IMG/VR virus record: IMGVR_UViG_3300020156_000029
Location: 1-64,000 of that record
DNA: 64,000 nucleotides
Direction: 5' to 3' (one strand)
Origin: a virus
A program made the position numbers and the translations under genes. The notes under the pieces were generated by a model that had not been told where the DNA came from, ran no database searches, and saw only the letters and a list, made by a program, of their open reading frames with translations. Positions 1 to 64,000 of the stretch are shown in pieces. Every line of letters begins with the position of its first letter. Position 1 is the first letter of the stretch.

Positions 1-176
1 GGTATCGCGCGAACCCCGGTCTTCCTCGCTGCAAGAATGAAAAAATGAACTTGTTTCCACATATGAGGCTCTGAAAACCGAATAATCTGAGGCTATGGAC
101 ACCCGAAACAGCCCATAAAATCGGGATTCGCGGGCCAGATTGATCGCTCAGGAGAGGGCTTGAGCGGATAGCAAAA
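1..176. other. Leader region before the terminase operon
   Basis: No gene is visible. The stretch from about 40 to 120 is more AT-rich than its surroundings and contains TGAGGCT twice (near 66 and 94) and a GATTC (GANTC class) site near 124. In lambda-like phages the cohesive-end site lies just upstream of the small terminase gene, so cos and the terminase promoter could be here, but I cannot point to either sequence. Confidence 0.35.
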
Positions 177-689
177 ATGATCATCGGACTTTGCGGCCTA
201 GCCGGCTCGGGCAAGAGCACCGTCGCTGGGACGCTGACGGGGTCGTTCGACTACAACCGGCTCGCCTTCGCCGACCCCCTGAAGGGGATGCTCACCTCGG
301 TCGGTTTCACCCGCGAACAGCTATACGGGGCCGAAAAAGAGGCCCTGATCCCCGACCTTGGCGTCACCCCGCGCCAGGCGATGCAGACCCTCGGCACCGA
401 TTGGGGCCGGAAGACGATCAGCCCCGACATCTGGGTCAACCTCTGGACCCGCAAGGCGCGCGATCTCCTGGCGGCCGGCGCATCCGTGGTCGCCGACGAT
501 GTCCGATTCCCGAACGAAGTGGCCGCGATCAAGGCCCTGGGCGGTCAAATCTGGCGCGTCGAACGCCCCGGCACGGTCCAGATGACCCACGAGAGCGAAA
601 AACACGACCTCGTGGCTGACCTGACGATCCGCAACGACGGCTCGATGGCCGACCTGTCCTGGGTCGTGGCCGGATTGGCGCGCGCATGA
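177..689 (+). CDS. Deoxynucleoside monophosphate kinase-like P-loop protein
   Basis: The 170-residue protein opens with a Walker A loop, GLAGSGKST (residues 7-15), and has the layout of phage dNMP kinases: a small-substrate segment near residue 60 and a VVADDVRFPNE stretch near residue 100 resembling the Walker B/substrate region. Such enzymes phosphorylate dNMPs to supply nucleotides for phage DNA synthesis. The start is the first ATG after the leader. The stop overlaps the ATG of the small terminase by four bases, so it is translated with the packaging genes. Family membership is clear; exact substrate is unknown. Confidence 0.75.
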   Translation: MIIGLCGLAGSGKSTVAGTLTGSFDYNRLAFADPLKGMLTSVGFTREQLYGAEKEALIPDLGVTPRQAMQTLGTDWGRKTISPDIWVNLWTRKARDLLAAGASVVADDVRFPNEVAAIKALGGQIWRVERPGTVQMTHESEKHDLVADLTIRNDGSMADLSWVVAGLARA

Positions 690-1234
690 GGGTCAACCGC
701 ACCGAGTTGGCCGAGGTTCTCGGCGTCTCCATGCCGACGATCACCGCCTGGATGGGTGAGGAGCCTCCGCTCCCCTATGTCGAGGGCGGCGGGAAGGGGA
801 AGCCCTACATTTTCGAGACCACCGAGTGCATCGAGTGGTGGGCGGAGAACAAGCGCCGCCGCGCCAGGCCCGCCATCCCGAACGCCGACCCCTTTGCCGA
901 CCCCGCCGACATGCCGGAGTCGTTCGACGAGGCTGAGCGCCGAAAGATGGTGGCTAACGCTGACAAGGCCGAACTCGAACTGGCCAAGGCGGCCGGCCTT
1001 GTCGTCGAGATCACCGACGTCGCGGCGGCCATCGCCGAGATGCACGTCCGCGTGCGGACTCGGCTCCTCGGCATCGGCAACAAGGTCCGCGTCGCGGCCA
1101 CGGCCTACTTCGGCGGCGACAAGGCGGCCGAGGAAAAGATCGTCGCCGCCGTCGAGGAGGTGATCGCCGACGCCATGGTCGAAATCCGCGACAACCCATT
1201 CGAGGATGACGAGGCCGTCGAACCGGATGAGTGA
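686..1234 (+). CDS. terS: Terminase small subunit (lambda Nu1-like)
   Basis: At 182 residues it is almost the length of lambda Nu1. An N-terminal helix-turn-helix (about residues 5-23, with TELAEVLGVSMPTITAWM) would bind the cos or pac region; the acidic middle and C-terminal parts should mediate oligomerisation and contact with the large subunit. It sits between the kinase and the large terminase with ATGA-type overlaps. The role is DNA recognition at the start of packaging. Confidence 0.82.
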   Translation: MRVNRTELAEVLGVSMPTITAWMGEEPPLPYVEGGGKGKPYIFETTECIEWWAENKRRRARPAIPNADPFADPADMPESFDEAERRKMVANADKAELELAKAAGLVVEITDVAAAIAEMHVRVRTRLLGIGNKVRVAATAYFGGDKAAEEKIVAAVEEVIADAMVEIRDNPFEDDEAVEPDE

Positions 1235-3182
1235 GGCGCGGCCCATCGCTGTTCTGAAGCGAATCCGCGACGCCCAGGTCAACGCCCTGCACCTGGCGCT
1301 TCGCGGATCGTTCGCGCGCGCCTACGCCCCGCCGCCGAAGATGCCGCTGTCGGATTGGGCCGACAAGTACCGCGTCCTGTCGCCGGAGGCCGCTGCGCTC
1401 CCCGGCCGCTGGAAAACGTCGAACGAACCGATGGCCAAGGGCGTCATGGACGCCGTCACGAGCCCGCTCGTCGAGAAGGTGACGGTCATGGCCGCCGCCC
1501 AGGTGCTCAAGACCGAGTTCGTGCTGAACGCGATCGGCTACTACGCCCACGGCGAACCCGGCCCGATGCTCGTGGTCTACCCGACCGTCGAGGCGGCCGA
1601 GATGTTCTCGAAGGAGCGTCTCGCGCCGATGATCCGCGACACGCCGGTCTTGCGGAAGGTGTTCTCCGAGCGTGCCCGAGAACAGGGCGACAAAATCCTG
1701 CAGAAGGCCTTCCCCGGCGGCCGTCTGAGCATGGTCGGCGCGAACGCCCCGGCCGGCCTAGCCTCGCGCCCGATCCGGTTCGTGCTGTGCGACGAGGTGG
1801 ACCGCTACCCGGCCAGTGCCGGCGGCGGGGGCAAGAAGGGGGAGGGCGACCCGGTCGGCCTGGCCGAGGAGCGGACGTCGACGTTCGCCAACCGGAAGAT
1901 CGTGCTCGTCTCGACGCCTACGACCAAGGGCTATTCGAGGATCGAGGCGTCGTTCGAGGAGGGCGATCAGCGCCGATTCCATGTCCCCTGTCCGCATTGC
2001 GGCGTCCGCCAGGTGATCACCTGGGCCGGCGTGAAGTGGGACAAGAACGAGGATGGCGAACACGATCCCGCGACCGCGCGGTTCGTCTGCCAAGCCCCTC
2101 ACGACCCTGAGACGGGCGAGGTGTGCGGCAAGGCGTGGACCGAGGCCCAGCGCCTCGACGCGCTGGCGGATGGCGAGTGGATCGCGACGAAGCCCTTCAA
2201 GGGTCACGCCAGCTTCCACGCCTCGCAGCTTTCGTCGAAGCGCGTCCCGCTCTCCCAAATCGTCAAGAAGTTCCTCGACGCGAAGGGGTTCGTCGAGAAG
2301 CTGAAGAAGTGGACCAACCTATCTCTCGCCGAGACCTGGGAGGAGGGCGGCGAGCGTGCCGACCCCGAGACTCTGTTCGGCCGGCGTGAGGATTACGGCT
2401 TCGCTCCGCTCCCCGCAAAGGTCGCGCTCCTGACGTCGGGCGTCGACATTCAGGCAAACCGCTGGGAGGCGGAGATCGTCGGCTGGGGCGAGGGCGAGGA
2501 GTCGTGGTCGATTCAATACAAGGTCCACTACGGCGACCCGACCTCTCCGAGCTTCTGGGAGGCCCTCGACGACTTCCTCTTGCAAACCTTCGAGCATCCG
2601 CTCCTCCCCGCCGGCCAGGCGCTCAAAATCGACACGGCGTGCGTGGACTCGGGCTTCGAGACGTCGCGGGTCTACGACTTCTGCCGCCCTCGCTTCAGTC
2701 GCCGGGTGTTCGCGATCAAGGGGCCGTCGTCCAGTATCGGCCGCCCTATCTGGCCCCAGAAGGCGACGCGCAATGCAGCCAAGGCCGTCGACGTGTTTTT
2801 GATCGGCCTGGATGACGCCAAGACGGCGATGCAACGCCGGCTCCTCCTGACTGAGCCGGGCGCGGGCTATTGCCATTTTCCGAAGCGTGTCGAATACAGC
2901 GAACAGTATTTCGAGCAACTGACGGTCGAGAAGCGGATCATCAAATATAAGTTCGGCCGCCCCTATAACGAGTGGCACACGCCTGACGGCGCTCGAAACG
3001 AGCCCTGGGACTGTCGCATCTACGCTTTCGCCGCTCGTCGATCATCTCCCGTAGATGTGTCTCGCCGCCTTGCTGAATGGCGTGGCAACATGAACACTAG
3101 GACGGCCGCGCTCGAACCAACGAGGCCAGCGGTCGCGCCATCAGGAGGGAGGCGAGTCAGGAGCGCCGGCGTTAGCGCTTGA
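1227..3182 (+). CDS. terL: Terminase large subunit (lambda gpA family)
   Basis: The packaging motor ATPase and nuclease. The protein (651 residues from this start, lambda gpA 641) has the gpA-family ATPase region with AQVLKTE as the P-loop-like segment (about residue 95), Walker B LCDEVDRYP (about 190), and a C-terminal nuclease half with SGVDIQANRWEAEIVGWG and later DCRIYAFAA. A CPHCG-type zinc motif lies near residue 255. I chose the ATG at 1227, which overlaps the preceding stop (ATGAGTGA); an in-frame ATG at 1206 is also possible. The C-terminal 40 residues are low-complexity and Arg/Pro-rich. Confidence 0.93.
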   Translation: MSEARPIAVLKRIRDAQVNALHLALRGSFARAYAPPPKMPLSDWADKYRVLSPEAAALPGRWKTSNEPMAKGVMDAVTSPLVEKVTVMAAAQVLKTEFVLNAIGYYAHGEPGPMLVVYPTVEAAEMFSKERLAPMIRDTPVLRKVFSERAREQGDKILQKAFPGGRLSMVGANAPAGLASRPIRFVLCDEVDRYPASAGGGGKKGEGDPVGLAEERTSTFANRKIVLVSTPTTKGYSRIEASFEEGDQRRFHVPCPHCGVRQVITWAGVKWDKNEDGEHDPATARFVCQAPHDPETGEVCGKAWTEAQRLDALADGEWIATKPFKGHASFHASQLSSKRVPLSQIVKKFLDAKGFVEKLKKWTNLSLAETWEEGGERADPETLFGRREDYGFAPLPAKVALLTSGVDIQANRWEAEIVGWGEGEESWSIQYKVHYGDPTSPSFWEALDDFLLQTFEHPLLPAGQALKIDTACVDSGFETSRVYDFCRPRFSRRVFAIKGPSSSIGRPIWPQKATRNAAKAVDVFLIGLDDAKTAMQRRLLLTEPGAGYCHFPKRVEYSEQYFEQLTVEKRIIKYKFGRPYNEWHTPDGARNEPWDCRIYAFAARRSSPVDVSRRLAEWRGNMNTRTAALEPTRPAVAPSGGRRVRSAGVSA

Positions 3183-3229
3183 CCCATCGAAAGAAGCCAC
3201 CTATGACTTCTTTCCTAACGGAGAACATG

Positions 3230-3505
3230 ATGACGAATGCACTTACCCCGCTCGATGTCGCACAGGTCAGGAACGACCTCGGCCATCTGTGGGGCCTCGA
3301 CCGTACCCTGAGCCGCGCCGAACTGGCCCGTGCCCTGGACCTGTCGCCCCGCTACGGCGGCTCGCACATATCGAAACTCGAGGCGGGGAAGACGACTCTC
3401 TCGGGTCCGATTGAGGTCGCGTTAAGGATGATGTTGGCCGGTTGTCGACCGCACACCATGGACGACGTTATCAAGCCGGGTTACCCGAGAGGAGCGTTGA
3501 CGTGA
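3230..3505 (+). CDS. Small XRE-like helix-turn-helix protein
   Basis: A 91-residue protein with a recognisable HTH: SRAELARALDLSPR...SHISKLEAGKTTLSGPIEVALRMML. A GGAG six bases upstream favours the ATG at 3230; earlier in-frame starts exist at 3203 and 3227. It lies between terminase and connector genes, an unusual place for a regulator, and could modulate late expression. Function is inferred only from fold. Confidence 0.7.
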   Translation: MTNALTPLDVAQVRNDLGHLWGLDRTLSRAELARALDLSPRYGGSHISKLEAGKTTLSGPIEVALRMMLAGCRPHTMDDVIKPGYPRGALT

Positions 3506-3888
3506 GAAAGATCATCTACGGCGCGGGTGTCGTCTCCGCCGCCTTCATCGCCCTGGTCGCGTGCATCGAAGGAAGCGCGCCCGTTCAGACCGCCGAGGCC
3601 GCCCCGGTCGCGACCGTCTCGCGCACCGCGCCGCCGGCGCTGACGGTCTGTCGGGCCATGCACGAGCGCCTCCTGAACGGCCACAACGCCGCCAACGCGG
3701 CCGACCTCGAGCGCGAATGCCTCGCGGTGATTAACGAGGTCGACGGCGCGTGCCGCACCTACGCCAAGGCGGCCTCTCGGCTGGGCTTCAAGGCCCAGCG
3801 GATACGGGGCGACTCCCCGATCGCGCTCGAGGGCTACCGCCTGGCGCGCGAAGACAGCGCCGCCGCGTGGGAGCGATGCGCGGCCTGA
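3502..3888 (+). CDS. Putative lipoprotein of unknown function
   Basis: Starts at a GTG whose last bases form the stop of the preceding gene (GTGA), with a GAGGAG ribosome site upstream. The N-terminus is a short positive patch (RKIIYGAG), a hydrophobic stretch, and a lipobox-like IALVAC at about residue 19, suggesting export and lipidation. The remainder has three more cysteines. The family is not recognised; an exclusion or envelope role would fit a phage lipoprotein but is a guess. Confidence 0.6.
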   Translation: MRKIIYGAGVVSAAFIALVACIEGSAPVQTAEAAPVATVSRTAPPALTVCRAMHERLLNGHNAANAADLERECLAVINEVDGACRTYAKAASRLGFKAQRIRGDSPIALEGYRLAREDSAAAWERCAA

Positions 3889-3893
3889 AGGCG

Positions 3894-3934
3894 ACCCGAC
3901 CCGCCCCGTAGCGTTGCCGAGCCCGCCGTAATGT
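3894..3934 (+). promoter_or_regulatory. Phage promoter family site 1 (before connector and portal genes)
   Basis: A 15-base box ACCCGACCCGCCCCG (3894-3908) follows the stop of the lipoprotein gene; 20 bases later comes TAATGT (3929-3934), just before the gpW-like gene. The same box and spacing recur six more times in the window. A short GCCCGC/GCGGGC inverted repeat flanks the -10-like hexamer. Confidence 0.6.
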
Positions 3935-3940
3935 GCGGGC

Positions 3941-4171
3941 ATGGCAACCCCGGTCATCGGATCATCGACCTACTACCGCGACTCGCTCGCCGAGGTGAAC
4001 GCGGCCATCACGGCCGTCACCACCCGAGGTCAGCGCTACAAGATCGGCGACCGCGAAGTCTGGCGCGGCGATCTCGAATGGCTGTTCTCTGAGCGCAAGC
4101 GCCTCGAGCCCCTGGCCAACGCCGAGGGCCGTGGTGGGGGCCTCCGCATCCGCCGGGTGATCCCGCTGTGA
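3941..4171 (+). CDS. Head-tail connector protein, lambda gpW-like
   Basis: A 76-residue protein between terminase and portal, the place and size of lambda gpW (68 residues). The sequence has the family style of two helices joined by a short hairpin (YYRDSLAEVNAAITAVTT ... QRYKIGDREVWRGDLEWLFSE). It should plug the capsid vertex after packaging. The last four bases overlap the GTG start of the portal gene. Confidence 0.75.
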   Translation: MATPVIGSSTYYRDSLAEVNAAITAVTTRGQRYKIGDREVWRGDLEWLFSERKRLEPLANAEGRGGGLRIRRVIPL

Positions 4172-5790
4172 AGTTGCCGCCTCCGAATCTCTGGGAGCGC
4201 GGCCTCGCGGCCGTCGCGCCCAAGCGCGCCATGGCGTCCTATCAGGCCCGCGTCGCCTTCTACGGCGCGGGGCAATACTCCGGCGCGTCCTCGACCAAGA
4301 CGTCGATGCGGAACTTCAATCCGCGCCCTGGCTCCGCCGACAGCGACACGATCGGCGATCTCGAGACTCTCCGCGCCCGATCGCGCGACCTGAGCCGCAA
4401 CGCCGGCCTGGCGCGCGGCGCGCGGAACACCCAGAAGGTCAACGTCGTCGGCACCGGCCTCCGGCTCCGCGCCATGCTTCAGCGCGAGGTGCTCGGCCTG
4501 TCCAACGACGCGGCCGAGGCGTGGGAGGATGAGGTCGAGGTGCTGTTCCACCTCTGGGCCAACTCCAAATTCTGCGACGTCACCCGCACCCAGAACTTCT
4601 ACGAGCTTCAGGCGCTCGCCTTCCTCGGCGCGTTCGACAGCGGAGACGTGTTCGCCCTTCGCCGCTACAAGGAGGGTGCGTCCTTCCTGGCGCTGTGCCT
4701 TCAACTGATCGAGGCCGACCGGGTCGCGACGCCTGACAATCTGTCGGCCGACCCGGCGAAGGACATTCGCGACGGAGTCGAGGTCGACGGCGACGGCGAG
4801 GCGATCGCCTATCACGTCCGCAACACGCACCCCGGCGACGACGGCACCCGCACGACCTTCGATCCGGGGGCGCAAGACTTCGTCCGCATCCCGGCTCGCG
4901 GCGCGAGCGGCGACCCGCTGATGGTCCACCTGTTCGATCGGGACCGGATCGGCCTGTCGCGCGGCGTGCCGGCGCTGGCCGCCGTGATCGAGCCGCTGAA
5001 GCAACTCGACCGTTACAGCGAGGCCGAGTTGATGGCCGCCGTGGTGTCGGCCTTCTTCACCGTCTTCATCAAGAACGACAACGGCACCTCGGACATCGCC
5101 ACCCAGGGCGAGGAGATCGGCGGCGGCGCGTTCGGAGGCGACGGAATCCCGACGCCCTCGAACCAAGTCGCGCTCGGTTCCGGCTCGGTCGTCGAACTCG
5201 GCGCGGGCGAGAGCATCGAGACAGCCAACCCCTCGCGGCCGAACGCCAACTTCGACGCCTTCTGGCTGTCGATGGTGCGTCAAATCGGCATCACGCTCGG
5301 CATCCCCTACGAGGTGCTGATCATGCACTTCTCGTCGAGCTACACGGCCTCGAAGGCCGCGCTCGAGGTCGCATGGCAGTTCTTCATGGAACGCCGCACC
5401 TGGCTCGCCCGCAACTTCTGCCAGCCGGTCTATGAGTGGTTCCTGACCGAGTGCATCGCGCGCGGGATCATCAAGGCCCCCGGCTTCCTCGACGACCCGA
5501 TCAAGCGTGCCGCATGGTGCGGTTCGGAGTGGATCGGGCCGGTGCAAATCAGCCTCGACCCCGTCAAGGAAGCGAAGGCGGCCGAGGCGTGGATCGACCT
5601 GGGCGTCGAGACCCTCGAATCCGTGACGATCAAGACCAACGGCGGCGATATGTGGCGCAATCAGGAACAGCGGGGCCGCGAGGTCAAGCTGCGCGAGAGC
5701 ATGAAGCTCCACGAGAGCCCGGCCCGCCCGCAACCGCCCAAGCCCGAACCGACTACGCCCCCAGGAGGCACGCCCAATGCGGGTTCTTGA
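4168..5790 (+). CDS. Portal protein (lambda gpB family)
   Basis: A 540-residue protein (lambda gpB 533) with clear family features: an N-terminal LARGARNTQKVNVVGTGL segment near residue 90, a central VFALRRY...LIEADRV region, and an HFSSSYTASKAALEVAW segment near residue 390. It forms the dodecameric channel through which DNA enters and leaves the head. GTG start, GTGA overlap with the gene before; its end overlaps the protease gene by 14 bases. Confidence 0.93.
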   Translation: MKLPPPNLWERGLAAVAPKRAMASYQARVAFYGAGQYSGASSTKTSMRNFNPRPGSADSDTIGDLETLRARSRDLSRNAGLARGARNTQKVNVVGTGLRLRAMLQREVLGLSNDAAEAWEDEVEVLFHLWANSKFCDVTRTQNFYELQALAFLGAFDSGDVFALRRYKEGASFLALCLQLIEADRVATPDNLSADPAKDIRDGVEVDGDGEAIAYHVRNTHPGDDGTRTTFDPGAQDFVRIPARGASGDPLMVHLFDRDRIGLSRGVPALAAVIEPLKQLDRYSEAELMAAVVSAFFTVFIKNDNGTSDIATQGEEIGGGAFGGDGIPTPSNQVALGSGSVVELGAGESIETANPSRPNANFDAFWLSMVRQIGITLGIPYEVLIMHFSSSYTASKAALEVAWQFFMERRTWLARNFCQPVYEWFLTECIARGIIKAPGFLDDPIKRAAWCGSEWIGPVQISLDPVKEAKAAEAWIDLGVETLESVTIKTNGGDMWRNQEQRGREVKLRESMKLHESPARPQPPKPEPTTPPGGTPNAGS

Positions 5791-7000
5791 CACCGCCCTA
5801 ACGACCGTCTGGGCCATGGAGGAGGCCGCCCTCGAGCGGCTCCTCGACATCGCCGCTCGCCAGAACGAGACGACGCCGGAGGCCCTCGAAGCCTACCGGG
5901 CGAAGTCGATGGACCGCGCCGAGAAGGCGAAGGTGCGTGAAGGCGTCGCGATCATTGAGGCGATCGGCCCGATGTTCCAGCGCGCGAACCTGATGACCGC
6001 CATGTCGGGCGCGACGTCCTACGACACGCTTCGCCGCGATTTCCAGACCGCGATCGACGACCCGAAGATCAAGGGCGTCGTCCTGAACGTCGACACGCCC
6101 GGCGGCGCAGCCCTGGGCGTCAACGAACTGGCCGAGGCGGTCTATCAGGCGCGCGGCGTGAAGCCGATCGTCGCCTATGTGGGCGGCATGGGCTGCTCGG
6201 CCGGCTACTGGCTCGCCAGCGCCGCCGACAAGGTCGTCGTCGACCCGATGGCCGTGCTGGGTTCCATCGGTGCGCAGATCGCGACCTCCGACTCCACCGC
6301 CGCCGACGAGAAGAAGGGCGTGAAGCGCTTCCGCTTCGTCTCGTCGGTCTCGCCGAACAAGAACGCGGAGCCGGGCACCGAGGAAGGCTCGGCCGAGCTT
6401 CAGAAGACCGTCGACGCCATGGGCCAGGTCTTCGTTGATGTCGTCGCGCGCAATCGCGGCGTGGATACCGAAACCGTCCTGAAAGACTTCGGGAAGGGTG
6501 GCACTTTTGTCGGCAAGGATGCGGTGAAAGCCGGCCTGGCCGACGCGGTCGGCGACTTCGAGGCGGTCCTGGCGGAACTCTCCGCCGGCTCCAAGAAGTC
6601 GTCGTCCACCGGATCAACTCGTAAGGGAACCGCGATGAGCGACCAAACGGCCGAAACGGCCAACGAACCGAAGGCGGAGACGGTGGACGTCAACGCCGCC
6701 GTTGCTTCGGCCCTGGCGGCCGAGCGCACCCGCATGGCCGGCATCGACCGTATCGCCGCCGCGCACGCCGTCGAGGCCTCGATCGTGGCCAAGGCCAAGG
6801 AAGACGGTTCGACCGTCGAAGCCTTCGCCCTGGCCGTCGCCGACGCCGCTTCCGCCGCCCAGGCCAAGGCCGCCGAGAAGAAGCTCGAGGCCCTGAAGGA
6901 CGACGAGGCCGAAGCCGGCCAAGCCGCTCCCTCGACCGGCGCGGAGAAGACCGGCGAGAAGACCGCCGCCGACATTGCCGCCGAAATCATCGCGGCCTAA
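5777..7000 (+). CDS. Head maturation protease (S49/ClpP-like) with C-terminal scaffold
   Basis: Residues about 50-280 form an S49 signal-peptide-peptidase-like domain with LNVDTPGGAALG and the nucleophile region GGMGCSAGYWLAS (Ser141). The last 121 residues are Ala/Glu/Lys-rich and helical, as in the lambda C-Nu3 arrangement in which the scaffold is the C-terminal part of the protease. The enzyme should cleave scaffold and itself during prohead maturation. It lies directly between portal and decoration genes. A nested scaffold start is given separately. Confidence 0.9.
   Translation: MRVLDTALTTVWAMEEAALERLLDIAARQNETTPEALEAYRAKSMDRAEKAKVREGVAIIEAIGPMFQRANLMTAMSGATSYDTLRRDFQTAIDDPKIKGVVLNVDTPGGAALGVNELAEAVYQARGVKPIVAYVGGMGCSAGYWLASAADKVVVDPMAVLGSIGAQIATSDSTAADEKKGVKRFRFVSSVSPNKNAEPGTEEGSAELQKTVDAMGQVFVDVVARNRGVDTETVLKDFGKGGTFVGKDAVKAGLADAVGDFEAVLAELSAGSKKSSSTGSTRKGTAMSDQTAETANEPKAETVDVNAAVASALAAERTRMAGIDRIAAAHAVEASIVAKAKEDGSTVEAFALAVADAASAAQAKAAEKKLEALKDDEAEAGQAAPSTGAEKTGEKTAADIAAEIIAA
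6635..7000 (+). CDS. Nested capsid scaffold (Nu3-like), internal in-frame start
   Basis: Within the protease gene, an ATG at 6635 is preceded by AAGGGA six bases upstream, a good ribosome site in the same frame. It would give a 121-residue Ala/Glu/Lys-rich, helix-forming protein starting MSDQTAETANEPK, matching the way lambda makes Nu3 from gene C. Separate expression is inferred from the ribosome site and precedent. Confidence 0.65.
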   Translation: MSDQTAETANEPKAETVDVNAAVASALAAERTRMAGIDRIAAAHAVEASIVAKAKEDGSTVEAFALAVADAASAAQAKAAEKKLEALKDDEAEAGQAAPSTGAEKTGEKTAADIAAEIIAA

Positions 7001-7018
7001 CCGGGAAGCCCAGAGACC

Positions 7019-7405
7019 ATGAGCACCAACTATTCCCCGTCTCACGCCCAGGGCTTCACGAGCGAAGGCTCGGTCACCCAGGACAAGCTGTTCGACCGCG
7101 AGACCATCACCCGCAAGGTGACCCTCGACGCCGGCAACCTTCAGCGCGGCGCGCTTCTCGGCAAGATCACCGCGAGCGGCAAGTATGTCCTGTCGCTGGC
7201 CGCCGCGACGGATGGCTCGGAAGTGCCCGACGCGATCCTGCTGCACGCCGCCGACGCCTCGGCCGCCGATCAGGAAGTGATCGTCGCCATCAAGGGCCGC
7301 TTCAACGGCGGCGCGCTGATCTACGGCACCGGCCACACGGCCGCCAGTGTCGACGGCGCACTCCGCGACAAGAACATCTACCTCGAAACCATCATCGGCG
7401 CGTAA
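7019..7405 (+). CDS. Head decoration protein (lambda gpD-like)
   Basis: A 128-residue protein directly before the major capsid gene, as lambda gpD (110 residues). The FTSEGSVTQDKLFDRE...TRKVTLDAGN start and the later AILLHAADASAADQEVIVAIKGRFN stretch are typical of the family. It trims and stabilises the expanded capsid. There is a small gap of 18 bases after the protease gene. Confidence 0.85.
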   Translation: MSTNYSPSHAQGFTSEGSVTQDKLFDRETITRKVTLDAGNLQRGALLGKITASGKYVLSLAAATDGSEVPDAILLHAADASAADQEVIVAIKGRFNGGALIYGTGHTAASVDGALRDKNIYLETIIGA

Positions 7406-7428
7406 GGCCGTAGGAGATCAATAGACCC

Positions 7429-8460
7429 ATGGTCGACGTCCACTCCACCCAGGTCTTGAACCGCGTCATCGACGAGATGCCGGATCGGACCACCTTCCTC
7501 GTCGATATGTTCTTCCCCGGCGTCGACGTGTCGGATGAAGAAACCATCCTGTTCGACAGCACCAACGGCCGCAAGCTGATTGCGCCGTTCGTGTCGCCGC
7601 TGGCCGAGGGCCGCATCGTGGCCGACCTGGGCTATGAGACGGATTCGTTCCGCCCGGCCTACGTCAAGGACAAGCGCTTCTTCGACCCGAAGAAGGGCTC
7701 GACCCGCCTGCCCGGCGAGAAGATCGGCGGCACGCTGACTCCGGCCGCACGCATCAATCGCGCGATCAAGGCCAACCTCCAAGAGCAACTCGACATGCTG
7801 TCGGGCCGCTTCGAGGTCATGGCCGGCGAAATCCTCCGCACCGGCAAGGTGGTCATCAAGGGTGAGCGCTACCCCGAACGCCTGGTCGACTTCAAGCGCC
7901 GCGCCGAGAACACCGTGATCCTGACCGGCGGTGACCGCTGGGGCGAGGTCGGTGTCAATCCGTGGGATGAACTGGACGCCGAGGCCCAGGAGCTTTCGGA
8001 CGCCACCGGCTACGGCGCGACCGACGTCATCTTCGGCCTGGAAGCCTGGAAGCTGTTCAAGCCGTCCATCCCCAAGGACGCGCTGGACAAGACCCTCGAG
8101 AACGGGTCGATGACCGAGGTGCTGATGGGCTACGTCCGTCAGCCGCGCGACGGCGTCGCCTATCGCGGCCGGTCGGGCTATCTGCGCTTCTGGACCTACA
8201 CCGGCACCTACACGGACCCGGAAGACGGCGTCACCAAGAAGACCCTGGGCGACCACGACGTCATCATCGGCGGCGCGTCGATCGACGGCGTCCGCCACTT
8301 CGGGGCGATCCAAGACTTCGCCGCCGGCCTGCAGGCGCGTCAGTATTTCGTGAAGTCGAAGGAGCACTTCGACCCCTCGCGGATGGAATACCTGATGCAG
8401 TCCGCGCCGCTGCTTGTTCCGTATCGCCGGAACAACGTCAAGCGCCTGACGGTGCGCTAA
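7429..8460 (+). CDS. Major capsid protein (lambda gpE family)
   Basis: At 343 residues (lambda gpE 341) with the family's N-terminal RTTFLVDMFFPGVDVSDEETILFD, a PFVSPLAEGR segment near residue 60 and a C-terminal SAPLLVPYRRNNVKRLTVR. It forms the HK97-fold shell. A GGAG lies upstream of the ATG at 7429. It is followed after one base by the next ATG (8462). Confidence 0.93.
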   Translation: MVDVHSTQVLNRVIDEMPDRTTFLVDMFFPGVDVSDEETILFDSTNGRKLIAPFVSPLAEGRIVADLGYETDSFRPAYVKDKRFFDPKKGSTRLPGEKIGGTLTPAARINRAIKANLQEQLDMLSGRFEVMAGEILRTGKVVIKGERYPERLVDFKRRAENTVILTGGDRWGEVGVNPWDELDAEAQELSDATGYGATDVIFGLEAWKLFKPSIPKDALDKTLENGSMTEVLMGYVRQPRDGVAYRGRSGYLRFWTYTGTYTDPEDGVTKKTLGDHDVIIGGASIDGVRHFGAIQDFAAGLQARQYFVKSKEHFDPSRMEYLMQSAPLLVPYRRNNVKRLTVR

Positions 8461-8461
8461 G

Positions 8462-8944
8462 ATGAGGGTCCGTGGGAGAGGCACGGTTCTGAAGTGCGGG
8501 GGCGTTAAGTCGCCTCCCGCGCCCTTCATCGAACTGGAAGACGGCGAGGCCCTGGCCCTGATCGGGCTGGGTGTCGCTGAACGGGTCGAAGGCGAACTGC
8601 CGGCGGCCGAAAATCATCCCGAGGCCCCGGCCCCCGAGCCGGAGCCGGAGACAGACCCGGCGGCGAGCGCGGAAGACGCGGAGGAGGCTCCGGCCGAGCC
8701 GCCCGCGCCGCCCGCCGGGAACTCCGACGAGGAGCCGGCAAACCTGGCGCACGATCAAGAGCCGACTGAGCGCGAACAGACCATCACGGACGCCTTCGAG
8801 CTTCTGGCCGGGGACGACCTCGTGAAGACCGGCGAACGCGCCGGCCGTCCGAAGGTCTCCGCGATCGAGGACGCCACGGGCTTCAAGGACGTGACGGCCG
8901 ACGAAGTGGATGCGCTGTGGGCCAACCGCGAGGGCGCGGAGTGA
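8462..8944 (+). CDS. Hypothetical head-region protein, acidic Pro/Glu-rich centre
   Basis: 160 residues: a basic N-terminus (MRVRGRGTVLKCGG), a short globular ELEDGEALALIGLGVAERV motif, a long Pro/Ala/Glu-rich linker (about residues 55-95), and a C-terminal helical part with ITDAFELLAGDDLVKTGERAGRP. It occupies the position of lambda FI (a packaging aid between E and FII) and is similarly acidic, but I see no direct sequence match. A structural or packaging-accessory role is inferred from place only. Confidence 0.6.
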   Translation: MRVRGRGTVLKCGGVKSPPAPFIELEDGEALALIGLGVAERVEGELPAAENHPEAPAPEPEPETDPAASAEDAEEAPAEPPAPPAGNSDEEPANLAHDQEPTEREQTITDAFELLAGDDLVKTGERAGRPKVSAIEDATGFKDVTADEVDALWANREGAE

Positions 8945-9002
8945 TCCGCGCCAATACCACGGTCATCGAGGGCGACAGCGGCCTCGATTAAGGAGCCGGC
9001 CC

Positions 9003-9338
9003 ATGGCCATCGAGACGGACGAAGACCGGCTCATATTTTTCGACGCGGATGATTTCGGGGTGGTGGCGATCATCACCCCGGCTTCCGGCGAGCCCCGCAC
9101 GGTCGAGGGCATCTACGACGCCCCGGCAGTGACGCGCGGAGTCCGCCAGGACAACGGCTATTCCCGCCAGGCCGAGATCAACATGAACTCGCCGACCTTT
9201 CGTGGCCGCACCTCCGACCTGGCCGGCATCAAGTCGGGCCGCGCCTCGGCCGAGATCAACGGCGAGATGTTCGCCGTCCACGACGTCAAGCACGACGGCA
9301 CCGGCCTGACGATCCTCGAACTCAAGAAGGGCGCTTGA
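9003..9338 (+). CDS. Head-tail joining protein, lambda FII-like
   Basis: A 111-residue protein (lambda FII 117) in the expected place between capsid genes and tail completion genes, with a beta-rich pattern (DDFGVVAIITPASGEPRTVEGIYD; later EINGEMFAVHDVKHDGTG) like the FII family. AAGGAG lies upstream of the ATG at 9003. Between 8941 and 8990 only a 16-codon open stretch is present. It would form the ring joining head and tail. Confidence 0.72.
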   Translation: MAIETDEDRLIFFDADDFGVVAIITPASGEPRTVEGIYDAPAVTRGVRQDNGYSRQAEINMNSPTFRGRTSDLAGIKSGRASAEINGEMFAVHDVKHDGTGLTILELKKGA

Positions 9339-9994
9339 TGCACCCGCGCAAGGTCATCCGCGACGCGGTGAAAGCGCGCCTTATCGGGGCGGCACCGGAC
9401 TTCGCCACGCCGGCCCAGGAGCGCGTCTATTCCAGCATGACGCCGATCGCCAACCTCGAGGCCGTGCTGGCCGACGAGGGGCCGCTGATCGCGCTCTACC
9501 TCCGTCAGGAGGACAAGATCGAATATCCGACCATGGGCGCGGACGCCGCGCTCTGGCGGACGGCCGAACTCGTCGTCGAATACCTGAGCGTCTCGGGCAT
9601 CGCCGCCGGCGGGCAATATGACATCGACGACCGGCTCGATGACGCGGCCGAGACGATCGAGGGGCTGATCGAGACCCTCGAGATTCCGAACATGCTCGGC
9701 ACCGAGATCAGGCTCAAGGAGAGCACGATCGACGTGACCGACGCCGGCGAGCGCATCCTAGGCGGCATCTTCCTCGTCTGGGATGTCAAATATTGGACGC
9801 ACTACCGGCCCGACACCTCGACGCCTCCGCCGCTACCGACTGAGGTGGTGACCGTCCCCGATGTGACGACGGACGTGCCGCCGGAGGAGCCCAGCGGACC
9901 CGCCGGCCCGCACATACCTGGGCCTGGCCAGGGCACCGACGAGAGCTTCAACGAGGCCGCCTTCCTGCATGGGGCCGAGGTGCGCCGTGTTTAA
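9338..9994 (+). CDS. Tail completion/terminator protein candidate
   Basis: 218 residues beginning MHPRKVIRDAVKARLIGAAPDF, a start typical of minor tail/terminator proteins of lambda gpU or Mu gp37 type, with a core of about 150 residues and an unusual C-terminal Pro/Thr/Gly-rich tail (about 165-205). The ATG overlaps the preceding stop (TTGATG). It lies between the joiner and the baseplate spike. The exact counterpart is uncertain. Confidence 0.6.
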   Translation: MHPRKVIRDAVKARLIGAAPDFATPAQERVYSSMTPIANLEAVLADEGPLIALYLRQEDKIEYPTMGADAALWRTAELVVEYLSVSGIAAGGQYDIDDRLDDAAETIEGLIETLEIPNMLGTEIRLKESTIDVTDAGERILGGIFLVWDVKYWTHYRPDTSTPPPLPTEVVTVPDVTTDVPPEEPSGPAGPHIPGPGQGTDESFNEAAFLHGAEVRRV

Positions 9995-10676
9995 CGTCGC
10001 GCGCGATCCCGCGCTGACCGGCGGCGTCGGCTCGCCGGAGGTGACCGACCTCGAGCGACGCGCGGCCGACACGGTGAAGACCGGCCGGGTGATCGAGACC
10101 GACTACGCCAAGGCGCGCGTGCGCGTCGGCATCGGCGACCCCGACGACGCCGAGGGCTACATCAAGACGGGCTGGCTCCCCATGGCGGCCGGCCGCTCCG
10201 ACGAGTGGAACCCGCTTCAGTTCGGCGAGGCCGTCGTCGTGCTCTCGGAGAGCGGCGAGCTTCAGAACGGCGTCGTCATCCCAGCGGCGATCAACAGCAC
10301 CGACAACCCGGCCGTGGGCGATCGCGGCGACCTGTGGCGGAAGGACTTCCGCGACGGCTCGTCGATCCAATACGATCTGGCGTCGAAGACGATGCTGACG
10401 ACCGTGGGCGGAGCGACCACAACGCTGACGGAGGACCGGATTGTCCACAAGATCGGCGACGCGACGATCACGATGGTCGACGGGAGCATCACCCTGGCCG
10501 CCGGCGGGGAGACTTTCGTAGTCGGCCGCGACGGCGCGGCGTCCAGTGGCCGGATCAGGGGCCACAACGGCCTTGAGATCACCGGCGAGCCATTCACGCA
10601 CAACGGCAAGGATGTTGGGGCGCAACATCGCCACGAGAACTCCGGCGGGCCGGCTGTCGGCGGCGTCCCCGTCTAA
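9987..10676 (+). CDS. V: Baseplate assembly protein / tail spike hub (P2 gpV-like)
   Basis: 229 residues (P2 V 211). N-terminal LERRAADTVKTGRVIETDYAKARVRVGIGD is the conserved OB-fold start of gpV; the C-terminal half has the repetitive beta-helix spike pattern (KTMLTTVGGATTTLTEDRIVHKIGDA, TITMVDGSITLAAGG) and a late HxH-type segment (HRHENSGG), consistent with the membrane-piercing needle that binds iron. GTG at 9987 with GAGG six bases upstream is preferred; ATG at 9969 is an alternative. Confidence 0.88.
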   Translation: MFNVARDPALTGGVGSPEVTDLERRAADTVKTGRVIETDYAKARVRVGIGDPDDAEGYIKTGWLPMAAGRSDEWNPLQFGEAVVVLSESGELQNGVVIPAAINSTDNPAVGDRGDLWRKDFRDGSSIQYDLASKTMLTTVGGATTTLTEDRIVHKIGDATITMVDGSITLAAGGETFVVGRDGAASSGRIRGHNGLEITGEPFTHNGKDVGAQHRHENSGGPAVGGVPV

Positions 10677-10680
10677 GGCG

Positions 10681-10721
10681 ACCGGACCCGCCCCGATTGC
10701 GGGTCGCGCGCGCGATACCTT
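10681..10721 (+). promoter_or_regulatory. Phage promoter family site 2 (before tail spike gene)
   Basis: Box ACCGGACCCGCCCCG (10681-10695), 20-base spacer, then TACCTT (10716-10721), in the 50-base gap before the large fibre gene. The box-proximal sequence can also form a GACCCG/CGGGTC hairpin. Confidence 0.58.
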
Positions 10722-10727
10722 GGCGGC

Positions 10728-13700
10728 ATGACCGACACCTTGCCGATCTCCGTCCGCCTTCAAGACCTGGCCGAGGCCCCCGCTCTGTCGCTGAACGACA
10801 AGCTCCCCGTGGGGCAGGGCGAAAGCCGCCTACGCGGCGCGTCCCTCAACACGCTCGTCACCTTCCTTCGCGAGCATCTGTCCGACATCTTCGCGGATGG
10901 TGCGGACGGCCGCTCGGCCGAGATGCGCGTCTCTGGCGGCAAGGTGCAATGGCGTCAGGTCGGCACGGTGACGTGGATTGACCTGTTCTCCTTCACGGAC
11001 GTTCAGGGGCCGAAGGGCGACAAGGGCGACGCTTTCCAAGTCAACGCCATCGGCGTCATCTCCGAGCGCGGCCAATACAACGATCAGCCCGAGAACTTCT
11101 CCTTCTTCGCCACCGACGAGGGCCTTCTCTACTTCCGAGAGGGCATCTCTGGGTGGTCGACCGGCATCCCCTTCGGTAAGGGCGACCCTGGCGCGCAGGG
11201 GGCTCCCGGTGTTGACGGTGACGACGGCCGCGAGGTCCAGCTTCAGAAGACGGCGACGCACATCCAATGGCGGCTCGGCAATACAGGGTCGTTCACGAAC
11301 CTCGTCGCTCTGGCGGACCTGAAGGGCTCGGATGCTTCTGTCACCCAGGCCAACGTCACGGCCGCCCTGACGGACAAGGCCGCCTTCCTCACAGCCCTGG
11401 GTCTCGGCAACGCCGCAACTCGAAGCGTCGGCACCACGGCCGGGACGGTCGCGGCGGGCGATGACGGGCGCATTACGGGGGCGGTCCAGAAGTCAGCCAA
11501 CCTTGGCGATCTGGCCGACCGGGTCGCGGCGCGAGCGAACCTCGGCCTGGGCTCGGCGGCGACCTTGAGCGTCGGGACGGCGGTTGGCACCGTTATGGCG
11601 GCTGATGATGAGAGGGCCATCGGCGTTTCGGACTTGGAAGCCCTGCGCGCCCTGTCCCCCGGCGCGTCGGTCGCTATCGACAGGGCGTTTGTTTCATGCC
11701 GGTCCAGCGCCGGAGACGGCTACGACGGAACTTTCATCTGGGTTTCGGGAGATCAATCCGCCAATGTGTCGGCCGATCCGCTGCGCGGGGTGTGGGTGCC
11801 GCCGTCCGCGCAGCCAACCGGCGCGTCTGGCGCGTGGCGTAGGCTCTACGATTTCCGACTTCGGGTCGAGTGGTTTGGCGCGCGCCCGTATTCGGAGAGC
11901 GCCTGGAAGGCCGCCAGCGGGGCCGTGATCGACAGTTCTTCCGCCTTTCAGGCGGCGCTCAACTTTGCGGGCCATGGTGGCGGCGGAGAGGTTCTCGCCC
12001 TCGGCCAGTTCTACTTGATCAACAATCTAGGGCTTCGCACTCCTCCCGGCGTCTTTTTGATCGGTTCCGGCCATGGAATGTGGTCGCCGTCGTTCCTGAC
12101 CGAGCCGAAAACTTGGGACGGAACCAACCTCGTGTTCGGAGGGGCGGACAGCAACCCGATCCAGATTCCCGGCGTCACGTCCATGAAGACCGCCGGTGGT
12201 TGGAGGACCGACCCCGACAATCCCGCGCGCGTCTTCAAACTCAACTCTCTGATGAACGCCAACGCCGCCGGCTCGGCTCCGGCCACGCCAAAGGCTCTGC
12301 GCGTCGCGATCGCGAATCGTGACCCCCAAGAGCCCTGTGGCGTCCGCGATATGCGAGTCGTTCCCTGGATCGGCGCGGACGGCATTTCCGACTACGAAAG
12401 TCACGACACCGCCAGCACAGACCTGGGCGACGCTTGGGATGTCGGCGTCCTCCTGAACGATGCGGAGCAGGGACTTTACGAGAACCTCCAAATACGGGGT
12501 TACTGGCGAGAATATGGCCTCCTTGAGGTTTCGGCCGGCCAGGCCCGGTGGGGGCGCTCTGAAGGAAATGTGATCCGCAGGGTTTCGGCTCAGGGTTTTT
12601 GCGGCTTCGGTGTGCGCTCGGGTGATGTGTCGAAGGTATTGTCGACCACGACGAATAGCGTGACTATCCGGTGGTCGGATGAGAGTTACTGGCCCTCCTC
12701 TGGGCGTCTCGAACTGCTCGGGCTTGGGTTTACGACTTATAGCGGCGTGTCGCGCGCCGGCGATGAGCTTACGCTCACCGGCATTCCGATTGACCCCACC
12801 GGCGCGACGCAAGTCCGTAATGGCTATCGCGGGACAGGCTTTTCGACGGGCCTGCTGGATAGCGTTGAGGGGTGGGCGCTCTGGCACCACTCTGGAAAGA
12901 AAGCCGAAGAACTCGGCCTCGGCATCGCTAAGGGGGCGGAGTTCAGCGGCTTCCCGCTTCGCGGTCTGCATGGCCTGAACTGCTCGTTCTTCGGCGAGGA
13001 CGGTGACAGCATCAACACTTTCTTCCACGACTGCGACGACATGGTGCTGGTCGGTGGGAAGTTCGAGATTGGCCACATGGTCGCATCGCCCAATGCGGCC
13101 ATCGCCCTGGGCGGCAACTCACTGGCGGTCGCCGCCCAGGGCGAGACCTTGAATCTTCGACTAGGCTCCTATGTCTCGTCAAGCACTCGCCGCGATCTCT
13201 TTACCCCCCGCTCCGGCCAGTTTGATCAGATTCAGTTCAACCCCCCCGACCGGCTAAACTCGAACTTCTTGTTCGAGGCAATGTCGTGGCAGGACATTAT
13301 CCATCGCCTTGCGTCGGGCAAGCTGCATCAGATTATGAGGAGCGACGGCGTGACGCCGGTCGCTATTTTCCGCGACACGGGCAATGTCGACCTGCGCGGT
13401 CAAGTTAACTTTGGTCCCATTGGCGGCAACGCCTTCATTAACTGGCAGTCAGGGTCGGGCGTGTTCTTCCGAGAGGGGCTGACCGCGCGGCTTGAGATTC
13501 AATCGACAGGGCACATTCTCCCCGGAGCGGATGCGACTCAGAATTTCGGTAGTCCCTCCAAGCGTGTGAAGGAGTATTTCGGAAGCCTTGGGGCTATCAA
13601 CACGTCGGACGCGCGCGAGAAGACGCCAGTTCGCCCCTTGTCAGGGGGTGAAATAGCCGCCGCTCAGACACTCGCCAGCGAAATCGGAGCCTACCGATTC

Positions 13701-14012
13701 CTCAACGCCGTGGCCGAGAAGGGCGAGGATGCGCGCGAACACGTCGGGATGACCGTGCAGCGAGCAATAGAGATCATGGAGATGCACGGCCTTGATCCGT
13801 TCGCCTACGGCTTCATCTGCTACGACACCTGGCCCGAGTCCAGCGAGCCTGCGGAGTTCGACGAAGATGGGGCCGAAGTCCGACCGGAGGTCGTTCAACC
13901 GGCCGGTGATCGCTACTCCTTCCGTCACGATCAACTGTGCCTGTTTATCGCTCGGGGACAGGAGGAGCGCGTTCGCGCCGCCGAGGCGCGGATGGCGGCG
14001 GCGGGTATCTAA
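10728..14012 (+). CDS. Large tail fibre/spike with collagen-like segments and S74 chaperone
   Basis: 1094 residues. The N-terminus (about 1-90) is a virion-attachment part; two short Gly-x-x collagen-like stretches (GPKGDKGD near 95; GKGDPGAQGAPGVDGDDG near 150) and N-L-G-L-G-x-A-A-T repeats follow; the middle (about 370-900) reads like a beta-helix spike; the C-terminus carries a peptidase S74 intramolecular chaperone with TSDAREK (about residue 960), which normally trimerises the fibre and then cuts itself off at the Ser. This is the likely primary receptor-binding or polysaccharide-degrading protein. It lies between V and W, away from the other fibre genes. Confidence 0.82.
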   Translation: MTDTLPISVRLQDLAEAPALSLNDKLPVGQGESRLRGASLNTLVTFLREHLSDIFADGADGRSAEMRVSGGKVQWRQVGTVTWIDLFSFTDVQGPKGDKGDAFQVNAIGVISERGQYNDQPENFSFFATDEGLLYFREGISGWSTGIPFGKGDPGAQGAPGVDGDDGREVQLQKTATHIQWRLGNTGSFTNLVALADLKGSDASVTQANVTAALTDKAAFLTALGLGNAATRSVGTTAGTVAAGDDGRITGAVQKSANLGDLADRVAARANLGLGSAATLSVGTAVGTVMAADDERAIGVSDLEALRALSPGASVAIDRAFVSCRSSAGDGYDGTFIWVSGDQSANVSADPLRGVWVPPSAQPTGASGAWRRLYDFRLRVEWFGARPYSESAWKAASGAVIDSSSAFQAALNFAGHGGGGEVLALGQFYLINNLGLRTPPGVFLIGSGHGMWSPSFLTEPKTWDGTNLVFGGADSNPIQIPGVTSMKTAGGWRTDPDNPARVFKLNSLMNANAAGSAPATPKALRVAIANRDPQEPCGVRDMRVVPWIGADGISDYESHDTASTDLGDAWDVGVLLNDAEQGLYENLQIRGYWREYGLLEVSAGQARWGRSEGNVIRRVSAQGFCGFGVRSGDVSKVLSTTTNSVTIRWSDESYWPSSGRLELLGLGFTTYSGVSRAGDELTLTGIPIDPTGATQVRNGYRGTGFSTGLLDSVEGWALWHHSGKKAEELGLGIAKGAEFSGFPLRGLHGLNCSFFGEDGDSINTFFHDCDDMVLVGGKFEIGHMVASPNAAIALGGNSLAVAAQGETLNLRLGSYVSSSTRRDLFTPRSGQFDQIQFNPPDRLNSNFLFEAMSWQDIIHRLASGKLHQIMRSDGVTPVAIFRDTGNVDLRGQVNFGPIGGNAFINWQSGSGVFFREGLTARLEIQSTGHILPGADATQNFGSPSKRVKEYFGSLGAINTSDAREKTPVRPLSGGEIAAAQTLASEIGAYRFLNAVAEKGEDAREHVGMTVQRAIEIMEMHGLDPFAYGFICYDTWPESSEPAEFDEDGAEVRPEVVQPAGDRYSFRHDQLCLFIARGQEERVRAAEARMAAAGI

Positions 14013-14371
14013 TGCCCGGCGTAAACCGCTTCACCGGCAAGCCGCTGCTAGACGGCTGGACGCACACCGTCCAGTCGCTCGGCGTGCTGTTCACGACTCC
14101 GAAGGTGTCGCGCGTCATGCGCCGGCACCTCGGGACGAACATGCCACGCCTGGTCGACGCTCCGATCTCTCCGGTGACCCTGATCGACTTCTACGCGGCG
14201 ATCGCCGAGGCGGCCAAGTACGAGCCGCGCTATCGCGTGTCGCGCATGGCGGTTGAGGGCGCGACGTCTGGCGGTCACCTCACCATCGCTATCCAAGGCG
14301 TCTACTACCCGAGGGGTCATCTAGGCGACTTTAGCGTCTCCGAACCGAAGACCGTGAAGGTGCCGCTGTGA
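14012..14371 (+). CDS. W: Baseplate wedge protein (P2 gpW / T4 gp25 family)
   Basis: 119 residues (P2 W 115). It begins MPGVNRFTGKPLLDGWTHTVQSLGVLFTTPKVSRVMRRHLG, where the RxxxRxxG pattern and LFTTP are typical of gp25-like proteins. The start overlaps the stop of the spike gene (TAATG). It nucleates the wedge and the sheath end. Confidence 0.88.
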   Translation: MPGVNRFTGKPLLDGWTHTVQSLGVLFTTPKVSRVMRRHLGTNMPRLVDAPISPVTLIDFYAAIAEAAKYEPRYRVSRMAVEGATSGGHLTIAIQGVYYPRGHLGDFSVSEPKTVKVPL

Positions 14372-14514
14372 TCGACAATCTCGAAGCGTCGATCCTCATG
14401 ACGCGGCTCGCGCCGCACAAGCGCGAGCGCCTGATCGCCGAGGCCGGCGGCAAGGTGATCGACCTCCGCGCCGTCTTCGCGCGCGAGCAAGCCCAGAACC
14501 GGAGGCGCGCATGA
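14368..14514 (+). CDS. Small hypothetical protein between W and J
   Basis: A 48-residue reading frame starting at GTG inside the GTGA overlap with W and ending inside the ATGA overlap with J. The sequence (VIDNLEASILMTRLAPHKRERL...) is helical and charged. Both ends are translationally coupled, which argues that it is made; no family is recognised. Confidence 0.65.
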   Translation: MIDNLEASILMTRLAPHKRERLIAEAGGKVIDLRAVFAREQAQNRRRA

Positions 14515-15407
14515 CGACTCGATTCGTCGCCGACAATCTCGACCTGTCGCGCCTTCCCGCACCCGAGGTTGTGCGCGGCGTGAACTACGAGACGATTCTG
14601 GCCGAGCGCCTGGCCCGCCTCAAGGAACTCTGGCCCGACTTCGACATGGAGGGCCTCGAGACCGACCCTTCCGTCGTCCTCGAGCAAGTCGCCGCTTATC
14701 GCGAGATGCTGGGCTACGCCGCGATCAACGACGCGGCTCGCGCGCTCATGCTCGCGTTCAGCGAGGGGTCGGACCTCGACCACCTGGCGGCCTTCTACAG
14801 CGTCCAGCGCCACCTCCTGCAGGCCGCGACACCGACGACTCCGGCCGTCTACGAGAGCGACGACGACCTCCGCCGCCGCGTCCAGCTTGCGCCCGAGGCG
14901 CTCCCCTACGCCGGCATGACCGGCGGCGGCTACCGCTCACTCGCGCTGAAGACCGCGCCGAGCGTCAAGGACGTCTCCACGGTAAAGCGCCCCGGCGGCC
15001 GGGTCGACGTGGTGCTCCTGGGCCGAGCGGGCGACGGCACGGTTCCGGCCGAGGTCGTCAGCACCGTCTACTCCGCCTTCAAGGACGACGAGGCGACGCA
15101 ACTCACCGACATCGTGTCGGTGCGCGCGGCCGAGATCGTGCCCTACGCCATCGACCTGAAGCTCCGTCTCCGCCGAGGCCCTGATCCAGCGCTCGTCAAG
15201 GCGACGGCGCTGAAGGCCGTCGAGGCCTATGTCGCCAGCCGCCACCGCGTCGGCCTGCCCGTCTATGTCCAGATGATCGAAGCGGCGGCCAGCGTCGGCG
15301 GCGTCGAACGCGCCGACGAGATCGGCGGCCTGGCCGATGTCGTGCCCGAGCCGTTCCAAGCGGCCTATTGCACGGCCATCACCATCACCCACGAGGTCTC
15401 TGAATGA
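14511..15407 (+). CDS. J: Baseplate protein J (P2 gpJ-like)
   Basis: 298 residues (P2 J 302). Conserved start FVADNLDLSRLPAPEVV...YETILAERLARL and the GSDLDHLAAFYSVQR segment (near residue 85), followed by RRRVQLAPEALPYAGMTGGGYRS, all hallmarks of the family. It forms the outer wedge of the baseplate together with I. ATGA overlap with the small gene before; overlaps I by four bases. Confidence 0.92.
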   Translation: MTTRFVADNLDLSRLPAPEVVRGVNYETILAERLARLKELWPDFDMEGLETDPSVVLEQVAAYREMLGYAAINDAARALMLAFSEGSDLDHLAAFYSVQRHLLQAATPTTPAVYESDDDLRRRVQLAPEALPYAGMTGGGYRSLALKTAPSVKDVSTVKRPGGRVDVVLLGRAGDGTVPAEVVSTVYSAFKDDEATQLTDIVSVRAAEIVPYAIDLKLRLRRGPDPALVKATALKAVEAYVASRHRVGLPVYVQMIEAAASVGGVERADEIGGLADVVPEPFQAAYCTAITITHEVSE

Positions 15408-16690
15408 CCGACGTGACGCTTCTCCCGCCGAATCGCACGGCCTGGGAGACGGCGATCGCCACCGTTGAGGCGGAGCGCCCGATCCCGGCGCACCTCGTCA
15501 AGTCGGTGATGAACCCGTCGACGTGCCCCGAGCACCTCCTGGGCTACCTGGCGGCGGCTCTGTCGGTCGACGTCTGGGATGAGAACTGGCCCGAGGTCAA
15601 GAAGCGCGAGGTCTGCCGCGATGCCTTCCGCCTGCACCGGCTGAAGACGACCCCGGCCGGCATCAAGGCCCACGTCGCCCTCACCGGCGCGGAGGTGAAG
15701 CGCATCATCCGGCCGCCGGCCATGGGCTTCCGCTACGCGGCCATGACCGAGGAGGCGCGTGCGGCGTGGATGGAGCGCTTGCCCCAGGTCCGCGTCTACC
15801 CGCTCTATCGCCGCTCCACGGCGAAGAATCGCGGCTTCTTCAAGGGGCCCGGCGCGCCGCATCAGTTCCGGGGCGTCGGATGGCGTCGCCCAACGCGCGG
15901 CCGGTCGCTCTACGCCAAGCGCGCGACCTTCTACGATCAGGGCGTCGAGACCGAGGTCCAGTATTCGGCCTTCGACGGCGGCCTCGTCGAGCAAATCTAC
16001 ATTGGCGGCACCCGCCGGCGCGACTGGCGCGGCGCGGGTCACTACGGGCGCGGCTACGCCACGGCCACCGACGCCGCCGACAACGTCGTCACAATCCGCA
16101 CCGATGAGAGCCTGGGCCTGACGGCCATCGGGCGCGGGGTGACGCCGATCGACGTGCGGCCCCAGCGTGTCGCCCAGGGCCGGATAGCCCCGGCGACGCG
16201 GTCGTTCTTCGGCCGCTTCCGCGCCTACGGCACCGGAGAGGAGGCCGGCTATCTAGACACGGGCAACGACGAGGTGCTGGCCGACGTCACCCTGGGGCGC
16301 GGCCGGAGCAAGCGCTTCCGCCTGGCGTCGCACGCGGCGCTGATGATCTACGACAAGATCAGCCTGCACGATCCCGACCGCATCGGTGCGCGCCGCCGCG
16401 TGAGGAGCTTCTATGGCTACGGCCGCCATGGCATCGCCGACTTCACGGCCGAACTCCGCATCAGCGTTCCGATGAAGCGCGGCGTGCGCCGCTCGGGGCG
16501 CTGGCACGGTGTCGGCTACCGCAAGGCGGCGGACATGGCTCCGCTGCGAAAGGCTATTGAAGCCGTCCGCGTGAGCAAGGCCTTCCGCGATACGGTGCTG
16601 ATTGACACGGCCACTCACGGCCAAGTGCGGTTCTCGGGCGGACTGACGTTCGGCGAGTTCACGTTCGGCGAAATCAAAGAGGTCCGATAG
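15404..16690 (+). CDS. I: Tail protein I with a long C-terminal extension
   Basis: Residues 1-150 match the P2 gpI family (LLPPNRTAWETAI, ENWPEVKKREVCRDAFRLHRLKTTPAGIKAHVAL). P2 I is only about 176 residues, but this protein has 428; the extra 250 residues are rich in Arg, Gly and Tyr (GRSLYAKR, RRDWRGAGHYGRGY, SFYGYGRHG). The extension may anchor the following fibre protein to the baseplate. ATGA overlaps with J; the next gene starts immediately. Confidence 0.85.
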   Translation: MTDVTLLPPNRTAWETAIATVEAERPIPAHLVKSVMNPSTCPEHLLGYLAAALSVDVWDENWPEVKKREVCRDAFRLHRLKTTPAGIKAHVALTGAEVKRIIRPPAMGFRYAAMTEEARAAWMERLPQVRVYPLYRRSTAKNRGFFKGPGAPHQFRGVGWRRPTRGRSLYAKRATFYDQGVETEVQYSAFDGGLVEQIYIGGTRRRDWRGAGHYGRGYATATDAADNVVTIRTDESLGLTAIGRGVTPIDVRPQRVAQGRIAPATRSFFGRFRAYGTGEEAGYLDTGNDEVLADVTLGRGRSKRFRLASHAALMIYDKISLHDPDRIGARRRVRSFYGYGRHGIADFTAELRISVPMKRGVRRSGRWHGVGYRKAADMAPLRKAIEAVRVSKAFRDTVLIDTATHGQVRFSGGLTFGEFTFGEIKEVR

Positions 16691-18943
16691 ATGGAAAGTC
16701 GCTTTATCTCCCAAGACGGGATGGATAACGACGCCCAAGACCTGAACGTCATCCAAGATCACGTTCAGAGCGCGATGGAGCACGTCGTCGGCGACGGCAT
16801 CACGGATGACCGCAAGTTCGCCGGCTTCGCCTCGGTCGCCACCGGCACCGCCGAGGTGACTGTCGCCGCCGGCCGCCTGTATTCGAGCGGCAGGGTATAC
16901 AATCGCGACGCCGATTTCGTGAAGGATTTCACCACGTCGCTTCCCGTTGCGACGAAGAAGATCGTGCTCGTCGTGGTCTGGGGCTCCGAGGTCGAGACCA
17001 ACAGCGTTCCGCGCGAGTTCCTGATCAACGAGGAGACCGGCGCGAGCGAGCCGCGCGTTGTCGCGACCGAACTGGCGCGCGTCGCCAACATCAACGTCGC
17101 CTCCGGCACCGAGTCGCCCGACCCCGTCGACCCGATCGTCGATGCCGGCGTGCTTCCCGTCGCGCGCATCATCCTGACCCCGACCGGCGTCCAGTCGGTC
17201 GAACTGATCGCCGAGAACAAGCTCGATAGCGTGAAGTCGGTCGCCGCGCGCACCAAGTCCCTCGAGGGCTTCCGCGACGTCGCCGCCCCGCAAATCGTCT
17301 CCCTGGCGTCGGACCTGGCCACCCTGAAGGTCGCCTCGCAAGGCAATGTCAATCAGGCGGTCTACGGTCGAATGCTGGCCCGCCTAGCCGTGATCGAGGA
17401 GCAGGCCGGCATTCCGTCCAACGCCGCCGACTCCGATTGCGACTTCTTCCTCGACACCGAGGAATCGGACCTGACGCACGTCAACTTCCTGGCCAAGGTC
17501 GAGGAGGGCATTCGCTTCGCCGACGAGAACGCGAACGAAAGCGTCCTGGCGATCTTCGACGGCCTGAACCCGCGCGCCAAGATCACCGGCGGCGTCATGC
17601 TTCCCGCCTACTCCCGCTCGCGCCGCCTCGCTGTCGGCCCGCGTCAGGGCGAGGTTCAGGTTTCGGCCTACTCGTATCAGACGAACCAAATGGTTCAGAA
17701 GACCATGGCCCGCCAGCGTGTCCGCTACGGCGAGGAGTTCACCGTCTGCACGAACAGCGCGTGGTGGCAGACCGGCCAATACGACTACCTGACGTCCACG
17801 TTCGCCCGCGCCGGCGAGACCTTCGAGGTCTCCTTCACCGGCACGAGCTACGGCCGTGGCCACGAGATCATGCGCGCCCGCCGCTATTGGGTCGATGTGG
17901 TTCAGGAGACCTATTGGGACAGCGTCACGATCAACCACGCCGTGCCTGGCGCTCAGGTCGCCGAGACCTTCCTGAACTCCAACGATATGTGGCTGGACGC
18001 GGTCGGCCTGACCTTCACGCGCCTGGCCGCCTCGGGCGGCATCACCCTGGCCATCGTCGAGGTCGAGAACGGCGCGCCGAAGCTGGACGCGGCCATCTGC
18101 GTCACCTCGGTCGACCGCGCGAGCCTGGTGCTGAACTCCGAGACCGTCATTTCGATCCAGCCGACCTTCCTCGAAGGCGGCAAGCGCTACGCCATCGTCG
18201 TCATCTCGGCCGCCGATCACTGGCTGGCCACGACCCAGGGCACCAACTTCCCGCAAGGCACCTTCTTCTACGTGCTGGACGGTGCCTATCAGCAAGGCGA
18301 CGGCACCCGCGACCTGTGCTTCAATCTCTATGCCGCGAAGTTCACCTCGTCGCGCGCCGTGATTGAGATGTCGCCGCTGTCGCTGTCGGGCGGCATCACG
18401 AGCCTGGACATCCTGGCCGACGCCGTCGTGCCCGACTCGACCCAGATGACCTACGAGATTCAGGTCGGGTCGGTCTGGCACCCGGTCGCCGCCGTCACCG
18501 AGTCCGTCCTGGGCGCGGGTGGAAACATCCCGCCCCTGGTCCCGCTCCGCATCGTCTTCACCGGCACGCCCGACGTGATGCCGGCCGTGAAGCTGACGGG
18601 CTCGCGCGTTCGCGTGTCGCGCCCCCGCACTTCGCTGGTCCACATCACCAAGGAGCGCACGCTCCCGGCCCCGTCGACGCAAATCCGCGTCATCGGCCGC
18701 CTGGAATACTTCGATGCGGTCCACCACACCGCGACCGCGAAGCTCCGCACGGGTGCCGGGTTCGACACGATCGTCAACGCCTCGTCGTTCTCGGACGTCA
18801 CGGCCGATGATGGTTCGATCGAGCGGACATGGCTGTTCAACCTGGGCGCGGCTGTCAGCGCCTACAAGATTCAATGCGAAGCCACCACGGACTCCGCCCT
18901 GCGGACCTTCCACTACGGCTGGCGCAAGGACTACGCGCTCTAA
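16691..18943 (+). CDS. Large baseplate-attached tail protein (DUF4815-like)
   Basis: 750 residues, starting one base after I. The N-terminal MESRFISQDGMDNDAQDLNVIQDHV and the beta-rich VATGTAEVTVAAGRLYSSGRVYNRD segment resemble DUF4815-type phage proteins; the remainder is beta-rich with no enzymatic motif. By position (P2 H place, after I) it is likely a fibre-adaptor or side fibre. The domain label is from memory and moderate in certainty. Confidence 0.6.
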   Translation: MESRFISQDGMDNDAQDLNVIQDHVQSAMEHVVGDGITDDRKFAGFASVATGTAEVTVAAGRLYSSGRVYNRDADFVKDFTTSLPVATKKIVLVVVWGSEVETNSVPREFLINEETGASEPRVVATELARVANINVASGTESPDPVDPIVDAGVLPVARIILTPTGVQSVELIAENKLDSVKSVAARTKSLEGFRDVAAPQIVSLASDLATLKVASQGNVNQAVYGRMLARLAVIEEQAGIPSNAADSDCDFFLDTEESDLTHVNFLAKVEEGIRFADENANESVLAIFDGLNPRAKITGGVMLPAYSRSRRLAVGPRQGEVQVSAYSYQTNQMVQKTMARQRVRYGEEFTVCTNSAWWQTGQYDYLTSTFARAGETFEVSFTGTSYGRGHEIMRARRYWVDVVQETYWDSVTINHAVPGAQVAETFLNSNDMWLDAVGLTFTRLAASGGITLAIVEVENGAPKLDAAICVTSVDRASLVLNSETVISIQPTFLEGGKRYAIVVISAADHWLATTQGTNFPQGTFFYVLDGAYQQGDGTRDLCFNLYAAKFTSSRAVIEMSPLSLSGGITSLDILADAVVPDSTQMTYEIQVGSVWHPVAAVTESVLGAGGNIPPLVPLRIVFTGTPDVMPAVKLTGSRVRVSRPRTSLVHITKERTLPAPSTQIRVIGRLEYFDAVHHTATAKLRTGAGFDTIVNASSFSDVTADDGSIERTWLFNLGAAVSAYKIQCEATTDSALRTFHYGWRKDYAL

Positions 18944-18955
18944 GGAGAGAGAACG

Positions 18956-19132
18956 ATGGCCGAGGCCACCTACAAGAAGTCCAAGAGCGGCTACTACAAG
19001 GTCGCGATTAACCGGGTCTGGGAGCACGAGGGCTTTCTCTACAAGCCCTCGGCCGGCCTAACGGTCAATGAGGACATCCTCAAGGCCATGATCGCGGACG
19101 GCGTCGCCGAAAACATCCTGCCCGCCGACTAA
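18956..19132 (+). CDS. Small tail-region protein, 58 residues
   Basis: ATG preceded by TAAGGAGAGAG, a strong ribosome site. The peptide (MAEATYKKSKSGYYKVAINR...) has a compact alpha/beta pattern with Tyr/Lys-rich start and ends 11 bases before the next gene. No family recognised; a fibre-assembly chaperone or small virion protein would fit the position. Confidence 0.65.
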   Translation: MAEATYKKSKSGYYKVAINRVWEHEGFLYKPSAGLTVNEDILKAMIADGVAENILPAD

Positions 19133-19143
19133 GGCCGCATCGC

Positions 19144-20142
19144 ATGGCGCTTCCCGCCGAACTGGACTTCACCGCGAATCCCGCTGCGACCCCTGCGCGC
19201 ATGGATCGGGCGATGGAATACATCGTCGCCCGCTTCCGCGCCGTGGAGGCGGTGCAGCCTGACTTCCTGGCCGCGATCGAGACGCTGAAGGCGGTCGGCC
19301 TTGACCGCCTGGCCGAGGCCCTGATCCCGGTCTTCGATCAGGCCAACGGCATCGCCGCCACGCTCGAGGCTCTGAAGACGGAGTGGGAGGCGGACCTCAC
19401 TCGCGAACAGGTCCGCGACGACGTGACCGAGCGCGTAGTCGAGGAGTTCGCCGACTACCGCCACCGCTATCTCGGGGCCAAGTCGGAAGCGCCGACCGAG
19501 CGCGAAGACGGCTCGGCTGTCGCCGTGGGCGATATGTATTTCGACCTGGGCCTGGACGCGATGCGCGTGCTGGGTGCGAGCGGCTGGAAGAACGCCGGAT
19601 CGTCGGTCGCCGGCATCATGGAGCAGTTCGCGCTCACCGCGACTGCTGGCCAGACGTCGTTCGCGATCCCCGAGGGCTACGAGCCGGGGTACTTGATCGT
19701 CTACGTCAATGGCATCGCGCTCGAGACGGGCGACTACACCGCCACGAACGGAACGACGGTCGTCTTCGCCGAGGGCCTGTCGGCCGGCGACAGCGTGTCG
19801 GGTGTGAAGTTCGGCTCGGTCAACCTAGCGACCGTCTACAACAAGACCCAATCGGACTCGCGCTACGCACCGGCCGGCCAGTCCTATACCAAGACCGAGT
19901 CCGATGCGCGTTACTCGAACGGTATCACACAGTCGGCCGCCGATAACCGCTACGCCAAGAACGACCTGTCAAACCTGCCGAACGCTTCGGCGGCGCGCCA
20001 GAACCTCGGCCTGGGTTCGGCGGCGGCCCGCAACGACGCCTTCTTCCTGAAGACCGGCGCGGGCGTCACCGGCACGGTCTCCGCCGGTACCGCCGCGCCC
20101 TCGGGTGGTTCGGACGGCGACGTCTACTTCCGCTACACCTGA
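19144..20142 (+). CDS. Tail fibre protein
   Basis: 332 residues: helical N-terminal 120 residues, a beta-sandwich-like centre (AGQTSFAIPEGYEPGYLIVYVNGI, a common phage fibre module), then tandem fibre repeats with T-K-T-E/Q-S-D-S/A-R-Y motifs (NKTQSDSRYA, TKTESDARYS, ADNRYAKND) and ARQNLGLGSAA, typical of trimeric fibre shafts. The last base overlaps the next start. Confidence 0.78.
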   Translation: MALPAELDFTANPAATPARMDRAMEYIVARFRAVEAVQPDFLAAIETLKAVGLDRLAEALIPVFDQANGIAATLEALKTEWEADLTREQVRDDVTERVVEEFADYRHRYLGAKSEAPTEREDGSAVAVGDMYFDLGLDAMRVLGASGWKNAGSSVAGIMEQFALTATAGQTSFAIPEGYEPGYLIVYVNGIALETGDYTATNGTTVVFAEGLSAGDSVSGVKFGSVNLATVYNKTQSDSRYAPAGQSYTKTESDARYSNGITQSAADNRYAKNDLSNLPNASAARQNLGLGSAAARNDAFFLKTGAGVTGTVSAGTAAPSGGSDGDVYFRYT

Positions 20143-20567
20143 TGACGCTGCACCTCAGAGTCGGCGGCGCGCAAAAGGAGTGCCATCCGCATGTGCGGGT
20201 CGGCGGCTCCTGGCGCACGGTTCAGGAGGCCTTCGTCAGGGTTGGCGGCGGCTGGCGGCGGTTCTATGTGGCCCTGACCGCGTCCGCGACGCCCAACTCC
20301 GCCAGTGGATCGCGGACAGGGCTCGGCTACGTGACGACAAACTCGGTGACCGTCTCCGTTTCCGGCGGTTCGGGCTCCTATTCCTATGCTTGGTCCACTC
20401 CTGGGTTCGAGGTTGTCTCGTCAGGATCACCGACGACCGCATTCCGGTTTTTCGCGGATGCCGTTCCAACGAGCCAGAACGCCTCGGCGACATGCACCGT
20501 CACGGACACCGTCTCCGGCGCGACCGCGACGGTTTCCGTTCCGTGCTCCTTCACCGCTACTCCATAG
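20142..20567 (+). CDS. Ig/PKD-like fibre-tip or capsid-surface protein
   Basis: 141 residues. The N-terminus has three VRVGGxW-type repeats (LRVGGAQKE, VRVGGSWRT, VRVGGGWRR), a motif seen at ends of phage fibre and minor tail proteins; the C-terminal 90 residues look like an Ig/PKD beta-sandwich (TNSVTVSVSGGSGSYSYAW...ATCTVTDT). It overlaps the fibre gene before by one base. Likely a carbohydrate- or receptor-contacting accessory. Confidence 0.62.
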   Translation: MTLHLRVGGAQKECHPHVRVGGSWRTVQEAFVRVGGGWRRFYVALTASATPNSASGSRTGLGYVTTNSVTVSVSGGSGSYSYAWSTPGFEVVSSGSPTTAFRFFADAVPTSQNASATCTVTDTVSGATATVSVPCSFTATP

Positions 20568-20591
20568 AACGGGGGTCACCGCTCACACCGC

Positions 20592-21431
20592 ATGGCTAAC
20601 TCGCGCGCGTGGCAACGCGCTAAGGCGGTCCTCGCGACTGCAGAGGATTTGACGACTACGGCCGTCATCTCCGCACCCACTGGCCAGGTCGGCCACACCT
20701 ACGCCAGCGCCGCACCGGCGGGATGGGTCTTCGCGGCCGGTCGGACGATCGGTAGCGCTGCCTCCGGCGCGACTGAGCGGGCCAACGCCGACACGGCGGC
20801 CCTGTTCGCGCTGCTGTGGGCGCTCGACGCGACCCTGTTCCCGGTCACGACATCGACGGGCGGAGCTTCGACGCGGGGCGCTTCGGCCGCCGCCGACTTC
20901 GCGGCGAACAAGCGAATCCAGCTTCCCGACCATCGTGGGCGGGTCACGGCCGGCGTCGACAATGTTGGCGGGGCCGCGAACCGGCTGACGTCGGCCGCCG
21001 GCGGCGTGGACGCCACCAAGCTCGGATCGGCCGGCGGAGCGGCGACGCACACTCTGACGACCGCTCAGATGCCGGCTCACGCCCACGGCGTCACCGATCC
21101 GGGGCACAACCACTCTATTAACGATCCGGGTCACGCGCACACCGCGTCCGATTCCGGCCACGGCCACGGCTCGCGCTGGCAACCGACCGGCGGAAACTAC
21201 GGCGTCGTCGCGAGCGGAGGCTCCTACGTCGGTCGTGTCGCGATCACGGACGACACGAACCTCGATCGAGATACGTCGGTAAACACCGCCAACATCACCG
21301 TCGCCGCCGCTGGAACTGGCATTTGGAACTCCGGCAACACGACGAGCATCTCGATCCAGAACAACGGCTCCGGTCAGGCACACCCGAACACCCAGCCCAC
21401 CGTCTGCGCGAACCCGATCATCAGGCTCTAG
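20592..21431 (+). CDS. Tail-collar-domain receptor-binding protein
   Basis: 279 residues. The centre has the phage tail-collar signature (NKRIQLPDHRGRVTAGVDN) and the metal-binding H-x-H repeats (MPAHAHGVTDPGHNHS, DPGHAHT, GHGHG). Such proteins form knitted trimeric fibre tips. The C-terminus ends with HPNTQPTVCANPIIRL, the usual collar-protein ending. No clear Shine-Dalgarno is visible before the ATG. Confidence 0.82.
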   Translation: MANSRAWQRAKAVLATAEDLTTTAVISAPTGQVGHTYASAAPAGWVFAAGRTIGSAASGATERANADTAALFALLWALDATLFPVTTSTGGASTRGASAAADFAANKRIQLPDHRGRVTAGVDNVGGAANRLTSAAGGVDATKLGSAGGAATHTLTTAQMPAHAHGVTDPGHNHSINDPGHAHTASDSGHGHGSRWQPTGGNYGVVASGGSYVGRVAITDDTNLDRDTSVNTANITVAAAGTGIWNSGNTTSISIQNNGSGQAHPNTQPTVCANPIIRL

Positions 21432-21435
21432 GGCT

Positions 21436-21476
21436 ACCGAAACCGCCGCGAACCGTGCGGCACCCCGGCCTATTGT
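21436..21476 (+). promoter_or_regulatory. Phage promoter family site 3 (before tail sheath)
   Basis: Box ACCGAAACCGCCGCG (21436-21450), 20-base spacer, TATTGT (21471-21476), in the 77-base gap before the sheath gene. Three box positions differ from the best copy. It would drive the sheath-to-D tail operon. Confidence 0.55.
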
Positions 21477-21508
21477 GGGCTCAACCTTTTCTAGGAGGCT
21501 TCCGCCAG

Positions 21509-22951
21509 ATGGCGACCGATTTCCTTCACGGCGTTGAGGTCGTGACCGTCGACGGCGGTCCTCGCCCGATCCAGACCATTCGCTCGGCCGTTATCGGCCT
21601 GATCGGCACCGCGCCCGACGCCGACGCCCAGAAGTTCCCGCTGGACACCCCGGTCCTCGTCAACTCGCGCGGCGGTTACGCCGGCATCGGCGCGGGCGGC
21701 ACCCTGGCCCCCGCCCTGTCGGGCATCTTCGAGCAGTTCTCCCCGTTCGTCGTGGTGATCCGCGTCGAGGAGGGCGAGAACGCGGGCGAGACCGTCGCCA
21801 ACGTCATCGGCGGTGTGGACGTGAACACCGGCGAACTGACCGGCGTTCAGGCCTTCCGCAAGTCCGAGACCGAGACCGGCCTGATGCCGATGTTGCTGGT
21901 CGCCCCGAGCTTCACGAGCAATCGCCCGAGCGGCGTGACGGCCGTGGCTGTCGCCACCCAGGGCGTCGGTTACGACACGGCCCCGACCGTGACCTTCGCC
22001 GGCGGCGGCACCGACACGAACAAGATTCTGCCGACCGCTCACGCGGTGCTCGGCACCGGCACCGACGCCGGCAAGGTCGTGTCCATCGTGATCGACAATC
22101 CCGGTTACGCCCTGACCGAGGCCCCGACCGTTTCGCTGACGGGTGGCTCGGCCGAGACGCCGGCGACCCTGGGCGCTGTGACCTACGCCGCCGGGCCGAA
22201 CCCGGTCGTGACCGCGCTCCTGCCCGTCGCCAATCAGTTCCGCGCCACCATCCTCGCCGAGGGTCCGTCGACGACCGACGCCGCCGCCATCGCCTATCGC
22301 GGCGATTGGGGCTCGCGCCGGGTCTACATCGTCGATCCGAAGGTCAAGGTCTATGACGCCGACCCCGAGGTCGCCGCCTATGTGTCGCAGCCAAACTCGG
22401 CCCGCGTCGCCGGCCTGATCGCCCGAATCGACCACGAGATCGGCTTCTGGAAGTCGCCCTCGAACGAGGTCGTCAACGGCGTCGGCGGCCTGGACCGCGC
22501 GATTGATTGGGCGCTGGGCGACCCGAACACGCGCGCCAACCTCCTGAACGAGAACGAGGTCGCGACCTTCATCCGCGACGACGGCTGGCGTCTGTGGGGC
22601 AACCGCACCGCCTCCGACGATCCGAAGTATGCCTTCCTGAGCGTGGCCCGCACCGCCGACATGATCGACCTGTCGATCCAGAAGGCGCACCGCTGGGCCG
22701 TCGATCGGGTCATCAACAAGGCCTATTTCGAGGACGTCACCGCCTCGGTGAACGGTTACCTCCGCACCCTGGAAGCGCGCGGCGCGATCCTGGGCGGCAA
22801 GTGCTGGGTCGACCCCGACTTCAACACGTCGGCCGACATCACCTCGGGCAAGGCGACCTTCAGCTACGACTTCACTCCGCCGTACCCGGCCGAGCGCGTC
22901 ACCTTCCGTTCGTCGATCACCGACGAATACATCACCTCGATCTTCGCTTAA
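21509..22951 (+). CDS. FI: Contractile tail sheath protein (P2 gpFI family)
   Basis: 480 residues (P2 FI 396). Starts MATDFLHGVEVVTVDGGPRPI, the family opening, followed by IGLIGTAPDA; the C-terminal third has SVARTADMIDLSIQKAHRWAVDR and GGKCWVDPDFNTSADITSGK, both strongly conserved. An extra beta-rich insert lies in the middle (about 160-250, with VATQGVGYDTAPTVTFAGG repeats), likely a surface domain. AGGAGG ten bases upstream fixes the start. Confidence 0.93.
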   Translation: MATDFLHGVEVVTVDGGPRPIQTIRSAVIGLIGTAPDADAQKFPLDTPVLVNSRGGYAGIGAGGTLAPALSGIFEQFSPFVVVIRVEEGENAGETVANVIGGVDVNTGELTGVQAFRKSETETGLMPMLLVAPSFTSNRPSGVTAVAVATQGVGYDTAPTVTFAGGGTDTNKILPTAHAVLGTGTDAGKVVSIVIDNPGYALTEAPTVSLTGGSAETPATLGAVTYAAGPNPVVTALLPVANQFRATILAEGPSTTDAAAIAYRGDWGSRRVYIVDPKVKVYDADPEVAAYVSQPNSARVAGLIARIDHEIGFWKSPSNEVVNGVGGLDRAIDWALGDPNTRANLLNENEVATFIRDDGWRLWGNRTASDDPKYAFLSVARTADMIDLSIQKAHRWAVDRVINKAYFEDVTASVNGYLRTLEARGAILGGKCWVDPDFNTSADITSGKATFSYDFTPPYPAERVTFRSSITDEYITSIFA

Positions 22952-22965
22952 GGGGCCGCTCCACG

Positions 22966-23460
22966 ATGATCCCTCACGTTCTCAAGAACTGGAACTGCTT
23001 CATCAACGGGGTTGGCTACGCCGGCCTCTGCGATGAGGCGGAGCTTCCCGAGATCGCCCTCAAGATGGAGGAGCACCGCGCCGGCGGCATGGATGGTGCC
23101 TTCGAGATCGACATGGGCCAGGAGGTCATGTCCTCGAAGCTGACCTTCGCCACCTACCCGCCCGAGGTTCTGGCGGCCCTGGCGCGCGGCGTCCGCATCC
23201 AACTGCGCGGCGTGCTGAAGCGCGACACCGACAACTCGGTCATCCCGGTCATCGTCGAGATCGGCGGGCGGCCGAAGAAGTGGACCCCCGGCTCGTGGAA
23301 GGCCGGCGACAAGGCGACCTCGGAGCACGAGATCGCGGTCGACTACTTCCGTTGGAACCAAGCCGGTGTCGACCTCATGGAGGTCGACGTCGTCAACATG
23401 AAGCGCGTGATCGGCGGAGTCGACCAACTCGCCGACGAGCGCGCGATCCTTTCCATCTAA
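22966..23460 (+). CDS. FII: Tail tube protein (P2 gpFII family)
   Basis: 164 residues (P2 FII 172). Conserved MIPHVLKNWNCFINGVGYAG start, then EDIALKMEEHRAGGMDG-like region, and C-terminal VDVVNMKRVIGGVDQL, the family ending. It polymerises into the inner tube that carries DNA. It lies immediately after the sheath with a 14-base gap. Confidence 0.93.
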   Translation: MIPHVLKNWNCFINGVGYAGLCDEAELPEIALKMEEHRAGGMDGAFEIDMGQEVMSSKLTFATYPPEVLAALARGVRIQLRGVLKRDTDNSVIPVIVEIGGRPKKWTPGSWKAGDKATSEHEIAVDYFRWNQAGVDLMEVDVVNMKRVIGGVDQLADERAILSI

Positions 23461-23486
23461 CCGACCATCCCCAGGAGAGAACTACG

Positions 23487-23762
23487 ATGGCCGACCTGAG
23501 CGCTACAGCGACGATCAAGCTGGACTTCCCCTTTGATGCGGATGGCCAGGCCTTCACCGAACTGACGATGCGTCGTCCGAAGATGAAGGACAATCACGCC
23601 ATTCAGAAGATGAAGGGAAGCGACTTCGAGCGCGGTGTGTCCATGCTGGCGCGCCTGTGCGACGTGGCCCCCGAGGTGATCCACGAACTCGACGAATTGG
23701 ACGCCAACAAGCTGCAGGAACAACTGAACTCCTTTCGTGGAGACAGCGGGTCCGACGCCTGA
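23487..23762 (+). CDS. E: Tail assembly chaperone, P2 gpE / Mu gp41 family
   Basis: 91 residues; after a Thr/Lys beta strand (TATIKLDFPFDADG), the segment TELTMRRPKMKDNHAIQKMKG is typical of the E/41/14 chaperone family. AGGAGAG lies upstream. In relatives a fraction of ribosomes change frame near the end to make a longer E+E' that wraps the tape measure; an overlapping second frame is present here. Confidence 0.85.
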   Translation: MADLSATATIKLDFPFDADGQAFTELTMRRPKMKDNHAIQKMKGSDFERGVSMLARLCDVAPEVIHELDELDANKLQEQLNSFRGDSGSDA

Positions 23763-23922
23763 AGGCGAGGAGCTATGGATCGCCGCCCTGGGGCTGATGA
23801 AATGCAGCAAGGGCGGCCTCACCTGGCCCGTCATCCTCGAGATGGACGTCGAGGACTTTAACGCCGCGCTCGACGCCGCCGAGGAACTGGAAAAGCGCAT
23901 CGCCAAGGCGATGAAGGGATAA
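23728..23922 (+). CDS. gpE' extension, probably reached by frameshifting
   Basis: The +1 frame is open from 23728, just after a TGA at 23725, to the stop at 23920-23922, giving a helical, Glu/Ala-rich extension (EELWIAALGLMKCSKGGLTWPVILEMDVEDFNAA split over about 55 residues). It has no good ribosome site (only a GTG at 23737) and lies between E and the tape measure gene, where tail chaperone extensions are always found. The gene-E codons TCC TTT CGT (23730-23738) include TTT C, a classic +1 slippery sequence for tRNA-Phe. Frameshift direction (+1, equivalent to -2) is inferred. Confidence 0.6.
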   Translation, partial: TPFVETAGPTPEGEELWIAALGLMKCSKGGLTWPVILEMDVEDFNAALDAAEELEKRIAKAMKG

Positions 23923-23923
23923 G

Positions 23924-26296
23924 ATGGCTCGCGGCTTATCGGTCTTCGTTAACATTGGCGCAAGGGTCGGCTCCTCGGTGGGGTCGGCCGCCGCCGCGAC
24001 CGAGCGCCGCTTCGGCCAGATGAATCGTCGGCTCCGCGTCATGGCGGCCGAGACCTCCGCACACATGCGCGCCACCGAGCGCCAGTGGGGCTCGATCCGC
24101 CGCAACGCCAGCGACTTCGCGATGGGCGTCAGCGCGCCCATGGGCGTCCTGGCGGGCCTGGGGGCGAAGACCGCCTACGAGTGGGCTCAGGTCGGGAACA
24201 ACCTTCAGGCCGTCACTCAGATGACGCACGAGCAGCGTAAGGCCGTCGAAGCCGCCGCTCGCTCGCAGATCGGCAACCCCGTCAACAACCTCCGCGCCGG
24301 CCTGGACCTGGGTCGCACCGGCCTGGCCCCGGATGAGATCGCGGCCGGCCTTCCGATCGCCGTGCGACTGGCCCGCTCCGACCCGGAGAGCGTTGATCAG
24401 GCCCAGGCGGCCGACATCGTCACGAACATCCTCAAGGGGATGCGGATGCCGATTGGCGAACTCGGCCGGGCGGCCGACGTGATCGCCTACGCCGCCGCGC
24501 AATCGTCGTCCGACGTCCGCCTGATGGGCGAGAGCTTCAAGTATGCGGGGCCGCTGGCCGCCCGCGCCGGCACTTCGATCGAGGAGGCCGCCGCCGCCTT
24601 CATGACGATGGCCGACGCGGGCATCAAGGGCTCCGAGTCGGGAGTGGCCTTCCGGTCCATGCTGGTCCGCATGATCAAGCTGCCGAAGCCCGCCGCCGCC
24701 GTGCTCGCGCGCTACAACATGCAGATCAGCGACTACGTCAAGTTGTCGAACGCACCTTCCGGCCAGGGCATCATCAACAGCCTGAAGGCCTCGGGTATCG
24801 CGGCCGGCGGCGCGGCCTCCGAGCTTGATCGCATCCTTGGGTCCAATCTTGCCGGGGCCGACCTCGTCGAGGCGCTGACGAGCGCGGTTTCGCGCGGGAT
24901 CGAGGGCGGCGCGGACGCCGTCGATCGCGAGATGTTGTCGACGGTGATCAGCGACGCGCTGATCGGGAGCGCCGACAAGATCAACTGGCGCAAGTTCATC
25001 GCCGACGCGCGCGCGAAGGGATGGACGACCGGCGACATCGTCAACTTCTTCGACACGCGCCAAGGCGCGCGCCTGGCCACCCTGTTCGGCGACGACCTCG
25101 AGAACACTCTGTCCAAGATGAAGGGACAGGGCGGCTCTAGCGGCTGGCTCGACAAGATGTTCGCCCTTCAGAATCAGGGCGTCGTCGGGTCGATGCAACG
25201 CCTGGCGCAGTCGATGGGGAAACTCATCATCACGATCTCCGAGGCGGGCGTGATCGACACGGCCGCCAACGCGATCGACAAGCTGGCCAACGGCATCTCG
25301 GCGCTCGGCAAGTCGAACCCCGCGCTCCTGAAGTTCGGCACCTACGCCGTGCTGGCGCTGGCCGTGCTCGGCCCTCTGGGCTGGCTCATGGGCGGCGTCG
25401 TCGCCGGTTTCCGTCTGCTCGGCGGCGCGGTGATGTTCCTTGGCCGCATGGCGGCGGGACCGCTCGGACGCTTCGCCGGCATGGTGACTCGTCTGTGGCG
25501 GCTTGGCGGCTTGGTCGCGGCCATCGGCGGGCGCGCCGCGCTCATCCCCCTGCTGGCCCCCCTGGGCCTCCTCGGCGTCGCCCTTGGGGCTGTCGCCCTC
25601 GCCGTCGCGTGGATCGTCGCCAAATGGAGCGGCATCAAGGCCTTCTTCTCCGGCATGAAGGAGGGCTTTGTCGAGGCGGTCGGACCCGAGGGCATGGCGT
25701 CCATCCAGAAGTTCGGCGAGGCGCTGCGCTGGGTTGCCGACGTTCTGTTCACGCCGTGGAAGATGCTGGCCGGTGCGATCGGTGCAGTGTTCAACTGGAT
25801 CGGCCAGTTGTTCGCGCCAGCGGAGACCGAGAAGTGGCGATCCGGGGGCGAGAGCTTCGGCCGCGTGATCGGCGGGATGGTCAAGGGCCTCACCGGGTTC
25901 ATCGACCTGATCACGACCGGCATCAACAAGATTCGCGAGTTCTTCGGGGCAAGCAACGCCGGCGGAGCGGCCGGGGCGGCCATTGGCGCTCAGATGGGCG
26001 CGGCCACGACCCGCCAGCGCGGCGGCGGCCTCGGGCGCGGCTCCCTGGCGCTCGTCGGCGAGCGCGGGCCGGAACTGTTCGCCTCCGGCCGCTCGGGTAC
26101 GGTGATCCCGGCGCGGGCGACGGCGGCGCTGATCGCGGCCATGTCTGGCGGCATCCCGGTCCAGAGCCAGGCCGCGCCGATCCAGACGGGCGACATCCAT
26201 ATCCACGGGGCGACCGATCCGGCCGCGACGGCCCAGGCTGTTCGTGCTGAACTGAAGCGTCTTCAGCGCGAACAGCGCGCAGGGTTGCACGACTGA
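23924..26296 (+). CDS. T: Tail tape measure protein (P2 gpT-like)
   Basis: 790 residues (P2 T 815). N-terminal 150 residues are coiled-coil-like; then the phage tape-measure core (ADIVTNILKGMRMPIGELGRAADVIAYAAA, GESFKYAGPLAARAG, ...SGVAFRSMLVRM), membrane-like hydrophobic segments around 465-575 (AVLALAVLGPLGWLMGGVVAG; ALIPLLAPLGLLGVALGAVA), and a C-terminal RGSLALVGERGPELFA motif. It sets tail length and may form a pore during infection. Confidence 0.92.
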   Translation: MARGLSVFVNIGARVGSSVGSAAAATERRFGQMNRRLRVMAAETSAHMRATERQWGSIRRNASDFAMGVSAPMGVLAGLGAKTAYEWAQVGNNLQAVTQMTHEQRKAVEAAARSQIGNPVNNLRAGLDLGRTGLAPDEIAAGLPIAVRLARSDPESVDQAQAADIVTNILKGMRMPIGELGRAADVIAYAAAQSSSDVRLMGESFKYAGPLAARAGTSIEEAAAAFMTMADAGIKGSESGVAFRSMLVRMIKLPKPAAAVLARYNMQISDYVKLSNAPSGQGIINSLKASGIAAGGAASELDRILGSNLAGADLVEALTSAVSRGIEGGADAVDREMLSTVISDALIGSADKINWRKFIADARAKGWTTGDIVNFFDTRQGARLATLFGDDLENTLSKMKGQGGSSGWLDKMFALQNQGVVGSMQRLAQSMGKLIITISEAGVIDTAANAIDKLANGISALGKSNPALLKFGTYAVLALAVLGPLGWLMGGVVAGFRLLGGAVMFLGRMAAGPLGRFAGMVTRLWRLGGLVAAIGGRAALIPLLAPLGLLGVALGAVALAVAWIVAKWSGIKAFFSGMKEGFVEAVGPEGMASIQKFGEALRWVADVLFTPWKMLAGAIGAVFNWIGQLFAPAETEKWRSGGESFGRVIGGMVKGLTGFIDLITTGINKIREFFGASNAGGAAGAAIGAQMGAATTRQRGGGLGRGSLALVGERGPELFASGRSGTVIPARATAALIAAMSGGIPVQSQAAPIQTGDIHIHGATDPAATAQAVRAELKRLQREQRAGLHD

Positions 26297-26700
26297 TGGC
26301 CAGCGATTCGCGGGTGATGATGGCGCTAGGGGAATATCGCTTCTCCCTGCCCACCGCCGCCTACCAAGACCTCGAGCGCACGAACGAATGGCGGTGGGCC
26401 TCGGTCGACCGCATCGGTGCGCGCCCGGCGCTTCAGTTCGTCGGCGAGGGCACCGAGACGATCAACATGCGCGGGGTCATCTACCCGCACTTCGTCGCCC
26501 AGAACGCCGGGCTCGAGCAACTGTCGCGGATGCGCGCCGAGGCCGCCAAGGGCGAGGCGCTCCTGATGGTCGACGGTGCCGGCCGGGTCTGGGGCGAGTT
26601 CGTGATCACGACTATTCGCGAGGGCCAGCGGCATTTCTGGTCTGACGGCCGGCCGCGCTCGATCGACTTCGACATCTCCCTGGTGGCCTATGGCGGATAG
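26296..26700 (+). CDS. U: Tail protein U (P2 gpU-like)
   Basis: 134 residues (P2 U 159): ALGEYRFSLPTAAYQDLERTNEWRWASVDRIG and the RPALQFVGEGTETINMRGVIYPHF segment match the gpU family. It completes the tail end near the baseplate. The start overlaps the stop of T by one base; its end overlaps X by 11 bases. Confidence 0.9.
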   Translation: MASDSRVMMALGEYRFSLPTAAYQDLERTNEWRWASVDRIGARPALQFVGEGTETINMRGVIYPHFVAQNAGLEQLSRMRAEAAKGEALLMVDGAGRVWGEFVITTIREGQRHFWSDGRPRSIDFDISLVAYGG

Positions 26701-26911
26701 CGTCGTCTACGAGACCGTCATCACGGACGAGGGCGACACCGTCGACCTGATCGCCTTCCGGCGCTTCGGCGTCCACGGAGCCGAGCCCGACATCCTCGCG
26801 GCCAACGCCGGCCTGGCCGCGCGCGACGCCGTGCTTCCCGCCGGGCTGGCCATCCGCATCCCGATCCCGGTCCAGAAGGACCGCCGCCAGAGCACGAGGT
26901 TGTGGTCGTGA
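26690..26911 (+). CDS. X: Tail protein X (LysM-like)
   Basis: 73 residues (P2 X 67). Contains the LysM-like pattern VYETVITDEGDTVDLIAFRRFG...ILAANAGLAARDAVLPAGLAIRIP read in two pieces, as in P2 X, which bridges hub proteins. It overlaps U and D. Confidence 0.88.
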   Translation: MADSVVYETVITDEGDTVDLIAFRRFGVHGAEPDILAANAGLAARDAVLPAGLAIRIPIPVQKDRRQSTRLWS

Positions 26912-27909
26912 AGCCCGTCGCGCTTCTCACGATCAACGGCCGCGACGTCTCGAGCGCCATCTTCGGCGAGGGCGGCATTCTGATCAGCCTGACGATCACC
27001 GATCAGGCCGGCACCAAGTCCGACACCCTTGAGCTTGAGATCGACGATCGGGAGGGCTTCACGGCCCCGCCGAAGGGGGCGGAGGTTCAGGCCTGGCTCG
27101 GCTACGAGCCGACGCCCGTCTACATGGGCCGTTTCACGGTCGACGAGTGGACGAAGGCCGGGCCGGTGCGGACGCTCCGCGTCAGCGCCAAGGCGGCCGA
27201 GATGACATCGACGATCCGCGCGGCCAAGACGAAGTCGTGGGACGGCAAGACGGTCGGCGACATCGCGCGGGAGATCGCCGGCGAGCATGGGCTGCAGGCT
27301 GTCGTCGCCGAATCGGTCGCGGGCCTGTCCATCGCGCACATCGACCAACAGAACGAATCGGACCTGGGCTTCCTCTCGCGCCTGGCCCGCCGCGCGGGCG
27401 CGACCTTCAAGCTGGGCGACGGCCAGGTCGTGCTCTCCGAGCGCGGGGCGATGAGCACGCTCCCGAGCGGCAAGGAGAAGCCGACGATCAGGCTGACGCC
27501 CGACATGGTCGGCGAGTGGAGCGCCACGACGGCCGAGCGCGGCGACTACAAGGCCGTGGTCTGCACCTATATGGATCACGCGGCTGGCCGGCGCGTCAGC
27601 GTCACGGAAGGCGAGGGGACGCCGAAGCACCGCGACCGGCGGCTCTACGCCAGCGAGGCCGAGGCCAAGGCGGCGGCTCGCGCCCAACTCGGCGACCTGA
27701 CGCGCGGGAAGATCACCTTCGAGACGAGCGGGACAGGGCTCCCCGACGTGTTCGCCGAGGCCAAGATCGACGCCCAGGACTTCGACCCCGACGTCGACGG
27801 CGAGTTCCTGATCAAGTCGGTGACGCACAGCTTCACGAGCGGCGGCTACACGACTTCGATCAGCATGGAAACTGGCGGAGAGGGCGACGAGGAGGGCGAG
27901 GGCGACTAG
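26908..27909 (+). CDS. D: Tail hub protein D (P2 gpD-like)
   Basis: 333 residues (P2 D 387). Conserved features include ISLTITDQAGTKSDTLELEIDD, the PVYMGRFTVDEW segment, and SDLGFLSRLARRAGATFKLGDG. It is the hub on which the V spike sits. GTG at 26908 with GAGG eight bases upstream is preferred over the GTG at 26902. The C-terminus ends with an acidic Gly/Glu run. Confidence 0.9.
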   Translation: MKPVALLTINGRDVSSAIFGEGGILISLTITDQAGTKSDTLELEIDDREGFTAPPKGAEVQAWLGYEPTPVYMGRFTVDEWTKAGPVRTLRVSAKAAEMTSTIRAAKTKSWDGKTVGDIAREIAGEHGLQAVVAESVAGLSIAHIDQQNESDLGFLSRLARRAGATFKLGDGQVVLSERGAMSTLPSGKEKPTIRLTPDMVGEWSATTAERGDYKAVVCTYMDHAAGRRVSVTEGEGTPKHRDRRLYASEAEAKAAARAQLGDLTRGKITFETSGTGLPDVFAEAKIDAQDFDPDVDGEFLIKSVTHSFTSGGYTTSISMETGGEGDEEGEGD

Positions 27910-27950
27910 ACCCGTCCCGCGTGCGCGAAACCCCTCGGGCAAGGTGGTCT
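27910..27950 (+). promoter_or_regulatory. Phage promoter family site 4 (weak copy before lysis genes)
   Basis: Box ACCCGTCCCGCGTGC (27910-27924), 20-base spacer, TGGTCT (27945-27950), in the gap before the endolysin. It is the most divergent -10-like copy, but placement directly after a stop codon and the spacing agree with the others. Confidence 0.42.
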
Positions 27951-27966
27951 CATAGGAGATCGCCCC

Positions 27967-28467
27967 ATGGCCGAACCGAACTGGATGGCATACGCCCGCA
28001 CGCTGATCGGCCTGCGCGAGGTGCCCGGCGCGAAGCACAACCCGACGATCCTGGGCTGGGCCAAGAAGCTCGGCGCAAAGGTTCTCGGCATCAACGTCAC
28101 CGACGACGAGACGCCGTGGTGCGGCCTGTTCGTCGCGCACGTCATGGCGCAGTTCGGTCTTGGCGCGCCGCCGATCGCCGTCCGCGCGAAGGCCTGGCGC
28201 GGCTACGGCCGCACCCTGATCGGCCCGCGCCCCGGCTGCATCCTCGTATTCGAGCGTGAGGGCGGCGGTCACGTCGGCTTCTACGTCGGCGAGGACGACA
28301 CGCACCTTCACGTCCTGGGCGGCAATCAGGGCAACGCGGTCAGCATCACCCGTATCTCGAAGGGCCGCCTGTCGGCGATGGTCTGGCCGAATGGCGCGGC
28401 CCTCCCGGCGATCAAGGTTGTCCGCCTAAAGCCTGACGGCGCGCCGGTGTCGAGGACCGAGGCGTGA
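27967..28467 (+). CDS. Endolysin, NlpC/CHAP-like peptidase (TIGR02594 type)
   Basis: 166 residues. The TPWCGLFVAHVM segment carries the nucleophile Cys52 and GGGHVGFYVGED the partner His102, the arrangement of CHAP/NlpC-like amidases or peptidases often annotated TIGR02594. It should cut peptidoglycan peptides at lysis. There is no signal peptide, so it needs the holin. It is followed by a holin candidate and spanins with GTGA/TAATG overlaps. RBS TAGGAG. Confidence 0.85.
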   Translation: MAEPNWMAYARTLIGLREVPGAKHNPTILGWAKKLGAKVLGINVTDDETPWCGLFVAHVMAQFGLGAPPIAVRAKAWRGYGRTLIGPRPGCILVFEREGGGHVGFYVGEDDTHLHVLGGNQGNAVSITRISKGRLSAMVWPNGAALPAIKVVRLKPDGAPVSRTEA

Positions 28468-28796
28468 AGCTCTCCGACGCCCTCAAGGCGCTCCCTCTCA
28501 TTCGATTCGTGCTGATGCTCGGCGGTGGCGTGGCCGGCACAGTGGTCGCGGTGATCGGCGGCGTATGGCTGGCCTTGGGCCAGGACTTCCCGCACGCCGA
28601 AAACGTATGGCTGGCCCGTATCCAGTGGGTCGGCGCTCTCGGAATGCTGTTTGCCGCCTTTGGCATCGTGGCCATGATCACGCTGGCCTGGGGCAAGGTC
28701 ACGGGCCTGAAGGTCGGCAACGGCGCGGCCTCTGTTGAACTTGATTTCGACGAAGACGCCAAGACGACCGTCACGACCACGACGGAGGTTCAGTAA
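28464..28796 (+). CDS. Holin candidate with two membrane segments
   Basis: 110 residues, GTG start overlapping the endolysin stop. Two hydrophobic helices (about 13-37, VLMLGGGVAGTVVAVIGGVW; about 50-72, VGALGMLFAAFGIVAMITLA) and a polar, acidic C-terminus with a Thr run. Size, two-helix layout and neighbours (endolysin, spanins) fit a holin, but no family signature is visible. Confidence 0.65.
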   Translation: MKLSDALKALPLIRFVLMLGGGVAGTVVAVIGGVWLALGQDFPHAENVWLARIQWVGALGMLFAAFGIVAMITLAWGKVTGLKVGNGAASVELDFDEDAKTTVTTTTEVQ

Positions 28797-29230
28797 TGGC
28801 CAACCTCCTCTCCTTCGGCGGCTTCCTCCTCCGGCACTGGAAATGGATCGCGCTCGGCCTATCGGTGGTCGCGGTGTGGGGGCTGTGCGTCACCATCTCC
28901 TTTCTGCGAGGCCAGGTGGACGCGGCTAACGCGGCGCGCGACGGGGCGGTAGCCCGCGCCGAGCAAGCCGAGGCGAACTCCGCCGAGTGGCAGAAGGCGA
29001 ACGCCGACATGCGCCGTCTGGCGATCGAGGACGCCAAGGCCCGCGCGGCCGAAACCAAGGTCATCACCATCATTCGAGAACAGGCGTCCCAGGCACGCCA
29101 GGAGATTCAAGATGCGCCGGGCTCTGATGCTGGCTTCCGTTATTCCGACCCTGCTTATGGCTTCATGCGCCGGGAACCGGGTTCAGCCCAACGTGACACC
29201 GCCCCGACCCCTGCCGGCGTGGGTCGCTGA
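28796..29230 (+). CDS. Inner-membrane spanin (Rz-like)
   Basis: 144 residues with one N-terminal membrane helix (about 17-37, WIALGLSVVAVWGLCVTIS) followed by a periplasmic coiled coil (QVDAANAARDGAVARAEQAE...) and a Pro-rich end, the design of i-spanins. The o-spanin gene begins inside it in another frame. Start is within TAATG after the holin candidate. It would fuse inner and outer membranes at the last step of lysis. Confidence 0.82.
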   Translation: MANLLSFGGFLLRHWKWIALGLSVVAVWGLCVTISFLRGQVDAANAARDGAVARAEQAEANSAEWQKANADMRRLAIEDAKARAAETKVITIIREQASQARQEIQDAPGSDAGFRYSDPAYGFMRREPGSAQRDTAPTPAGVGR

Positions 29231-29402
29231 CGACTTCGTTTGCGGAGCCGAACCCGCCGTGCCGCCCCAGGAAACCACCAAGGCCGCCGCCGAGACCTAT
29301 CAGGTCGACACCCTCGAGTGGGGGCGCGTGTGTGCCGAGAAACTGACGCGCCGAGGTGATGACGCCCGCCGCTATGACCTGATCGACGAGGCCCCGAAGT
29401 GA
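29112..29402 (+). CDS. Outer-membrane spanin lipoprotein (Rz1-like), overlapping Rz
   Basis: 96 residues; the first 119 bases overlap the Rz-like gene in a different frame. A lipoprotein signal with lipobox LLMASC places Cys19 at the mature N-terminus, followed by a Pro-rich stretch (NVTPPRPLPAW) typical of o-spanins. It extends past the end of Rz by about 170 bases, longer than lambda Rz1. The last bases overlap the next gene (GTGA). Confidence 0.82.
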   Translation: MRRALMLASVIPTLLMASCAGNRVQPNVTPPRPLPAWVADDFVCGAEPAVPPQETTKAAAETYQVDTLEWGRVCAEKLTRRGDDARRYDLIDEAPK

Positions 29403-29716
29403 GTGAGTTTAGTTGGATGTTTTCGGCGGGGATGCTCGTGCTGACGGCACTCGGCATCTACGGCGGCTGGGCTGTCGGCCGCTACAAGGGCGAGAGCGCG
29501 CACGCGATGGCCAAGGCCGCCCAGGAGCGGGCCGACGCCGCGCACGCTGAACTGGCCAGCTACAAGACCGAGGTCGTCGCCAAGTTCGCCACGATCGAGA
29601 TGCTTCAGAAATCCGAGGACCGCGTCGCCGACGCCCTCAATCGGCTCGCCGACCGGCTCGACCGGCTCGTCGAGATGCGCCCAGCGCCTCGCACGCGCGC
29701 CACCCGCACGAAATAA
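29399..29716 (+). CDS. Membrane-anchored coiled-coil protein of the lysis cassette
   Basis: 105 residues; GTG start overlapping the Rz1 stop. One N-terminal membrane helix (MFSAGMLVLTALGIYGGWAVG), then a long charged coiled coil with Ala/Glu and Arg-x-x-Asp heptads (VADALNRLADRLDRLVEM). It could be an antiholin, a third lysis component or a pinholin-like anchor; the sequence does not decide. Confidence 0.6.
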   Translation: MSEFSWMFSAGMLVLTALGIYGGWAVGRYKGESAHAMAKAAQERADAAHAELASYKTEVVAKFATIEMLQKSEDRVADALNRLADRLDRLVEMRPAPRTRATRTK

Positions 29717-29718
29717 CC

Positions 29719-30930
29719 TTGAGCACCATCGACGAGAAGCTGAAGGACTACGCGACGCCGCGTCAGTCCGAGATCATCGACGCCCTTAACGCGGCGGCCG
29801 GCAACGAGAGCGCGGCGGCCCGCGCCCTGAGCGTGGCCCGCCAGACGGTGCAGAGCGCCGTGCGAGAGGTGAAGAAGAAGGCGGCACGGGCTGGCTATGC
29901 CCCCGGCCACTTCAAGGACGGCGTCGCCCCCGGTTACCTGATGGGGAAGGTGACGGTCCACCGCGACGCGGCTGGCCAGGTCGTCCAGACCTGGGAGCGC
30001 CAGTCGCCGGAGGAGGCCGATCGTCTCGCCGCCGTCCTCGAGGCGGTTCGCGAAGCGGCCGAAGACCTCCCCCGCCTCGCACCGCTGGCCGCGCCGGCGA
30101 GCACGCTGAAGCACCTCCTGAACCTCTACGTCTTCACGGACTACCACCTCGGCATGAGGGCCTGGGCGGAGGAGGGCGGCGCGGACTGGAACCTCGAGAT
30201 CGCCGAGCGGATGGTCGTCGAAGCGTTCGAGCACATGATCGCCTCGGCCCCGGCCGCTCGGGTCGGCTTCATCGGCCAGCTTGGCGACTTCCTGCACTTC
30301 GATTCGCTCCTGGCGGTGACGCCGACGAGCCGGCACGTCCTTGACGCCTCGTCGCACTACAAGGAGGTCGTCCGCGCCGCCATCCGCATCATGCGGCGGC
30401 TGATCGACTTTGCGCTCCACCGGCACGAGGAGGTCGTCGTCCTGGCGGCCGAGGGGAATCACGACCTGATCGGCGGCGGTGTCTGGCTCCCCGAGCTTGT
30501 CCGCGCGCTCTACGAGAACGAGCCCCGCGTCACGATCGTCGACAGCGCCACGCCCTACTACGCCTATGAGTGGGGCTCGACGATGCTGGCCTTCCATCAC
30601 GGCCACATGAAGAAGCTCGAGACCCTCCCGCTCGTCTTCGCCGAGCGCTACGCCGAGATGTGGGGCCGCACCAAGAAGCGCTACGCCCACGCCGGCCACT
30701 ACCACCACGAGGTCGAGAAGAAGGACGTCGGAGGGATGCGGGTCACCCAGCACCCGACCCTGGCCCCGAACGACAGCCACTCGGCGCGCGGCGGCTATGC
30801 GGCGAATCAACAGACCTCGGTCATCACCTATCACGAGCGCTTCGGGAAGGTGGCTGAGAACGTGGTGACGCCCGAGATGCTGACGGGCTTCGACGAGCCG
30901 GTGGGCGCGGGACGGCTGGGGCTGCGGTGA
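29719..30930 (+). CDS. Calcineurin-like metallophosphoesterase with N-terminal DNA-binding-like region
   Basis: 403 residues from a TTG start. Residues 10-60 look like a small HTH (AAGNESAAARALSVARQTVQSAVREV). The C-terminal 270 residues carry the dimetal phosphoesterase motifs in order: FTDYHLG (D-x-H), GDFLHFD (GD), GNHDLIG (GNHD), FHHGH and AGHYHHE. Related phage proteins occur widely near terminase or lysis genes; the substrate is unknown (DNA ends or nucleotides are possible). It overlaps the next gene by one base. Confidence 0.8.
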   Translation: MSTIDEKLKDYATPRQSEIIDALNAAAGNESAAARALSVARQTVQSAVREVKKKAARAGYAPGHFKDGVAPGYLMGKVTVHRDAAGQVVQTWERQSPEEADRLAAVLEAVREAAEDLPRLAPLAAPASTLKHLLNLYVFTDYHLGMRAWAEEGGADWNLEIAERMVVEAFEHMIASAPAARVGFIGQLGDFLHFDSLLAVTPTSRHVLDASSHYKEVVRAAIRIMRRLIDFALHRHEEVVVLAAEGNHDLIGGGVWLPELVRALYENEPRVTIVDSATPYYAYEWGSTMLAFHHGHMKKLETLPLVFAERYAEMWGRTKKRYAHAGHYHHEVEKKDVGGMRVTQHPTLAPNDSHSARGGYAANQQTSVITYHERFGKVAENVVTPEMLTGFDEPVGAGRLGLR

Positions 30931-31253
30931 TGATCAAGCTGGCCATCTCCTTCGCCCTGGCCGTCGCAACGGCCGCTCCCGTGACCCAATACGTCTCGCT
31001 CCCGCCGTCCGAGTTTCAGGGCGGCGCTCCCATCGCAGTCAGGCTGATCACCGGCCCGCGCGCCGACATCGACCCCGCGTGCAAGTTCCTGGGCGGCCAG
31101 GTCGGGCCGGGCATGGTCATCGCGGCCTGTTACAAGAACGGCGTCATCGTCGCGCCCGATCCGTGCGACCCGTTCTTCGCCGGCGAGAAGTTCGCGGACC
31201 TGATGTGCCACGAGATCGGGCACGCGCGGGGTTGGAGCCACGAGGTCGAGTAG
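30930..31253 (+). CDS. Small secreted protein with HExxHxxGxxH zinc motif
   Basis: 107 residues. A short signal peptide (MIKLAISFALAVATAAP) precedes a domain with four Cys and, at the very end, MCHEIGHARGWSHEVE: His94, Glu95, His98 and His104 make the complete metzincin-type zinc site HExxHxxGxxH. The enzyme would be very small, and only three residues follow the motif, so a normal metzincin Met-turn is absent. A GTG at 30927 is an alternative start. It ends the left arm, just upstream of the RNA locus. A periplasmic peptidase is possible; activity is unproven. Confidence 0.65.
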   Translation: MIKLAISFALAVATAAPVTQYVSLPPSEFQGGAPIAVRLITGPRADIDPACKFLGGQVGPGMVIAACYKNGVIVAPDPCDPFFAGEKFADLMCHEIGHARGWSHEVE

Positions 31254-31255
31254 CG

Positions 31256-31295
31256 ACCCAACCCGCCCCGCGCTTCGGGCGGGCCGCGCTATCGT
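31256..31295 (+). promoter_or_regulatory. Phage promoter family site 5 (before RNA locus)
   Basis: Box ACCCAACCCGCCCCG (31256-31270), 19-base spacer, TATCGT (31290-31295). The box overlaps a perfect CCCGCCC/GGGCGGG hairpin (31262-31283). It points into the non-coding RNA region. Confidence 0.58.
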
Positions 31296-31396
31296 TCTCT
31301 CGTCACCCCGGCCACGCGGACAGCCCTCGACCTCTCCTGCGATTGTGGCTCTCGTCCCGCTGAATGTCGGGGTGACACCCCCCAAGAAAATAGTCC

Positions 31397-31424
31397 TTGA
31401 CGCGGGAATGTGACCCGTTATGGT
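31397..31424 (+). promoter_or_regulatory. Sigma-70-type promoter of the tmRNA gene
   Basis: TTGACG (31397-31402), 16-base spacer, TATGGT (31419-31424); predicted start near 31431, just before the P2 strand of the tmRNA acceptor piece. It lacks the GGAATAAAA repeat of the early promoters, so it may be constitutive. Confidence 0.6.
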
Positions 31425-31425
31425 G

Positions 31426-31735
31426 TTGCTTGTTCGGGTCTGGACACGGGTGCGAATCCCGTCACCTCCACCACGAACGCACAGACGGGGGATCGCTCCC
31501 CGTCGCCAGAGAGCGAAGCTGGCGGCATCTGAACCGGACTGTGCGTTCTTGATGGGGGTGATTAGTTTCGACAGGCCCAGGGCGCGGTAGCCAATCCGCA
31601 CACATTGAACTGTGAACGACAACTACGACCTGTCTCAGGCCATCGCGGCCTAAGCGGAGCCCGCCGAGGGCTTGGCAACAGAACCTCGGCACCTCATTCG
31701 GGCCTCGGCCCGCATCGCGCAGACCCCGCGTCGTA
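31426..31735 (+). ncRNA. ssrA: Phage-encoded circularly permuted two-piece tmRNA
   Basis: Acceptor piece first: P2 strand GGGTCTG (31436-31442), T arm ACGGG-TGCGAAT-CCCGT (31446-31462), acceptor strand CACCTCC (31463-31469), A and encoded CCA (31471-31473). An intervening segment closed by a 10-bp GAACGCACAG/CTGTGCGTTC helix (31475-31484/31539-31548) follows, to be removed. The coding piece begins GGGGGTG (31554-31560; 7 pairs with CACCTCC, one G-U), then ATTAGTTTCGACAGG, the tmRNA D-loop signature, and P2 CAGGCCC (31572-31578; 7 pairs). The tag frame from GTG 31612 reads VNDNYDLSQAIAA then TAA (31651-31653); the true resume codon may be this or the one before. An H-type pseudoknot follows (AGCCC 31658-31662/GGGCT 31668-31672; GCCGA 31663-31667/TCGGC 31686-31690). 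The permuted two-piece form is characteristic of alphaproteobacteria. The 3' end is approximate. Confidence 0.88.
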
Positions 31736-32247
31736 GGGTCGACGGCCGAGAGAGAACGGCAAGCGCCGAGGGTCTACTCCCCCTCGATTGACGGGCTCGC
31801 AGGCCCCGGAGAGCGCGATGTCTGCGGATTATTCGCCCGAGAGGGCGTCCGATGAGTGGAGAGCGACCACTCCTTCCCGAGCCCAGGGAGTAGCACGCTC
31901 AGAGGGTGACCCGAGAGGGAGCGCCGGCTAGGAGCTTGCCGGTAGAGGGGTGGATTAGCTGGGATTCAAAACCCTGGCTTCGTCCACCCCTCGATCCAGT
32001 TGCCCCTTGGGCGAGGCCGCCAGCCGGAGGCGGGTTAGAAGTGGATGGACGTGGGGCCTTAGGGCCTTGGTGAGATGTCGTGAAAGGGCGGCGGTCGGTC
32101 CTGGGTTCGATTCCCAGTGCGGAGGCAACTCCGCGTAGCTCAGCCTGGTAGAGCAACCGCGACAGCCGCGCGACAAGGCCGGGCATCACCCGGCGGGCGT
32201 TACAGTAAGCGGCCCGCAAGGCCCCGGTCTTCGGATCGGGGCCTTCT
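31721..32247 (+). ncRNA. Large structured RNA region downstream of tmRNA (class unknown)
   Basis: No credible protein gene, but dense long complementarities: AGACCC 31721-31726/GGGTCT 31770-31775; CTACTCCC 31774-31781/GGGAGTAG 31886-31893 enclosing GGGCTCG 31793-31799/CGAGCCC 31878-31884; CGCCC-GAGA-GGGCG 31834-31847; GAGTGG 31854-31859/CCACTC 31867-31872; CCGGC 31924-31928/GCCGG 31938-31942; a 10-bp GAGGGGTGGA 31945-31954/TCCACCCCTC 31983-31992; CCGCC 32017-32021/GGCGG 32029-32033; GGGGCCTT 32053-32060/AAGGCCCC 32218-32225, the last enclosing a permuted tRNA-like domain. It ends at a UUCG terminator hairpin. Large ornate phage RNAs (GOLLD, ROOL) near tRNAs are a precedent, but I cannot assign it to one. 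Confidence 0.6.
32091..32160 (+). ncRNA. Circularly permuted tRNA-like domain with acceptor stem capped by GCAA
   Basis: Every tRNA arm is present but the 3' half precedes the 5' half: anticodon-stem strand GCGGT (32091-32095), 5-base variable loop, T arm CTGGG-TTCGATT-CCCAG (32101-32117), acceptor TGCGGAG (32118-32124), GCAA (32125-32128), acceptor CTCCGCG (32129-32135), TA, D arm GCTC-AGCCTGGTA-GAGC (32138-32154), A26, anticodon-stem strand ACCGC (32156-32160). Acceptor 7 bp (one G-U), D stem 4, anticodon stem 5, T stem 5 with canonical loop sizes. The anticodon loop is replaced by an opening into the surrounding RNA, and there is no canonical U33-anticodon sequence. The topology equals that of the permuted tmRNA upstream. 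Confidence 0.75.
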
Positions 32248-32250
32248 CCT
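32218..32250 (+). terminator. Intrinsic terminator of the RNA locus
   Basis: Twelve-pair stem AAGGCCCCGGTC-TTCG-GATCGGGGCCTT (32218-32245) with a UUCG tetraloop, followed by a weak pyrimidine run TCTCCTTATAT. Its 5' arm also pairs with 32053-32060, so terminator and RNA-domain closure compete. Confidence 0.65.
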
Positions 32251-32633
32251 TATATATGAGAGCCTCGCTTTAGACAGGCGCGGCGTCTGGCCATCGTGAC
32301 ACAATAGGCGCTCAAGCCGTCCGTCCCTCGCGATGATCCCAGGTCGCCGACAGGATCGCCCAACTAGGCCGTGGGGTGCGGGAGCTTTCAAACGTGGCGC
32401 TGCGGCGATCGAGCGGCGACCCCATCCCGAGGGCGGAAAACCGGGCGCTGGCTCCCAGCGAAAGTCGACGGCCCATTTGGCGGCCATGCCGGCAACAAGC
32501 ACGAGGGGCGGCCCGCACCTGGCGGGGAATGCTTCGGCCACGGCCCGACACGGGAGTCGCCCCTCGACCTTCTTGGCCCAACCGAACCACCGGATTAATC
32601 CAGAACGTCAGCCTAGCGCGCGGACCCGTTCTG
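32251..32633 (+). other. Non-coding stretch with further RNA structure
   Basis: Open frames here on both strands lack ribosome sites and recognisable sequence. Helices include CGCTGG-CTC-CCAGCG (near 32446) and a perfect 9-bp CGAGGGGCG 32502-32510/CGCCCCTCG 32558-32566 enclosing CCCG/CGGG hairpins. It could be another RNA or remnants of one. Nothing more specific can be supported. Confidence 0.4.
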
Positions 32634-32836
32634 TTTTACAGTGCTCTATCGGCTCCTAGTGCGGGCAGGAGCCGGGTTTTACACCTAAGTCGTTGAGAAA
32701 CCACGTATGTTATCAGCTTCCCAAGCTGAATGTCGTGGGTTCGATTCCCATCGCCCGCTCCAAAATCCCTAGACATTAGAACGACATAGCTCGGTGGTCA
32801 TTTCGGCCAACGCCCGAGTTTTACACCGATTTTACA
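32634..32836 (+). other. attP: attP: tRNA-Gly(CCC) 3' end flanked by integrase arm-type repeats
   Basis: Positions 32713-32762 reproduce the 3' part of a tRNA-Gly(CCC): anticodon stem TCAGC/GCTGA with loop TTCCCAA, T arm GTGGG-TTCGATT-CCCAT, acceptor CGCCCGC, T, CCA. The 5' half is absent, as expected for a phage that restores the host tRNA gene on integration. Four copies of TTTTACA lie at 32634-32640, 32677-32683 (left) and 32819-32825, 32830-32836 (right), matching arm-type integrase sites. The integrase gene is 1.9 kb to the right. Confidence 0.82.
32650..32680 (+). terminator. Terminator-like hairpin left of the att core
   Basis: CGGCTCCT (32650-32657)/AGGAGCCG (32667-32674) followed by GGTTTT. 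The T run doubles as the start of an arm-type TTTTACA repeat. It could stop rightward transcription from the RNA locus before attP. Confidence 0.5.
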
Positions 32837-32872
32837 GGTCTATGATTTGTTCTGTTCGCGGTTCGATCTCCG

Positions 32873-32921
32873 TTGACGACGGAATAAAACGGTGTATGCA
32901 ATGACACATCGTTTCATTCCC
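32873..32921 (+). promoter_or_regulatory. Early promoter with two operator-like repeats
   Basis: TTGACG (32873-32878), 16-base spacer containing GGAATAAAAC (32881-32890), TATGCA (32895-32900); a second, inverted copy GTTTCATTCC lies at 32911-32920. It drives the + strand small-gene operon from 32935. Confidence 0.68.
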
Positions 32922-32934
32922 AACGGATTTTCAG

Positions 32935-33516
32935 ATGACCGAGAGACTTCAGTCCGGCGACGCCCGAGTCGGGGACGTCGTCACGCCACTTAGCTCAATC
33001 TCGCAGCATGAAGCGGAGCCCCGATTCAGGGCCGGCGAGCGGCTCACGGTGACAGCCGCGTCCGCACGTTCCGCACTCCTGACGGTGATGGACGATGGCG
33101 GAAAGAGCGGAACTTGGTCCTGCTCATGCTTTCGGTTCGTCGAGCCGAGGTCGGCCGAGCAGCTTCTCCACCGCGCACTCGGAGATGTCATTGAGGCGCT
33201 CGCGCCCCTGACGGTGGTGGGCCGCCCCGTCGTCTCGCTGGATACGGCGCTGACCTCGGCAGTCGCAAAAGCCAACACCCTCCTCGAACAAGGGCCGGGC
33301 AGCGAGGTCGCGGATTTGCGCGCGGCGCTGCAAGCTGAATGGGCCTGGCACGAACTGCGCTGGGATTTGGCTCTCGACGAAGCCCGTGAATGCTCTCATC
33401 GCGAGGAGAAGGGCGCGGCGGCCTCGGCGGCGCGGTCGGCGAACAAGCACCGGGAGCGCATGGACGCGATCGAGGCCGTGTTGCCGCGCCAGGCTCGGCA
33501 GGCGGAGGCGGCGTGA
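32935..33516 (+). CDS. Hypothetical early protein with SH3-like N-terminal module
   Basis: 193 residues. The start ARVGDVVTPLSSIS...FRAGERLTV resembles the repeated VGDVV modules of the protein encoded at 56146-57576, so the two share a domain. The rest is helical (QAEWAWHELRWDLALDEAREC...). First gene after the operator-bearing promoter. Not recognised functionally. ATGA-type overlap with the next gene. Confidence 0.72.
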   Translation: MTERLQSGDARVGDVVTPLSSISQHEAEPRFRAGERLTVTAASARSALLTVMDDGGKSGTWSCSCFRFVEPRSAEQLLHRALGDVIEALAPLTVVGRPVVSLDTALTSAVAKANTLLEQGPGSEVADLRAALQAEWAWHELRWDLALDEARECSHREEKGAAASAARSANKHRERMDAIEAVLPRQARQAEAA

Positions 33517-33800
33517 TGCTGGTCGAGGAACTCCGCAAGGCGCTCGCCAAAATGCCCGGCGAGATGAACGTCTATCTCACCGGCGGCAACGGCATCGCCT
33601 CCGCCAAGCACCTGTTCAAACTCAACCTCGTCGGCGTTGAACAGTCGTGCGAACTTCGGACCTATTTCGAGGACCACACGCCCGACATGCAGGACTCGTT
33701 GATCGAGAGGCACACTGGATTCAACACCCGCGAGGAGTTGATCGACGCCTACAAGAAGCTTGTCGAGGCGCAGACGAAATCGGCAGAGCCCGCCCGATGA
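33516..33800 (+). CDS. Hypothetical early protein, 94 residues
   Basis: Start overlaps the previous stop (TGATG), and the end overlaps the next ATG. The beginning MLVEELRKALAKMPGEMNVYLTGG has the pattern of small phage proteins that start with a helix followed by a beta strand; no family name can be given. Confidence 0.7.
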   Translation: MLVEELRKALAKMPGEMNVYLTGGNGIASAKHLFKLNLVGVEQSCELRTYFEDHTPDMQDSLIERHTGFNTREELIDAYKKLVEAQTKSAEPAR

Positions 33801-34195
33801 CCGACCGCTACCTCCTGATGAAGCGCGGCCTCTACTATCGGCCCGACGCCATGGGCTACACCGGAATCAGGGACAACGCCGGCCGCTATCCGAAGGCCGA
33901 GGCGGAGACCCACGTCCACCCCGAGTCGGGCGTGACGATGATCCCCGAGGGCCGCGCGGACGAGTTTTCGCCGGCGTGCTGCGACGACCTGGCGCGCGAT
34001 CACCTGAAGAAACAACGGGACGACTTGCGGGCGGCGCTGGACCTGGCGCTGATCCGCCTCGGCGCGCTCGAGCCGGGTGACAGCCGGGCGGTCAGCGACG
34101 AGTTCGTCGCCATGGCCGCCGCTGGCACGCCGCACCACAACGACGAGGGGCGCGAGATCATCCGGCGCGCGATCGAGAGGGAGTCCGCCCGATGA
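33797..34195 (+). CDS. Hypothetical protein, 132 residues
   Basis: Starts MTDRYLLMKRGLYYRPDAMGYTGIRDNAGRY in an ATGA overlap. The N-terminal module (YYRPDAxGYTxxxxxAGRY) occurs in small phage proteins whose function is unknown; the C-terminal half is helical and contains HHNDEGREIIRRAIERE. Confidence 0.7.
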   Translation: MTDRYLLMKRGLYYRPDAMGYTGIRDNAGRYPKAEAETHVHPESGVTMIPEGRADEFSPACCDDLARDHLKKQRDDLRAALDLALIRLGALEPGDSRAVSDEFVAMAAAGTPHHNDEGREIIRRAIERESAR

Positions 34196-34470
34196 GAGCC
34201 GTCCTCACCAACGCGATCGAGAAGGAGGACGGCCCGTCCCCCGCCGACATCCGGCTCCGCGATGAGTTCGCCATGGCGGCGCTGACCGGGTTTCTCGCCA
34301 ACCCGAATCTGACAAGTGCTGGCGACCTTCAATCGGCGGAGTCCGCCTATATCTGGGCCGACGCCATGATGAAGGCGCGGGAGCCCGATCCACTCGGCCG
34401 CGACGCCAGCGGTGTCACGCCTGGGATGCGCGACTACCTGGCCAAGGGGCGGGAGGGGGTGCGGTCGTGA
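34192..34470 (+). CDS. Hypothetical protein, 92 residues
   Basis: Acidic-to-neutral helical protein (DIRLRDEFAMAALTGFLANPN...SAYIWADAMMKAREPD), a pattern seen in small phage proteins of Gram-negative hosts. ATGA overlaps at both ends support translation as part of the operon. Confidence 0.7.
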   Translation: MRAVLTNAIEKEDGPSPADIRLRDEFAMAALTGFLANPNLTSAGDLQSAESAYIWADAMMKAREPDPLGRDASGVTPGMRDYLAKGREGVRS

Positions 34471-34661
34471 GTAACCGCCGCAAGGCCGAGCGTCGAGTCG
34501 AGATCGCGCGACTGCGCGAGGAGGGTGCCGAGGCGGCACGCGCTGGCCGGCACGTTCAAACCTGTCCCCAGCGTTACATGCGGACGGAAAACCGGGCGCA
34601 TTGGGAGCGAGGATATTGGGAAGCGGTTGAGCGAGAGGGGCTCCCGCACTTCCCCACCTAA
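34467..34661 (+). CDS. Small basic hypothetical protein, 64 residues
   Basis: GTG start overlapping the previous stop. Very basic (MSNRRKAERRVEIARLREEG), with YMRTENRAHWERGYWEA. Last gene of the + operon; its stop overlaps the integrase stop on the other strand by four bases, so the two transcripts collide. Confidence 0.65.
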   Translation: MSNRRKAERRVEIARLREEGAEAARAGRHVQTCPQRYMRTENRAHWERGYWEAVEREGLPHFPT

Positions 34662-35698
34662 CCCGCCGCCGCCCGCCCCAGCTTCTCGATCTTCGCGCGG
34701 AGACGCTTGGCCCGGTTGACGTAGCGGTCGATGATCCCCTCGACCTTCTCCTTCTTCCACCCGAGCATCTCCGCGATGTCCTCGGTGGTGAGGCCGGCCA
34801 GATAGAACTTGGTGGCGGCGGTGCCGCGCGCGTCGTGGAAATGGAGCGTCCAGCCCGCCTCCTCGAGGCCGACCCCCTCCGGTACGTCGTCGCCGAGCGC
34901 CGCCCAGCACGCCTTATTCCACGATGAGCCGAACCCGCCGGCCCAGGGCGTCCCGTCCGTCGACGTCAGGACGTGGGTCGAGCGCTTGGGGATTTCGGCC
35001 AGGAGCGCGCGAAGCTCGTCGTAGAGCGGCACGACGTATTCCAGCTTGCCGCGCGACTTGCCGGTCGGCATGACGATGGCCAGGTCGCCGATGTGGCCCC
35101 ATTGCAGCTTGAGGAGGTCGCCTTGCCGGAGGCCAGTCAGGCACGCCAGCCGGAGCGCCCACATGATCTCGGGGCTAGCCGTCTTAGCGAACGACGTCAG
35201 GTCTTCGGGCGTCCAGATGTGGTCGGCCCGGTCAGCGCTGTAGAGGTTCGCGATCCCGAAGCACGGGTTCGACTTGAGGCGGCCCTCCTCGACGGCGTAG
35301 GACAGCACGGCGGAGAGCACCTGTTTCCCCATGTCGGCCGCGCGCGGGTTGTCCTTCCACTTCGAGCGCCACTTCTTGATGACCTGGCGCACCTCGGGCT
35401 TGTCGAAGGTCTTCACCGACAGCTTGCCGAGGCCCTCGTTGACCCGGTCGAGCCACGGACCCCAGTTCTTTTTCGTGCTGGCGGCCAGGCCCGCGTAGGC
35501 GTCGCTCTCCTTATAGTCGGCGATCAGGCCCGACAGCTTCGAGGCGTCGTCGGGGCCGGCCGTGAGCGCGTGCCAGGCGGCGACGAACTCCTTCGAGCCC
35601 GGCTGGCCGGGGAGGCGCGGGCCGCCGCGCCAGGCGTAATAGTATGTCCGCCCCTTAGCGTTTACGCGGTGAAGGCCCTTGAGGTCGATCGTCGCCAT
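34658..35698 (-). CDS. int: Tyrosine recombinase integrase
   Basis: 346 residues with a core-binding N-terminal half and a C-terminal catalytic domain carrying the first Arg in TGLRQGDLLKLQWGH, the box II HFHDARGTAATKF (His-x-x-Arg) and the nucleophile Tyr in IIDRYVNRAKR. It is the last gene of the long minus-strand operon. It should act on the tRNA-Gly attP at 32.7 kb. Its start overlaps the small gene upstream by 44 bases. Confidence 0.93.
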   Translation of the reverse strand: MATIDLKGLHRVNAKGRTYYYAWRGGPRLPGQPGSKEFVAAWHALTAGPDDASKLSGLIADYKESDAYAGLAASTKKNWGPWLDRVNEGLGKLSVKTFDKPEVRQVIKKWRSKWKDNPRAADMGKQVLSAVLSYAVEEGRLKSNPCFGIANLYSADRADHIWTPEDLTSFAKTASPEIMWALRLACLTGLRQGDLLKLQWGHIGDLAIVMPTGKSRGKLEYVVPLYDELRALLAEIPKRSTHVLTSTDGTPWAGGFGSSWNKACWAALGDDVPEGVGLEEAGWTLHFHDARGTAATKFYLAGLTTEDIAEMLGWKKEKVEGIIDRYVNRAKRLRAKIEKLGRAAAG

Positions 35699-35879
35699 TC
35701 TCGGTCATCCAGTTCGCGATCTCGTCGGCGGGCTCCGGTTCGGCCGTCTCCCCGCCTTCATATAAGGAAATAAGCCCGGTATGGCGGTTGACGTCAATGC
35801 GACGGACGGTGAAGCCGGCGGCCTTCGCCCCGGCGACCGCCTTGGCCACGTCCTTCTCGGTGAAGGCGGGTGCGCTCAT
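35655..35879 (-). CDS. Small protein upstream of integrase
   Basis: 74 residues, MSAPAFTEKDVAKAVAGAKAAGF followed by VRRIDVNRHTGLISLYEGG, a helix-strand pattern common in small alphaproteobacterial phage proteins. Position next to int makes an excisionase or directionality role conceivable, but there is no HTH. It overlaps int by 44 bases and the gene before by four. Confidence 0.65.
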   Translation of the reverse strand: MSAPAFTEKDVAKAVAGAKAAGFTVRRIDVNRHTGLISLYEGGETAEPEPADEIANWMTENGDDRPQGPSPRKR

Positions 35880-36256
35880 TCTGGAAACACCTTCCTGACT
35901 TCGACGCCGGCGGCTCGGGCCTTCGCGACCATATCGGCCGTCCCGCGCCCGCCGGGGAAGGCCACTACGATGTCGGGCCGCCCCTTCTTCAGCATCTCGG
36001 AGTTGCGGATCGGCCCGGCGCGCCGGCCGTGCTTCGCCCAATCGGCGCGGTATTCCTCGAACTTCGTCCAGTTCACGACCGCCCACTGATCGGCCAGGCT
36101 GTCCGCGCCAGGCGCGCCGCCGTGGATGATCACGGTGCCTCGGCGCGGGAGCATGTCGCCCTCGTCGATCGTCATGGCGTCGAGGGTCTTGGCCAGGAGC
36201 CGGTAGTCGGCAAAATCCCGGCCGCCGCAAACGAGGATGCGAAGGGGGCGGGTCAT
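35876..36256 (-). CDS. DUF2493 / SLOG-family nucleotide-binding protein
   Basis: 126 residues. ILVCGGRDFADYRLL and IIHGGAPGADSLADQWA are the two nucleotide-loop motifs of DUF2493 (YspA/YpsA-like SLOG) proteins, completed by VVAFPGGRGTADM. SLOG proteins bind or cut nucleotide-derived ligands. GGAGG lies upstream of the ATG at 36256. It sits two genes from a Nudix hydrolase, suggesting a nucleotide-metabolism module. Confidence 0.85.
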   Translation of the reverse strand: MTRPLRILVCGGRDFADYRLLAKTLDAMTIDEGDMLPRRGTVIIHGGAPGADSLADQWAVVNWTKFEEYRADWAKHGRRAGPIRNSEMLKKGRPDIVVAFPGGRGTADMVAKARAAGVEVRKVFPE

Positions 36257-36471
36257 CCCGCCAACCTCCGGCCCGCCTCGGTGAGCGAGAACTGAACGAA
36301 CCCGCCGCCGAAGTTGATCTTCGAGGCCAGGCCGCGCTTCACGAGGTCGACGAAGATCAGGGCGGCGCATATCGCCTCCTCGGTCTCGAGCGGGTTGGGG
36401 AGCGTGTGCGGCCCCTCATCTCTGAGGAACCGCACGGCCATGAGGTCGGCTTCGGCGCGGGTGATGCTCAT
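36253..36471 (-). CDS. Hypothetical protein, 72 residues
   Basis: MSITRAEADLMAVRFLRDEGPHTL followed by two amphipathic helices and GFVQFSLTEAGRRLAG at the end, a winged-helix-like ending (strand then TEAGRRL). Could be a small DNA-binding protein. Coupled by four-base overlaps on both sides. Confidence 0.65.
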   Translation of the reverse strand: MSITRAEADLMAVRFLRDEGPHTLPNPLETEEAICAALIFVDLVKRGLASKINFGGGFVQFSLTEAGRRLAG

Positions 36472-36740
36472 TTGCGCCCATACCCCATGTCCTTGAGCAT
36501 CTCCGCGACCATGTTCCAGACATGGAGGTCGAGGCGAGGCCAGTTCTCCAACCGGCCGGTCTTTGATACCCGGCCCTTGTCCAGAGCCGCCGAGTCACGG
36601 CCAACGAAGGTCTGGCCGTCGTAGGTTCCGCGCCGCCAGTTCTCGACGCTGGCTTGACCGTCGTTGCAAATGTGCATCCGCGCCAACTCCGTCTTAGAGC
36701 CGTTGACAGCGGACCAAAGCTCAACCCGAACGACGATCAC
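36468..36740 (-). CDS. Hypothetical protein, 90 residues
   Basis: Starts MIVVRVELWSAVNGSKTELARMHICNDG, a beta-rich pattern typical of a widespread small phage protein found near DUF2493 and Nudix genes in alphaproteobacterial phages; function unknown. Overlaps its neighbours by four bases each. Confidence 0.7.
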   Translation of the reverse strand: MIVVRVELWSAVNGSKTELARMHICNDGQASVENWRRGTYDGQTFVGRDSAALDKGRVSKTGRLENWPRLDLHVWNMVAEMLKDMGYGRK

Positions 36741-37171
36741 GCCGCCGCCCTCACGTCCGTCAGCATCACAGGCTTCGCGATGCCGGTGTCGTCCAGCGCG
36801 ATCGGGATGATGACGCGGAGGTTCGGGATCAGCGCCGCGTCGACCATGGCCTCGGCGGTGGTCGTGACGACGATCTCCTCGTCTTCGACCGTGCGGACGG
36901 CCCCGATCACGTCATCGAAGGCGGCGAAGAAGTGAACCTCGAAGTCGGGGCCGGAGAGGATGGCGACAGGTCGCCAGGCCTCGCCGGGGAGGACGACGCC
37001 CGTCTCCTCCCCGAACTCGCGGACCATCGCGGCAAGCGCGGTCTCCCCTGGCTCGATCTTCCCGCCGATGGCGTTCAGCTTGCCCGCCTGCCAGGCGGGG
37101 CGGTTTTTGCGGACGAGGGCGACGCGGTCGGCGTCGGCGTCGAACAGAAGGCCGGCGACGTAGCGCATCAT
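36737..37171 (-). CDS. Nudix hydrolase
   Basis: 144 residues with a complete Nudix box: GGKIEPGETALAAMVREFGE then ETGV, matching Gx5Ex7REUxEExGU. MutT-like by size. It may cleanse oxidised nucleotides or hydrolyse a nucleotide signal. Two adjacent ATGs (37171 and 37168) overlap the stop of the exonuclease gene. Confidence 0.9.
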   Translation of the reverse strand: MMRYVAGLLFDADADRVALVRKNRPAWQAGKLNAIGGKIEPGETALAAMVREFGEETGVVLPGEAWRPVAILSGPDFEVHFFAAFDDVIGAVRTVEDEEIVVTTTAEAMVDAALIPNLRVIIPIALDDTGIAKPVMLTDVRAAA

Positions 37172-38205
37172 TGGGCGACCCCCGACTTCAAGGCCTCGAC
37201 ATCGCCGCGTGTGAGCCCGGTCTTCTCCTCGATCAAAGCGAACACCCCCGCCTCCATCTCGGCGGCCGTTTCCGCTTCGGCGACGATGGCGGGGATCGTC
37301 TCGGCGTTGCGGGTGCTGTCGAAAGCCCAGGGCGTCGGAAAGATGATCGAGTGCCGGTCGAACCAACCCTTCAGGACGGCGTCGAGCTTGGCCTCGACCT
37401 CTTTCGTGTCCGTGGTGATTTCGCAGTAGTCTTCGCCGAACGCGCCGTTGTCGTCCGCGCGCTCGCACATCTGTTCGATGATGTCGCCGGCGGACGGAAG
37501 ATATTGCTCCATCGAGCCCTTGGCCGCCTCGATGATATAGAAGGCATCCTCGCCGTAGTTCTCGCGGCCGGCCTCGATGATCGCCTCGCGGCTGTCTTCC
37601 GGCCCCACGGGATAACTCTCACCGTCCCCGCCGGCGTACCATTGCCAGACGGGCTCGGGCTTCTTGTAGCAATCCGGCCGCGTCGCCAGCCCCAGCTTCA
37701 CATAGGCGTCGTGAACGGCGATGGCCTGGTTCTTGGAGTCGACGAGCGCGTCGTGATGCACGCCGGCGTCGCGGTTCGGGGCCACGCCGGCCAGGTCGTA
37801 GATTGTGCGGCACGAGCGCGGCGCGCGGTGCGACCACGGATGTTTCAGGCCGACAGCGGCGAAGGCGGCGACGAGATGAGTCTCGTCGAAGTTCGGATCG
37901 TTCGCCCAGAAGAACTCGCCGCCCTGGGTCGTCCACCACAAGGTGAACTCGCCGAGCGCCTGGACAAGCGACACCTGATCGGTCTCGAGGCGGGCGCGCG
38001 CCTCCGGCGACTGATCCGCCCACCACGCCTCGGTTTCCGGGTTCACCGTCAGGCCGGCGGCCTCGCACGACTCCCGCGTGATGTTGCGGTAGAAGGTCTC
38101 GCCCAGCGCGCCGGAGATTGGGTCGAAGACGACCGCGCCGATGGAGCGGATGACGGACCCTGGCGTCAGCCCCAGGGTCTCGAGGTCGGTCATGATGTGG
38201 CTCAT
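37168..38205 (-). CDS. DEDDh 3'-5' exonuclease (DexA/Rv2179c-like)
   Basis: 345 residues; the N-terminal 185 form a DEDD exonuclease: MTDLETLG (D-x-E), ANDPNFDETHLV (Asp), and HHDALVDSKNQA (His and Asp of ExoIII). The C-terminal 160 residues are an extra alpha-rich region with acidic patches. Such enzymes trim RNA or DNA 3' ends; T4 DexA is a phage example. ATG at 38205 chosen because the homologous region starts there. Confidence 0.82.
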   Translation of the reverse strand: MSHIMTDLETLGLTPGSVIRSIGAVVFDPISGALGETFYRNITRESCEAAGLTVNPETEAWWADQSPEARARLETDQVSLVQALGEFTLWWTTQGGEFFWANDPNFDETHLVAAFAAVGLKHPWSHRAPRSCRTIYDLAGVAPNRDAGVHHDALVDSKNQAIAVHDAYVKLGLATRPDCYKKPEPVWQWYAGGDGESYPVGPEDSREAIIEAGRENYGEDAFYIIEAAKGSMEQYLPSAGDIIEQMCERADDNGAFGEDYCEITTDTKEVEAKLDAVLKGWFDRHSIIFPTPWAFDSTRNAETIPAIVAEAETAAEMEAGVFALIEEKTGLTRGDVEALKSGVAQ

Positions 38206-38399
38206 TCGGCCAGTTCCTTCAGTCGTTGTTTGGTGAGATGCCAGCCCTTGCAAAACTGGCAGTCGTATGCTCGGAGAAAGCCGGCCTCCTCGGCCCGTAG
38301 CTTGCGGACCTGATTGGCGTGGCTCTCATCCCTGTAGCGTTTCTTGGAGCCGCACTGGCTGTAGACGGCGGCGCGTCGAGGCTGGCGGCGCGGTCTCAT
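38202..38399 (-). CDS. Small Arg-rich zinc-finger-like protein
   Basis: 65 residues: basic start MRPRRQPRRAAVYSQCGSKKRY, then YDCQFCKGWHLTKQ. The Cys/Cys-x-x-Cys/His set could bind one zinc; short proteins of this shape are common beside phage replication genes. Four-base overlaps on both sides. Confidence 0.7.
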   Translation of the reverse strand: MRPRRQPRRAAVYSQCGSKKRYRDESHANQVRKLRAEEAGFLRAYDCQFCKGWHLTKQRLKELAE

Positions 38400-38740
38400 G
38401 CGGCGGCCCTCAACTCCTCCGAGGTCGCCGGCCCGGCGGGCGTGGCCCAGGCGAAGCGCATGAGGAGCGCTTGCACGGCGACGGCCTCCTCGGGGTCGCT
38501 CTGAATGCGCTCCTCGGTCATCTGGCAGGCGTGCATGACCGTCGTGTGGTCTCGCCCGCCGAAGCGCTCGCCGATGTAGGGGTACGAGCGTCCGGTCAGC
38601 TTCTTCGCGACGTACATGGCCCGCTGACGCGGCCGGGCGATCTTGCGCGTGCGGCGCTCGCCGAGGAGATCGGCGCGGCTGATCTCATAGACCTCGCACG
38701 CCTGCACGATGACGTCGTTGATGAGGACTCGGTTGATCAT
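38396..38740 (-). CDS. Stand-alone DnaA domain IV (DNA-binding domain)
   Basis: 114 residues. RPRQRAMYVAKKLTGRSYPYIGERF and the DnaA signature GGRDHTTVMHA (about residues 60-70) identify the DnaA-box-binding domain; the AAA+ ATPase domain is missing. It could occupy DnaA boxes in the host or phage origin, either to recruit or to block the initiator. ATGA overlap with the ParB-like gene upstream. Confidence 0.9.
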   Translation of the reverse strand: MINRVLINDVIVQACEVYEISRADLLGERRTRKIARPRQRAMYVAKKLTGRSYPYIGERFGGRDHTTVMHACQMTEERIQSDPEEAVAVQALLMRFAWATPAGPATSEELRAAA

Positions 38741-39612
38741 GCGGCGACCTTCTCGGTTGCGGGCCGGCCGCGCTTCTTCGCCGGCGGGCGGCCCATGCGC
38801 TTCGCGGGGAGCTTCGCGAAATCGGCGATCATGTCGGCGAGAGTCTCGTAGCCCCGGCGGCCGTGCGGCGTGCGGTTCTTGGCGATCATCTCGAGACGGC
38901 CGACTCCCTGGCCGCCCAGGATGGCGACGACGCGGTTGGTGATCTCCGGCGTCGGCTCGAGCGGCATGGCGATGTCGAGCGCCTTCAGGAGGCCCGACGA
39001 CACCGGCGCGGCGCGAGCGGCGACGCCGATCTTCAGGAGCGCCGTGAGCCGGGCCTGACCGCGCGACCTGGCGATCGAGAGCATGGTCCCGATGGCCATG
39101 GTGTCGCCGACCATGAAGGTGCCCTTGGGCGGCGGGAGGGCCAGGAGCGACACCTTCGCGTCGGACATGGCGCACTCGACGGCGATGGCGTCATCGTCCT
39201 GGGCGGCGACTTGGGCGGCGTAGATCGCGGCCGGGGTGAGGGCGATCCGGTTCTGATTGATGCCGAGGAAGCCCGAGGCCTTCTGGGCCAGGGTCTCCGC
39301 GTCCATGATCAGGCACGGGAGGAAGGGGATGTTGCCGTTCGACGCGGCGGCGATGGCGGTGTGCTGGCCGTCGACGACCTCGAAGACGTTCGGGTCGTCG
39401 GTGCGGGCGACGCTCGGGGCCTTGAAGCTGGCCCAATCCCAACCGGCGGCCATCTTCCGAATCTGGCGGATCGACGCCTTAGAGAGGTCGCGCTGATAGT
39501 CCTCGTTGACGACGAGTTGGCGCGGCTCGAGGAACTGAATCTCCGGCGCGGGGCCGGGCTCGTTGCCGGCGATCTTCTCGTCGAGTGCGACGATGGGGCG
39601 GTAACCGTTCAT
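38737..39612 (-). CDS. ParB/Srx-like nuclease-domain protein
   Basis: 291 residues. After EIQFLEPRQLVVNEDYQRDLS (the usual start of the ParB fold), VFEVVDGQHTAIAA (about 75-88) gives the DGQH motif of ParB/sulfiredoxin-like proteins. The tail is basic, with an AT-hook-like KRMGRPPAKKRGRP. A role as DNA-binding regulator or nuclease is possible. It follows the sigma factor gene with an eight-base gap. Confidence 0.8.
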   Translation of the reverse strand: MNGYRPIVALDEKIAGNEPGPAPEIQFLEPRQLVVNEDYQRDLSKASIRQIRKMAAGWDWASFKAPSVARTDDPNVFEVVDGQHTAIAAASNGNIPFLPCLIMDAETLAQKASGFLGINQNRIALTPAAIYAAQVAAQDDDAIAVECAMSDAKVSLLALPPPKGTFMVGDTMAIGTMLSIARSRGQARLTALLKIGVAARAAPVSSGLLKALDIAMPLEPTPEITNRVVAILGGQGVGRLEMIAKNRTPHGRRGYETLADMIADFAKLPAKRMGRPPAKKRGRPATEKVAA

Positions 39613-39620
39613 GTCTGTCT

Positions 39621-40091
39621 CTAGGCTGCGAAGTAGATGTCGAGGGCGTCGCGGGCGCGGCTGACGCGGCTTTTCACCGTGCCGACCTCGCACCCGAGTT
39701 CCTGGGCGGCGGTGTCGTAGTCTTCGCCCTCGGCGATCAGCAGGAGGGCCTCGGATTGCTCCGGCGGGAGGATGGACAGGGCCTTGAGCGTGTCCTCGAG
39801 GTCGAGGCCGTGGAATGGGTTGTCGGCCGCCATGACCGCCTCGGCCTGCCCCTCGGCCATCTGGACGCTTCGCCAGGCCCGGCGGCGGTCGCTGTAGAAC
39901 TGATTGCGGAGGATGAAGGCGAGCCAGCCGCGCATGTTCGTCCCCATCTGAAACGAGTCGCGCGCCCGAAGCGCCCTCTCCATCGTGTCCTGCACGAGGT
40001 CTTCCGCCGCCGTCGCGTCGAAGGTCAGCTTCGTCGCGAACCGCCTCAGATACGGCATGTGCGAGACAAGCTCGTCGGCGAACGCATCCAT
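39621..40091 (-). CDS. ECF-type sigma factor
   Basis: 156 residues, the size of ECF sigmas. Region 2: LVSHMPYLRRFATKL, EDLVQDTMERALRAR; region 4: LSILPPEQSEALLLIAEGE and CEVGTVKSRVSRARDAL (HTH). No anti-sigma gene is next to it. It would redirect host RNA polymerase to phage (or selected host) promoters; the box-type promoters in this window are candidates. One-base overlap with the upstream gene. Confidence 0.92.
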   Translation of the reverse strand: MDAFADELVSHMPYLRRFATKLTFDATAAEDLVQDTMERALRARDSFQMGTNMRGWLAFILRNQFYSDRRRAWRSVQMAEGQAEAVMAADNPFHGLDLEDTLKALSILPPEQSEALLLIAEGEDYDTAAQELGCEVGTVKSRVSRARDALDIYFAA

Positions 40092-40558
40092 CACGCCGCC
40101 ACCTCGAATAGCTGGGCCTGATCGGGGTGGACGCGCTGGCGCTTCGGCCGCCGCGTCGGCGTGATGGTGGCGACGACCGGACCCTCGGTGCGGGTCAGGA
40201 TCGGCGCGGTGCAGACGGTCGCGAGAAGCTCGTGGAGAACGGCGTTCTCGTCGCGCCACTCAGAGGCCAGAGCCCGAACCCCCTCGCGCACGTTCTCCGG
40301 CACATGGTCGATGCGCGGGACCGGCACGAGCGCCCAGCCGAGCACGCCCAGGCACGCCTCGATCGTGGCGAGGCCGGGGGTGTTGTTTGTGCGCCAGGCC
40401 TTCGTCGTCGAGCGGAGCACGCCGGAGGCGTATTCCATCTCGTCATAGGTTATGCCCTGGCGCTGCATCTCGGCGAAGATGACTTTCGCGAGCGGGTGCG
40501 CGTGCTTCGGAACCGTGACACGGCTCGGGCGTTTCGGAGGCTCGGGCTTGCGGGCCAT
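40091..40558 (-). CDS. XRE-like HTH regulator
   Basis: 155 residues; the segment AEMQRQGITYDEMEYASGVLRSTTKAW...ATIEACLGVLGW has the helix pattern of XRE-family DNA-binding domains. The basic N-terminus and C-terminal RRPKRQRVHP support nucleic-acid binding. It lies upstream of the sigma gene and could regulate it. Confidence 0.75.
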   Translation of the reverse strand: MARKPEPPKRPSRVTVPKHAHPLAKVIFAEMQRQGITYDEMEYASGVLRSTTKAWRTNNTPGLATIEACLGVLGWALVPVPRIDHVPENVREGVRALASEWRDENAVLHELLATVCTAPILTRTEGPVVATITPTRRPKRQRVHPDQAQLFEVAA

Positions 40559-40561
40559 GGG

Positions 40562-40795
40562 CTATTCTCCCCAATACTCGCGGTCGATCTCGATGACCTC
40601 GGCCGGTGTGGGCCAGCGGCCCTCGAAGTCTTCGAGGACGGAGTCGTCTTCGAGGTAGGTCGTCAGGACGGCGGCGTAGTCCCACGACTCGAGCCAACCG
40701 AAGGCGGGCACGGCGTGGATGAGCTTGAGGCGGACAGCGGCCTCGAGACGCCAGAAGAACAGGCGGATGAAGGTGAGGGCGGTTTTCAGGTCCAT
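40562..40795 (-). CDS. Hypothetical acidic protein, 77 residues
   Basis: MDLKTALTFIRLFFWRLEAAVRLKL followed by aromatic helix AFGWLESWDYAAVLTTYLEDD and an acidic C-terminus. Lies immediately after the clamp gene (five-base gap), so it may be a clamp partner. Not recognised. Confidence 0.65.
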   Translation of the reverse strand: MDLKTALTFIRLFFWRLEAAVRLKLIHAVPAFGWLESWDYAAVLTTYLEDDSVLEDFEGRWPTPAEVIEIDREYWGE

Positions 40796-40800
40796 CCCCG

Positions 40801-41937
40801 TCACCCCGCCATGATCGAGTTGGAGCGAAGGGCTGCGATGCCCGCCGCGTATTCCGGCGCGCCGCCCGTGACGATGACGTGGTTCAGCCGCGACCCGTGC
40901 TGACGAATCTCGATGTCGTCGTCGGGAGCGCCGGCCAGGATGGACATGAGGTAGCTCGGGGCGAACGCGGCGAACGTGAACTCGCCTTCGATCTCCGCCT
41001 CGATCTCGTCGCGGACCTCGTTGCCGTCGACGTTCGCGCCCTTCACCTCGAGCGCGCCGTCGCGCGGGATCAGGATGACGCACGCCCACTGGCCTTCCTT
41101 CGCCGAGCCGAGCACGGCGCGATCGACGGCCTCGGCTAGGTCGGGGCGGTTGACGCGCGCGGTCGCCGCCGTCTCGCCCTGCAGAACGACTTCGACGTTC
41201 GCCGGGAAGGTGCCGTCGATCAGCTTCGAGCCCAGGCGGTGCGCGTAGTTCGAGAAGGCGACCGTGTTCTCGCCGGCGTGGATCGTGACCTCATCCTCGC
41301 CCTTGAAGATGCGGAGAGCGGCGTCGATCGCCTCGTTCGGCAGGATCATCGCCGGCATCCCCTCGGCGTCCACCTCGGCAAAGGTGCGGCCGACGACCTT
41401 GGTGTTCGTGGCGGCCAGCTTCAGGCGGCCGTCCTCGAAGGTCGCCGACACGCCCTGAAGCTGGGGATAGATGGGGCCGGTCGGCTCCGTCATCGGGCGG
41501 ACGCGGCCGAAGTGCGTGGCGAAGTCCTGGCCCTTCATCGTGAAGGTGACCGCGCCGGAGGCGTCGACCCAGGCGGGGAACTGATCGGCCGCTAGGGTCG
41601 GGAGCTTGGAGTTCGACCGCCCGCACTTCACGGCGAGGTGGCGGGTCTGGGGGCCGGTCTCGATGATCTCGAGCAAGATGTCCTTGTCGCGCGGGAGGCG
41701 GTTGATCAGGGCGGTGAAGGCGGCGGCGTTGACGCACACCGCGCCCTCTCCCTCGACCTTGGCCAGCGCCGTCGACTCGGCGAAACGGTCGAGGTCCGAC
41801 GAGGCGACCTTCAGGAAGTCGCCCTCGGCGACGAGGCGGAGGTGCGTCAGGATCGGCGCGGGGCTGATCTTCGGCGCGACGGCCCCGCCCTTGGCCAGGG
41901 CGGCCGAGAGATTCGGCTGGGTGATGAGGAGCTTCAT
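40801..41937 (-). CDS. dnaN: DNA polymerase III beta sliding clamp
   Basis: 378 residues, full length for a DnaN clamp (about 370) with the three-domain layout: PTLAADQFPAW near residue 140 and the YAHRLGSKLIDGTFPANVEVVL segment near 245 are typical. The clamp tethers polymerases. A phage copy of a host clamp is unusual; no phage DNA polymerase is visible in the window, so it would work with the host polymerase III. Overlaps the gene upstream by one base. Confidence 0.92.
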   Translation of the reverse strand: MKLLITQPNLSAALAKGGAVAPKISPAPILTHLRLVAEGDFLKVASSDLDRFAESTALAKVEGEGAVCVNAAAFTALINRLPRDKDILLEIIETGPQTRHLAVKCGRSNSKLPTLAADQFPAWVDASGAVTFTMKGQDFATHFGRVRPMTEPTGPIYPQLQGVSATFEDGRLKLAATNTKVVGRTFAEVDAEGMPAMILPNEAIDAALRIFKGEDEVTIHAGENTVAFSNYAHRLGSKLIDGTFPANVEVVLQGETAATARVNRPDLAEAVDRAVLGSAKEGQWACVILIPRDGALEVKGANVDGNEVRDEIEAEIEGEFTFAAFAPSYLMSILAGAPDDDIEIRQHGSRLNHVIVTGGAPEYAAGIAALRSNSIMAG

Positions 41938-42275
41938 CAGGCGGCGACCTTGGTGCGGAAGACGCGGAGCCCCTTCGTCGCGTGGGAGGTGGCCTCGAGG
42001 CCGGCGGGGATGGCGTCGCCGTTCGGCATGACCGTCAGGTCACGGGCGCGCCAGTTCGGTTGACCGTGCGGCTTCTTGAAGGGGCGGACGGACGACATCA
42101 GCTTGCCCGGCCCCTGAACGATGGTCGGTCGGCCGGTCAGCTTCTCTCGGGCGGAGCGGCGTTCGCGCATGGCGGCCAGTTCGGCGGCGGCGGCCTTCTT
42201 GTTGACGTCCTTGAGAAGGCGCTGCGCGCCCTTCATCACAGCGCGGCGGCGCTGTTGGCGGGAAATGCTCATCAT
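41937..42275 (-). CDS. Basic hypothetical protein, 112 residues
   Basis: Two Met codons at the start after AGGAGAG. Sequence MMSISRQQRRRAVMKGAQRLLKDVNKK is highly basic and helical; the C-terminal half is beta-like. Could be a nucleic-acid-binding accessory of the clamp. Not recognised. Confidence 0.7.
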   Translation of the reverse strand: MMSISRQQRRRAVMKGAQRLLKDVNKKAAAAELAAMRERRSAREKLTGRPTIVQGPGKLMSSVRPFKKPHGQPNWRARDLTVMPNGDAIPAGLEATSHATKGLRVFRTKVAA

Positions 42276-42298
42276 TCTCTCCTGAGATGGGCGTGGAT

Positions 42299-42565
42299 TT
42301 AGAAGGAAGGGTCGCCGGGCGTGGTGCGCGGGGCGAAGCCGCCGTTTCGCGGGAACAGGGCGACGCCGAGCGCGCAGAGAGCGCCCTGGTAGTCCCCGGC
42401 CTCAATGGCGTGGCGGATGGTGTTGTCGGAACGCCAGGTGCGGACCTCATCGCGAGCTTCGGCGAAGTGGTTGGCGCGGAGGAGGTCGTAGACCTCGGAG
42501 CCCGTGGCGCGTCGGGCGGGTGGATAGGCCGTCAGGCGGTCCCTATCAAGAAGATCAAGCTGCAT
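42299..42565 (-). CDS. First gene of the minus-strand early operon, 88 residues
   Basis: Start at ATG 42565, about 24 bases downstream of the predicted transcription start; only a GGGG is present as ribosome site. The protein (MQLDLLDRDRLTAYPPARRATGSEVYDLLRANHFAEAR) is helical and charged. As the first product after the repressor-controlled promoter it may be regulatory. Not recognised. Confidence 0.68.
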   Translation of the reverse strand: MQLDLLDRDRLTAYPPARRATGSEVYDLLRANHFAEARDEVRTWRSDNTIRHAIEAGDYQGALCALGVALFPRNGGFAPRTTPGDPSF

Positions 42566-42566
42566 G

Positions 42567-42600
42567 AAAAAGCCCCGGCTGCGACTATGCAACCGAGGCT
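42567..42600 (-). terminator. Repressor-gene terminator overlapping the early promoter
   Basis: On the minus strand, AGCCTCGGTTGC (42600-42589), loop ATAGTC, GCAGCCGGGGCT (42582-42571), then TTTTT (42571-42567): 12 pairs including G-U. It lies after the repressor gene (ends 42649), so repressor transcripts should stop here. Its 5' arm contains the -10 element of the next promoter. Confidence 0.75.
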
Positions 42601-42624
42601 AAACGGATGATTCCGGCAAGTCAA
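42596..42624 (-). promoter_or_regulatory. Promoter of the long minus-strand early operon
   Basis: TTGACT (42624-42619), 17-base spacer, TAGCCT (42601-42596); predicted start near 42589. The spacer contains GGAATC, a variant of the operator repeat and also a GANTC methylation site (42609-42613). CGATTTATCCG lies immediately upstream, as in other early promoters. Confidence 0.68.
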
Positions 42625-42648
42625 CGGATAAATCGGGCGGCGGTTCCG

Positions 42649-43383
42649 TTACGAAGAAGCTGACCCGACGATTTTGTGGACGTAGGCGACGCGGGTGCGG
42701 GGGATGGCGTAGACGTGTCCGTCGTCCTCAATCTCGACATCCTCGCTTGTCGACCTGGCGTATTCAGGGCGCGGCGAGAGGATGCGGAAGCGGCAACGAT
42801 CGTCGTGGGACGGATCAAGCCGGGCGATGCAAACGGTGCCGTCCGTGAGGCCGAACAGGACGAAATCACCGGCCCGTGCGGGGATGCCGGGATGGACGTG
42901 AACGATCTCTCCGACGAAGTAGCGGGGCTCCATAGCGTCGCTGAAAATCGCGAAAGCATAGGCGGCCTGAACGTGTGTCAAAGATGGCGGCGCGGCCACC
43001 ATGTCTATAGGTTCTGTGAACATCACCCCCATCGGCCCTCCATCCCGCGACCTTGCCGACAGGAGGTTAAGCATCCGTGGAGTTACGGGGTAAGATTCGC
43101 CCGGTGCAAACGACCGAATCTCAGCCAGCCGCCTAGGTGCTGGCGTCGCCCCTATCAAATAGTCGAGATCGCACTCGAGCACGCGAGCCAGCTTTATGAG
43201 CCGGGGCATGGCCGGCTCTTTGCTCCGTCCGTGGATCACGTCGCCGACGTAGGAAAGGCCGAATCCAGCACGACGGCTGGCCTCTCGCTCTGAGATGCCA
43301 AGCTCGTCGAGCCGCGCCTTTATGCGTTCGCCCAGGCCGCGCATGGGGCTGGGGACAGTTTTCTGCTCGTCCGTTGACAGCAC
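42649..43383 (-). CDS. CI-like repressor with inactive S24 peptidase domain
   Basis: 244 residues. HTH in the N-terminus (ERIKARLDELGISEREASRRAG, SYVGDVIHGRSKEP), then a LexA/CI-type C-terminal fold. The catalytic Ser motif reads SDAMEPRY (148-155), with Ala150 at the nucleophile position, and the Lys motif reads TVCIARL with Ala187 in place of Lys. Both catalytic residues are therefore missing. It lies between divergent promoters and should repress the early genes through GGAATAAAA-type operators. GTG start at 43383; ATG at 43344 is an alternative. Confidence 0.85.
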   Translation of the reverse strand: MLSTDEQKTVPSPMRGLGERIKARLDELGISEREASRRAGFGLSYVGDVIHGRSKEPAMPRLIKLARVLECDLDYLIGATPAPRRLAEIRSFAPGESYPVTPRMLNLLSARSRDGGPMGVMFTEPIDMVAAPPSLTHVQAAYAFAIFSDAMEPRYFVGEIVHVHPGIPARAGDFVLFGLTDGTVCIARLDPSHDDRCRFRILSPRPEYARSTSEDVEIEDDGHVYAIPRTRVAYVHKIVGSASS

Positions 43384-43488
43384 CGGATTAGTCCGTTACT
43401 CGGTTGGAAAGGCCGCAACGCCCAACGGAAACATTGGTTCCGCGCACGTTGCAGCCTTTCTGGTTTCATATGCGGAATAAAACCTAGC
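43384..43488. promoter_or_regulatory. Repressor/regulator intergenic control region
   Basis: 105 bases between the divergent repressor and winged-helix genes. It contains an operator-like GGAATAAAAC (43474-43483) preceded by CATATGC, and an imperfect inverted pair GGCCGCAACG...CGTTGCAGCC. A TTGACA (43374-43379) lies at the start of the repressor gene pointing rightwards but its 17-base -10 (TACTCG) is weak. I cannot assign exact promoters. Confidence 0.5.
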
Positions 43489-43839
43489 ATGGTACTCGGG
43501 ATGACGCAAGCCCCAGATGAGAACGACTCTCTGCGGGCCGAGATTGAGCGCCTTCGCGCCGTCCTGGCCGATACGCAAGCGAGCGTCCCCGCTGGGTGGC
43601 GGTTAACTGCGACGGAGGACAAGGTGTTCCGTGTTCTCCTGGCGGTCGATTGCGCGACCCGAGCGGCCATCGCCCAGGGCGCGGGACTCACTGAAAACCG
43701 TTCGATCGACGTCCACCTTACCCGCATCCGCAAGAAACTCACGCCCTTCGGTGTGGAAATCGAAACGGTGCGCTCTCGCGGCTGGCGGCTGGTCGGCCGG
43801 GCCGGTTGGTGCGGCGCATTGAACTCCCAAGCCGCCTAA
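43489..43839 (+). CDS. Winged-helix DNA-binding regulator (OmpR-type effector domain)
   Basis: 116 residues. A coiled N-terminus (SLRAEIERLRAVLADTQ) precedes a winged helix: WRLTATEDKVFRVLLAVD, LTENRSIDVHLTRIRKKL, IETVRSRGWRLVG, the C-terminal domain pattern of OmpR-type regulators without a receiver. As the first gene opposite the repressor it takes the place of cro/cII. ATG at 43489 or 43501. Confidence 0.8.
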   Translation: MVLGMTQAPDENDSLRAEIERLRAVLADTQASVPAGWRLTATEDKVFRVLLAVDCATRAAIAQGAGLTENRSIDVHLTRIRKKLTPFGVEIETVRSRGWRLVGRAGWCGALNSQAA

Positions 43840-43866
43840 CGTCCCGTCAACAGGAGAGCCTAAAAC

Positions 43867-44637
43867 ATGAGCATCTCGCTCAAATCCCTCAAGAAAACTG
43901 CGCCCAAAGCCAACCCGTTCGGCCTGATTTATGGTGTGGAAAAGGTCGGCAAGACCGCCCTGGCGTGCGAGGCCCCGGCCCCCGTCATGGTCCAGACCCC
44001 CGGCGAGAACCCTCCGGCTGGCATCGAGGTCGACACCTTCGGCGAGATCAAGACGCTCGACGAGTTCTTCGACGCCGTGGGCGCGCTGATCAGCGACGAC
44101 CACGAGTTCAAGACCTTCATCATCGACGCCGCTGACGGCCTCGAGCGCCTGGTCTACGACGCGGCTTGCAAGCGCAACAACTGGCAGTCGATCGAAGACC
44201 CCGGCTTCGGCAAGGGCTACGTCGAGGCCCTGAACATCTGGACGAACGAAGTCCTCGCCGCGCTGTCGGACCTCCGCGAAGCGCGCGGCATGAACGTCCT
44301 GATGATCGCCCACGCGGAAATCTTCAAGTTCGACAGCCCGACGTCGGACTCCTACAGCCGCTATCGCCCAAACCTCCGCAAGGGCGTCGTCGATGCCATT
44401 CAGGCCGGTGCGGACTTCATCGCCTTCGTCAATCACCGCGTCTCGATCAAGAAGGAAGACGCCGGCTTCAACAAGACGACGAACCGGGGTGAGGGCGCGG
44501 GCCTCCGCGTGATCTATCTCGACGAGCGGCCGGGCTTCATCGCCGGCAACCGCTACGACATGCCGAGCGAGATCAACTTCAAGAAGGGCGAGGGCTGGGC
44601 CGCGCTGGCCAAGCATCTGCCGGGAGCGCCGGCATGA
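43867..44637 (+). CDS. AAA_24 / Sak4-like recombination ATPase
   Basis: 256 residues with Walker A GVEKVGKT (23-30) and Walker B FIIDAADGL; overall RecA-like fold of phage AAA_24 proteins (Sak4), which assist single-strand annealing and replication. Next to a DUF669 protein, its usual partner. GGAGAG precedes the ATG. It starts the replication/recombination block. Confidence 0.88.
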   Translation: MSISLKSLKKTAPKANPFGLIYGVEKVGKTALACEAPAPVMVQTPGENPPAGIEVDTFGEIKTLDEFFDAVGALISDDHEFKTFIIDAADGLERLVYDAACKRNNWQSIEDPGFGKGYVEALNIWTNEVLAALSDLREARGMNVLMIAHAEIFKFDSPTSDSYSRYRPNLRKGVVDAIQAGADFIAFVNHRVSIKKEDAGFNKTTNRGEGAGLRVIYLDERPGFIAGNRYDMPSEINFKKGEGWAALAKHLPGAPA

Positions 44638-44816
44638 TCGACGCCCTCCTGTTCACCTCCTCGGCCATCCTCCTCTTGCTGGCCTGGATGCTGGCGCTCT
44701 CGACGGCCAACCGCTTCGGCGCGGGCGATCGTGACGGCGGCGTCGTCGGGGTGGTCTTCACCTCGCTCGTGGTCTTCTGCGTCGTTGTCGCCGGCTACGC
44801 GGGGTGCGTCGCATGA
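44634..44816 (+). CDS. Small membrane protein with two hydrophobic helices
   Basis: 60 residues: MIDALLFTSSAILLLLAWML as first helix and VVGVVFTSLVVFCVVVAGYA as second. Overlaps the ATPase stop and the following small gene by four bases. Unknown; superinfection exclusion or inner-membrane interference would be plausible roles. Confidence 0.65.
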   Translation: MIDALLFTSSAILLLLAWMLALSTANRFGAGDRDGGVVGVVFTSLVVFCVVVAGYAGCVA

Positions 44817-44956
44817 TGGACCCGGCCGAAGACTTCGTCCCCGCTGAACTGTCGCTCCGCCGCAAGGTGGCGCTGATCGGAATGCTTGGGGTGATCGCGT
44901 GGTTCGCCGTCATCGGCGTGGTCGCGACCATCTCCTTCATCTTCAACCTCGTCTGA
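44813..44956 (+). CDS. Very small membrane protein, 47 residues
   Basis: ATGATG start inside the previous stop. MMDPAEDFVPAELSLRRKVAL is followed by one membrane helix (IGMLGVIAWFAVIGVVATIS). With the previous gene it forms a pair of tiny membrane proteins inside a replication operon. Function unknown. Confidence 0.65.
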   Translation: MMDPAEDFVPAELSLRRKVALIGMLGVIAWFAVIGVVATISFIFNLV

Positions 44957-44972
44957 AAGGAACAGACAACCC

Positions 44973-45569
44973 ATGGCCAGTCTCGGTCAATCTTTCGATC
45001 CCAACTCCGTCGCGCCTGATACGGGTGCCGGCGGCGGCCTCCACCCGGCCGGCGTCTTCGAGGTGGAAATCACCGAGTCGGACGTCAAGCCGACGTCGAA
45101 CGGCAAGGGCATGATCCTGAAGTTCGTCGCCGAGGGCACCGGCAACCCGAACGCGCCCGAGGACAACAAGGGCAAGAAAATCTACGGCAACATCAACGTC
45201 CAGCACGAGTCGGCCCAGGCTCAGGCCATCGGCCAGGGCCAGCTTTCGGCGCTGTGCGCGGCGGTCGGCTTCACCTCGGCGCTCGAGGACTCCGAACAGC
45301 TTCACTATCAACCGTTCTGGGTCGAGGTGAAGCACGAGCAGCGCATGGGTAAGGACGCGGCCGGCAAGTATACCGTGCCTCAGTTCTTCGACGACGGCTC
45401 CCCGAAGATGAACGCCGAGATCAAGCGCTACATCTTCGGCGACGAGGCCGGCCAGCCCCAGCCTCCGGCCCAGAAGGCCGCGCCGCAAGCGGCCCCGGCT
45501 CCGGCCCAAACCGCCCAGGCCGCTCCCGCCGCCGGCGGACGCACCTGGCAGCGCCGCCCGGCCGCCTAA
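44973..45569 (+). CDS. DUF669 family single-strand-binding-like protein
   Basis: 198 residues. FEVEITESDVKPTSNGKGMI and the KIYGNINVQHESAQAQAIGQGQLS segment match DUF669, commonly encoded after AAA_24 ATPases and thought to coat or handle single-stranded DNA. The last 50 residues are a Pro/Ala/Gln linker ending in TWQRRPAA, like an SSB tail. AAGGA lies upstream. Confidence 0.85.
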   Translation: MASLGQSFDPNSVAPDTGAGGGLHPAGVFEVEITESDVKPTSNGKGMILKFVAEGTGNPNAPEDNKGKKIYGNINVQHESAQAQAIGQGQLSALCAAVGFTSALEDSEQLHYQPFWVEVKHEQRMGKDAAGKYTVPQFFDDGSPKMNAEIKRYIFGDEAGQPQPPAQKAAPQAAPAPAQTAQAAPAAGGRTWQRRPAA

Positions 45570-45589
45570 CACACCCTTCCTCCCGCCTG

Positions 45590-45616
45590 GGCGGGGCTTC
45601 GGCCCCGCCACTTTTT
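45590..45616 (+). terminator. Intrinsic terminator after the DUF669 gene
   Basis: GGCGGGGC (45590-45597), TTCG, GCCCCGCC (45602-45609), A, C, TTTTT (45612-45616). Strong hairpin; downstream genes continue on the same strand, so it is probably a partial terminator or is antiterminated. Confidence 0.8.
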
Positions 45617-45651
45617 CCCGCGCCCTCGGGCGTGAACGGAGAACCTTTGTC

Positions 45652-46641
45652 TTGGCCCCGCTCCCGCAACCTCGCTCGAGCATTCCCGACCTGATCTATG
45701 CCGCCTATGAAGCGTCGGCGTCGGATTGGGACGGCCTAGGCTTCTCGCCGTCCATGCTGGGGACCGAGTGCGACCGCGCGCTTTGGTATCTGTTCCGCTG
45801 GGCGTGCGCGAAGGAGAAGTTCAGCGGCCGGATGCTCCGGCTGTTCCAGACGGGCCACATCGAAGAAGACCGGATCATCGACGACCTGAAGCGCATCGGG
45901 CTCGAGGTCCACGAGGTCGATCCGTCGACCGGCAAGCAATGGCTGGCCCGCGCGATCGGCGGGCACCTTCGCGGCAAACTCGACGGCATCATCACGGCCG
46001 GCGTCCCCGAGGCCCCAGCAAAAACTCACGTCGTCGAGTGCAAGTCGCACTCCGAGAAGTCGTTCGGCAAGGTCAAGATGCACGGCGTGCTCAAGGGCAA
46101 GTTCGAGCATTGGGTCCAGTGCCAGGTCTACATGCACGTTCGCGGCATCGACCGCGCCCTCTACGCCGCCGTCAACAAGAACACCGACGAAGTCTATTAC
46201 GAGCGCGTCCGCTACGATCATGAGTTCTGTTCGCTCCTGTTCGCGCGGCTGCAGCGCGTCATCCTGACCGATCAGCCGCCGGCCCCGATCAGCGAGAAGC
46301 GCTCCGCGCCCGACTGCCGCTTTTGCAAGTCGAAGCCGCTGTGCGTCGGCGAGAGCTTCGCGCGCCTCAACTGCCGCACCTGTCTCCATTCCACTCCGCT
46401 CCTCGACGGCGACGCCGCGTGGACGTGCGCCCGCTGGGCCAAGCCGCTCCTGGCGGATGAACAGCGCGCCGCGTGCCCCTCGCACCTGTTCATCCCCGGC
46501 CTCGTGCCGGGCGAGCAAATCGACGTCGACGAGCAAGCCGAGACCGTCACCTACCGCCTGGCCAACGGCGACCTCTGGGTCGACGGCCAGGACGCCTCTC
46601 ATGAACCCATCGCCAATCCCGAGTCCGAAGATGCTGAGTAA
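45652..46641 (+). CDS. PD-(D/E)XK nuclease with C-terminal Cys cluster
   Basis: 329 residues. The restriction-like core GKLDGIITAG...HVVECKSHSEKSF supplies Asp and Glu-x-Lys, as in phage RecB/Cas4-like exonucleases; later CRFCKSKPLCVG and NCRTCLHS/WTCARW give a Cys cluster that may bind zinc or an iron-sulfur cluster. TTG start with GGAG ten bases upstream. With the AAA_24 and DUF669 proteins it makes a recombination module. Confidence 0.82.
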   Translation: MAPLPQPRSSIPDLIYAAYEASASDWDGLGFSPSMLGTECDRALWYLFRWACAKEKFSGRMLRLFQTGHIEEDRIIDDLKRIGLEVHEVDPSTGKQWLARAIGGHLRGKLDGIITAGVPEAPAKTHVVECKSHSEKSFGKVKMHGVLKGKFEHWVQCQVYMHVRGIDRALYAAVNKNTDEVYYERVRYDHEFCSLLFARLQRVILTDQPPAPISEKRSAPDCRFCKSKPLCVGESFARLNCRTCLHSTPLLDGDAAWTCARWAKPLLADEQRAACPSHLFIPGLVPGEQIDVDEQAETVTYRLANGDLWVDGQDASHEPIANPESEDAE

Positions 46642-47161
46642 CGCCATCGCCATGTCGCCAGCCGCCCCGATCGGCTGGACGCCCGCCCGCGTCGCCGAGA
46701 TGGAGCGGCTGTGGCGCGAGAACCATTCGTTCAGCGAGATCGCACGCACCCTCGGCGGCGGCCTGACCCGCAACGCCGTGATCGGCAAGGCGCACCGCAT
46801 GGGGCTGACCCGGCCGCCCGAGATGGCGCGGGCCATGGCGGAGATTCAGCCGAAGTCGCGCAAGCGCCAAGAGGTCACCGCCTCCGCCCGCTGGAAGGAC
46901 GACGCCGGCGAGAAGAAAGGGCTTCCGGTCGAGAAGGTCGAGACCGCCAAGCCCCTCATGTCGCGCGTGTTCGGCCGCGAGTGCGCCTGGCCCGTCGACG
47001 AGGGCATGGCGTGCTGCGCGCCGGTGGTCGAGAGCGGCCAGTATTGCGCCGCGCACAAGGCCCGTGCCTACACGGGGCCGGGCAAGCCCTTCCGTGGCCT
47101 CGCCGAGTTCGGCCAGCAATCCGGCGATCCCGAACGGTGGTTCGGCGAGGGGTCGTGCTGA
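46631..47161 (+). CDS. gcrA: GcrA family cell-cycle regulator
   Basis: 176 residues. GWTPARVAEMERLWRENHSF, then SEIARTLGGGLTRNAVIGKAHRMGL is the GcrA DNA-binding domain; the C-terminus has CAWPVDEGMACCAPVV...YCAAHKARAY, the sigma-70-contacting Cys-rich end of GcrA. In Caulobacter GcrA works with sigma-70 at promoters bearing N6-methyladenine in GANTC. It overlaps the nuclease gene by 11 bases and is followed at once by a DNA methyltransferase. Confidence 0.92.
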   Translation: MLSNAIAMSPAAPIGWTPARVAEMERLWRENHSFSEIARTLGGGLTRNAVIGKAHRMGLTRPPEMARAMAEIQPKSRKRQEVTASARWKDDAGEKKGLPVEKVETAKPLMSRVFGRECAWPVDEGMACCAPVVESGQYCAAHKARAYTGPGKPFRGLAEFGQQSGDPERWFGEGSC

Positions 47162-47928
47162 TGGAGGTCGTGACGATCGGCGGCGCGACGCTCTACCGGG
47201 GCGACTGCCGCGAAATCCTCCCGACCCTGTCGGGCGTGAAGGCGCTCGTGACTGATCCTCCATATCGCGTCACCTCGGGCGGCTTCGGCGATCTCGAGGG
47301 CGGCTTCAGCGGGTGGATCAAGGACGCCTACGACAACAGCGGCGAGATCGTCGCGTGCGACATCGAGTGGAACGAATGGCTCGACCTCGTGCCGGCCGTC
47401 CTGGCGGATGACGCCCAGGTCTACGTCTTCTCGAACGACCGCAACCTTCAGATCGCGCGCCAGGCGGCCGAGGCGGCCGGGCTGAAGTTCCATCGCCTCC
47501 TCGTGTGGGACAAGCGCGCCGCGCTCCCGAACCGCTGGTATCAGCAGACGTGCGAGTTCGTCTTGTTCATGCGGAAGGGCAAGGCGTACATGATCAACAA
47601 CCCTTCCTCGAAGGCGCTCGTGTCGCTGTTTCAGCGCGACGAGTCCAAGCACCCGACCGAGAAGCCGGTCGAGTTGTGCCGCCTCTACATCGAGAACAGC
47701 ACCGCGCCAGGCGATCTCGTACTCGACCCCTTCATGGGCTCCGGCACGACCGGCGTTGCGGCCGTTCAGGCCGGCCGGCGCTTCGTCGGCATCGAACTGA
47801 CCCAGGAATGGTTCGACGTGGCCTGCGCCCGCATCGAGAACGCCTTCGCCGGCGAGACGAGCCGCAAGCGCGCCGTCGCCGCGCTCAACACCGACAACGA
47901 CCAACCGCTCGGGGGACTTTTCGCATGA
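47161..47928 (+). CDS. Beta-class DNA (adenine or N4-cytosine) methyltransferase
   Basis: 255 residues. Motif IV DPPY (32-35) comes before motif I LDPFMGSGTTGVAA, the beta-class order also used by CcrM; the C-terminal specificity extension of CcrM is absent. Start overlaps the GcrA stop (TGATGG). GANTC specificity would make sense with GcrA next door but is not shown by the sequence. Confidence 0.88.
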   Translation: MEVVTIGGATLYRGDCREILPTLSGVKALVTDPPYRVTSGGFGDLEGGFSGWIKDAYDNSGEIVACDIEWNEWLDLVPAVLADDAQVYVFSNDRNLQIARQAAEAAGLKFHRLLVWDKRAALPNRWYQQTCEFVLFMRKGKAYMINNPSSKALVSLFQRDESKHPTEKPVELCRLYIENSTAPGDLVLDPFMGSGTTGVAAVQAGRRFVGIELTQEWFDVACARIENAFAGETSRKRAVAALNTDNDQPLGGLFA

Positions 47929-48140
47929 GCCTAGACCGCCACGACCTCGCGCTGAACGTCATTCAGGCCAACGCCGGCAAGCGCGCCGAGGAGATCATCA
48001 ACGCGCTCTATCGCCAGGGCCTCGCCATTGTCCCTCTCGCCGCCCCGCCCGGCACGGACGGCACGCGCGTCCTGAACCTGTCGAAGACGCCCGGCGAAAT
48101 CTGGACGGCCCAGGTCGAGCACGCGCGGGTGCGCGCCTGA
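47925..48140 (+). CDS. Small hypothetical protein, 71 residues
   Basis: MSLDRHDLALNVIQANAGKRAEEIINALYRQGL is helical; the second half is a short sheet (GTRVLNLSKTPGEIWTAQVEHA). Four-base overlap with the methyltransferase and one base with the helicase. Could be a helicase or methyltransferase accessory. Confidence 0.68.
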   Translation: MSLDRHDLALNVIQANAGKRAEEIINALYRQGLAIVPLAAPPGTDGTRVLNLSKTPGEIWTAQVEHARVRA

Positions 48141-49915
48141 TGTGGACGCCGCGACCCTATCAGGCCGAGGCAATCGACGCCGCGCTTGACGCGCTGGCGG
48201 GCGGCGAGGACGCGCTTCTTGTCGTCCCCACGGGCGGCGGCAAGTCGGGCATCATCGGCACGATCACCAAGGCGCTCTACCACGACTTCAGCCTCCGCAT
48301 CGTCAACTGCGCGCACGTCGCCGAACTCGTCGGCCAGGCCTACGACGAACTGATCGGCATGTGGGAGTGGGCTCCGGCCGGCATCTACTCGGCAGGCCTG
48401 AACCGTCGTGAGATGCACTCGCAAATCCTGTTCGCCGGCATCGCCTCAATCTTCAAGAAGGCGCACCTCCTGGGCCAGGTCGACGTGCTGATGGTCGACG
48501 AGGCGCACATGATCCCGCGCGAGGGCAACGGGCAATATCGGCGCTTCATCTCCGACCTTCGCGAGATGAACCCCGACATGCGCCTCCTGGGCCTGACGGC
48601 GACGCCCTACCGCCTGGGCTCCGGCCGCCTCGACGAGGACCGCGTCACCAAGAGCGGCGCGGTTGAGCCGGCGCTGTTCCCCAGCGTGACCTACGAGGTG
48701 TCGATCCGCCACCTGATCGACGAAGGCTGGCTCGCGCCGCTGACGACGAAGGACACCGGCGACCTGGCGATCGACACCTCGGGCGTCGGCTCGAGCGGCG
48801 GCGACTTCAAGATCGGCGAGCTTTCGGGCGCGGTCGACAAGCCCGAACTCATCCGCGACATCTGCGCGGACGTCATCGCCAAGGGCAAGGATCGCCGCTC
48901 GTGGCTGATCTTCACGCCCGGCGTCTCGGACGCCGAGCACTTCCACGAGGAGATGACCCGCCGGGGTTTTCGCGGCGGCGTTATCACCGGCGAGACGCCG
49001 ACCGGCGAGCGCAAGCGGCTGATCGAGGACTTCAAGAACTACCGCATCCGCTACCTCGTGAACTGCGGCGTGCTCACCACGGGCTTCGACCACAAGGGCG
49101 TCGACCTCCTGGCGATGGTGCGGCCGACGAAGTCGACGGCGCTCTACGTCCAGATATGCGGACGCGGCACGCGCCCGCTCTACGAGCCCGGTTTCAATCC
49201 GAACACGGCGACGGCCGAGGAGCGCAAGGCGTCGATCGCGCGCGGGCCGAAGCCCAACTGCCTCGTGCTCGATTACGCCAAGAACATCAACTATCACGGC
49301 CCCGTCGACATGGTGCAGCCGCGCAAGCCCGGCTCCGGCAAGGGCGAGGCCCCGGTGAAGACCTGTCCGCCGCATCTGGGCGGGTGCTCGTCGGTGGTTC
49401 ACGCCTCCGTCATGGAGTGCCCTGACTGCGGCTTTCTGTGGGAGCGCCAGGTCTCCGAGAAGATCACCCGGCGCGCGGCCGAGGTGCCGATCCTGTCGAA
49501 GTCCGAGCCGCTGTGGATCAAGGTCCAGCAACGCACGTTCCGGCGTCACGAGAAACTCGGAAAGCCGCCGAGCGTCAAGGTCGAATACCGCTCCGGCATC
49601 ACGATCTATCCCGAGTGGATCGCGGTCGAGAACGAACGCGCGCGCGGCCTGGTCTCGGCGTGGTGGAAGCGCGCCGGTGGGGCTGAACCGGCCCCGACGT
49701 CGGTGACCGAGATGCTAGACCGCGTCGGCGAGCTTCGGCCCATCGACGAGATCAGGGTCGAGGCCGAGGGCAAATACTGGCGCGTCACCGGCTGGCGGCA
49801 CGCCCAGGGCCAGGCTCCCGAGGGCGAGGCGGACAAGTCGGCCTCGTGGGCTCCCCAGCGCTACGACCTGAAGCGCGACACATACGCTGACCTAGACGCG
49901 GATATTCCCTTCTGA
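48140..49915 (+). CDS. Superfamily 2 DEAD/DEAH-box helicase
   Basis: 591 residues. PRPYQAEAIDAAL (Q-like motif), VPTGGGKS (29-36, motif I), MVDEAHM (motif II), GLTATPYRL (III), LIFTPGVSDA (IV), LTTGFDHKGVDLLAM (V) and QICGRGTRPLY (VI). A CPPHLGGCSS...CPDCG zinc-ribbon-like part is near residue 420. UvsW/RecG-like remodelling during replication is likely. One-base overlaps with both neighbours. Confidence 0.92.
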   Translation: MWTPRPYQAEAIDAALDALAGGEDALLVVPTGGGKSGIIGTITKALYHDFSLRIVNCAHVAELVGQAYDELIGMWEWAPAGIYSAGLNRREMHSQILFAGIASIFKKAHLLGQVDVLMVDEAHMIPREGNGQYRRFISDLREMNPDMRLLGLTATPYRLGSGRLDEDRVTKSGAVEPALFPSVTYEVSIRHLIDEGWLAPLTTKDTGDLAIDTSGVGSSGGDFKIGELSGAVDKPELIRDICADVIAKGKDRRSWLIFTPGVSDAEHFHEEMTRRGFRGGVITGETPTGERKRLIEDFKNYRIRYLVNCGVLTTGFDHKGVDLLAMVRPTKSTALYVQICGRGTRPLYEPGFNPNTATAEERKASIARGPKPNCLVLDYAKNINYHGPVDMVQPRKPGSGKGEAPVKTCPPHLGGCSSVVHASVMECPDCGFLWERQVSEKITRRAAEVPILSKSEPLWIKVQQRTFRRHEKLGKPPSVKVEYRSGITIYPEWIAVENERARGLVSAWWKRAGGAEPAPTSVTEMLDRVGELRPIDEIRVEAEGKYWRVTGWRHAQGQAPEGEADKSASWAPQRYDLKRDTYADLDADIPF

Positions 49916-50532
49916 TGACTGCCATGAAACCTCTCAATGTCCTCGTCGGATGTGAATATAGCGGCACCGTCCGAGACGCCTTCAGGGCGCGCGGCCATAA
50001 CGCCATGTCGTGCGACCTTCTGCCAACCGACGCCCCCGGCCCGCACTATCAGGGCAGTGTCTTCGACGTCCTCGACTACCCATGGGACCTGGCGATCTTC
50101 CATCCGCCATGCACCCACCTCGCGGTCAGCGGCTCGCGCCACTTTGAGCCCAAGCGCCTCGACGGCCGGCAGCAGTCGGCGGTGTCGTTTTTCATGCGGC
50201 TGGCCAAGGTCGACATCCCGCGCATCGCGATCGAGAACCCCGTCTGCATCATGTCGTCGGTCTGGCGAAAGCCTGATCAGACGATTCAGCCATGGCAGTT
50301 CGGCCATGGCGAGACGAAGGCGACGTGCCTCTGGCTTAAAGGCCTCCCACGCCTGCAGCCCACGGACGTCGTCGAGGGCCGCGAGGCCCGAGTTCACCGG
50401 ATGCCGCCCAGCGAGGACCGCTGGAAACTGCGGAGCACGACCTATGCCGGGATCGCCGAGGCGATGGCCGAGCAGTGGGGGGATTGGATCGCCGGCGGGT
50501 GCATGGGCGAGCAAACGAGGATGTTCGCATGA
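49915..50532 (+). CDS. Short C5-cytosine-methyltransferase-like protein
   Basis: 205 residues. VLVGCEYSGTVRDAFRARGH (SAM loop), AIFHPPCTHLAVSG (Pro-Cys catalytic motif) and IAIENPV (ENV-like motif) give the C5-methyltransferase order, but the long target-recognition domain is missing. Such short versions are common in phages; some are thought to act on free or phage DNA. Activity is uncertain. Confidence 0.75.
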   Translation: MTAMKPLNVLVGCEYSGTVRDAFRARGHNAMSCDLLPTDAPGPHYQGSVFDVLDYPWDLAIFHPPCTHLAVSGSRHFEPKRLDGRQQSAVSFFMRLAKVDIPRIAIENPVCIMSSVWRKPDQTIQPWQFGHGETKATCLWLKGLPRLQPTDVVEGREARVHRMPPSEDRWKLRSTTYAGIAEAMAEQWGDWIAGGCMGEQTRMFA

Positions 50533-50909
50533 CCGACAAGCCCATCCGCCACACCTTCGAGGCGAAGTCCATGGACGACGCCATGCACCTCCTCCGCGCC
50601 GCCCAGGGAGCCTATTGCTTCGTCTGTCGGCGCTCCGCCTGGCCCAAGGGCCTCATCTACAAGAACCTGGCTGTGTGCGCCCCGTGCGCGCCGTTCGCCC
50701 TAGCGAGAGAACTCATGAACGACGTCGACGAGACCGAAGCCGCCGCCCTCCGCGTTGGGATAGACCGCGCTGGCGAATATCTCGCATCCATCGAGAAGTT
50801 CGACTTGCGCGATCTCTCAGACGCCGAACTCGACGCCTTCTCTGCACATATGCTGTGCGGATACTCTGAAGCCATGAGCGAAGCCGCGAAAAAATCCCCG
50901 CCCATGTAG
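50529..50909 (+). CDS. DUF6511-like protein
   Basis: 126 residues: an N-terminal module with Cys pairs (YCFVCRRSAWPKGLIY...VCAPCAP), likely zinc-binding, then an acidic helical part (ETEAAALRVGIDRAGEYLASIEKFDL, FSAHMLCGYSEAM) like DUF6511 proteins found near phage primases. Four-base overlap with the gene before. Confidence 0.7.
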   Translation: MTDKPIRHTFEAKSMDDAMHLLRAAQGAYCFVCRRSAWPKGLIYKNLAVCAPCAPFALARELMNDVDETEAAALRVGIDRAGEYLASIEKFDLRDLSDAELDAFSAHMLCGYSEAMSEAAKKSPPM

Positions 50910-50913
50910 GGCC

Positions 50914-50953
50914 ATCGCGCCCGACTCGCCTCACTGTCACGCCTCGCTCTAGG
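50914..50953 (+). promoter_or_regulatory. Phage promoter family site 6 (before primase-helicase)
   Basis: Degenerate box ATCGCGCCCGACTCG (50914-50928), 19-base spacer, TCTAGG (50948-50953), eight bases before the primase ATG. It keeps placement and spacing of the family but only partial box identity. Confidence 0.42.
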
Positions 50954-50961
50954 GTTTCTGA

Positions 50962-53340
50962 ATGTCGTCTCCTTTCGCCATCGCTGGGCCTGGCCTGCGC
51001 GACAACGGGATTTCCGTCTTGCCGATCATGCCGGGTGCGAAAGCGCCGGGCACGATCACGGGCGGCACCTGGCGGCTCGAGCACGGCTGGTCCCGCTTCT
51101 GTGACCGCCTCCCGACCAAGTTCGAGATGGGCGCGTGGGTGAAGTGGCCCGACGCCGGCGTCGGCGTGGCGCTCGGCACGGCCAGCGGACGCGACGGCCA
51201 GATTCTCGTCTGTCTGGACTTCGACACCGACGACGCGCGGCTGATCGGGTGCATTCACGAGATCGTCGATCCGAGCCCCGTCCGCAAGAAGGGCCGCAAG
51301 GGCTGGGGCGGCTTCTACCGGGCGAACCCGGCCGTCGAGAATCGCTCCTACAACATCAACGGCGAGCGGGTGCTCGACCTCCTGGCCCACGGCCGCCAGA
51401 CGGTGCTTCCGCCGACCATCCACCCGAGCGGCGGGGAATACGTCTGGCTCGGCAAGGACACCCTCGAGAACCTCGACTTCGACGACCTTCCCGAACTGCC
51501 CGACGACATCGGCGACCGCCTGGCGGAAGTTCTCGCCCCGTTCGGCTACAGCGCCCCAATAGAGCGCGGCCCCGCGCAGGACGTCACGCTCGCCGGGGAG
51601 AGCATTCACCGGGAACTGAACGACGCGGCCCTTCTCAACCTCGACGCCTGGGTGCCGGCGCTCCAACTCTACGGCTGCACGCGATCGGGCGGGCACTATC
51701 GCGCCGTCGCGCACTGGCGGTCGTCCGCCTCCGGCCGGCCGCTGGCCAAGCGCTCGACCAATCTCTCGATCGCCCCCGAGGGCATCAAGGACTTCGGCGA
51801 CGCCGACAAGGGCTATACGCCGCTCGACCTCGTCATGGCCGCGTGTGGTGCCGATCTCGACACGGCGTTCCGTTGGCTGCAGGATCACGTCGCCCCCCAA
51901 AAACCCGTTGTGCTCGCGGCGAAACCCGTCGCGTCCGATACCGTTCCCGCACCGCAAAAAAAACACGGAAATCTGGCGGGCCTGATCGACCCGAACGCGG
52001 AGCCGATCGCCGAGGAGGAGACGTCGGAGGAACAGGTCGAGGAGGCGGCCGTCGAGATCGTCGCCGCCGGCGCGGGCCAGGTCATCCCCGATGCGGTGTG
52101 CTTCCCGCCCGGCATCCTGGGCGAGACCGTGGAATGGATCGTCGACAGCGCGGACACGCCATCGCCGCAACTGTCGCTCGGCGCGGCGATCAGCCTCCTG
52201 GGCGGCCTGATGGGCCGGCGCTTCGAGGGGCCGACGCGGGCGCGCACGAACTTCTATGGCGTCGGCGTAGCGCCGACCGGCTTCGGCAAGGATCACCCGA
52301 TGAAGGCGTGCGTGACGCTGGCCTACGCGGCCGGGCTGCACAAGTTCATCGGCCCCGAGGACGTGAAGTCCGACTCCGCGATCCGCAAACTCCTCGAGGC
52401 GCGGCCGTCCGTGTCGCTGTTCATCGACGAGTTCGGCGGCTACCTGAAGAAGATTCTCGACCGGCGCGCGGCGGCGCACGACAAGCGCTCGCGCGACATG
52501 CTCCTGACCCTGTTCTCGCGCGCCAACGGCATCTATGGCGGCTCGGAGGGCGCGACTGAGAAGGCCGTGCCGATCATGAACCCGAACCTGGGCGTCTACG
52601 GCGTGTCGACGCCCTCGGACCTCTGGGGCGCGTTCTCGAGCGCCAGCGCCGAGGACGGCCTTCTCCCGCGCTTCATCGTCTATTCGGTGCCCGAGGGCCG
52701 GCCGGAGATTGTCGAGGCGTCAGCGGACCCGAGCGAGCCGCCCATGGCCCTGATCCAGCGCCTCCGCGCCATGATGGACGTGCGGCCGAAGGGCAACCTC
52801 AACGGCGTCGGCGGCAACGTCAACAAGCCGATCCGCGCCGAGTGGGGGGAGGGGGCCGCCGAGTGGTTCTCCGTCTACCGGAACATGAAGCGCGAGGAGG
52901 CGATAGTCTCTGGCGGAATGCGCGAGATCGTGGCCAGCCGCCAGGCGGAGCACGTCATCAAGCTCGCCCTCGTCTACGCGGTCGGGTGCGCTCCCGAGGC
53001 CCCCGTGATCACCGTCGCCTCGCTGGAATGGGCGCGGATCGTGGCGGAGTGCTCGGGGGCGGCCTTGCTGGGCGCGCTGGAATCGCGGGTCGCCGACAGC
53101 GACAAGCAGGCGGAATATCTGTGGGTGCTCCGCACGGTGCGCGAGGCCGGCGCGGACGGACTCAAGATGGCCGACCTCGTGCGCGCGGTGCGCGGCAAGT
53201 TCGACAAGCGCCGGTTCGACGACATCCTCGGCCAGCTTGAAGCCGCCGAGGAGGTCGAGAAGGGCATCAGGTCAACGGCGAAGGGCGGCAAGCCGACGAT
53301 GCGTGTGTGGGCTCGCGGGGCGATGGCGGAGGCGGCTTAG
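50962..53340 (+). CDS. Primase-polymerase/helicase replication protein
   Basis: 792 residues. N-terminal prim-pol-like domain: ISVLPIMPGAKAPG, LVCLDFDTDDARLI (catalytic Asp set) and TVLPPTIHPSGGEYVW. A Glu/Val-rich linker near 350, then a DUF3987/helicase-like ATPase with APTGFGKDHP as Walker A (about 435) and SLFIDEFGGYL as Walker B, and a C-terminal winged-helix-like region. It should prime and unwind at the phage origin. No separate DNA polymerase gene is present. Confidence 0.88.
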   Translation: MSSPFAIAGPGLRDNGISVLPIMPGAKAPGTITGGTWRLEHGWSRFCDRLPTKFEMGAWVKWPDAGVGVALGTASGRDGQILVCLDFDTDDARLIGCIHEIVDPSPVRKKGRKGWGGFYRANPAVENRSYNINGERVLDLLAHGRQTVLPPTIHPSGGEYVWLGKDTLENLDFDDLPELPDDIGDRLAEVLAPFGYSAPIERGPAQDVTLAGESIHRELNDAALLNLDAWVPALQLYGCTRSGGHYRAVAHWRSSASGRPLAKRSTNLSIAPEGIKDFGDADKGYTPLDLVMAACGADLDTAFRWLQDHVAPQKPVVLAAKPVASDTVPAPQKKHGNLAGLIDPNAEPIAEEETSEEQVEEAAVEIVAAGAGQVIPDAVCFPPGILGETVEWIVDSADTPSPQLSLGAAISLLGGLMGRRFEGPTRARTNFYGVGVAPTGFGKDHPMKACVTLAYAAGLHKFIGPEDVKSDSAIRKLLEARPSVSLFIDEFGGYLKKILDRRAAAHDKRSRDMLLTLFSRANGIYGGSEGATEKAVPIMNPNLGVYGVSTPSDLWGAFSSASAEDGLLPRFIVYSVPEGRPEIVEASADPSEPPMALIQRLRAMMDVRPKGNLNGVGGNVNKPIRAEWGEGAAEWFSVYRNMKREEAIVSGGMREIVASRQAEHVIKLALVYAVGCAPEAPVITVASLEWARIVAECSGAALLGALESRVADSDKQAEYLWVLRTVREAGADGLKMADLVRAVRGKFDKRRFDDILGQLEAAEEVEKGIRSTAKGGKPTMRVWARGAMAEAA

Positions 53341-53609
53341 GTCTCTGCCTTATAGTCGGTGTCGATCCGGCGGCGGTTGTGGCGGTTGTCTCGTGTGGCG
53401 AAGACGACGCCTGGACGCGACATAGCCGCCGCAATCTCGGCGTCGTTGGCCGTAACCGATCCGAACTCGCGAAGCGTTCGCGCCGCGATCCCGAGTGCTC
53501 TTGCGGCGACTGCCTGGGATGGTGCGGCGACAACGCGCCGTCCAGCCTCGGGCGTGCCGATGCCGTAGACCTTTAGGCGGACCTCGCGACGGGCAGAGCG
53601 GTCGGTCAC
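53337..53609 (-). CDS. Hypothetical early protein, 90 residues
   Basis: Convergent with the primase (stops overlap). LKVYGIGTPEAGRRVVAAPSQAVAARALGIAA resembles small phage proteins with the pattern W/Y-x-x-x-P-x-x-G-x-x-R-x-x-V-A-A-x-S; function unknown. Overlaps the gene before by four bases. Confidence 0.68.
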   Translation of the reverse strand: MTDRSARREVRLKVYGIGTPEAGRRVVAAPSQAVAARALGIAARTLREFGSVTANDAEIAAAMSRPGVVFATRDNRHNRRRIDTDYKAET

Positions 53610-54355
53610 GACCGGCGATCCCGGTTGTTCGCGACCTCGTAGCGAGCCAACTCGAGCGCATCCGGGGAGTCCATGACAGCCAGGCGCGCGGCGTCGGCCT
53701 CGGCGTCCAGCGCGGCGAGGAAGGCGAGGGCAGACCCGCGACCCGCCACGCCCTCCGCGACCTTTCGCACGAGCGCCAGCATCTCGCCGACCTTGCCCTT
53801 CACGATGTGGTCGGCCGCCGCTTGGGCGCTGGCGCGGTGGTGCGCCGCGATCCGCTCCTCATAGGCGGCCTTGCGGGCATCGACCTCGACTTGGGTTGGG
53901 ACCAGGCCGCGCGACAGGGCAACGGCGATGATCTCGAGGAAGTGCTCTTGCTTCTCGGCCGCCGCGCCTTGGTGGCTGTCGTAGGTGGAGAGCTTGACGC
54001 CCTCGTCTCCCAGGTCGCGCAGATTGTAGCCGCGAGAGAAACCCGAGGGGCGGAAGGTCGCGCGGTGCTCGCCGTCGATGATGACCTTGCGGTCGTAGCC
54101 GATCGACGACGGATAGGGCTTGTCGCCCCTCACGATCTCGATGGCGTGCTCGGCGAAGATCGCCTGAACGGCGGCCAGGTGGCGGTCGACCGCTTCCTTG
54201 GCGGCGGCCTGGGCGGCTTCGCGGGTGGGAAGATCGCGGGCGGAGGGGCAGAACTTCACGTCGTAACCCCAGGTCTTCGGCTGATTGCTGTAGCCGCCGA
54301 ACGACTGGACACACGGCGCGGCCAGGGTGAGGGCGGGGTTCCACGCGGTTTTCAT
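53606..54355 (-). CDS. Hypothetical early protein, 249 residues
   Basis: Starts MKTAWNPALTLAAPCVQSFGGYSNQ; the middle has EIVRGDKPYPSSIGYDRKVIIDG and the C-terminal half is an Ala-rich coiled coil. A good GGGAGAG precedes the ATG and an operator-bearing promoter lies 30 bases upstream. Not recognised. Confidence 0.72.
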   Translation of the reverse strand: MKTAWNPALTLAAPCVQSFGGYSNQPKTWGYDVKFCPSARDLPTREAAQAAAKEAVDRHLAAVQAIFAEHAIEIVRGDKPYPSSIGYDRKVIIDGEHRATFRPSGFSRGYNLRDLGDEGVKLSTYDSHQGAAAEKQEHFLEIIAVALSRGLVPTQVEVDARKAAYEERIAAHHRASAQAAADHIVKGKVGEMLALVRKVAEGVAGRGSALAFLAALDAEADAARLAVMDSPDALELARYEVANNRDRRS

Positions 54356-54381
54356 CAGGGTCTCTCCCGTTGCTGATATGC

Positions 54382-54413
54382 GTTTTTATTCCATGCGTCG
54401 GAGGGGCTGTCAA
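54382..54413 (-). promoter_or_regulatory. Early promoter with operator-like repeat
   Basis: TTGACA (54413-54408), 17-base spacer, AATAAA (54390-54385) lying within GGAATAAAAAC (54392-54382). CGGATTTATCCG sits just upstream of the -35. Drives the 54355-53337 genes. Confidence 0.65.
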
Positions 54414-54434
54414 CGGATAAATCCGCCGAGCACG

Positions 54435-54462
54435 AAAAAAGCCCCGGTGGTGTGCCGGGGCT
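54435..54462 (-). terminator. Intrinsic terminator between early units
   Basis: Minus strand AGCCCCGG (54462-54455), seven-base loop, CCGGGGCT (54447-54440), then TTTTTT. Ends the unit 55404-54484 and insulates it from the next promoter. Confidence 0.85.
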
Positions 54463-54483
54463 TTCGTTCCTAGTGGGCGGGGC

Positions 54484-55404
54484 TTAGGGCTTCTCGGTCG
54501 ATCCGATCTGGCGCAGGGCTGAGGCGGCGCGGTCTAGGCGTTCAATCTCGGCAACGATCAGAGCACCGGCCTTCACCAGATCGCGGCGTCGATCTCCCGT
54601 TGGCTTCCACCAGCGAGGGTCCCAAGATGCGGGCCAAGGGGTCGGCACGCGCTTTTTCCTCGTCCCCCACACTGGCGTTTCACCCCGGCCGCCCGAAACA
54701 TCGTCTGTGTAGGTGACGACCTTGCTTCCGCAATCGACCCCGCCTGCGTAGGAAGCGGCGGCCAAGCCCAGCGAGTAATCGTCGTGCTCGTCGTCGTGTT
54801 GGGGCGTCCAGCCTTCGCCTTCGACTTGCCGCCGCCGCTCTTCAATGATCGCCTCCACCGCCACGGACAGCCGGGGGTCGGGCGTAGGCGGGTGGGCGAA
54901 GAGCGGCACATTGATCCGGCTGTTCGGCTCACCCCACATGCTTGCTGCCTCACGAGGATTGGCCTTCAACCGATCCATCTGAAACGGCAGCGTCCACGCC
55001 ACCGCCTCCCCATCGCGGGGCTCCGGCTTGTAGGCATCCGGGGCGGCGGGGCGGTCCTCTTTTTCGACACCTCTAGGTGTTCCACAGTAACAGTGAGCCA
55101 TTTCGTCCGAGAACGAAGTGCGGCCCCAACATTTCGGGCCATGTCTCCCCTCCCCCGCATCGGTGGCGCGGGGCTCCGCTCCTGCCGTGAGGGCGGCGAT
55201 GTAGTCCTTGACCGGATCGGGGCACCAATCAGCGATGTAGCGCTCAACATCCGCTTTGGTCCAACCTTCCGACAGCGCCACAGGGGCAGGCGCGGCGGGG
55301 GTGGCGCGACCACTGGCATCGCTCGTCTCGCGCCAACGCCGGCTGGCATCGGCGGACTTGGCGCTGCTGTAGGGCTGGGGCCAAGGCCTTGCGTCATTCG
55401 TCAT
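54484..55404 (-). CDS. Hypothetical early protein with phage C-terminal module
   Basis: 306 residues. The C-terminal 110 residues (AVEAIIEERRRQVEGEGWTPQHDDEH split from WKPTGDRRRDLVKAGALIVAEIERLDR) are a widely distributed phage module found in Ea22-like proteins. The N-terminal half is Pro/Ala-rich with KCWGRTSFSDEMAHCYCGT as possible metal site. Function unknown. Confidence 0.72.
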   Translation of the reverse strand: MTNDARPWPQPYSSAKSADASRRWRETSDASGRATPAAPAPVALSEGWTKADVERYIADWCPDPVKDYIAALTAGAEPRATDAGEGRHGPKCWGRTSFSDEMAHCYCGTPRGVEKEDRPAAPDAYKPEPRDGEAVAWTLPFQMDRLKANPREAASMWGEPNSRINVPLFAHPPTPDPRLSVAVEAIIEERRRQVEGEGWTPQHDDEHDDYSLGLAAASYAGGVDCGSKVVTYTDDVSGGRGETPVWGTRKKRVPTPWPASWDPRWWKPTGDRRRDLVKAGALIVAEIERLDRAASALRQIGSTEKP

Positions 55405-55407
55405 TGC

Positions 55408-55635
55408 TCAAGCCCTCCCCAGCACCGCCTCGACGCGGTCAGCGGCGACCGTCGCCTGGCCGCCGAACACGCGGGCCGTCTCCGCGACGCCGGGCGGGAT
55501 GGCGGAGCCGAGGCCCTGAAGCTCATCAGCCAGCGCGGACGCCCGGCGGGCGATGTCGGCGAGGTCATGAGCCACCTGACGGCCAGCGGCGCGGGCCTCC
55601 TCCATCAGGGCGGCGATCTCTTGGGAACGGGTCAT
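55408..55635 (-). CDS. Small coiled-coil protein, 75 residues
   Basis: MTRSQEIAALMEEARAAGRQVAH and further Ala/Asp-rich helices. GAGGAGAG upstream of the ATG at 55635. Three bases before the next gene. Not recognised. Confidence 0.68.
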   Translation of the reverse strand: MTRSQEIAALMEEARAAGRQVAHDLADIARRASALADELQGLGSAIPPGVAETARVFGGQATVAADRVEAVLGRA

Positions 55636-55657
55636 GCAATCTCTCCTCTGCAATGAC

Positions 55658-55689
55658 GGAATGAAACCGCACATGAGGAATAAAGTCAA
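55658..55689 (-). promoter_or_regulatory. Early promoter with two operator-like repeats
   Basis: TTGACT (55689-55684), spacer starting with TTTATTCC (55685-55677), -10 TTTCAT (55666-55661) inside a second repeat GTTTCATTCC (55667-55658). The -35 overlaps the end of the upstream gene. Confidence 0.62.
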
Positions 55690-56024
55690 GCGTTATCGCG
55701 GTCGATCAGCGCGAGAACTTCGTCGCCGAGTTTCGTCCGCGTCCAGCCTAGGCGGCCCAGGCTCACGAGGCCCTCGAGCGCGGGGCGCGTCAGGTCGTGG
55801 CGTGCGGCTGTCTCCGGCGAGCGAAGGGCCGCGATCGCCTCGGGAATGCGCGGCACAACGTTCCGCCGGAGGATGTCGTCGCGACAGGCCGCCTTGTGCT
55901 GGGCCAGGCGCTCCGCATCCTCCGGCGAGATCGTACCGGCCAGCTTCGTCCGCTCGAGCGGCCAGGCCTCGGTGAGGTCCAGCCGTCGAGGGTCGAAGCG
56001 GAAGCGGTCGGCGTCCGAGGTCAC
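55686..56024 (-). CDS. Hypothetical protein, 112 residues
   Basis: GTG start overlapping the stop of the 42-residue gene. Sequence RFDPRRLDLTEAWPLERTKLAGT...GLVSLGRLGWTRTKLGDEVLALID, helical with a winged-helix-like ending. Not recognised. Confidence 0.65.
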   Translation of the reverse strand: MTSDADRFRFDPRRLDLTEAWPLERTKLAGTISPEDAERLAQHKAACRDDILRRNVVPRIPEAIAALRSPETAARHDLTRPALEGLVSLGRLGWTRTKLGDEVLALIDRDNA

Positions 56025-56149
56025 AGGATTTCGAGCACCGGAGCGCCGTCGTCACCCCAGAAGACGCGCCACTGGCCAGGCACCGCATAGCGCTGGAACC
56101 GGCCAGCGCGGAGGCCGGCTAGGGCCTCCGCTTGGGTCAGGGTCTTCAC
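56021..56149 (-). CDS. Very small protein, 42 residues
   Basis: GTG start; both ends overlap neighbouring genes by four bases. Reads MKTLTQAEALAGLRAGRFQR followed by YAVPGQWRVFWGDDGAPVLEIL, a helix plus a beta hairpin. Coupling at both ends supports it as a real gene. Confidence 0.6.
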   Translation of the reverse strand: MKTLTQAEALAGLRAGRFQRYAVPGQWRVFWGDDGAPVLEIL

Positions 56150-57576
56150 GAGACGCGGCCTAGGTCGTCGAGCGCGATGGTGTAGAAGTTGCCGGAGAAC
56201 TCGACGGCCGCGATGCCCTGGGCGATGTGGCGGATTTCGCCGACGTCGTCGCTGTAGGGGCCGACCACGCTATCGCCAACGGAGAGCGGCCCCGCCGGGG
56301 CCGGCTCGTGGCCCGCGAAGCTCTCAGCTTTGGGCCACTCCGTCACGCGCTCGATGCGGAGCGGCTTGTGCGCGTCGCGGTGATCGACCTCGCACACCTT
56401 GACCCGCACGAGCACCGTGTCGCCCGGCTTCACGTCCTCCACGCGCACCGGCCGGAGGTCGCGGGCGACGTCGGCGATGGTGCGGATGGGCTCGTCGTGA
56501 GGCCGGATTTCGTTGACGTCGTAGGTGTACTCGCCTCGACCCTGACCGTCCCAATCCACACGCCAGGTTCCCGGTTGCACGACTTCAGCGATCGTGCCGG
56601 GGATGCTGCTGGCGAAGTCGCGGCCCCTCGGCCAGTAAACGACCCGGTCGCCGACCTTGAATGCGGCCTCCTCGGAGCCGGAGGCGACGGGAGCGGCGGC
56701 GGGCTCATCCTTCGCGATGCGGAAGGCGACGATGTCGCCGGGGTGAGGGGCCGCGTCGTGCGTCCAGTCTTCAGCGGCGCAAGACTCGCCCGCAATCTGA
56801 GCGAAGGCCTCATCGCCGTCACGATGGCGGACGTCGACCCGGACACCCGGCACCGGGTTTTCGCCGCCGGCCCAGGTGATCCACCCATCGGCGTCAGGAC
56901 GTCCGATGAAGGTGACGTGACAAAGGCTGAAGGCACCCGACATGCCGTTGACGCGAACAGCGATCGAATCGAGTCGGCCGTCGTAGGTGTCTTCGACCAC
57001 GGCGACACCGCTCCACAACTTACGCGCCGTTTCGTTGCCGCAGTCGTAGTCGATCACCACCACGTCACCCACCTTCAGGGGGCGGGCCGTCGCGCTGTTC
57101 AGGCGCTCGCCCTGGGGCGGGGCGGCGGGAGCCTCAACCGACGTGGCCGGGCGATGCACGAGGCGGAAGGTTCCGCCCGGCCAATGACAGACATAGCCCG
57201 CGTCGCAAGCCTCGATCATGCAGCCGTCGCTATAGGCGATGGACAGCCCCTTGACCGTGTAGCGCCTGCCCTGGGTTAGGCGACGGCCGATTTGCCCGGT
57301 GGAATAATCCTCGAGCGCCTCCACCACGTCGCCCGGCTGCAGCTTCACGACCTCGCCGGCGCGGGCGATGAGGGTGAAGTTCTTCAGGAGCCATCCGCCG
57401 AGCGTGGCCCACTCCCCGCCGACCCTCAACTCCACGTCGCCGCTAGACGTGGGCGATGGTTTTGCTTCAAACACGTCGCCAATCTCAACCGGCCGGGGGG
57501 TGCAGAGGATAGGGCTAAGCAACCTCACCACGTCACCCACGCGCGGCTCCTCGCCGCTCTTGTAGGCAGTTCCCAT
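56146..57576 (-). CDS. Repeat protein built of about seven SH3/KOW-like modules
   Basis: 476 residues. The motif [hydrophobic]-x-x-GD-x-V recurs: RVGDVVRLLSP, LQPGDVVEALED, LKVGDVVVIDYD, HPGDIVAFRI, FKVGDRVVYWPRG, VKPGDTVLVRVKV and LSVGDSVVGPYSDD, each followed by a beta-rich 50-60 residue module. This suggests a string of small beta barrels that bind nucleic acid, protein or glycan. Related to the 32935-33516 protein at its start. No enzymatic motif. Confidence 0.72.
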   Translation of the reverse strand: MGTAYKSGEEPRVGDVVRLLSPILCTPRPVEIGDVFEAKPSPTSSGDVELRVGGEWATLGGWLLKNFTLIARAGEVVKLQPGDVVEALEDYSTGQIGRRLTQGRRYTVKGLSIAYSDGCMIEACDAGYVCHWPGGTFRLVHRPATSVEAPAAPPQGERLNSATARPLKVGDVVVIDYDCGNETARKLWSGVAVVEDTYDGRLDSIAVRVNGMSGAFSLCHVTFIGRPDADGWITWAGGENPVPGVRVDVRHRDGDEAFAQIAGESCAAEDWTHDAAPHPGDIVAFRIAKDEPAAAPVASGSEEAAFKVGDRVVYWPRGRDFASSIPGTIAEVVQPGTWRVDWDGQGRGEYTYDVNEIRPHDEPIRTIADVARDLRPVRVEDVKPGDTVLVRVKVCEVDHRDAHKPLRIERVTEWPKAESFAGHEPAPAGPLSVGDSVVGPYSDDVGEIRHIAQGIAAVEFSGNFYTIALDDLGRVS

Positions 57577-57601
57577 CTAAGCTCTCTCCTGCAATGATTT
57601 G

Positions 57602-57648
57602 GGAATAAAAACTTATGTAGTCGTGACCCGCTTCTAGGGGCGTGTCAA
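57602..57648 (-). promoter_or_regulatory. Early promoter region with operator-like repeat
   Basis: TTGACA (57648-57643) preceded by an A-rich relative of the ATTTATCCG upstream element, and GTTTTTATTCCC (57612-57601) downstream. No convincing -10 at 16-18 bases; the repeat is further from the -35 than in other copies, so this unit may differ in control. Confidence 0.48.
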
Positions 57649-57974
57649 CCGATTTTTCCGTTGGCCCGAGCCTCGCGGCGGGCCAGCACACGGCGCGCGG
57701 CCTCGGCGGCCTGGCCTTCGCCCGACGCGGTGCGGGCCAGGGCTTCCGACGACGTCGGCTCGCGCACCTCGCCTCGCGCGATCAGGGCCGCCCATTCGAC
57801 GCGCAAGGCGGCCCGGCGGGCTTCTAGCTCGGCGTCGGCCGCGACCATGCGCTTGACGGCTCGGCGGTGCGCGGCGTCGCTCATGTGGCCGCGCGCGTGC
57901 AAGCCCGGCTCGCCGAACAGGTGACGGCCCGCGCCGCGCGATGTGGCGAACGCCTCGAAGGTCTGGACGATCAC
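57645..57974 (-). CDS. Hypothetical helical protein, 109 residues
   Basis: GTG start at 57974 overlapping the gene upstream (GTGA). TFEAFATSRGAGRHLFGEPGLHARG is followed by an Arg/Ala-rich coiled coil (HRRAVKRMVAADAELEARRAAL). Its stop lies in the promoter of the 476-residue gene. Not recognised. Confidence 0.65.
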   Translation of the reverse strand: MIVQTFEAFATSRGAGRHLFGEPGLHARGHMSDAAHRRAVKRMVAADAELEARRAALRVEWAALIARGEVREPTSSEALARTASGEGQAAEAARRVLARREARANGKIG

Positions 57975-58330
57975 GCGGGGCGTTCCAACTGGCCGACGCA
58001 CTCGCCGGCATCCCAGAGCGCGCCGTAGCGGACGCGATGCGCCTGAAGGTTGATGTTGTTGTGAAACGGATTCACCTCGGCGGGCTTGGCGAGGCGGAGG
58101 AGGCCCGCATAGCCGCCCGCATAACCAAGGTGCAGTTCGTCGCGCGAGCGCGTCCCGTATTTGTCGCGGCGGACATACTTGAACATCTGGCCAGGTTCGC
58201 GCCCCTCGTCGTGGTGAGGCCCGCTCGCCCAGGTCACTTCGGCCCAGGCGTCGCCGAACCACGAATGAAGCTGGATCAGGTCGCCGACCTCAATGCACGG
58301 GGTCGGCCCATCTGTGCGGGTGTCGTGCAT
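57971..58330 (-). CDS. Hypothetical protein, 119 residues
   Basis: CIEVGDLIQLHSWFGDAWAEVTW begins a small beta-barrel-like region, again with a VGD motif; later HHDEGREPGQMFKYVRRDKYG. ATGA overlap with the upstream gene. Not recognised. Confidence 0.68.
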   Translation of the reverse strand: MHDTRTDGPTPCIEVGDLIQLHSWFGDAWAEVTWASGPHHDEGREPGQMFKYVRRDKYGTRSRDELHLGYAGGYAGLLRLAKPAEVNPFHNNINLQAHRVRYGALWDAGECVGQLERPA

Positions 58331-58818
58331 CACGCCGCGCCCTCGAACACCACCGCACCGAAGCCCAGGCCGGTCAGGTGCTCGGCAATCGCGGCGTTGG
58401 CGCAGTTCATGGCGGAGGAGGCCCGCCCACCTTCCACCGTCACGGTGTGGTACGGCGTCAGTTCGATGCGAGCGGCCCAGGTGCGGCCCTCGCGGGCAAT
58501 CGTGCCGATCATCGCGCCAACGTGGCAGGGAGCGCCGCCGATGGCCGCCAGGACCGCGCGTGGGGCATACAGCCGCCAGATGGGACGGCCGCGCATGTCC
58601 TCGCACCTCCACTCGAGCGAGACAGCCTCGCCAGCGGGAGCCGGGCCAGCAATGGGGCGGAGGCGTTCGGCGGCCGAGATCGGGTCCAGCGTCACGCCGT
58701 CCAGTGTCACGGCCTCGATGATGCAGCGACCCTCGCTGAAGTCATAGGCGCACTCGATCGAGTGGCCCAAGGCCTTCGCGACGTTGACGAGGCGGGTAAG
58801 TTCGGCGTTCGAGATCAT
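58330..58818 (-). CDS. Hypothetical early protein, 162 residues
   Basis: MISNAELTRLVNVAKALGHSIEC...TVTVEGGRASSAMNCANAAIAEHL; mixed alpha/beta. It is the first gene after an operator-bearing promoter at 58.85 kb. Not recognised. Confidence 0.68.
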   Translation of the reverse strand: MISNAELTRLVNVAKALGHSIECAYDFSEGRCIIEAVTLDGVTLDPISAAERLRPIAGPAPAGEAVSLEWRCEDMRGRPIWRLYAPRAVLAAIGGAPCHVGAMIGTIAREGRTWAARIELTPYHTVTVEGGRASSAMNCANAAIAEHLTGLGFGAVVFEGAA

Positions 58819-58842
58819 GGCGTGTGCTCCGTGTTGATAGGT

Positions 58843-58874
58843 GGTTTTATTCCACACATGGCGGAGCGCGTCAA
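58843..58874 (-). promoter_or_regulatory. Early promoter with operator-like repeat
   Basis: TTGACG (58874-58869), 17-base spacer, AATAAA (58851-58846) in GGAATAAAACC (58853-58843); CGGATTTATCCG upstream. The -35 overlaps the end of the 58871-59086 gene. Confidence 0.65.
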
Positions 58875-59086
58875 CGGATAAATCCGGCGTCTCGCAACAT
58901 TTTCTCAGTCGCTCGAGGCACGCCGCGCCAGGGCGTGACCTGGCCACGGTAGAAGATCGCGCACTCGGCATGTTGCAAGCGCCAGTGCTTGCCGGGGCGA
59001 GGGTCTTTCGTGCGCTCGAAGTGGCCGGCCCCCGCGTCGACCGTCTCGCGGCATCGGTAGCAGGGGCCGGGGTGGCGGTTACGCAT
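58871..59086 (-). CDS. Small zinc-binding-like protein, 71 residues
   Basis: MRNRHPGPCYRCRETVDAGAGHF supplies Cys-x-x-Cys, and HWRLQHAECAIFYRG supplies His/Cys: a likely treble-clef-like zinc site. Eight-base overlap with the gene upstream. Confidence 0.7.
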   Translation of the reverse strand: MRNRHPGPCYRCRETVDAGAGHFERTKDPRPGKHWRLQHAECAIFYRGQVTPWRGVPRATEKMLRDAGFIR

Positions 59087-59390
59087 GGGGCGGAATCTCG
59101 GGGCGTTCGGGCCAGGTGAAGGCGAGGCCGATCCGGCGCGCGCAATCGAGACCCACCGGCCCGATCACGACCGGCGCGGAGTGGGTGCGCCGCGCCCTGA
59201 TCTCGACCACCGCCCCGGCGAAATCCTCGGGATGGATCACGTCGTGCGTGTCCAGTTCATAGGCGATCCACCGGCGCGGCTGGCCCGGCGCTAGGTCGCG
59301 CTGGCACCGCTCGCAGTAGTCGGCCGTCTTCGGGTCGCGCCGATAGTCGGGGTCGAGGTTGGCGACGCGGTAGGGTCGGGGGTTACGCAT
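59079..59390 (-). CDS. Zinc-finger-like hypothetical protein, 103 residues
   Basis: TADYCERCQRDLAPGQPRRWIAYE has a Cys-x-x-Cys at about 30-33; a later GPVGLDCARRIGL could add a fourth ligand. The start MRNPRPYRVANLDPDYRRDP resembles the MRNRHPG start of the neighbouring gene. Not recognised. Confidence 0.65.
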   Translation of the reverse strand: MRNPRPYRVANLDPDYRRDPKTADYCERCQRDLAPGQPRRWIAYELDTHDVIHPEDFAGAVVEIRARRTHSAPVVIGPVGLDCARRIGLAFTWPERPEIPPHA

Positions 59391-59583
59391 CCTTGACGCT
59401 CGCGCGGCCCGCATCGAATGCCAGGGCGAGGAGGGCGTAAAGCTGCGCCTCACTGAGCACGCGGGTTGTGCATGGCCCGCCGCCGTGGCCCTTGCGGCCG
59501 GATAGCAGGCGGGCGGCGTTGTGAGAGGCCCAGCGGTCGGCCTCGGGACTGACCTTGGCGGGCTTTGAGGTGGCGTCGCTCAT
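59383..59583 (-). CDS. Small hypothetical protein, 66 residues
   Basis: MSDATSKPAKVSPEADRWASHNAA...LSEAQLYALLALAFDAGRASV, two helices joined by a Gly-rich loop. Overlaps the neighbour genes by eight and four bases. Not recognised. Confidence 0.62.
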   Translation of the reverse strand: MSDATSKPAKVSPEADRWASHNAARLLSGRKGHGGGPCTTRVLSEAQLYALLALAFDAGRASVKDA

Positions 59584-59753
59584 TCCGGCAGTTCCTTAAT
59601 CGTCGCCTTGATCGAGCCATCACACCGCGTCGCGGCGGTCTTGCGCCTTGCGAGCATCTTGCGGGCCAGGTTCTCGGCGAGCTTCTCGTGATCGACGGAC
59701 ACGACGAGTTCAAAGCGGGAGCCGTCGCGGCGCTTGAAGGTGTGGCGGGTCAT
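59580..59753 (-). CDS. Small basic protein, 57 residues
   Basis: MTRHTFKRRDGSRFELVVSVDHEKLAENLARKML split into a beta hairpin and a helix, then a basic Cys-containing tail. ATGA overlap with the gene upstream. Not recognised. Confidence 0.62.
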   Translation of the reverse strand: MTRHTFKRRDGSRFELVVSVDHEKLAENLARKMLARRKTAATRCDGSIKATIKELPE

Positions 59754-59983
59754 TGATCCATGAACCTGAACAAGCGCCCCTCGTCGGAGGCCGCGCAGTT
59801 GATGACCACCGACTCGCAAGGCGAGACGATGCGGAGGCCGGAAGGGCTGGGCTCGATCAGGCAAGCGCCGCCGGGGAACTTGCGGTCGTATTCACGGGTC
59901 AACTCGCCGACGCGGCTCGTCGTGCTTTGGCCCGTGACGTGGCGGGCGACGGCGTTTGCGAGGATGCGGGCGGGGCGGGTCAT
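59750..59983 (-). CDS. Small hypothetical protein, 77 residues
   Basis: Basic N-terminus (MTRPARILANAVARHVTGQS), then a beta-rich part with CLIEPSPSGLRIVSPCESVVINC, in which three Cys may pair or bind metal. Not recognised. Confidence 0.62.
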   Translation of the reverse strand: MTRPARILANAVARHVTGQSTTSRVGELTREYDRKFPGGACLIEPSPSGLRIVSPCESVVINCAASDEGRLFRFMDQ

Positions 59984-59986
59984 GGC

Positions 59987-60232
59987 TCAGGATTCCAGCC
60001 GCTCGAAGCGATAGCCGCTCGCGTGGAACTCCGAGGGCGACGCGGTGGTCATGTAGCGGTCGTTCCAGTCGGCGGAACCGGCGCGGGCCAGGTCGACGGG
60101 GCCGTCGATCCGAACCGACATGCGACCGGCGGCCGATCGGGCGGCGCTGTCGCTGGCGTAGCGGGCGAACTCGACAGCCTCCGGCCCCATGCCGTCCGCG
60201 CCGAAGCTCTTGAACTCGTATTGCTGGGTCAT
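59987..60232 (-). CDS. Small hypothetical protein, 81 residues
   Basis: MTQQYEFKSFGADGMGPEAVEFARYASDSAARSA; mixed alpha/beta with a long Ala/Ser helix. Three-base gaps to its neighbours. Not recognised. Confidence 0.62.
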   Translation of the reverse strand: MTQQYEFKSFGADGMGPEAVEFARYASDSAARSAAGRMSVRIDGPVDLARAGSADWNDRYMTTASPSEFHASGYRFERLES

Positions 60233-60235
60233 GGC

Positions 60236-60625
60236 TCAGCCCTCAAAGTTCGCGCGGATGAGGGTCGCCAGCATGGTGCGGGCGCGGTCGGCGATAGCTT
60301 CCTCGAGGTGAGGCTTGAAGGTCGCCGAGGCGATGCCGCGATTGCTGCAGGCGTCCAGCGCAGCCCCGGCGGCGGACACGGCGTCACGCACAGCGTATTC
60401 CATGCCGTCCAGCATGGCGGCGATGGCCAGGGCGTCGCCCTCATCCTTCGCGCGGATCATGCCGACCTGGGAGGCGTGGCCCGATCCGACGTTGTAGACT
60501 CCGAGGTGGCCCATAGCCGAGTTGACGGTGACGACCGTCTCGCCGCGCGCCCAGATGCCGGGCGAGTGCTCGGCGAAGCCCGCGAAGGTCAGGACGTCGG
60601 CGGCGGTGGTGGTCTTGCTGGCCAT
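60236..60625 (-). CDS. Hypothetical early protein, 129 residues
   Basis: MASKTTTAADVLTFAGFAEHSPGIWARGETVVTVNSAMGH continues into two long helices (EGDALAIAAMLDGMEYAVRDAV). First gene of the 60625-58871 unit, with GGGAGAG upstream and an operator-bearing promoter at 60.65-60.68 kb. Confidence 0.68.
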   Translation of the reverse strand: MASKTTTAADVLTFAGFAEHSPGIWARGETVVTVNSAMGHLGVYNVGSGHASQVGMIRAKDEGDALAIAAMLDGMEYAVRDAVSAAGAALDACSNRGIASATFKPHLEEAIADRARTMLATLIRANFEG

Positions 60626-60650
60626 CTGTGGCTCTCCCTTGATGATATGA

Positions 60651-60681
60651 GGAATAAAGCAGCATATGAGGGAGGCGTCAA
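60651..60681 (-). promoter_or_regulatory. Early promoter with operator-like repeat
   Basis: TTGACG (60681-60676), 17-base spacer, TTTATT (60658-60653) in GCTTTATTCC (60660-60651). CGGAAATATCCG lies upstream of the -35. Confidence 0.62.
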
Positions 60682-60689
60682 CGGATATT

Positions 60690-60870
60690 TCCGGCGAACA
60701 GCGTTATTTTATTGTTCGCGGTGGTTTGGCAGGGTATCGGAAACCCAGACCCCAAACCTCCTCCAAAAATCTTCAATAATATCATATATATAGTATATAT
60801 ATTGAGGGGGTTTATATAGGTATTGAAGGTTTAAGGGGGGGGAGGGTATTTCATACAAGGTTTTATTCCT
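60690..60870. other. AT-rich non-coding region, candidate replication origin
   Basis: Only long AT-rich island in a GC-rich genome: around 60770-60830 nearly all bases are A or T, including TATATATAG TATATATA with flanking inverted TTCAATA/TATTGAA, bordered by G runs (GGGGGTTTATATAGG; AAGGGGGGGGAGGG). It is intergenic between divergent-looking early units, and contains an operator repeat GGTTTTATTCC (60859-60869). These are features of a DNA unwinding element; initiator binding is not shown. Confidence 0.45.
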
Positions 60871-60935
60871 GAGTTATGGGAGTCTCTATAGCGCAAACCT
60901 CGGAAACCCGCTTTACCCTCGAAACCCCGGCCACG

Positions 60936-60958
60936 AAAAAGGCCGCCCGAAGGCGGCC
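60936..60958 (-). terminator. Intrinsic terminator of the 61343-60981 gene
   Basis: Minus strand GGCCGCC-TTCG-GGCGGCC (60958-60941) followed by TTTTT (60940-60936). Strong and perfectly paired. Confidence 0.88.
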
Positions 60959-60980
60959 CCGCTCGGTGTCCTGGCGGCTC

Positions 60981-61343
60981 TCACTTCGCCGCGCGCACCT
61001 CCTCCCAATCGTCGCGGCATTGCTCGCCGTAGACCGCCCGGCCCGCCTCGCGCCACCACGCCCGGCCCGCCTCGACTTGGCCCGCCGCGCCGCTCGCCTG
61101 GGCGCGCTCGATGCACTGGCGGGTCTCCTCCGCCGGGGAGCCGTCGCCGGGCGCAATCGGCTCAATGCGCTTGCATGTCGGAAACTCATCCTCGGCGGCG
61201 CGATAGAGCGGGCCGGTTGCGCCCTCGCACCCATAGCCAACGAGGCGGGTCGGGTCGGCCGGCCGGCTGGGCTGGGCCGTGGCCACGATCCAGAAGGGCG
61301 CGACGGCGAGGGCGACAGCGGCGGCGGAAAGCATGAAGCGCAT
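60981..61343 (-). CDS. Secreted Cys-containing protein
   Basis: 120 residues with a signal peptide (MRFMLSAAAVALAVAPFWIVATA) and four Cys in the mature part (GYGCEGA, FPTCKRI, TRQCIERA, GEQCRDDW), likely two disulfides. Periplasmic location inferred. An early-expressed exported protein suggests exclusion or envelope modification. Not recognised. Confidence 0.68.
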   Translation of the reverse strand: MRFMLSAAAVALAVAPFWIVATAQPSRPADPTRLVGYGCEGATGPLYRAAEDEFPTCKRIEPIAPGDGSPAEETRQCIERAQASGAAGQVEAGRAWWREAGRAVYGEQCRDDWEEVRAAK

Positions 61344-61355
61344 GGGGCGAACCTT

Positions 61356-61655
61356 TCAGGCCAGGTGAATGCGGAAGACGTCGGCGGCGGGCGTGACGCG
61401 ATAGGCGCGCTTGCCGCTGTTGATCACGAGCGAGACCACGTCGCGGGCCTCGAGCGACACGGCCCAGACGAAAGCGCCGTAGCTGTTCGAGGAGATCACG
61501 AACACGTCGCGGCCGTGCTCCTGGGCGGAGCGAGCGGCGGAGCGAACCGCGCCCGAGAGATCGGCGGCGCTGTAGCGCTTGCGCCAGGTCTTAGGCTTCT
61601 CGCCCTTCAGCGTGGCGGTCGCCTGGACCTCGAGGGTCTCGCGTTCGATTTGCAT
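61356..61655 (-). CDS. Hypothetical early protein, 99 residues
   Basis: MQIERETLEVQATATLKGEKPKTWRKRYSAADLSG, beta-rich start then a helix with AARSAQEHGRDVFVISSNSYGAF. GGAG precedes the ATG at 61655; the promoter is one arm of the divergent pair at 61.7 kb. Not recognised. Confidence 0.68.
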   Translation of the reverse strand: MQIERETLEVQATATLKGEKPKTWRKRYSAADLSGAVRSAARSAQEHGRDVFVISSNSYGAFVWAVSLEARDVVSLVINSGKRAYRVTPAADVFRIHLA

Positions 61656-61681
61656 GTCGGTCGCTCCGTTCTGATGCCCCA

Positions 61682-61752
61682 ACCATGCCGCGAATAAAAA
61701 CGCATGTCAACCGGATTTATCCGTTGACACGCCCGTTTTTATTCCACATATT
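61682..61752. promoter_or_regulatory. Divergent early promoter pair with mirrored operators
   Basis: Leftward: TTGACA (61710-61705), 17 bases, CATGGT (61687-61682), repeat GTTTTTATTCG (61701-61691). Rightward: TTGACA (61724-61729), 17 bases, CATATT (61747-61752), repeat GTTTTTATTCC (61735-61745). The two -35s are joined by GTCAACCGGATTTATCCGTTGAC in two halves, a near-perfect palindrome centred about 61717. Confidence 0.75.
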
Positions 61753-61778
61753 AGACCCATCGAAACGGAGACACCGCC

Positions 61779-62474
61779 ATGACCTCGAACGTGATCAGCT
61801 TCGCCGCCTTCAAGAACGACCGCCGCGCCGCCGCCGAAACCGCCAAGCGCGAAGAAGCCAAGGCCGCCCGCATCGAGAAGGAGCGCCAGGAGATCGCCGA
61901 CAGCCTGGGCGGCACGGCCGGCGCTCACATCATCGCCGACGTGCTGACCGACCTGAAGGCGAAGGAGCAAGAGACGAAATACGTCCCCGCCTATTGCGAC
62001 CCCTCGAACGAAGTTCGCGGCGCGAAGTATGAGGCGACCCGGAATCTCGACATCACCGAAATCGCCAAGCGGATGCGCGCTGACATCAAGGCGCTGAACC
62101 TCCGCCCCGGCTTCAAGGTCGCCGTTCGCACTCAGCGTTATTCCGGCGGCCAGTCAATCGACATTCGCGTTACGGCCCTGCCCGATGACTTCCGCGTCTA
62201 TTCCGAGGCCCGCGCGTCCTGGGACAAGCAGTTCCCGAACAGCTACCGCCCGCCGCTGTCGGTCGCCGATCAGCACAGCCCCGAATATAACGAGGTTAAG
62301 GCGAAGCTCGAGGCGATCCACAACGCCTATAACCGCGACAACAGCGACAGCATGACCGACTATTTCGACACCCGCTATTATGGGTCGGTCAACTTCGAGG
62401 GCACCTGGGAGCGCGGCAAGGCCGAAGTCGAGGCCAGCCCCGGCACCTACTGGCACCCCGACAGCGCCCGCTAA
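61779..62474 (+). CDS. LPD29-domain-like protein
   Basis: 231 residues. After a Lys/Glu/Ala coiled N-terminus, the segment NLDITEIAKRMRADIKAL...FKVAVRTQRYSGGQSIDIRV matches the LPD29 (large polyvalent protein associated) fold; the C-terminus has aromatic-rich FDTRYYG. Such domains ride in early proteins of phages and plasmids and are suspected anti-defence modules. It follows the rightward early promoter. Confidence 0.75.
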   Translation: MTSNVISFAAFKNDRRAAAETAKREEAKAARIEKERQEIADSLGGTAGAHIIADVLTDLKAKEQETKYVPAYCDPSNEVRGAKYEATRNLDITEIAKRMRADIKALNLRPGFKVAVRTQRYSGGQSIDIRVTALPDDFRVYSEARASWDKQFPNSYRPPLSVADQHSPEYNEVKAKLEAIHNAYNRDNSDSMTDYFDTRYYGSVNFEGTWERGKAEVEASPGTYWHPDSAR

Positions 62475-62516
62475 ATCGACCCCGCATTTTTTCGCCCCGC
62501 GTGCCGGATTTATCCG

Positions 62517-62548
62517 TTGACACGCGGGGCGACATGCTGTTTTATTCC
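62517..62548 (+). promoter_or_regulatory. Early promoter with operator-like repeat
   Basis: TTGACA (62517-62522), 17-base spacer, TTTTAT (62540-62545) in GTTTTATTCC (62539-62548); GGATTTATCCG directly upstream of the -35. Drives the 62573 gene. Confidence 0.68.
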
Positions 62549-62572
62549 CTCATCAGCAAGGGAGATGCAGTT

Positions 62573-62803
62573 ATGTGGTCACGCGGAAAAGACGCCGAGA
62601 ACCCCGGCAAGTTCGCCTTCGAGCTTTGGGACGGCTTCGACCTGATCAAGCGGGTTGGCGGCTTCGACACGGCCCAGGAAGCCGACCGCGCCGCCGAGGC
62701 CGCCCAGCGCGCGCACCTGTTCCCGCAAGCCGAGGAGCCGCTACCGGACGACATCGCCAATATGTCGATTGAGGAGCTAGGGCGCGAGCTAGGCCTAGAA
62801 TAG
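62573..62803 (+). CDS. Small early protein, 76 residues
   Basis: MWSRGKDAENPGKFAFELWDGFDLIKRVGGF begins a beta meander followed by a helix, with an acidic C-terminus (MSIEELGRELGLE). GGGAG lies upstream. Not recognised. Confidence 0.65.
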   Translation: MWSRGKDAENPGKFAFELWDGFDLIKRVGGFDTAQEADRAAEAAQRAHLFPQAEEPLPDDIANMSIEELGRELGLE

Positions 62804-62814
62804 CCCCTCCCGCC

Positions 62815-62855
62815 ACCCGACCCGCCCCGAACCCTAGGCCCGCAAGGCCTAGGGT
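62815..62855 (+). promoter_or_regulatory. Phage promoter family site 7 (before VRR-NUC gene)
   Basis: Box ACCCGACCCGCCCCG (62815-62829), identical to site 1, 20-base spacer, TAGGGT (62850-62855), seven bases before the ATG. The -10-like hexamer lies in the 3' arm of the terminator listed next. Confidence 0.58.
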
Positions 62856-62858
62856 TTT
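62832..62858 (+). terminator. Intrinsic terminator overlapping promoter-family site 7
   Basis: Nine-pair stem CCCTAGGCC (62832-62840)/GGCCTAGGG (62846-62854), loop CGCAA, then TTTT. It ends the early unit from 62.5 kb. Confidence 0.75.
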
Positions 62859-62861
62859 CGC

Positions 62862-63254
62862 ATGGCCGCAACCGATCGAGTGAGCAACCGAATCCCTGAG
62901 TGGCGACTGCAGGCCGAACAGGTCGCGGAGCTTGAACGGCTCGAGGCCCTCGGCCATGCGTTCGCCTATGCCGCCGGGCTCGAGGGCGTGCCCCTGACGC
63001 CGAAAAAGCGCCGCGAGATGCGAGCCCAAGGCATGAAGGCCGGCGAGCCTGACTTGCGATTCTACTTCCCCGGCGCGCGCTTGATCCTCCTCGAGAACAA
63101 GGCGGATGGCGGCTCGCTCTCGAAGGATCAGCGCGAGCGCCACGCCCTCCTAACTCGCCTGGGCTTCGAGGTGCGGACTCGCAAGATGCTGACGCTCGAG
63201 GAGGCCCGCCAGGTCGTGCGCGACATCGTCGAGGAGTTCGCGCCCCTTGGCTGA
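62862..63254 (+). CDS. VRR-NUC domain nuclease
   Basis: 130 residues; KAGEPDLRFYFP then LILLENKADGGSLSKDQRER give the PD-(D/E)XK VRR-NUC motif (Asp, Glu-x-Lys, Gln). Stand-alone phage VRR-NUC proteins are structure-specific endonucleases, possibly resolving branched DNA before packaging. It is behind a box-type promoter, unlike its early neighbours, which suggests late timing and links the right end to terminase. Confidence 0.85.
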   Translation: MAATDRVSNRIPEWRLQAEQVAELERLEALGHAFAYAAGLEGVPLTPKKRREMRAQGMKAGEPDLRFYFPGARLILLENKADGGSLSKDQRERHALLTRLGFEVRTRKMLTLEEARQVVRDIVEEFAPLG

Positions 63255-63843
63255 GATTCGCCTAGAGCTTGAAGGCCGCGAGCTTCGCCGCTTTCGCACC
63301 CTGGCCAGCGTGTCGCGCACGATGGCCGCAAAGTCGCTGACATTCACGGCGGAGAAGGCCGTCCCCGCTTGGCGGGCCGGTCATCACGTCTTCACGAAGC
63401 GCCGCCCATGGATCGACTCGGGCGTGCGGATGCGCCCCGCCACGGCGGGCAACCTGAATGCGCGCGTCGGGACAATCGACCTCTACATGGGCCGCCACGT
63501 CGTCGGCATTGGCGACGAAAAGCGCGCCAGCGGCCGGGGTCTATTCGTCCCGAACGAACCCGCGCGGCAACAGGGCACACACACCCAGATCAGACGGCGC
63601 ATCTCGCGGATGCGCTCGACCCAGCGCAAACCGTTCTGGATCGACTACGCGGGCGGGCGGCTGCTAGTCCGCCGCAAGGGCAAGGCCCGCACCCCCTTGA
63701 CCGTGCTAGGGCGCTCGCGCTCGAGCGTTGACATCCCCGAACGCCTGGACGCCCTCGGCATCGTGTCGGGCGTAGTGCATCGGGAGTTCGGCCCCGTGTA
63801 TGAGCGCCTCTTGCTCCGATGGGCGGAGACGGGGAGGGTCTAA
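63247..63843 (+). CDS. Hypothetical basic protein near the right end
   Basis: 198 residues from a TTG start overlapping the VRR-NUC stop. Arg-rich; SVSRTMAAKSLTFTAEKAVPAW and later ARVGTIDLYMGRHVVGIGD recall minor tail/completion proteins (gpZ-like), but the match is weak. Its position next to the (circular) left arm would be consistent with a virion or packaging role. Confidence 0.55.
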   Translation: MAEIRLELEGRELRRFRTLASVSRTMAAKSLTFTAEKAVPAWRAGHHVFTKRRPWIDSGVRMRPATAGNLNARVGTIDLYMGRHVVGIGDEKRASGRGLFVPNEPARQQGTHTQIRRRISRMRSTQRKPFWIDYAGGRLLVRRKGKARTPLTVLGRSRSSVDIPERLDALGIVSGVVHREFGPVYERLLLRWAETGRV

Positions 63844-64000
63844 ACCCCCGACAATCAGGACGACGCCACACGCCCGCCCGCTCCCCGCTGGCGGGCGTTG
63901 CCATGTCCAGCGCCACGCGCACCCGCGCCCCCACCACGCCCCACCCATGCGCTAGGCCAGGCCATAGGCCCGCCCTATCCCCCGTCCTCTACGATAGGTC
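63844..64000. other. Right-end non-coding region
   Basis: Contains a perfect nine-pair stem ACGCCCGCC (63870-63878)/GGCGGGCGT (63890-63898) without a T run, a C-rich tract (63925-63955) and TACGATAG near the end. It may hold the right genome end or a cos-proximal control site. No gene seen. Confidence 0.35.

Follow-up and report, generated by a model that had tools for sequence, protein, structure and literature searches.

An orphan YrlA-like tRNA mimic downstream of a permuted tmRNA in a phage genome

The presence of tRNA-like helices in reversed order in a phage sequence, with the T arm and the 3' acceptor strand preceding the 5' acceptor strand and the D arm, raises the question of which kind of RNA is encoded there: a permuted tRNA gene, a second split RNA similar to the neighboring tmRNA, or a tRNA-like molecule of another class. 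The locus was analyzed in a window (the whole stretch of DNA under analysis) comprising 64,000 of the 64,207 bases of an IMG/VR virus record.

Genomic setting of the element

The element is located in an RNA-rich stretch bounded by the gene for a small protein (30927-31253) and an integrase gene (34658-35698, minus strand). The following features surround it:

31397-31424, plus strand: sigma-70-like promoter candidate upstream of the tmRNA (consensus match only)
31419-31653, plus strand: permuted (two-piece) tmRNA with a tag reading NDNYDLSQAIAA (Rfam RF04321, 76.2 bits versus a cut-off of 47; tag read by eye)
32220-32250, plus strand: intrinsic-terminator-like hairpin GGCCCCGGTC-TTCG-GATCGGGGCC (32220-32243) with the tail TTCTCCTT (from sequence and fold)

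The Rfam match confirmed the permuted tmRNA that had been recognized upstream in the earlier note. ARAGORN does not report a tmRNA at 31419-31653. The permuted-tmRNA acceptor pattern had at least 120 matches in viral contigs, and phage-borne permuted tmRNA may, judging from such sequence patterns, be common in IMG/VR. The core of the element begins approximately 440 bases past the tmRNA match. Between the two, a strong hairpin, GAGGGGTGGA...TCCACCCCTC, at 31950-31995 encloses the T-arm-like sequence GGGATTCAAAACCC.

Further downstream, 50 bases (32713-32762) are identical to the 3' half of an alphaproteobacterial tRNA-Gly(CCC) and are flanked by TTTTACA-type direct repeats (at about 32632, 32677, 32816, and 32830), with the gene for a tyrosine integrase nearby. 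This segment is probably the attP site, and the carrier is probably a temperate phage of an alphaproteobacterial host.

Sequence and predicted fold of the core

The core and the stem predicted to close it consist of the following parts:

32096-32155, plus strand: permuted tRNA-like (YrlA-type) core comprising V loop, T arm, GCAA-capped acceptor, D arm, and base 26 (leave-one-out covariance model R3; Rfam RF02553)
32096-32100, plus strand: V loop CGGTC (sequence)
32101-32117, plus strand: T arm CTGGG-TTCGATT-CCCAG (pair probability 0.97-1.0; columns invariant in family alignment A1)
32118-32135, plus strand: acceptor helix TGCGGAG (32118-32124)/CTCCGCG (32129-32135) (pair probability; compensatory changes at 7/7 family pairs)
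32125-32128, plus strand: GCAA tetraloop capping the acceptor helix (sequence)
32136-32137, plus strand: TA between acceptor and D arm (sequence)
32138-32154, plus strand: D arm GCTC-AGCCTGGTA-GAGC (pair probability 0.97-0.98)
32155, plus strand: A26 of the core (sequence)
32076-32097, plus strand: 5' strand of the closing Y-like stem (TGTCGT, GCGGC, GTCG) with a GAAAGG bulge (minimum-energy fold; Rfam aligns model positions 1-114)
32160-32175, plus strand: 3' strand of the closing Y-like stem (CGAC, GCCGC, GCGACA) (minimum-energy fold)

The circularly permuted tRNA-like topology with a GNRA-capped acceptor, originally read by eye, is evident in the sequence and was supported by R3, a covariance model trained without the window (leave-one-out), which matched the core with 70.7 bits (E = 4.9e-17), the runner-up in the window reaching 17.3 bits. 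By the R3 and Rfam YrlA scores, the match is not due to chance. The 5-base variable loop and the single base at position 26 described earlier are present as CGGTC and A 32155. Compared with the columns conserved in the family, the core keeps the V-loop GTC and the tRNA tertiary-contact bases U8, A14, G15, G18-G19, C48, U54-A58 (TTCGA), and C61; U8, A14, G15, G18-G19, TTCGA, C61, and the V-loop GTC are invariant or nearly so across the module family.

Of the four canonical tRNA helices postulated in the earlier note, the T, acceptor, and D helices formed in the folded transcript with pair probabilities near 1 (0.99-1.0 for the six inner acceptor pairs), except for the T-G pair at the acceptor end with 0.26. 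The fourth, an anticodon stem GCGGT/ACCGC, had a probability of 0.008 and was 3.7 kcal/mol worse than the best fold. The outer helix proposed to continue from it (32053-32060/32218-32225) dropped to 0.001, because it draws on the 5' arm of the terminator hairpin, to which AAGGCCCC belongs. Instead, the best fold closes the module by GTCG/CGAC, GCGGC/GCCGC, and TGTCGT/GCGACA, a single-sequence prediction without comparative support because no homologue of the exact RNA was found among 30 related phage records. The element thus combines permuted order, a sealed acceptor, and an intact tRNA elbow signature, and has no anticodon loop.

Comparison with permuted tRNA genes and tmRNA

Circularly permuted tRNA genes of algae and archaea likewise have the tRNA halves in reversed gene order. 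Their transcripts are circularized and mature into normal, anticodon-bearing tRNAs, according to the review as cited in PMC10085705, whereas the element is without an anticodon arm. A permuted tRNA gene was rejected as a candidate on two grounds: a complete anticodon arm is absent (exit stem probability 0.008; 2/5 pairs for an upstream arm in register), and the acceptor strands are joined by the 4-base GCAA only, with neither an intervening sequence of a size suited to maturation nor CCA. A candidate for an upstream anticodon arm, TGTC-GTGAAAG-GGCG, was too weak and was dropped.

RNase P can in principle recognize a T arm plus acceptor. A tRNA that is split or circularly permuted and that this enzyme cleaves at the acceptor would agree with the topology of the element and its proximity to the permuted tmRNA (RF04321), in which the T arm and the 3' acceptor strand also precede the 5' acceptor strand. 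The tmRNA, however, has a CCA and an intervening segment of approximately 80 bases, whereas in the element four bases of a GNRA cap (GCAA) join the acceptor strands, CCA is missing, and the low anticodon stem probability is accompanied by the lack of an anticodon loop; moreover, the same GNRA-capped module is conserved in Ro-linked Y RNAs. The proposal that the element is a second two-piece tRNA-like RNA built like the tmRNA was not upheld on these grounds, and a permuted or split tRNA of this kind is very improbable.

Membership in the YrlA module family

The Rfam model for YrlA, a Y RNA-like family (RF02553), aligned from 1 to 114 with positions 32075-32179 at 40.7 bits (E = 4.6e-7 in a 2-kb stretch), which is below the gathering cut-off of 69 bits. 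Ro-linked phage Y RNAs likewise score just 33-58 bits against this model. Since the model also yields matches with E ≤ 0.001 in the genomes of E. coli, B. subtilis, and similar bacteria, where they presumably fall on side-by-side tRNA genes, further tests of the module were run.

A degenerate pattern, consisting of a GNRA tetraloop between a T arm and a D arm and indifferent to whether the acceptor strands pair, was found in 77 stretches of bacterial genomes and in 33 viral contigs. Among 101 distinct matches, acceptor complementarity was 7/7 in 69 and 6/7 in 15. In an alignment of 60 RNAs, each of the seven acceptor pairs and three pairs of the T stem showed compensatory changes, with 99.6% of pair counts being paired and a covariation of 0.777 versus 0.169 when shuffled; these 60 RNAs were preselected for at least six paired acceptor bases, which inflates part of the acceptor figure and leaves the unselected tally of 101 unaffected. 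Of the compensatory changes called for by the earlier note, those in the acceptor and T stem were obtained in the wider family; no homologue was found in the 30 related phage records.

These counts also bear on the idea that the element arose by decay from a tandem pair of tRNA genes after loss of the anticodon halves. Tandem tRNA genes that lie close together share the order from T arm to D arm, and duplicate tRNAs would provide complementary adjacent acceptor strands. Evident tandem-tRNA matches, however, usually pair 0-4 of the 7 acceptor bases, whereas in the element the GCAA cap and the seven-pair acceptor are precise, neither flank holds an anticodon arm, and the R3 score of the core exceeds the tandem-tRNA-like range of about 35-60 bits obtained with model R1. 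Such an origin is extremely unlikely.

The module RNAs of the family are regarded as Y RNAs because the module was found beside Rsr-, RtcB-, and RtcR-like ORFs in one contig and because 9 of the 14 phage records carrying the module encode a TROVE/Ro60 protein. The TROVE/Ro60 gene adjoins the module RNAs in L155, and in the Novosphingobium contig L344, an Rsr-like ORF, yrlA, and RtcB-like and RtcR-like ORFs lie side by side (ORFs named by eye), the Rsr-like ORF matching Ro-annotated phage proteins. The Pfam TROVE model (PF05731, as run) misses this Sphingomonad-type Rsr-like protein beside yrlA in L344 (G027); surveys of TROVE by PF05731 therefore undercount Ro, and an Rsr protein query was added.

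Sequence comparison identifies the window core as the tRNA-mimic module that YrlA-type Y RNAs, a known class, carry. With YrlA (RF02553; Salmonella YrlA structure 6CU1), the element shares the permuted T arm, capped acceptor, and D arm, the V-loop GTC, the elbow bases, and a closing stem. YrlA is modular, its stem binding Rsr and its tRNA-like domain being a substrate of DusA and TruB (PMC8394870; YrlA domain functions also in PMC7790460). Together with Rsr, Y RNA guides PNPase (PMC8394870, PMC6181284). The assumption that nothing similar was known in phages does not hold: the YrlA tRNA-mimic module is present in many bacteria and phages, and permuted tRNA-like RNAs in phages are already known. 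The 2014 work of Chen et al. reportedly placed bacterial Y RNAs in "more than 250 bacterial and phage species". Their identification in mycobacteriophages is mentioned in a 2025 paper that cites this work (PMC12282133).

Two further observations concern the anticodon region of the family. An anticodon-arm-like hairpin upstream of the V loop, with at least 4/5 stem pairs, occurred in 44/110 YrlA-type RNAs versus 28/330 shifted controls; U33 and purine 37 were present in 37 of the 44, with varied anticodons, e.g., UUU, UGU, and CUG. The carriers include L105, L080, L083, L093, L094, L061, and L098, as well as L294, L311, L314, and others, from phages and bacteria. In L411 (a 54-base R1 match), two permuted tRNA-like modules are in tandem, with just 18 bases from the D arm to the next T arm, a spacing shorter than that of a normal anticodon arm and V loop combined.

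Absence of a recognizable Ro-type stem and of a detectable phage Ro gene

Neither a recognizable Ro-binding stem nor a detectable phage Ro gene is present. The full-length Ro-type YrlA model R2, whose stem contains an invariant GAATGC, derives from 16 sequences of mostly alphaproteobacterial and verrucomicrobial origin, so that a strongly diverged Ro site could be missed. It aligned from 1 to 153 with every tested phage Y RNA from Ro-bearing records; in the window, only the core aligned (54-109), and the invariant GAATGC and 3' GTCG motifs of the Ro-type stem are absent from the RNA. Queries with PF05731 and with an alphaproteobacterial Rsr protein retrieved no Ro/Rsr gene from the phage's own record. 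The phage Ro/Y RNA loci of IMG/VR (e.g., L080/L155, L094, and L105) also encode a YrlA-type RNA with the capped permuted tRNA module; in contrast to the window, they carry TROVE/Ro-like genes, align with the Ro-type model over its full length, and in several cases have an anticodon-like arm. Genes annotated as Ro are also found in the Mycobacterium phages Myrna and Phabba and in Myxococcus phage Mx1, unlike in the window phage. Compared with YrlA, the element is thus without a recognizable Ro stem or phage Ro gene, scores below the cut-off, and lies beside a tmRNA and not beside rsr/rtcBA.

The element could still be an ordinary YrlA Y RNA that binds a host Ro protein, with a Ro site that has diverged too far for the model. 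A diverged site is conceivable because the 5' stretch TGTCGTGAAAGGG resembles the stems of Bacteroidetes YrlA (TGTCGTAGAAAAGGG). The end-to-end alignment with the Rfam YrlA model fits this reading, as does the alphaproteobacterial genome G074, which matches the attachment core (tRNA-Gly) at 50/50 bases and encodes Rsr and two Y RNAs, both matching the Ro-type model end to end. Against it, R2 covers all other tested Ro-linked phage Y RNAs completely, the GAATGC and GTCG motifs are missing here, and G074 is only a putative host; no Rsr match was obtained in four further genomes whose tRNA cores are near-identical. On balance, an ordinary host-Ro-binding Y RNA appears rather unlikely. As the two Y RNA features were not found, the element is not filed as a Y RNA and is described as containing the YrlA tRNA-mimic module. 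It is an orphan YrlA-like tRNA mimic, and the lack of a recognizable Ro-type stem and of a detectable phage Ro gene is what departs from known YrlA.

Search for relatives

A BLAST search with the region found nothing in phages, and the 116-base element retrieved from phages and plasmids just tRNA-gene fragments and one weak stretch of a Streptomyces plasmid without a tRNA-like core. Relatives identified by the metallophosphoesterase gene (73% and lower) had neither such an RNA nor a tmRNA. The integrase query had no match in IMG/VR, the small HEIGH protein query returned one distant relative, and the DNA search of 337 alphaproteobacterial genomes found short tRNA-gene fragments only. Because the related phages tested are without the RNA, it may be a recent acquisition. 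Among the other tmRNA-bearing phage contigs searched, none had YrlA near the tmRNA; therefore, the two do not form a standing pair.

Discussion

We consider it likely that the element is a non-coding RNA of about 100 bases, consisting of a YrlA-type tRNA-mimic module and a short closing stem, located downstream of the phage permuted tmRNA and provided with its own terminator: a derived YrlA that would either recruit a host Ro protein by way of a diverged stem or act independently of Ro. The arrangement suggests that the tmRNA and the YrlA-like RNA may make up a small phage RNA island with one candidate promoter (31397-31424) and one terminator.

The elbow would let host tRNA-recognizing proteins engage the RNA, for which the modification of YrlA by TruB and DusA and the tethering of PNPase by Y RNAs with Ro provide a precedent. 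With its sealed acceptor end and without an anticodon loop, an RNA recognized by host tRNA-binding enzymes in this way would be unable to be charged or to decode. Most likely, the RNA would function either with the host Ro protein or as a Ro-free tRNA mimic, the latter engaging or diverting RNA-processing or decay enzymes. It is a tentative possibility that the YrlA module was freed from the Ro stem and is used by the phage on its own, perhaps in one transcript with the tmRNA; during infection, it would then engage or divert host enzymes of tRNA binding or RNA decay.

A permuted tRNA shape spotted by eye in raw phage sequence thus corresponds to a known tRNA mimic of Y RNAs that is widespread in phages. 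If the form without Ro is functional, the tRNA-mimic role of Y RNAs would be separated from Ro binding in a virus carrying a tmRNA, and this form bears on the question of the module's own function apart from Ro.
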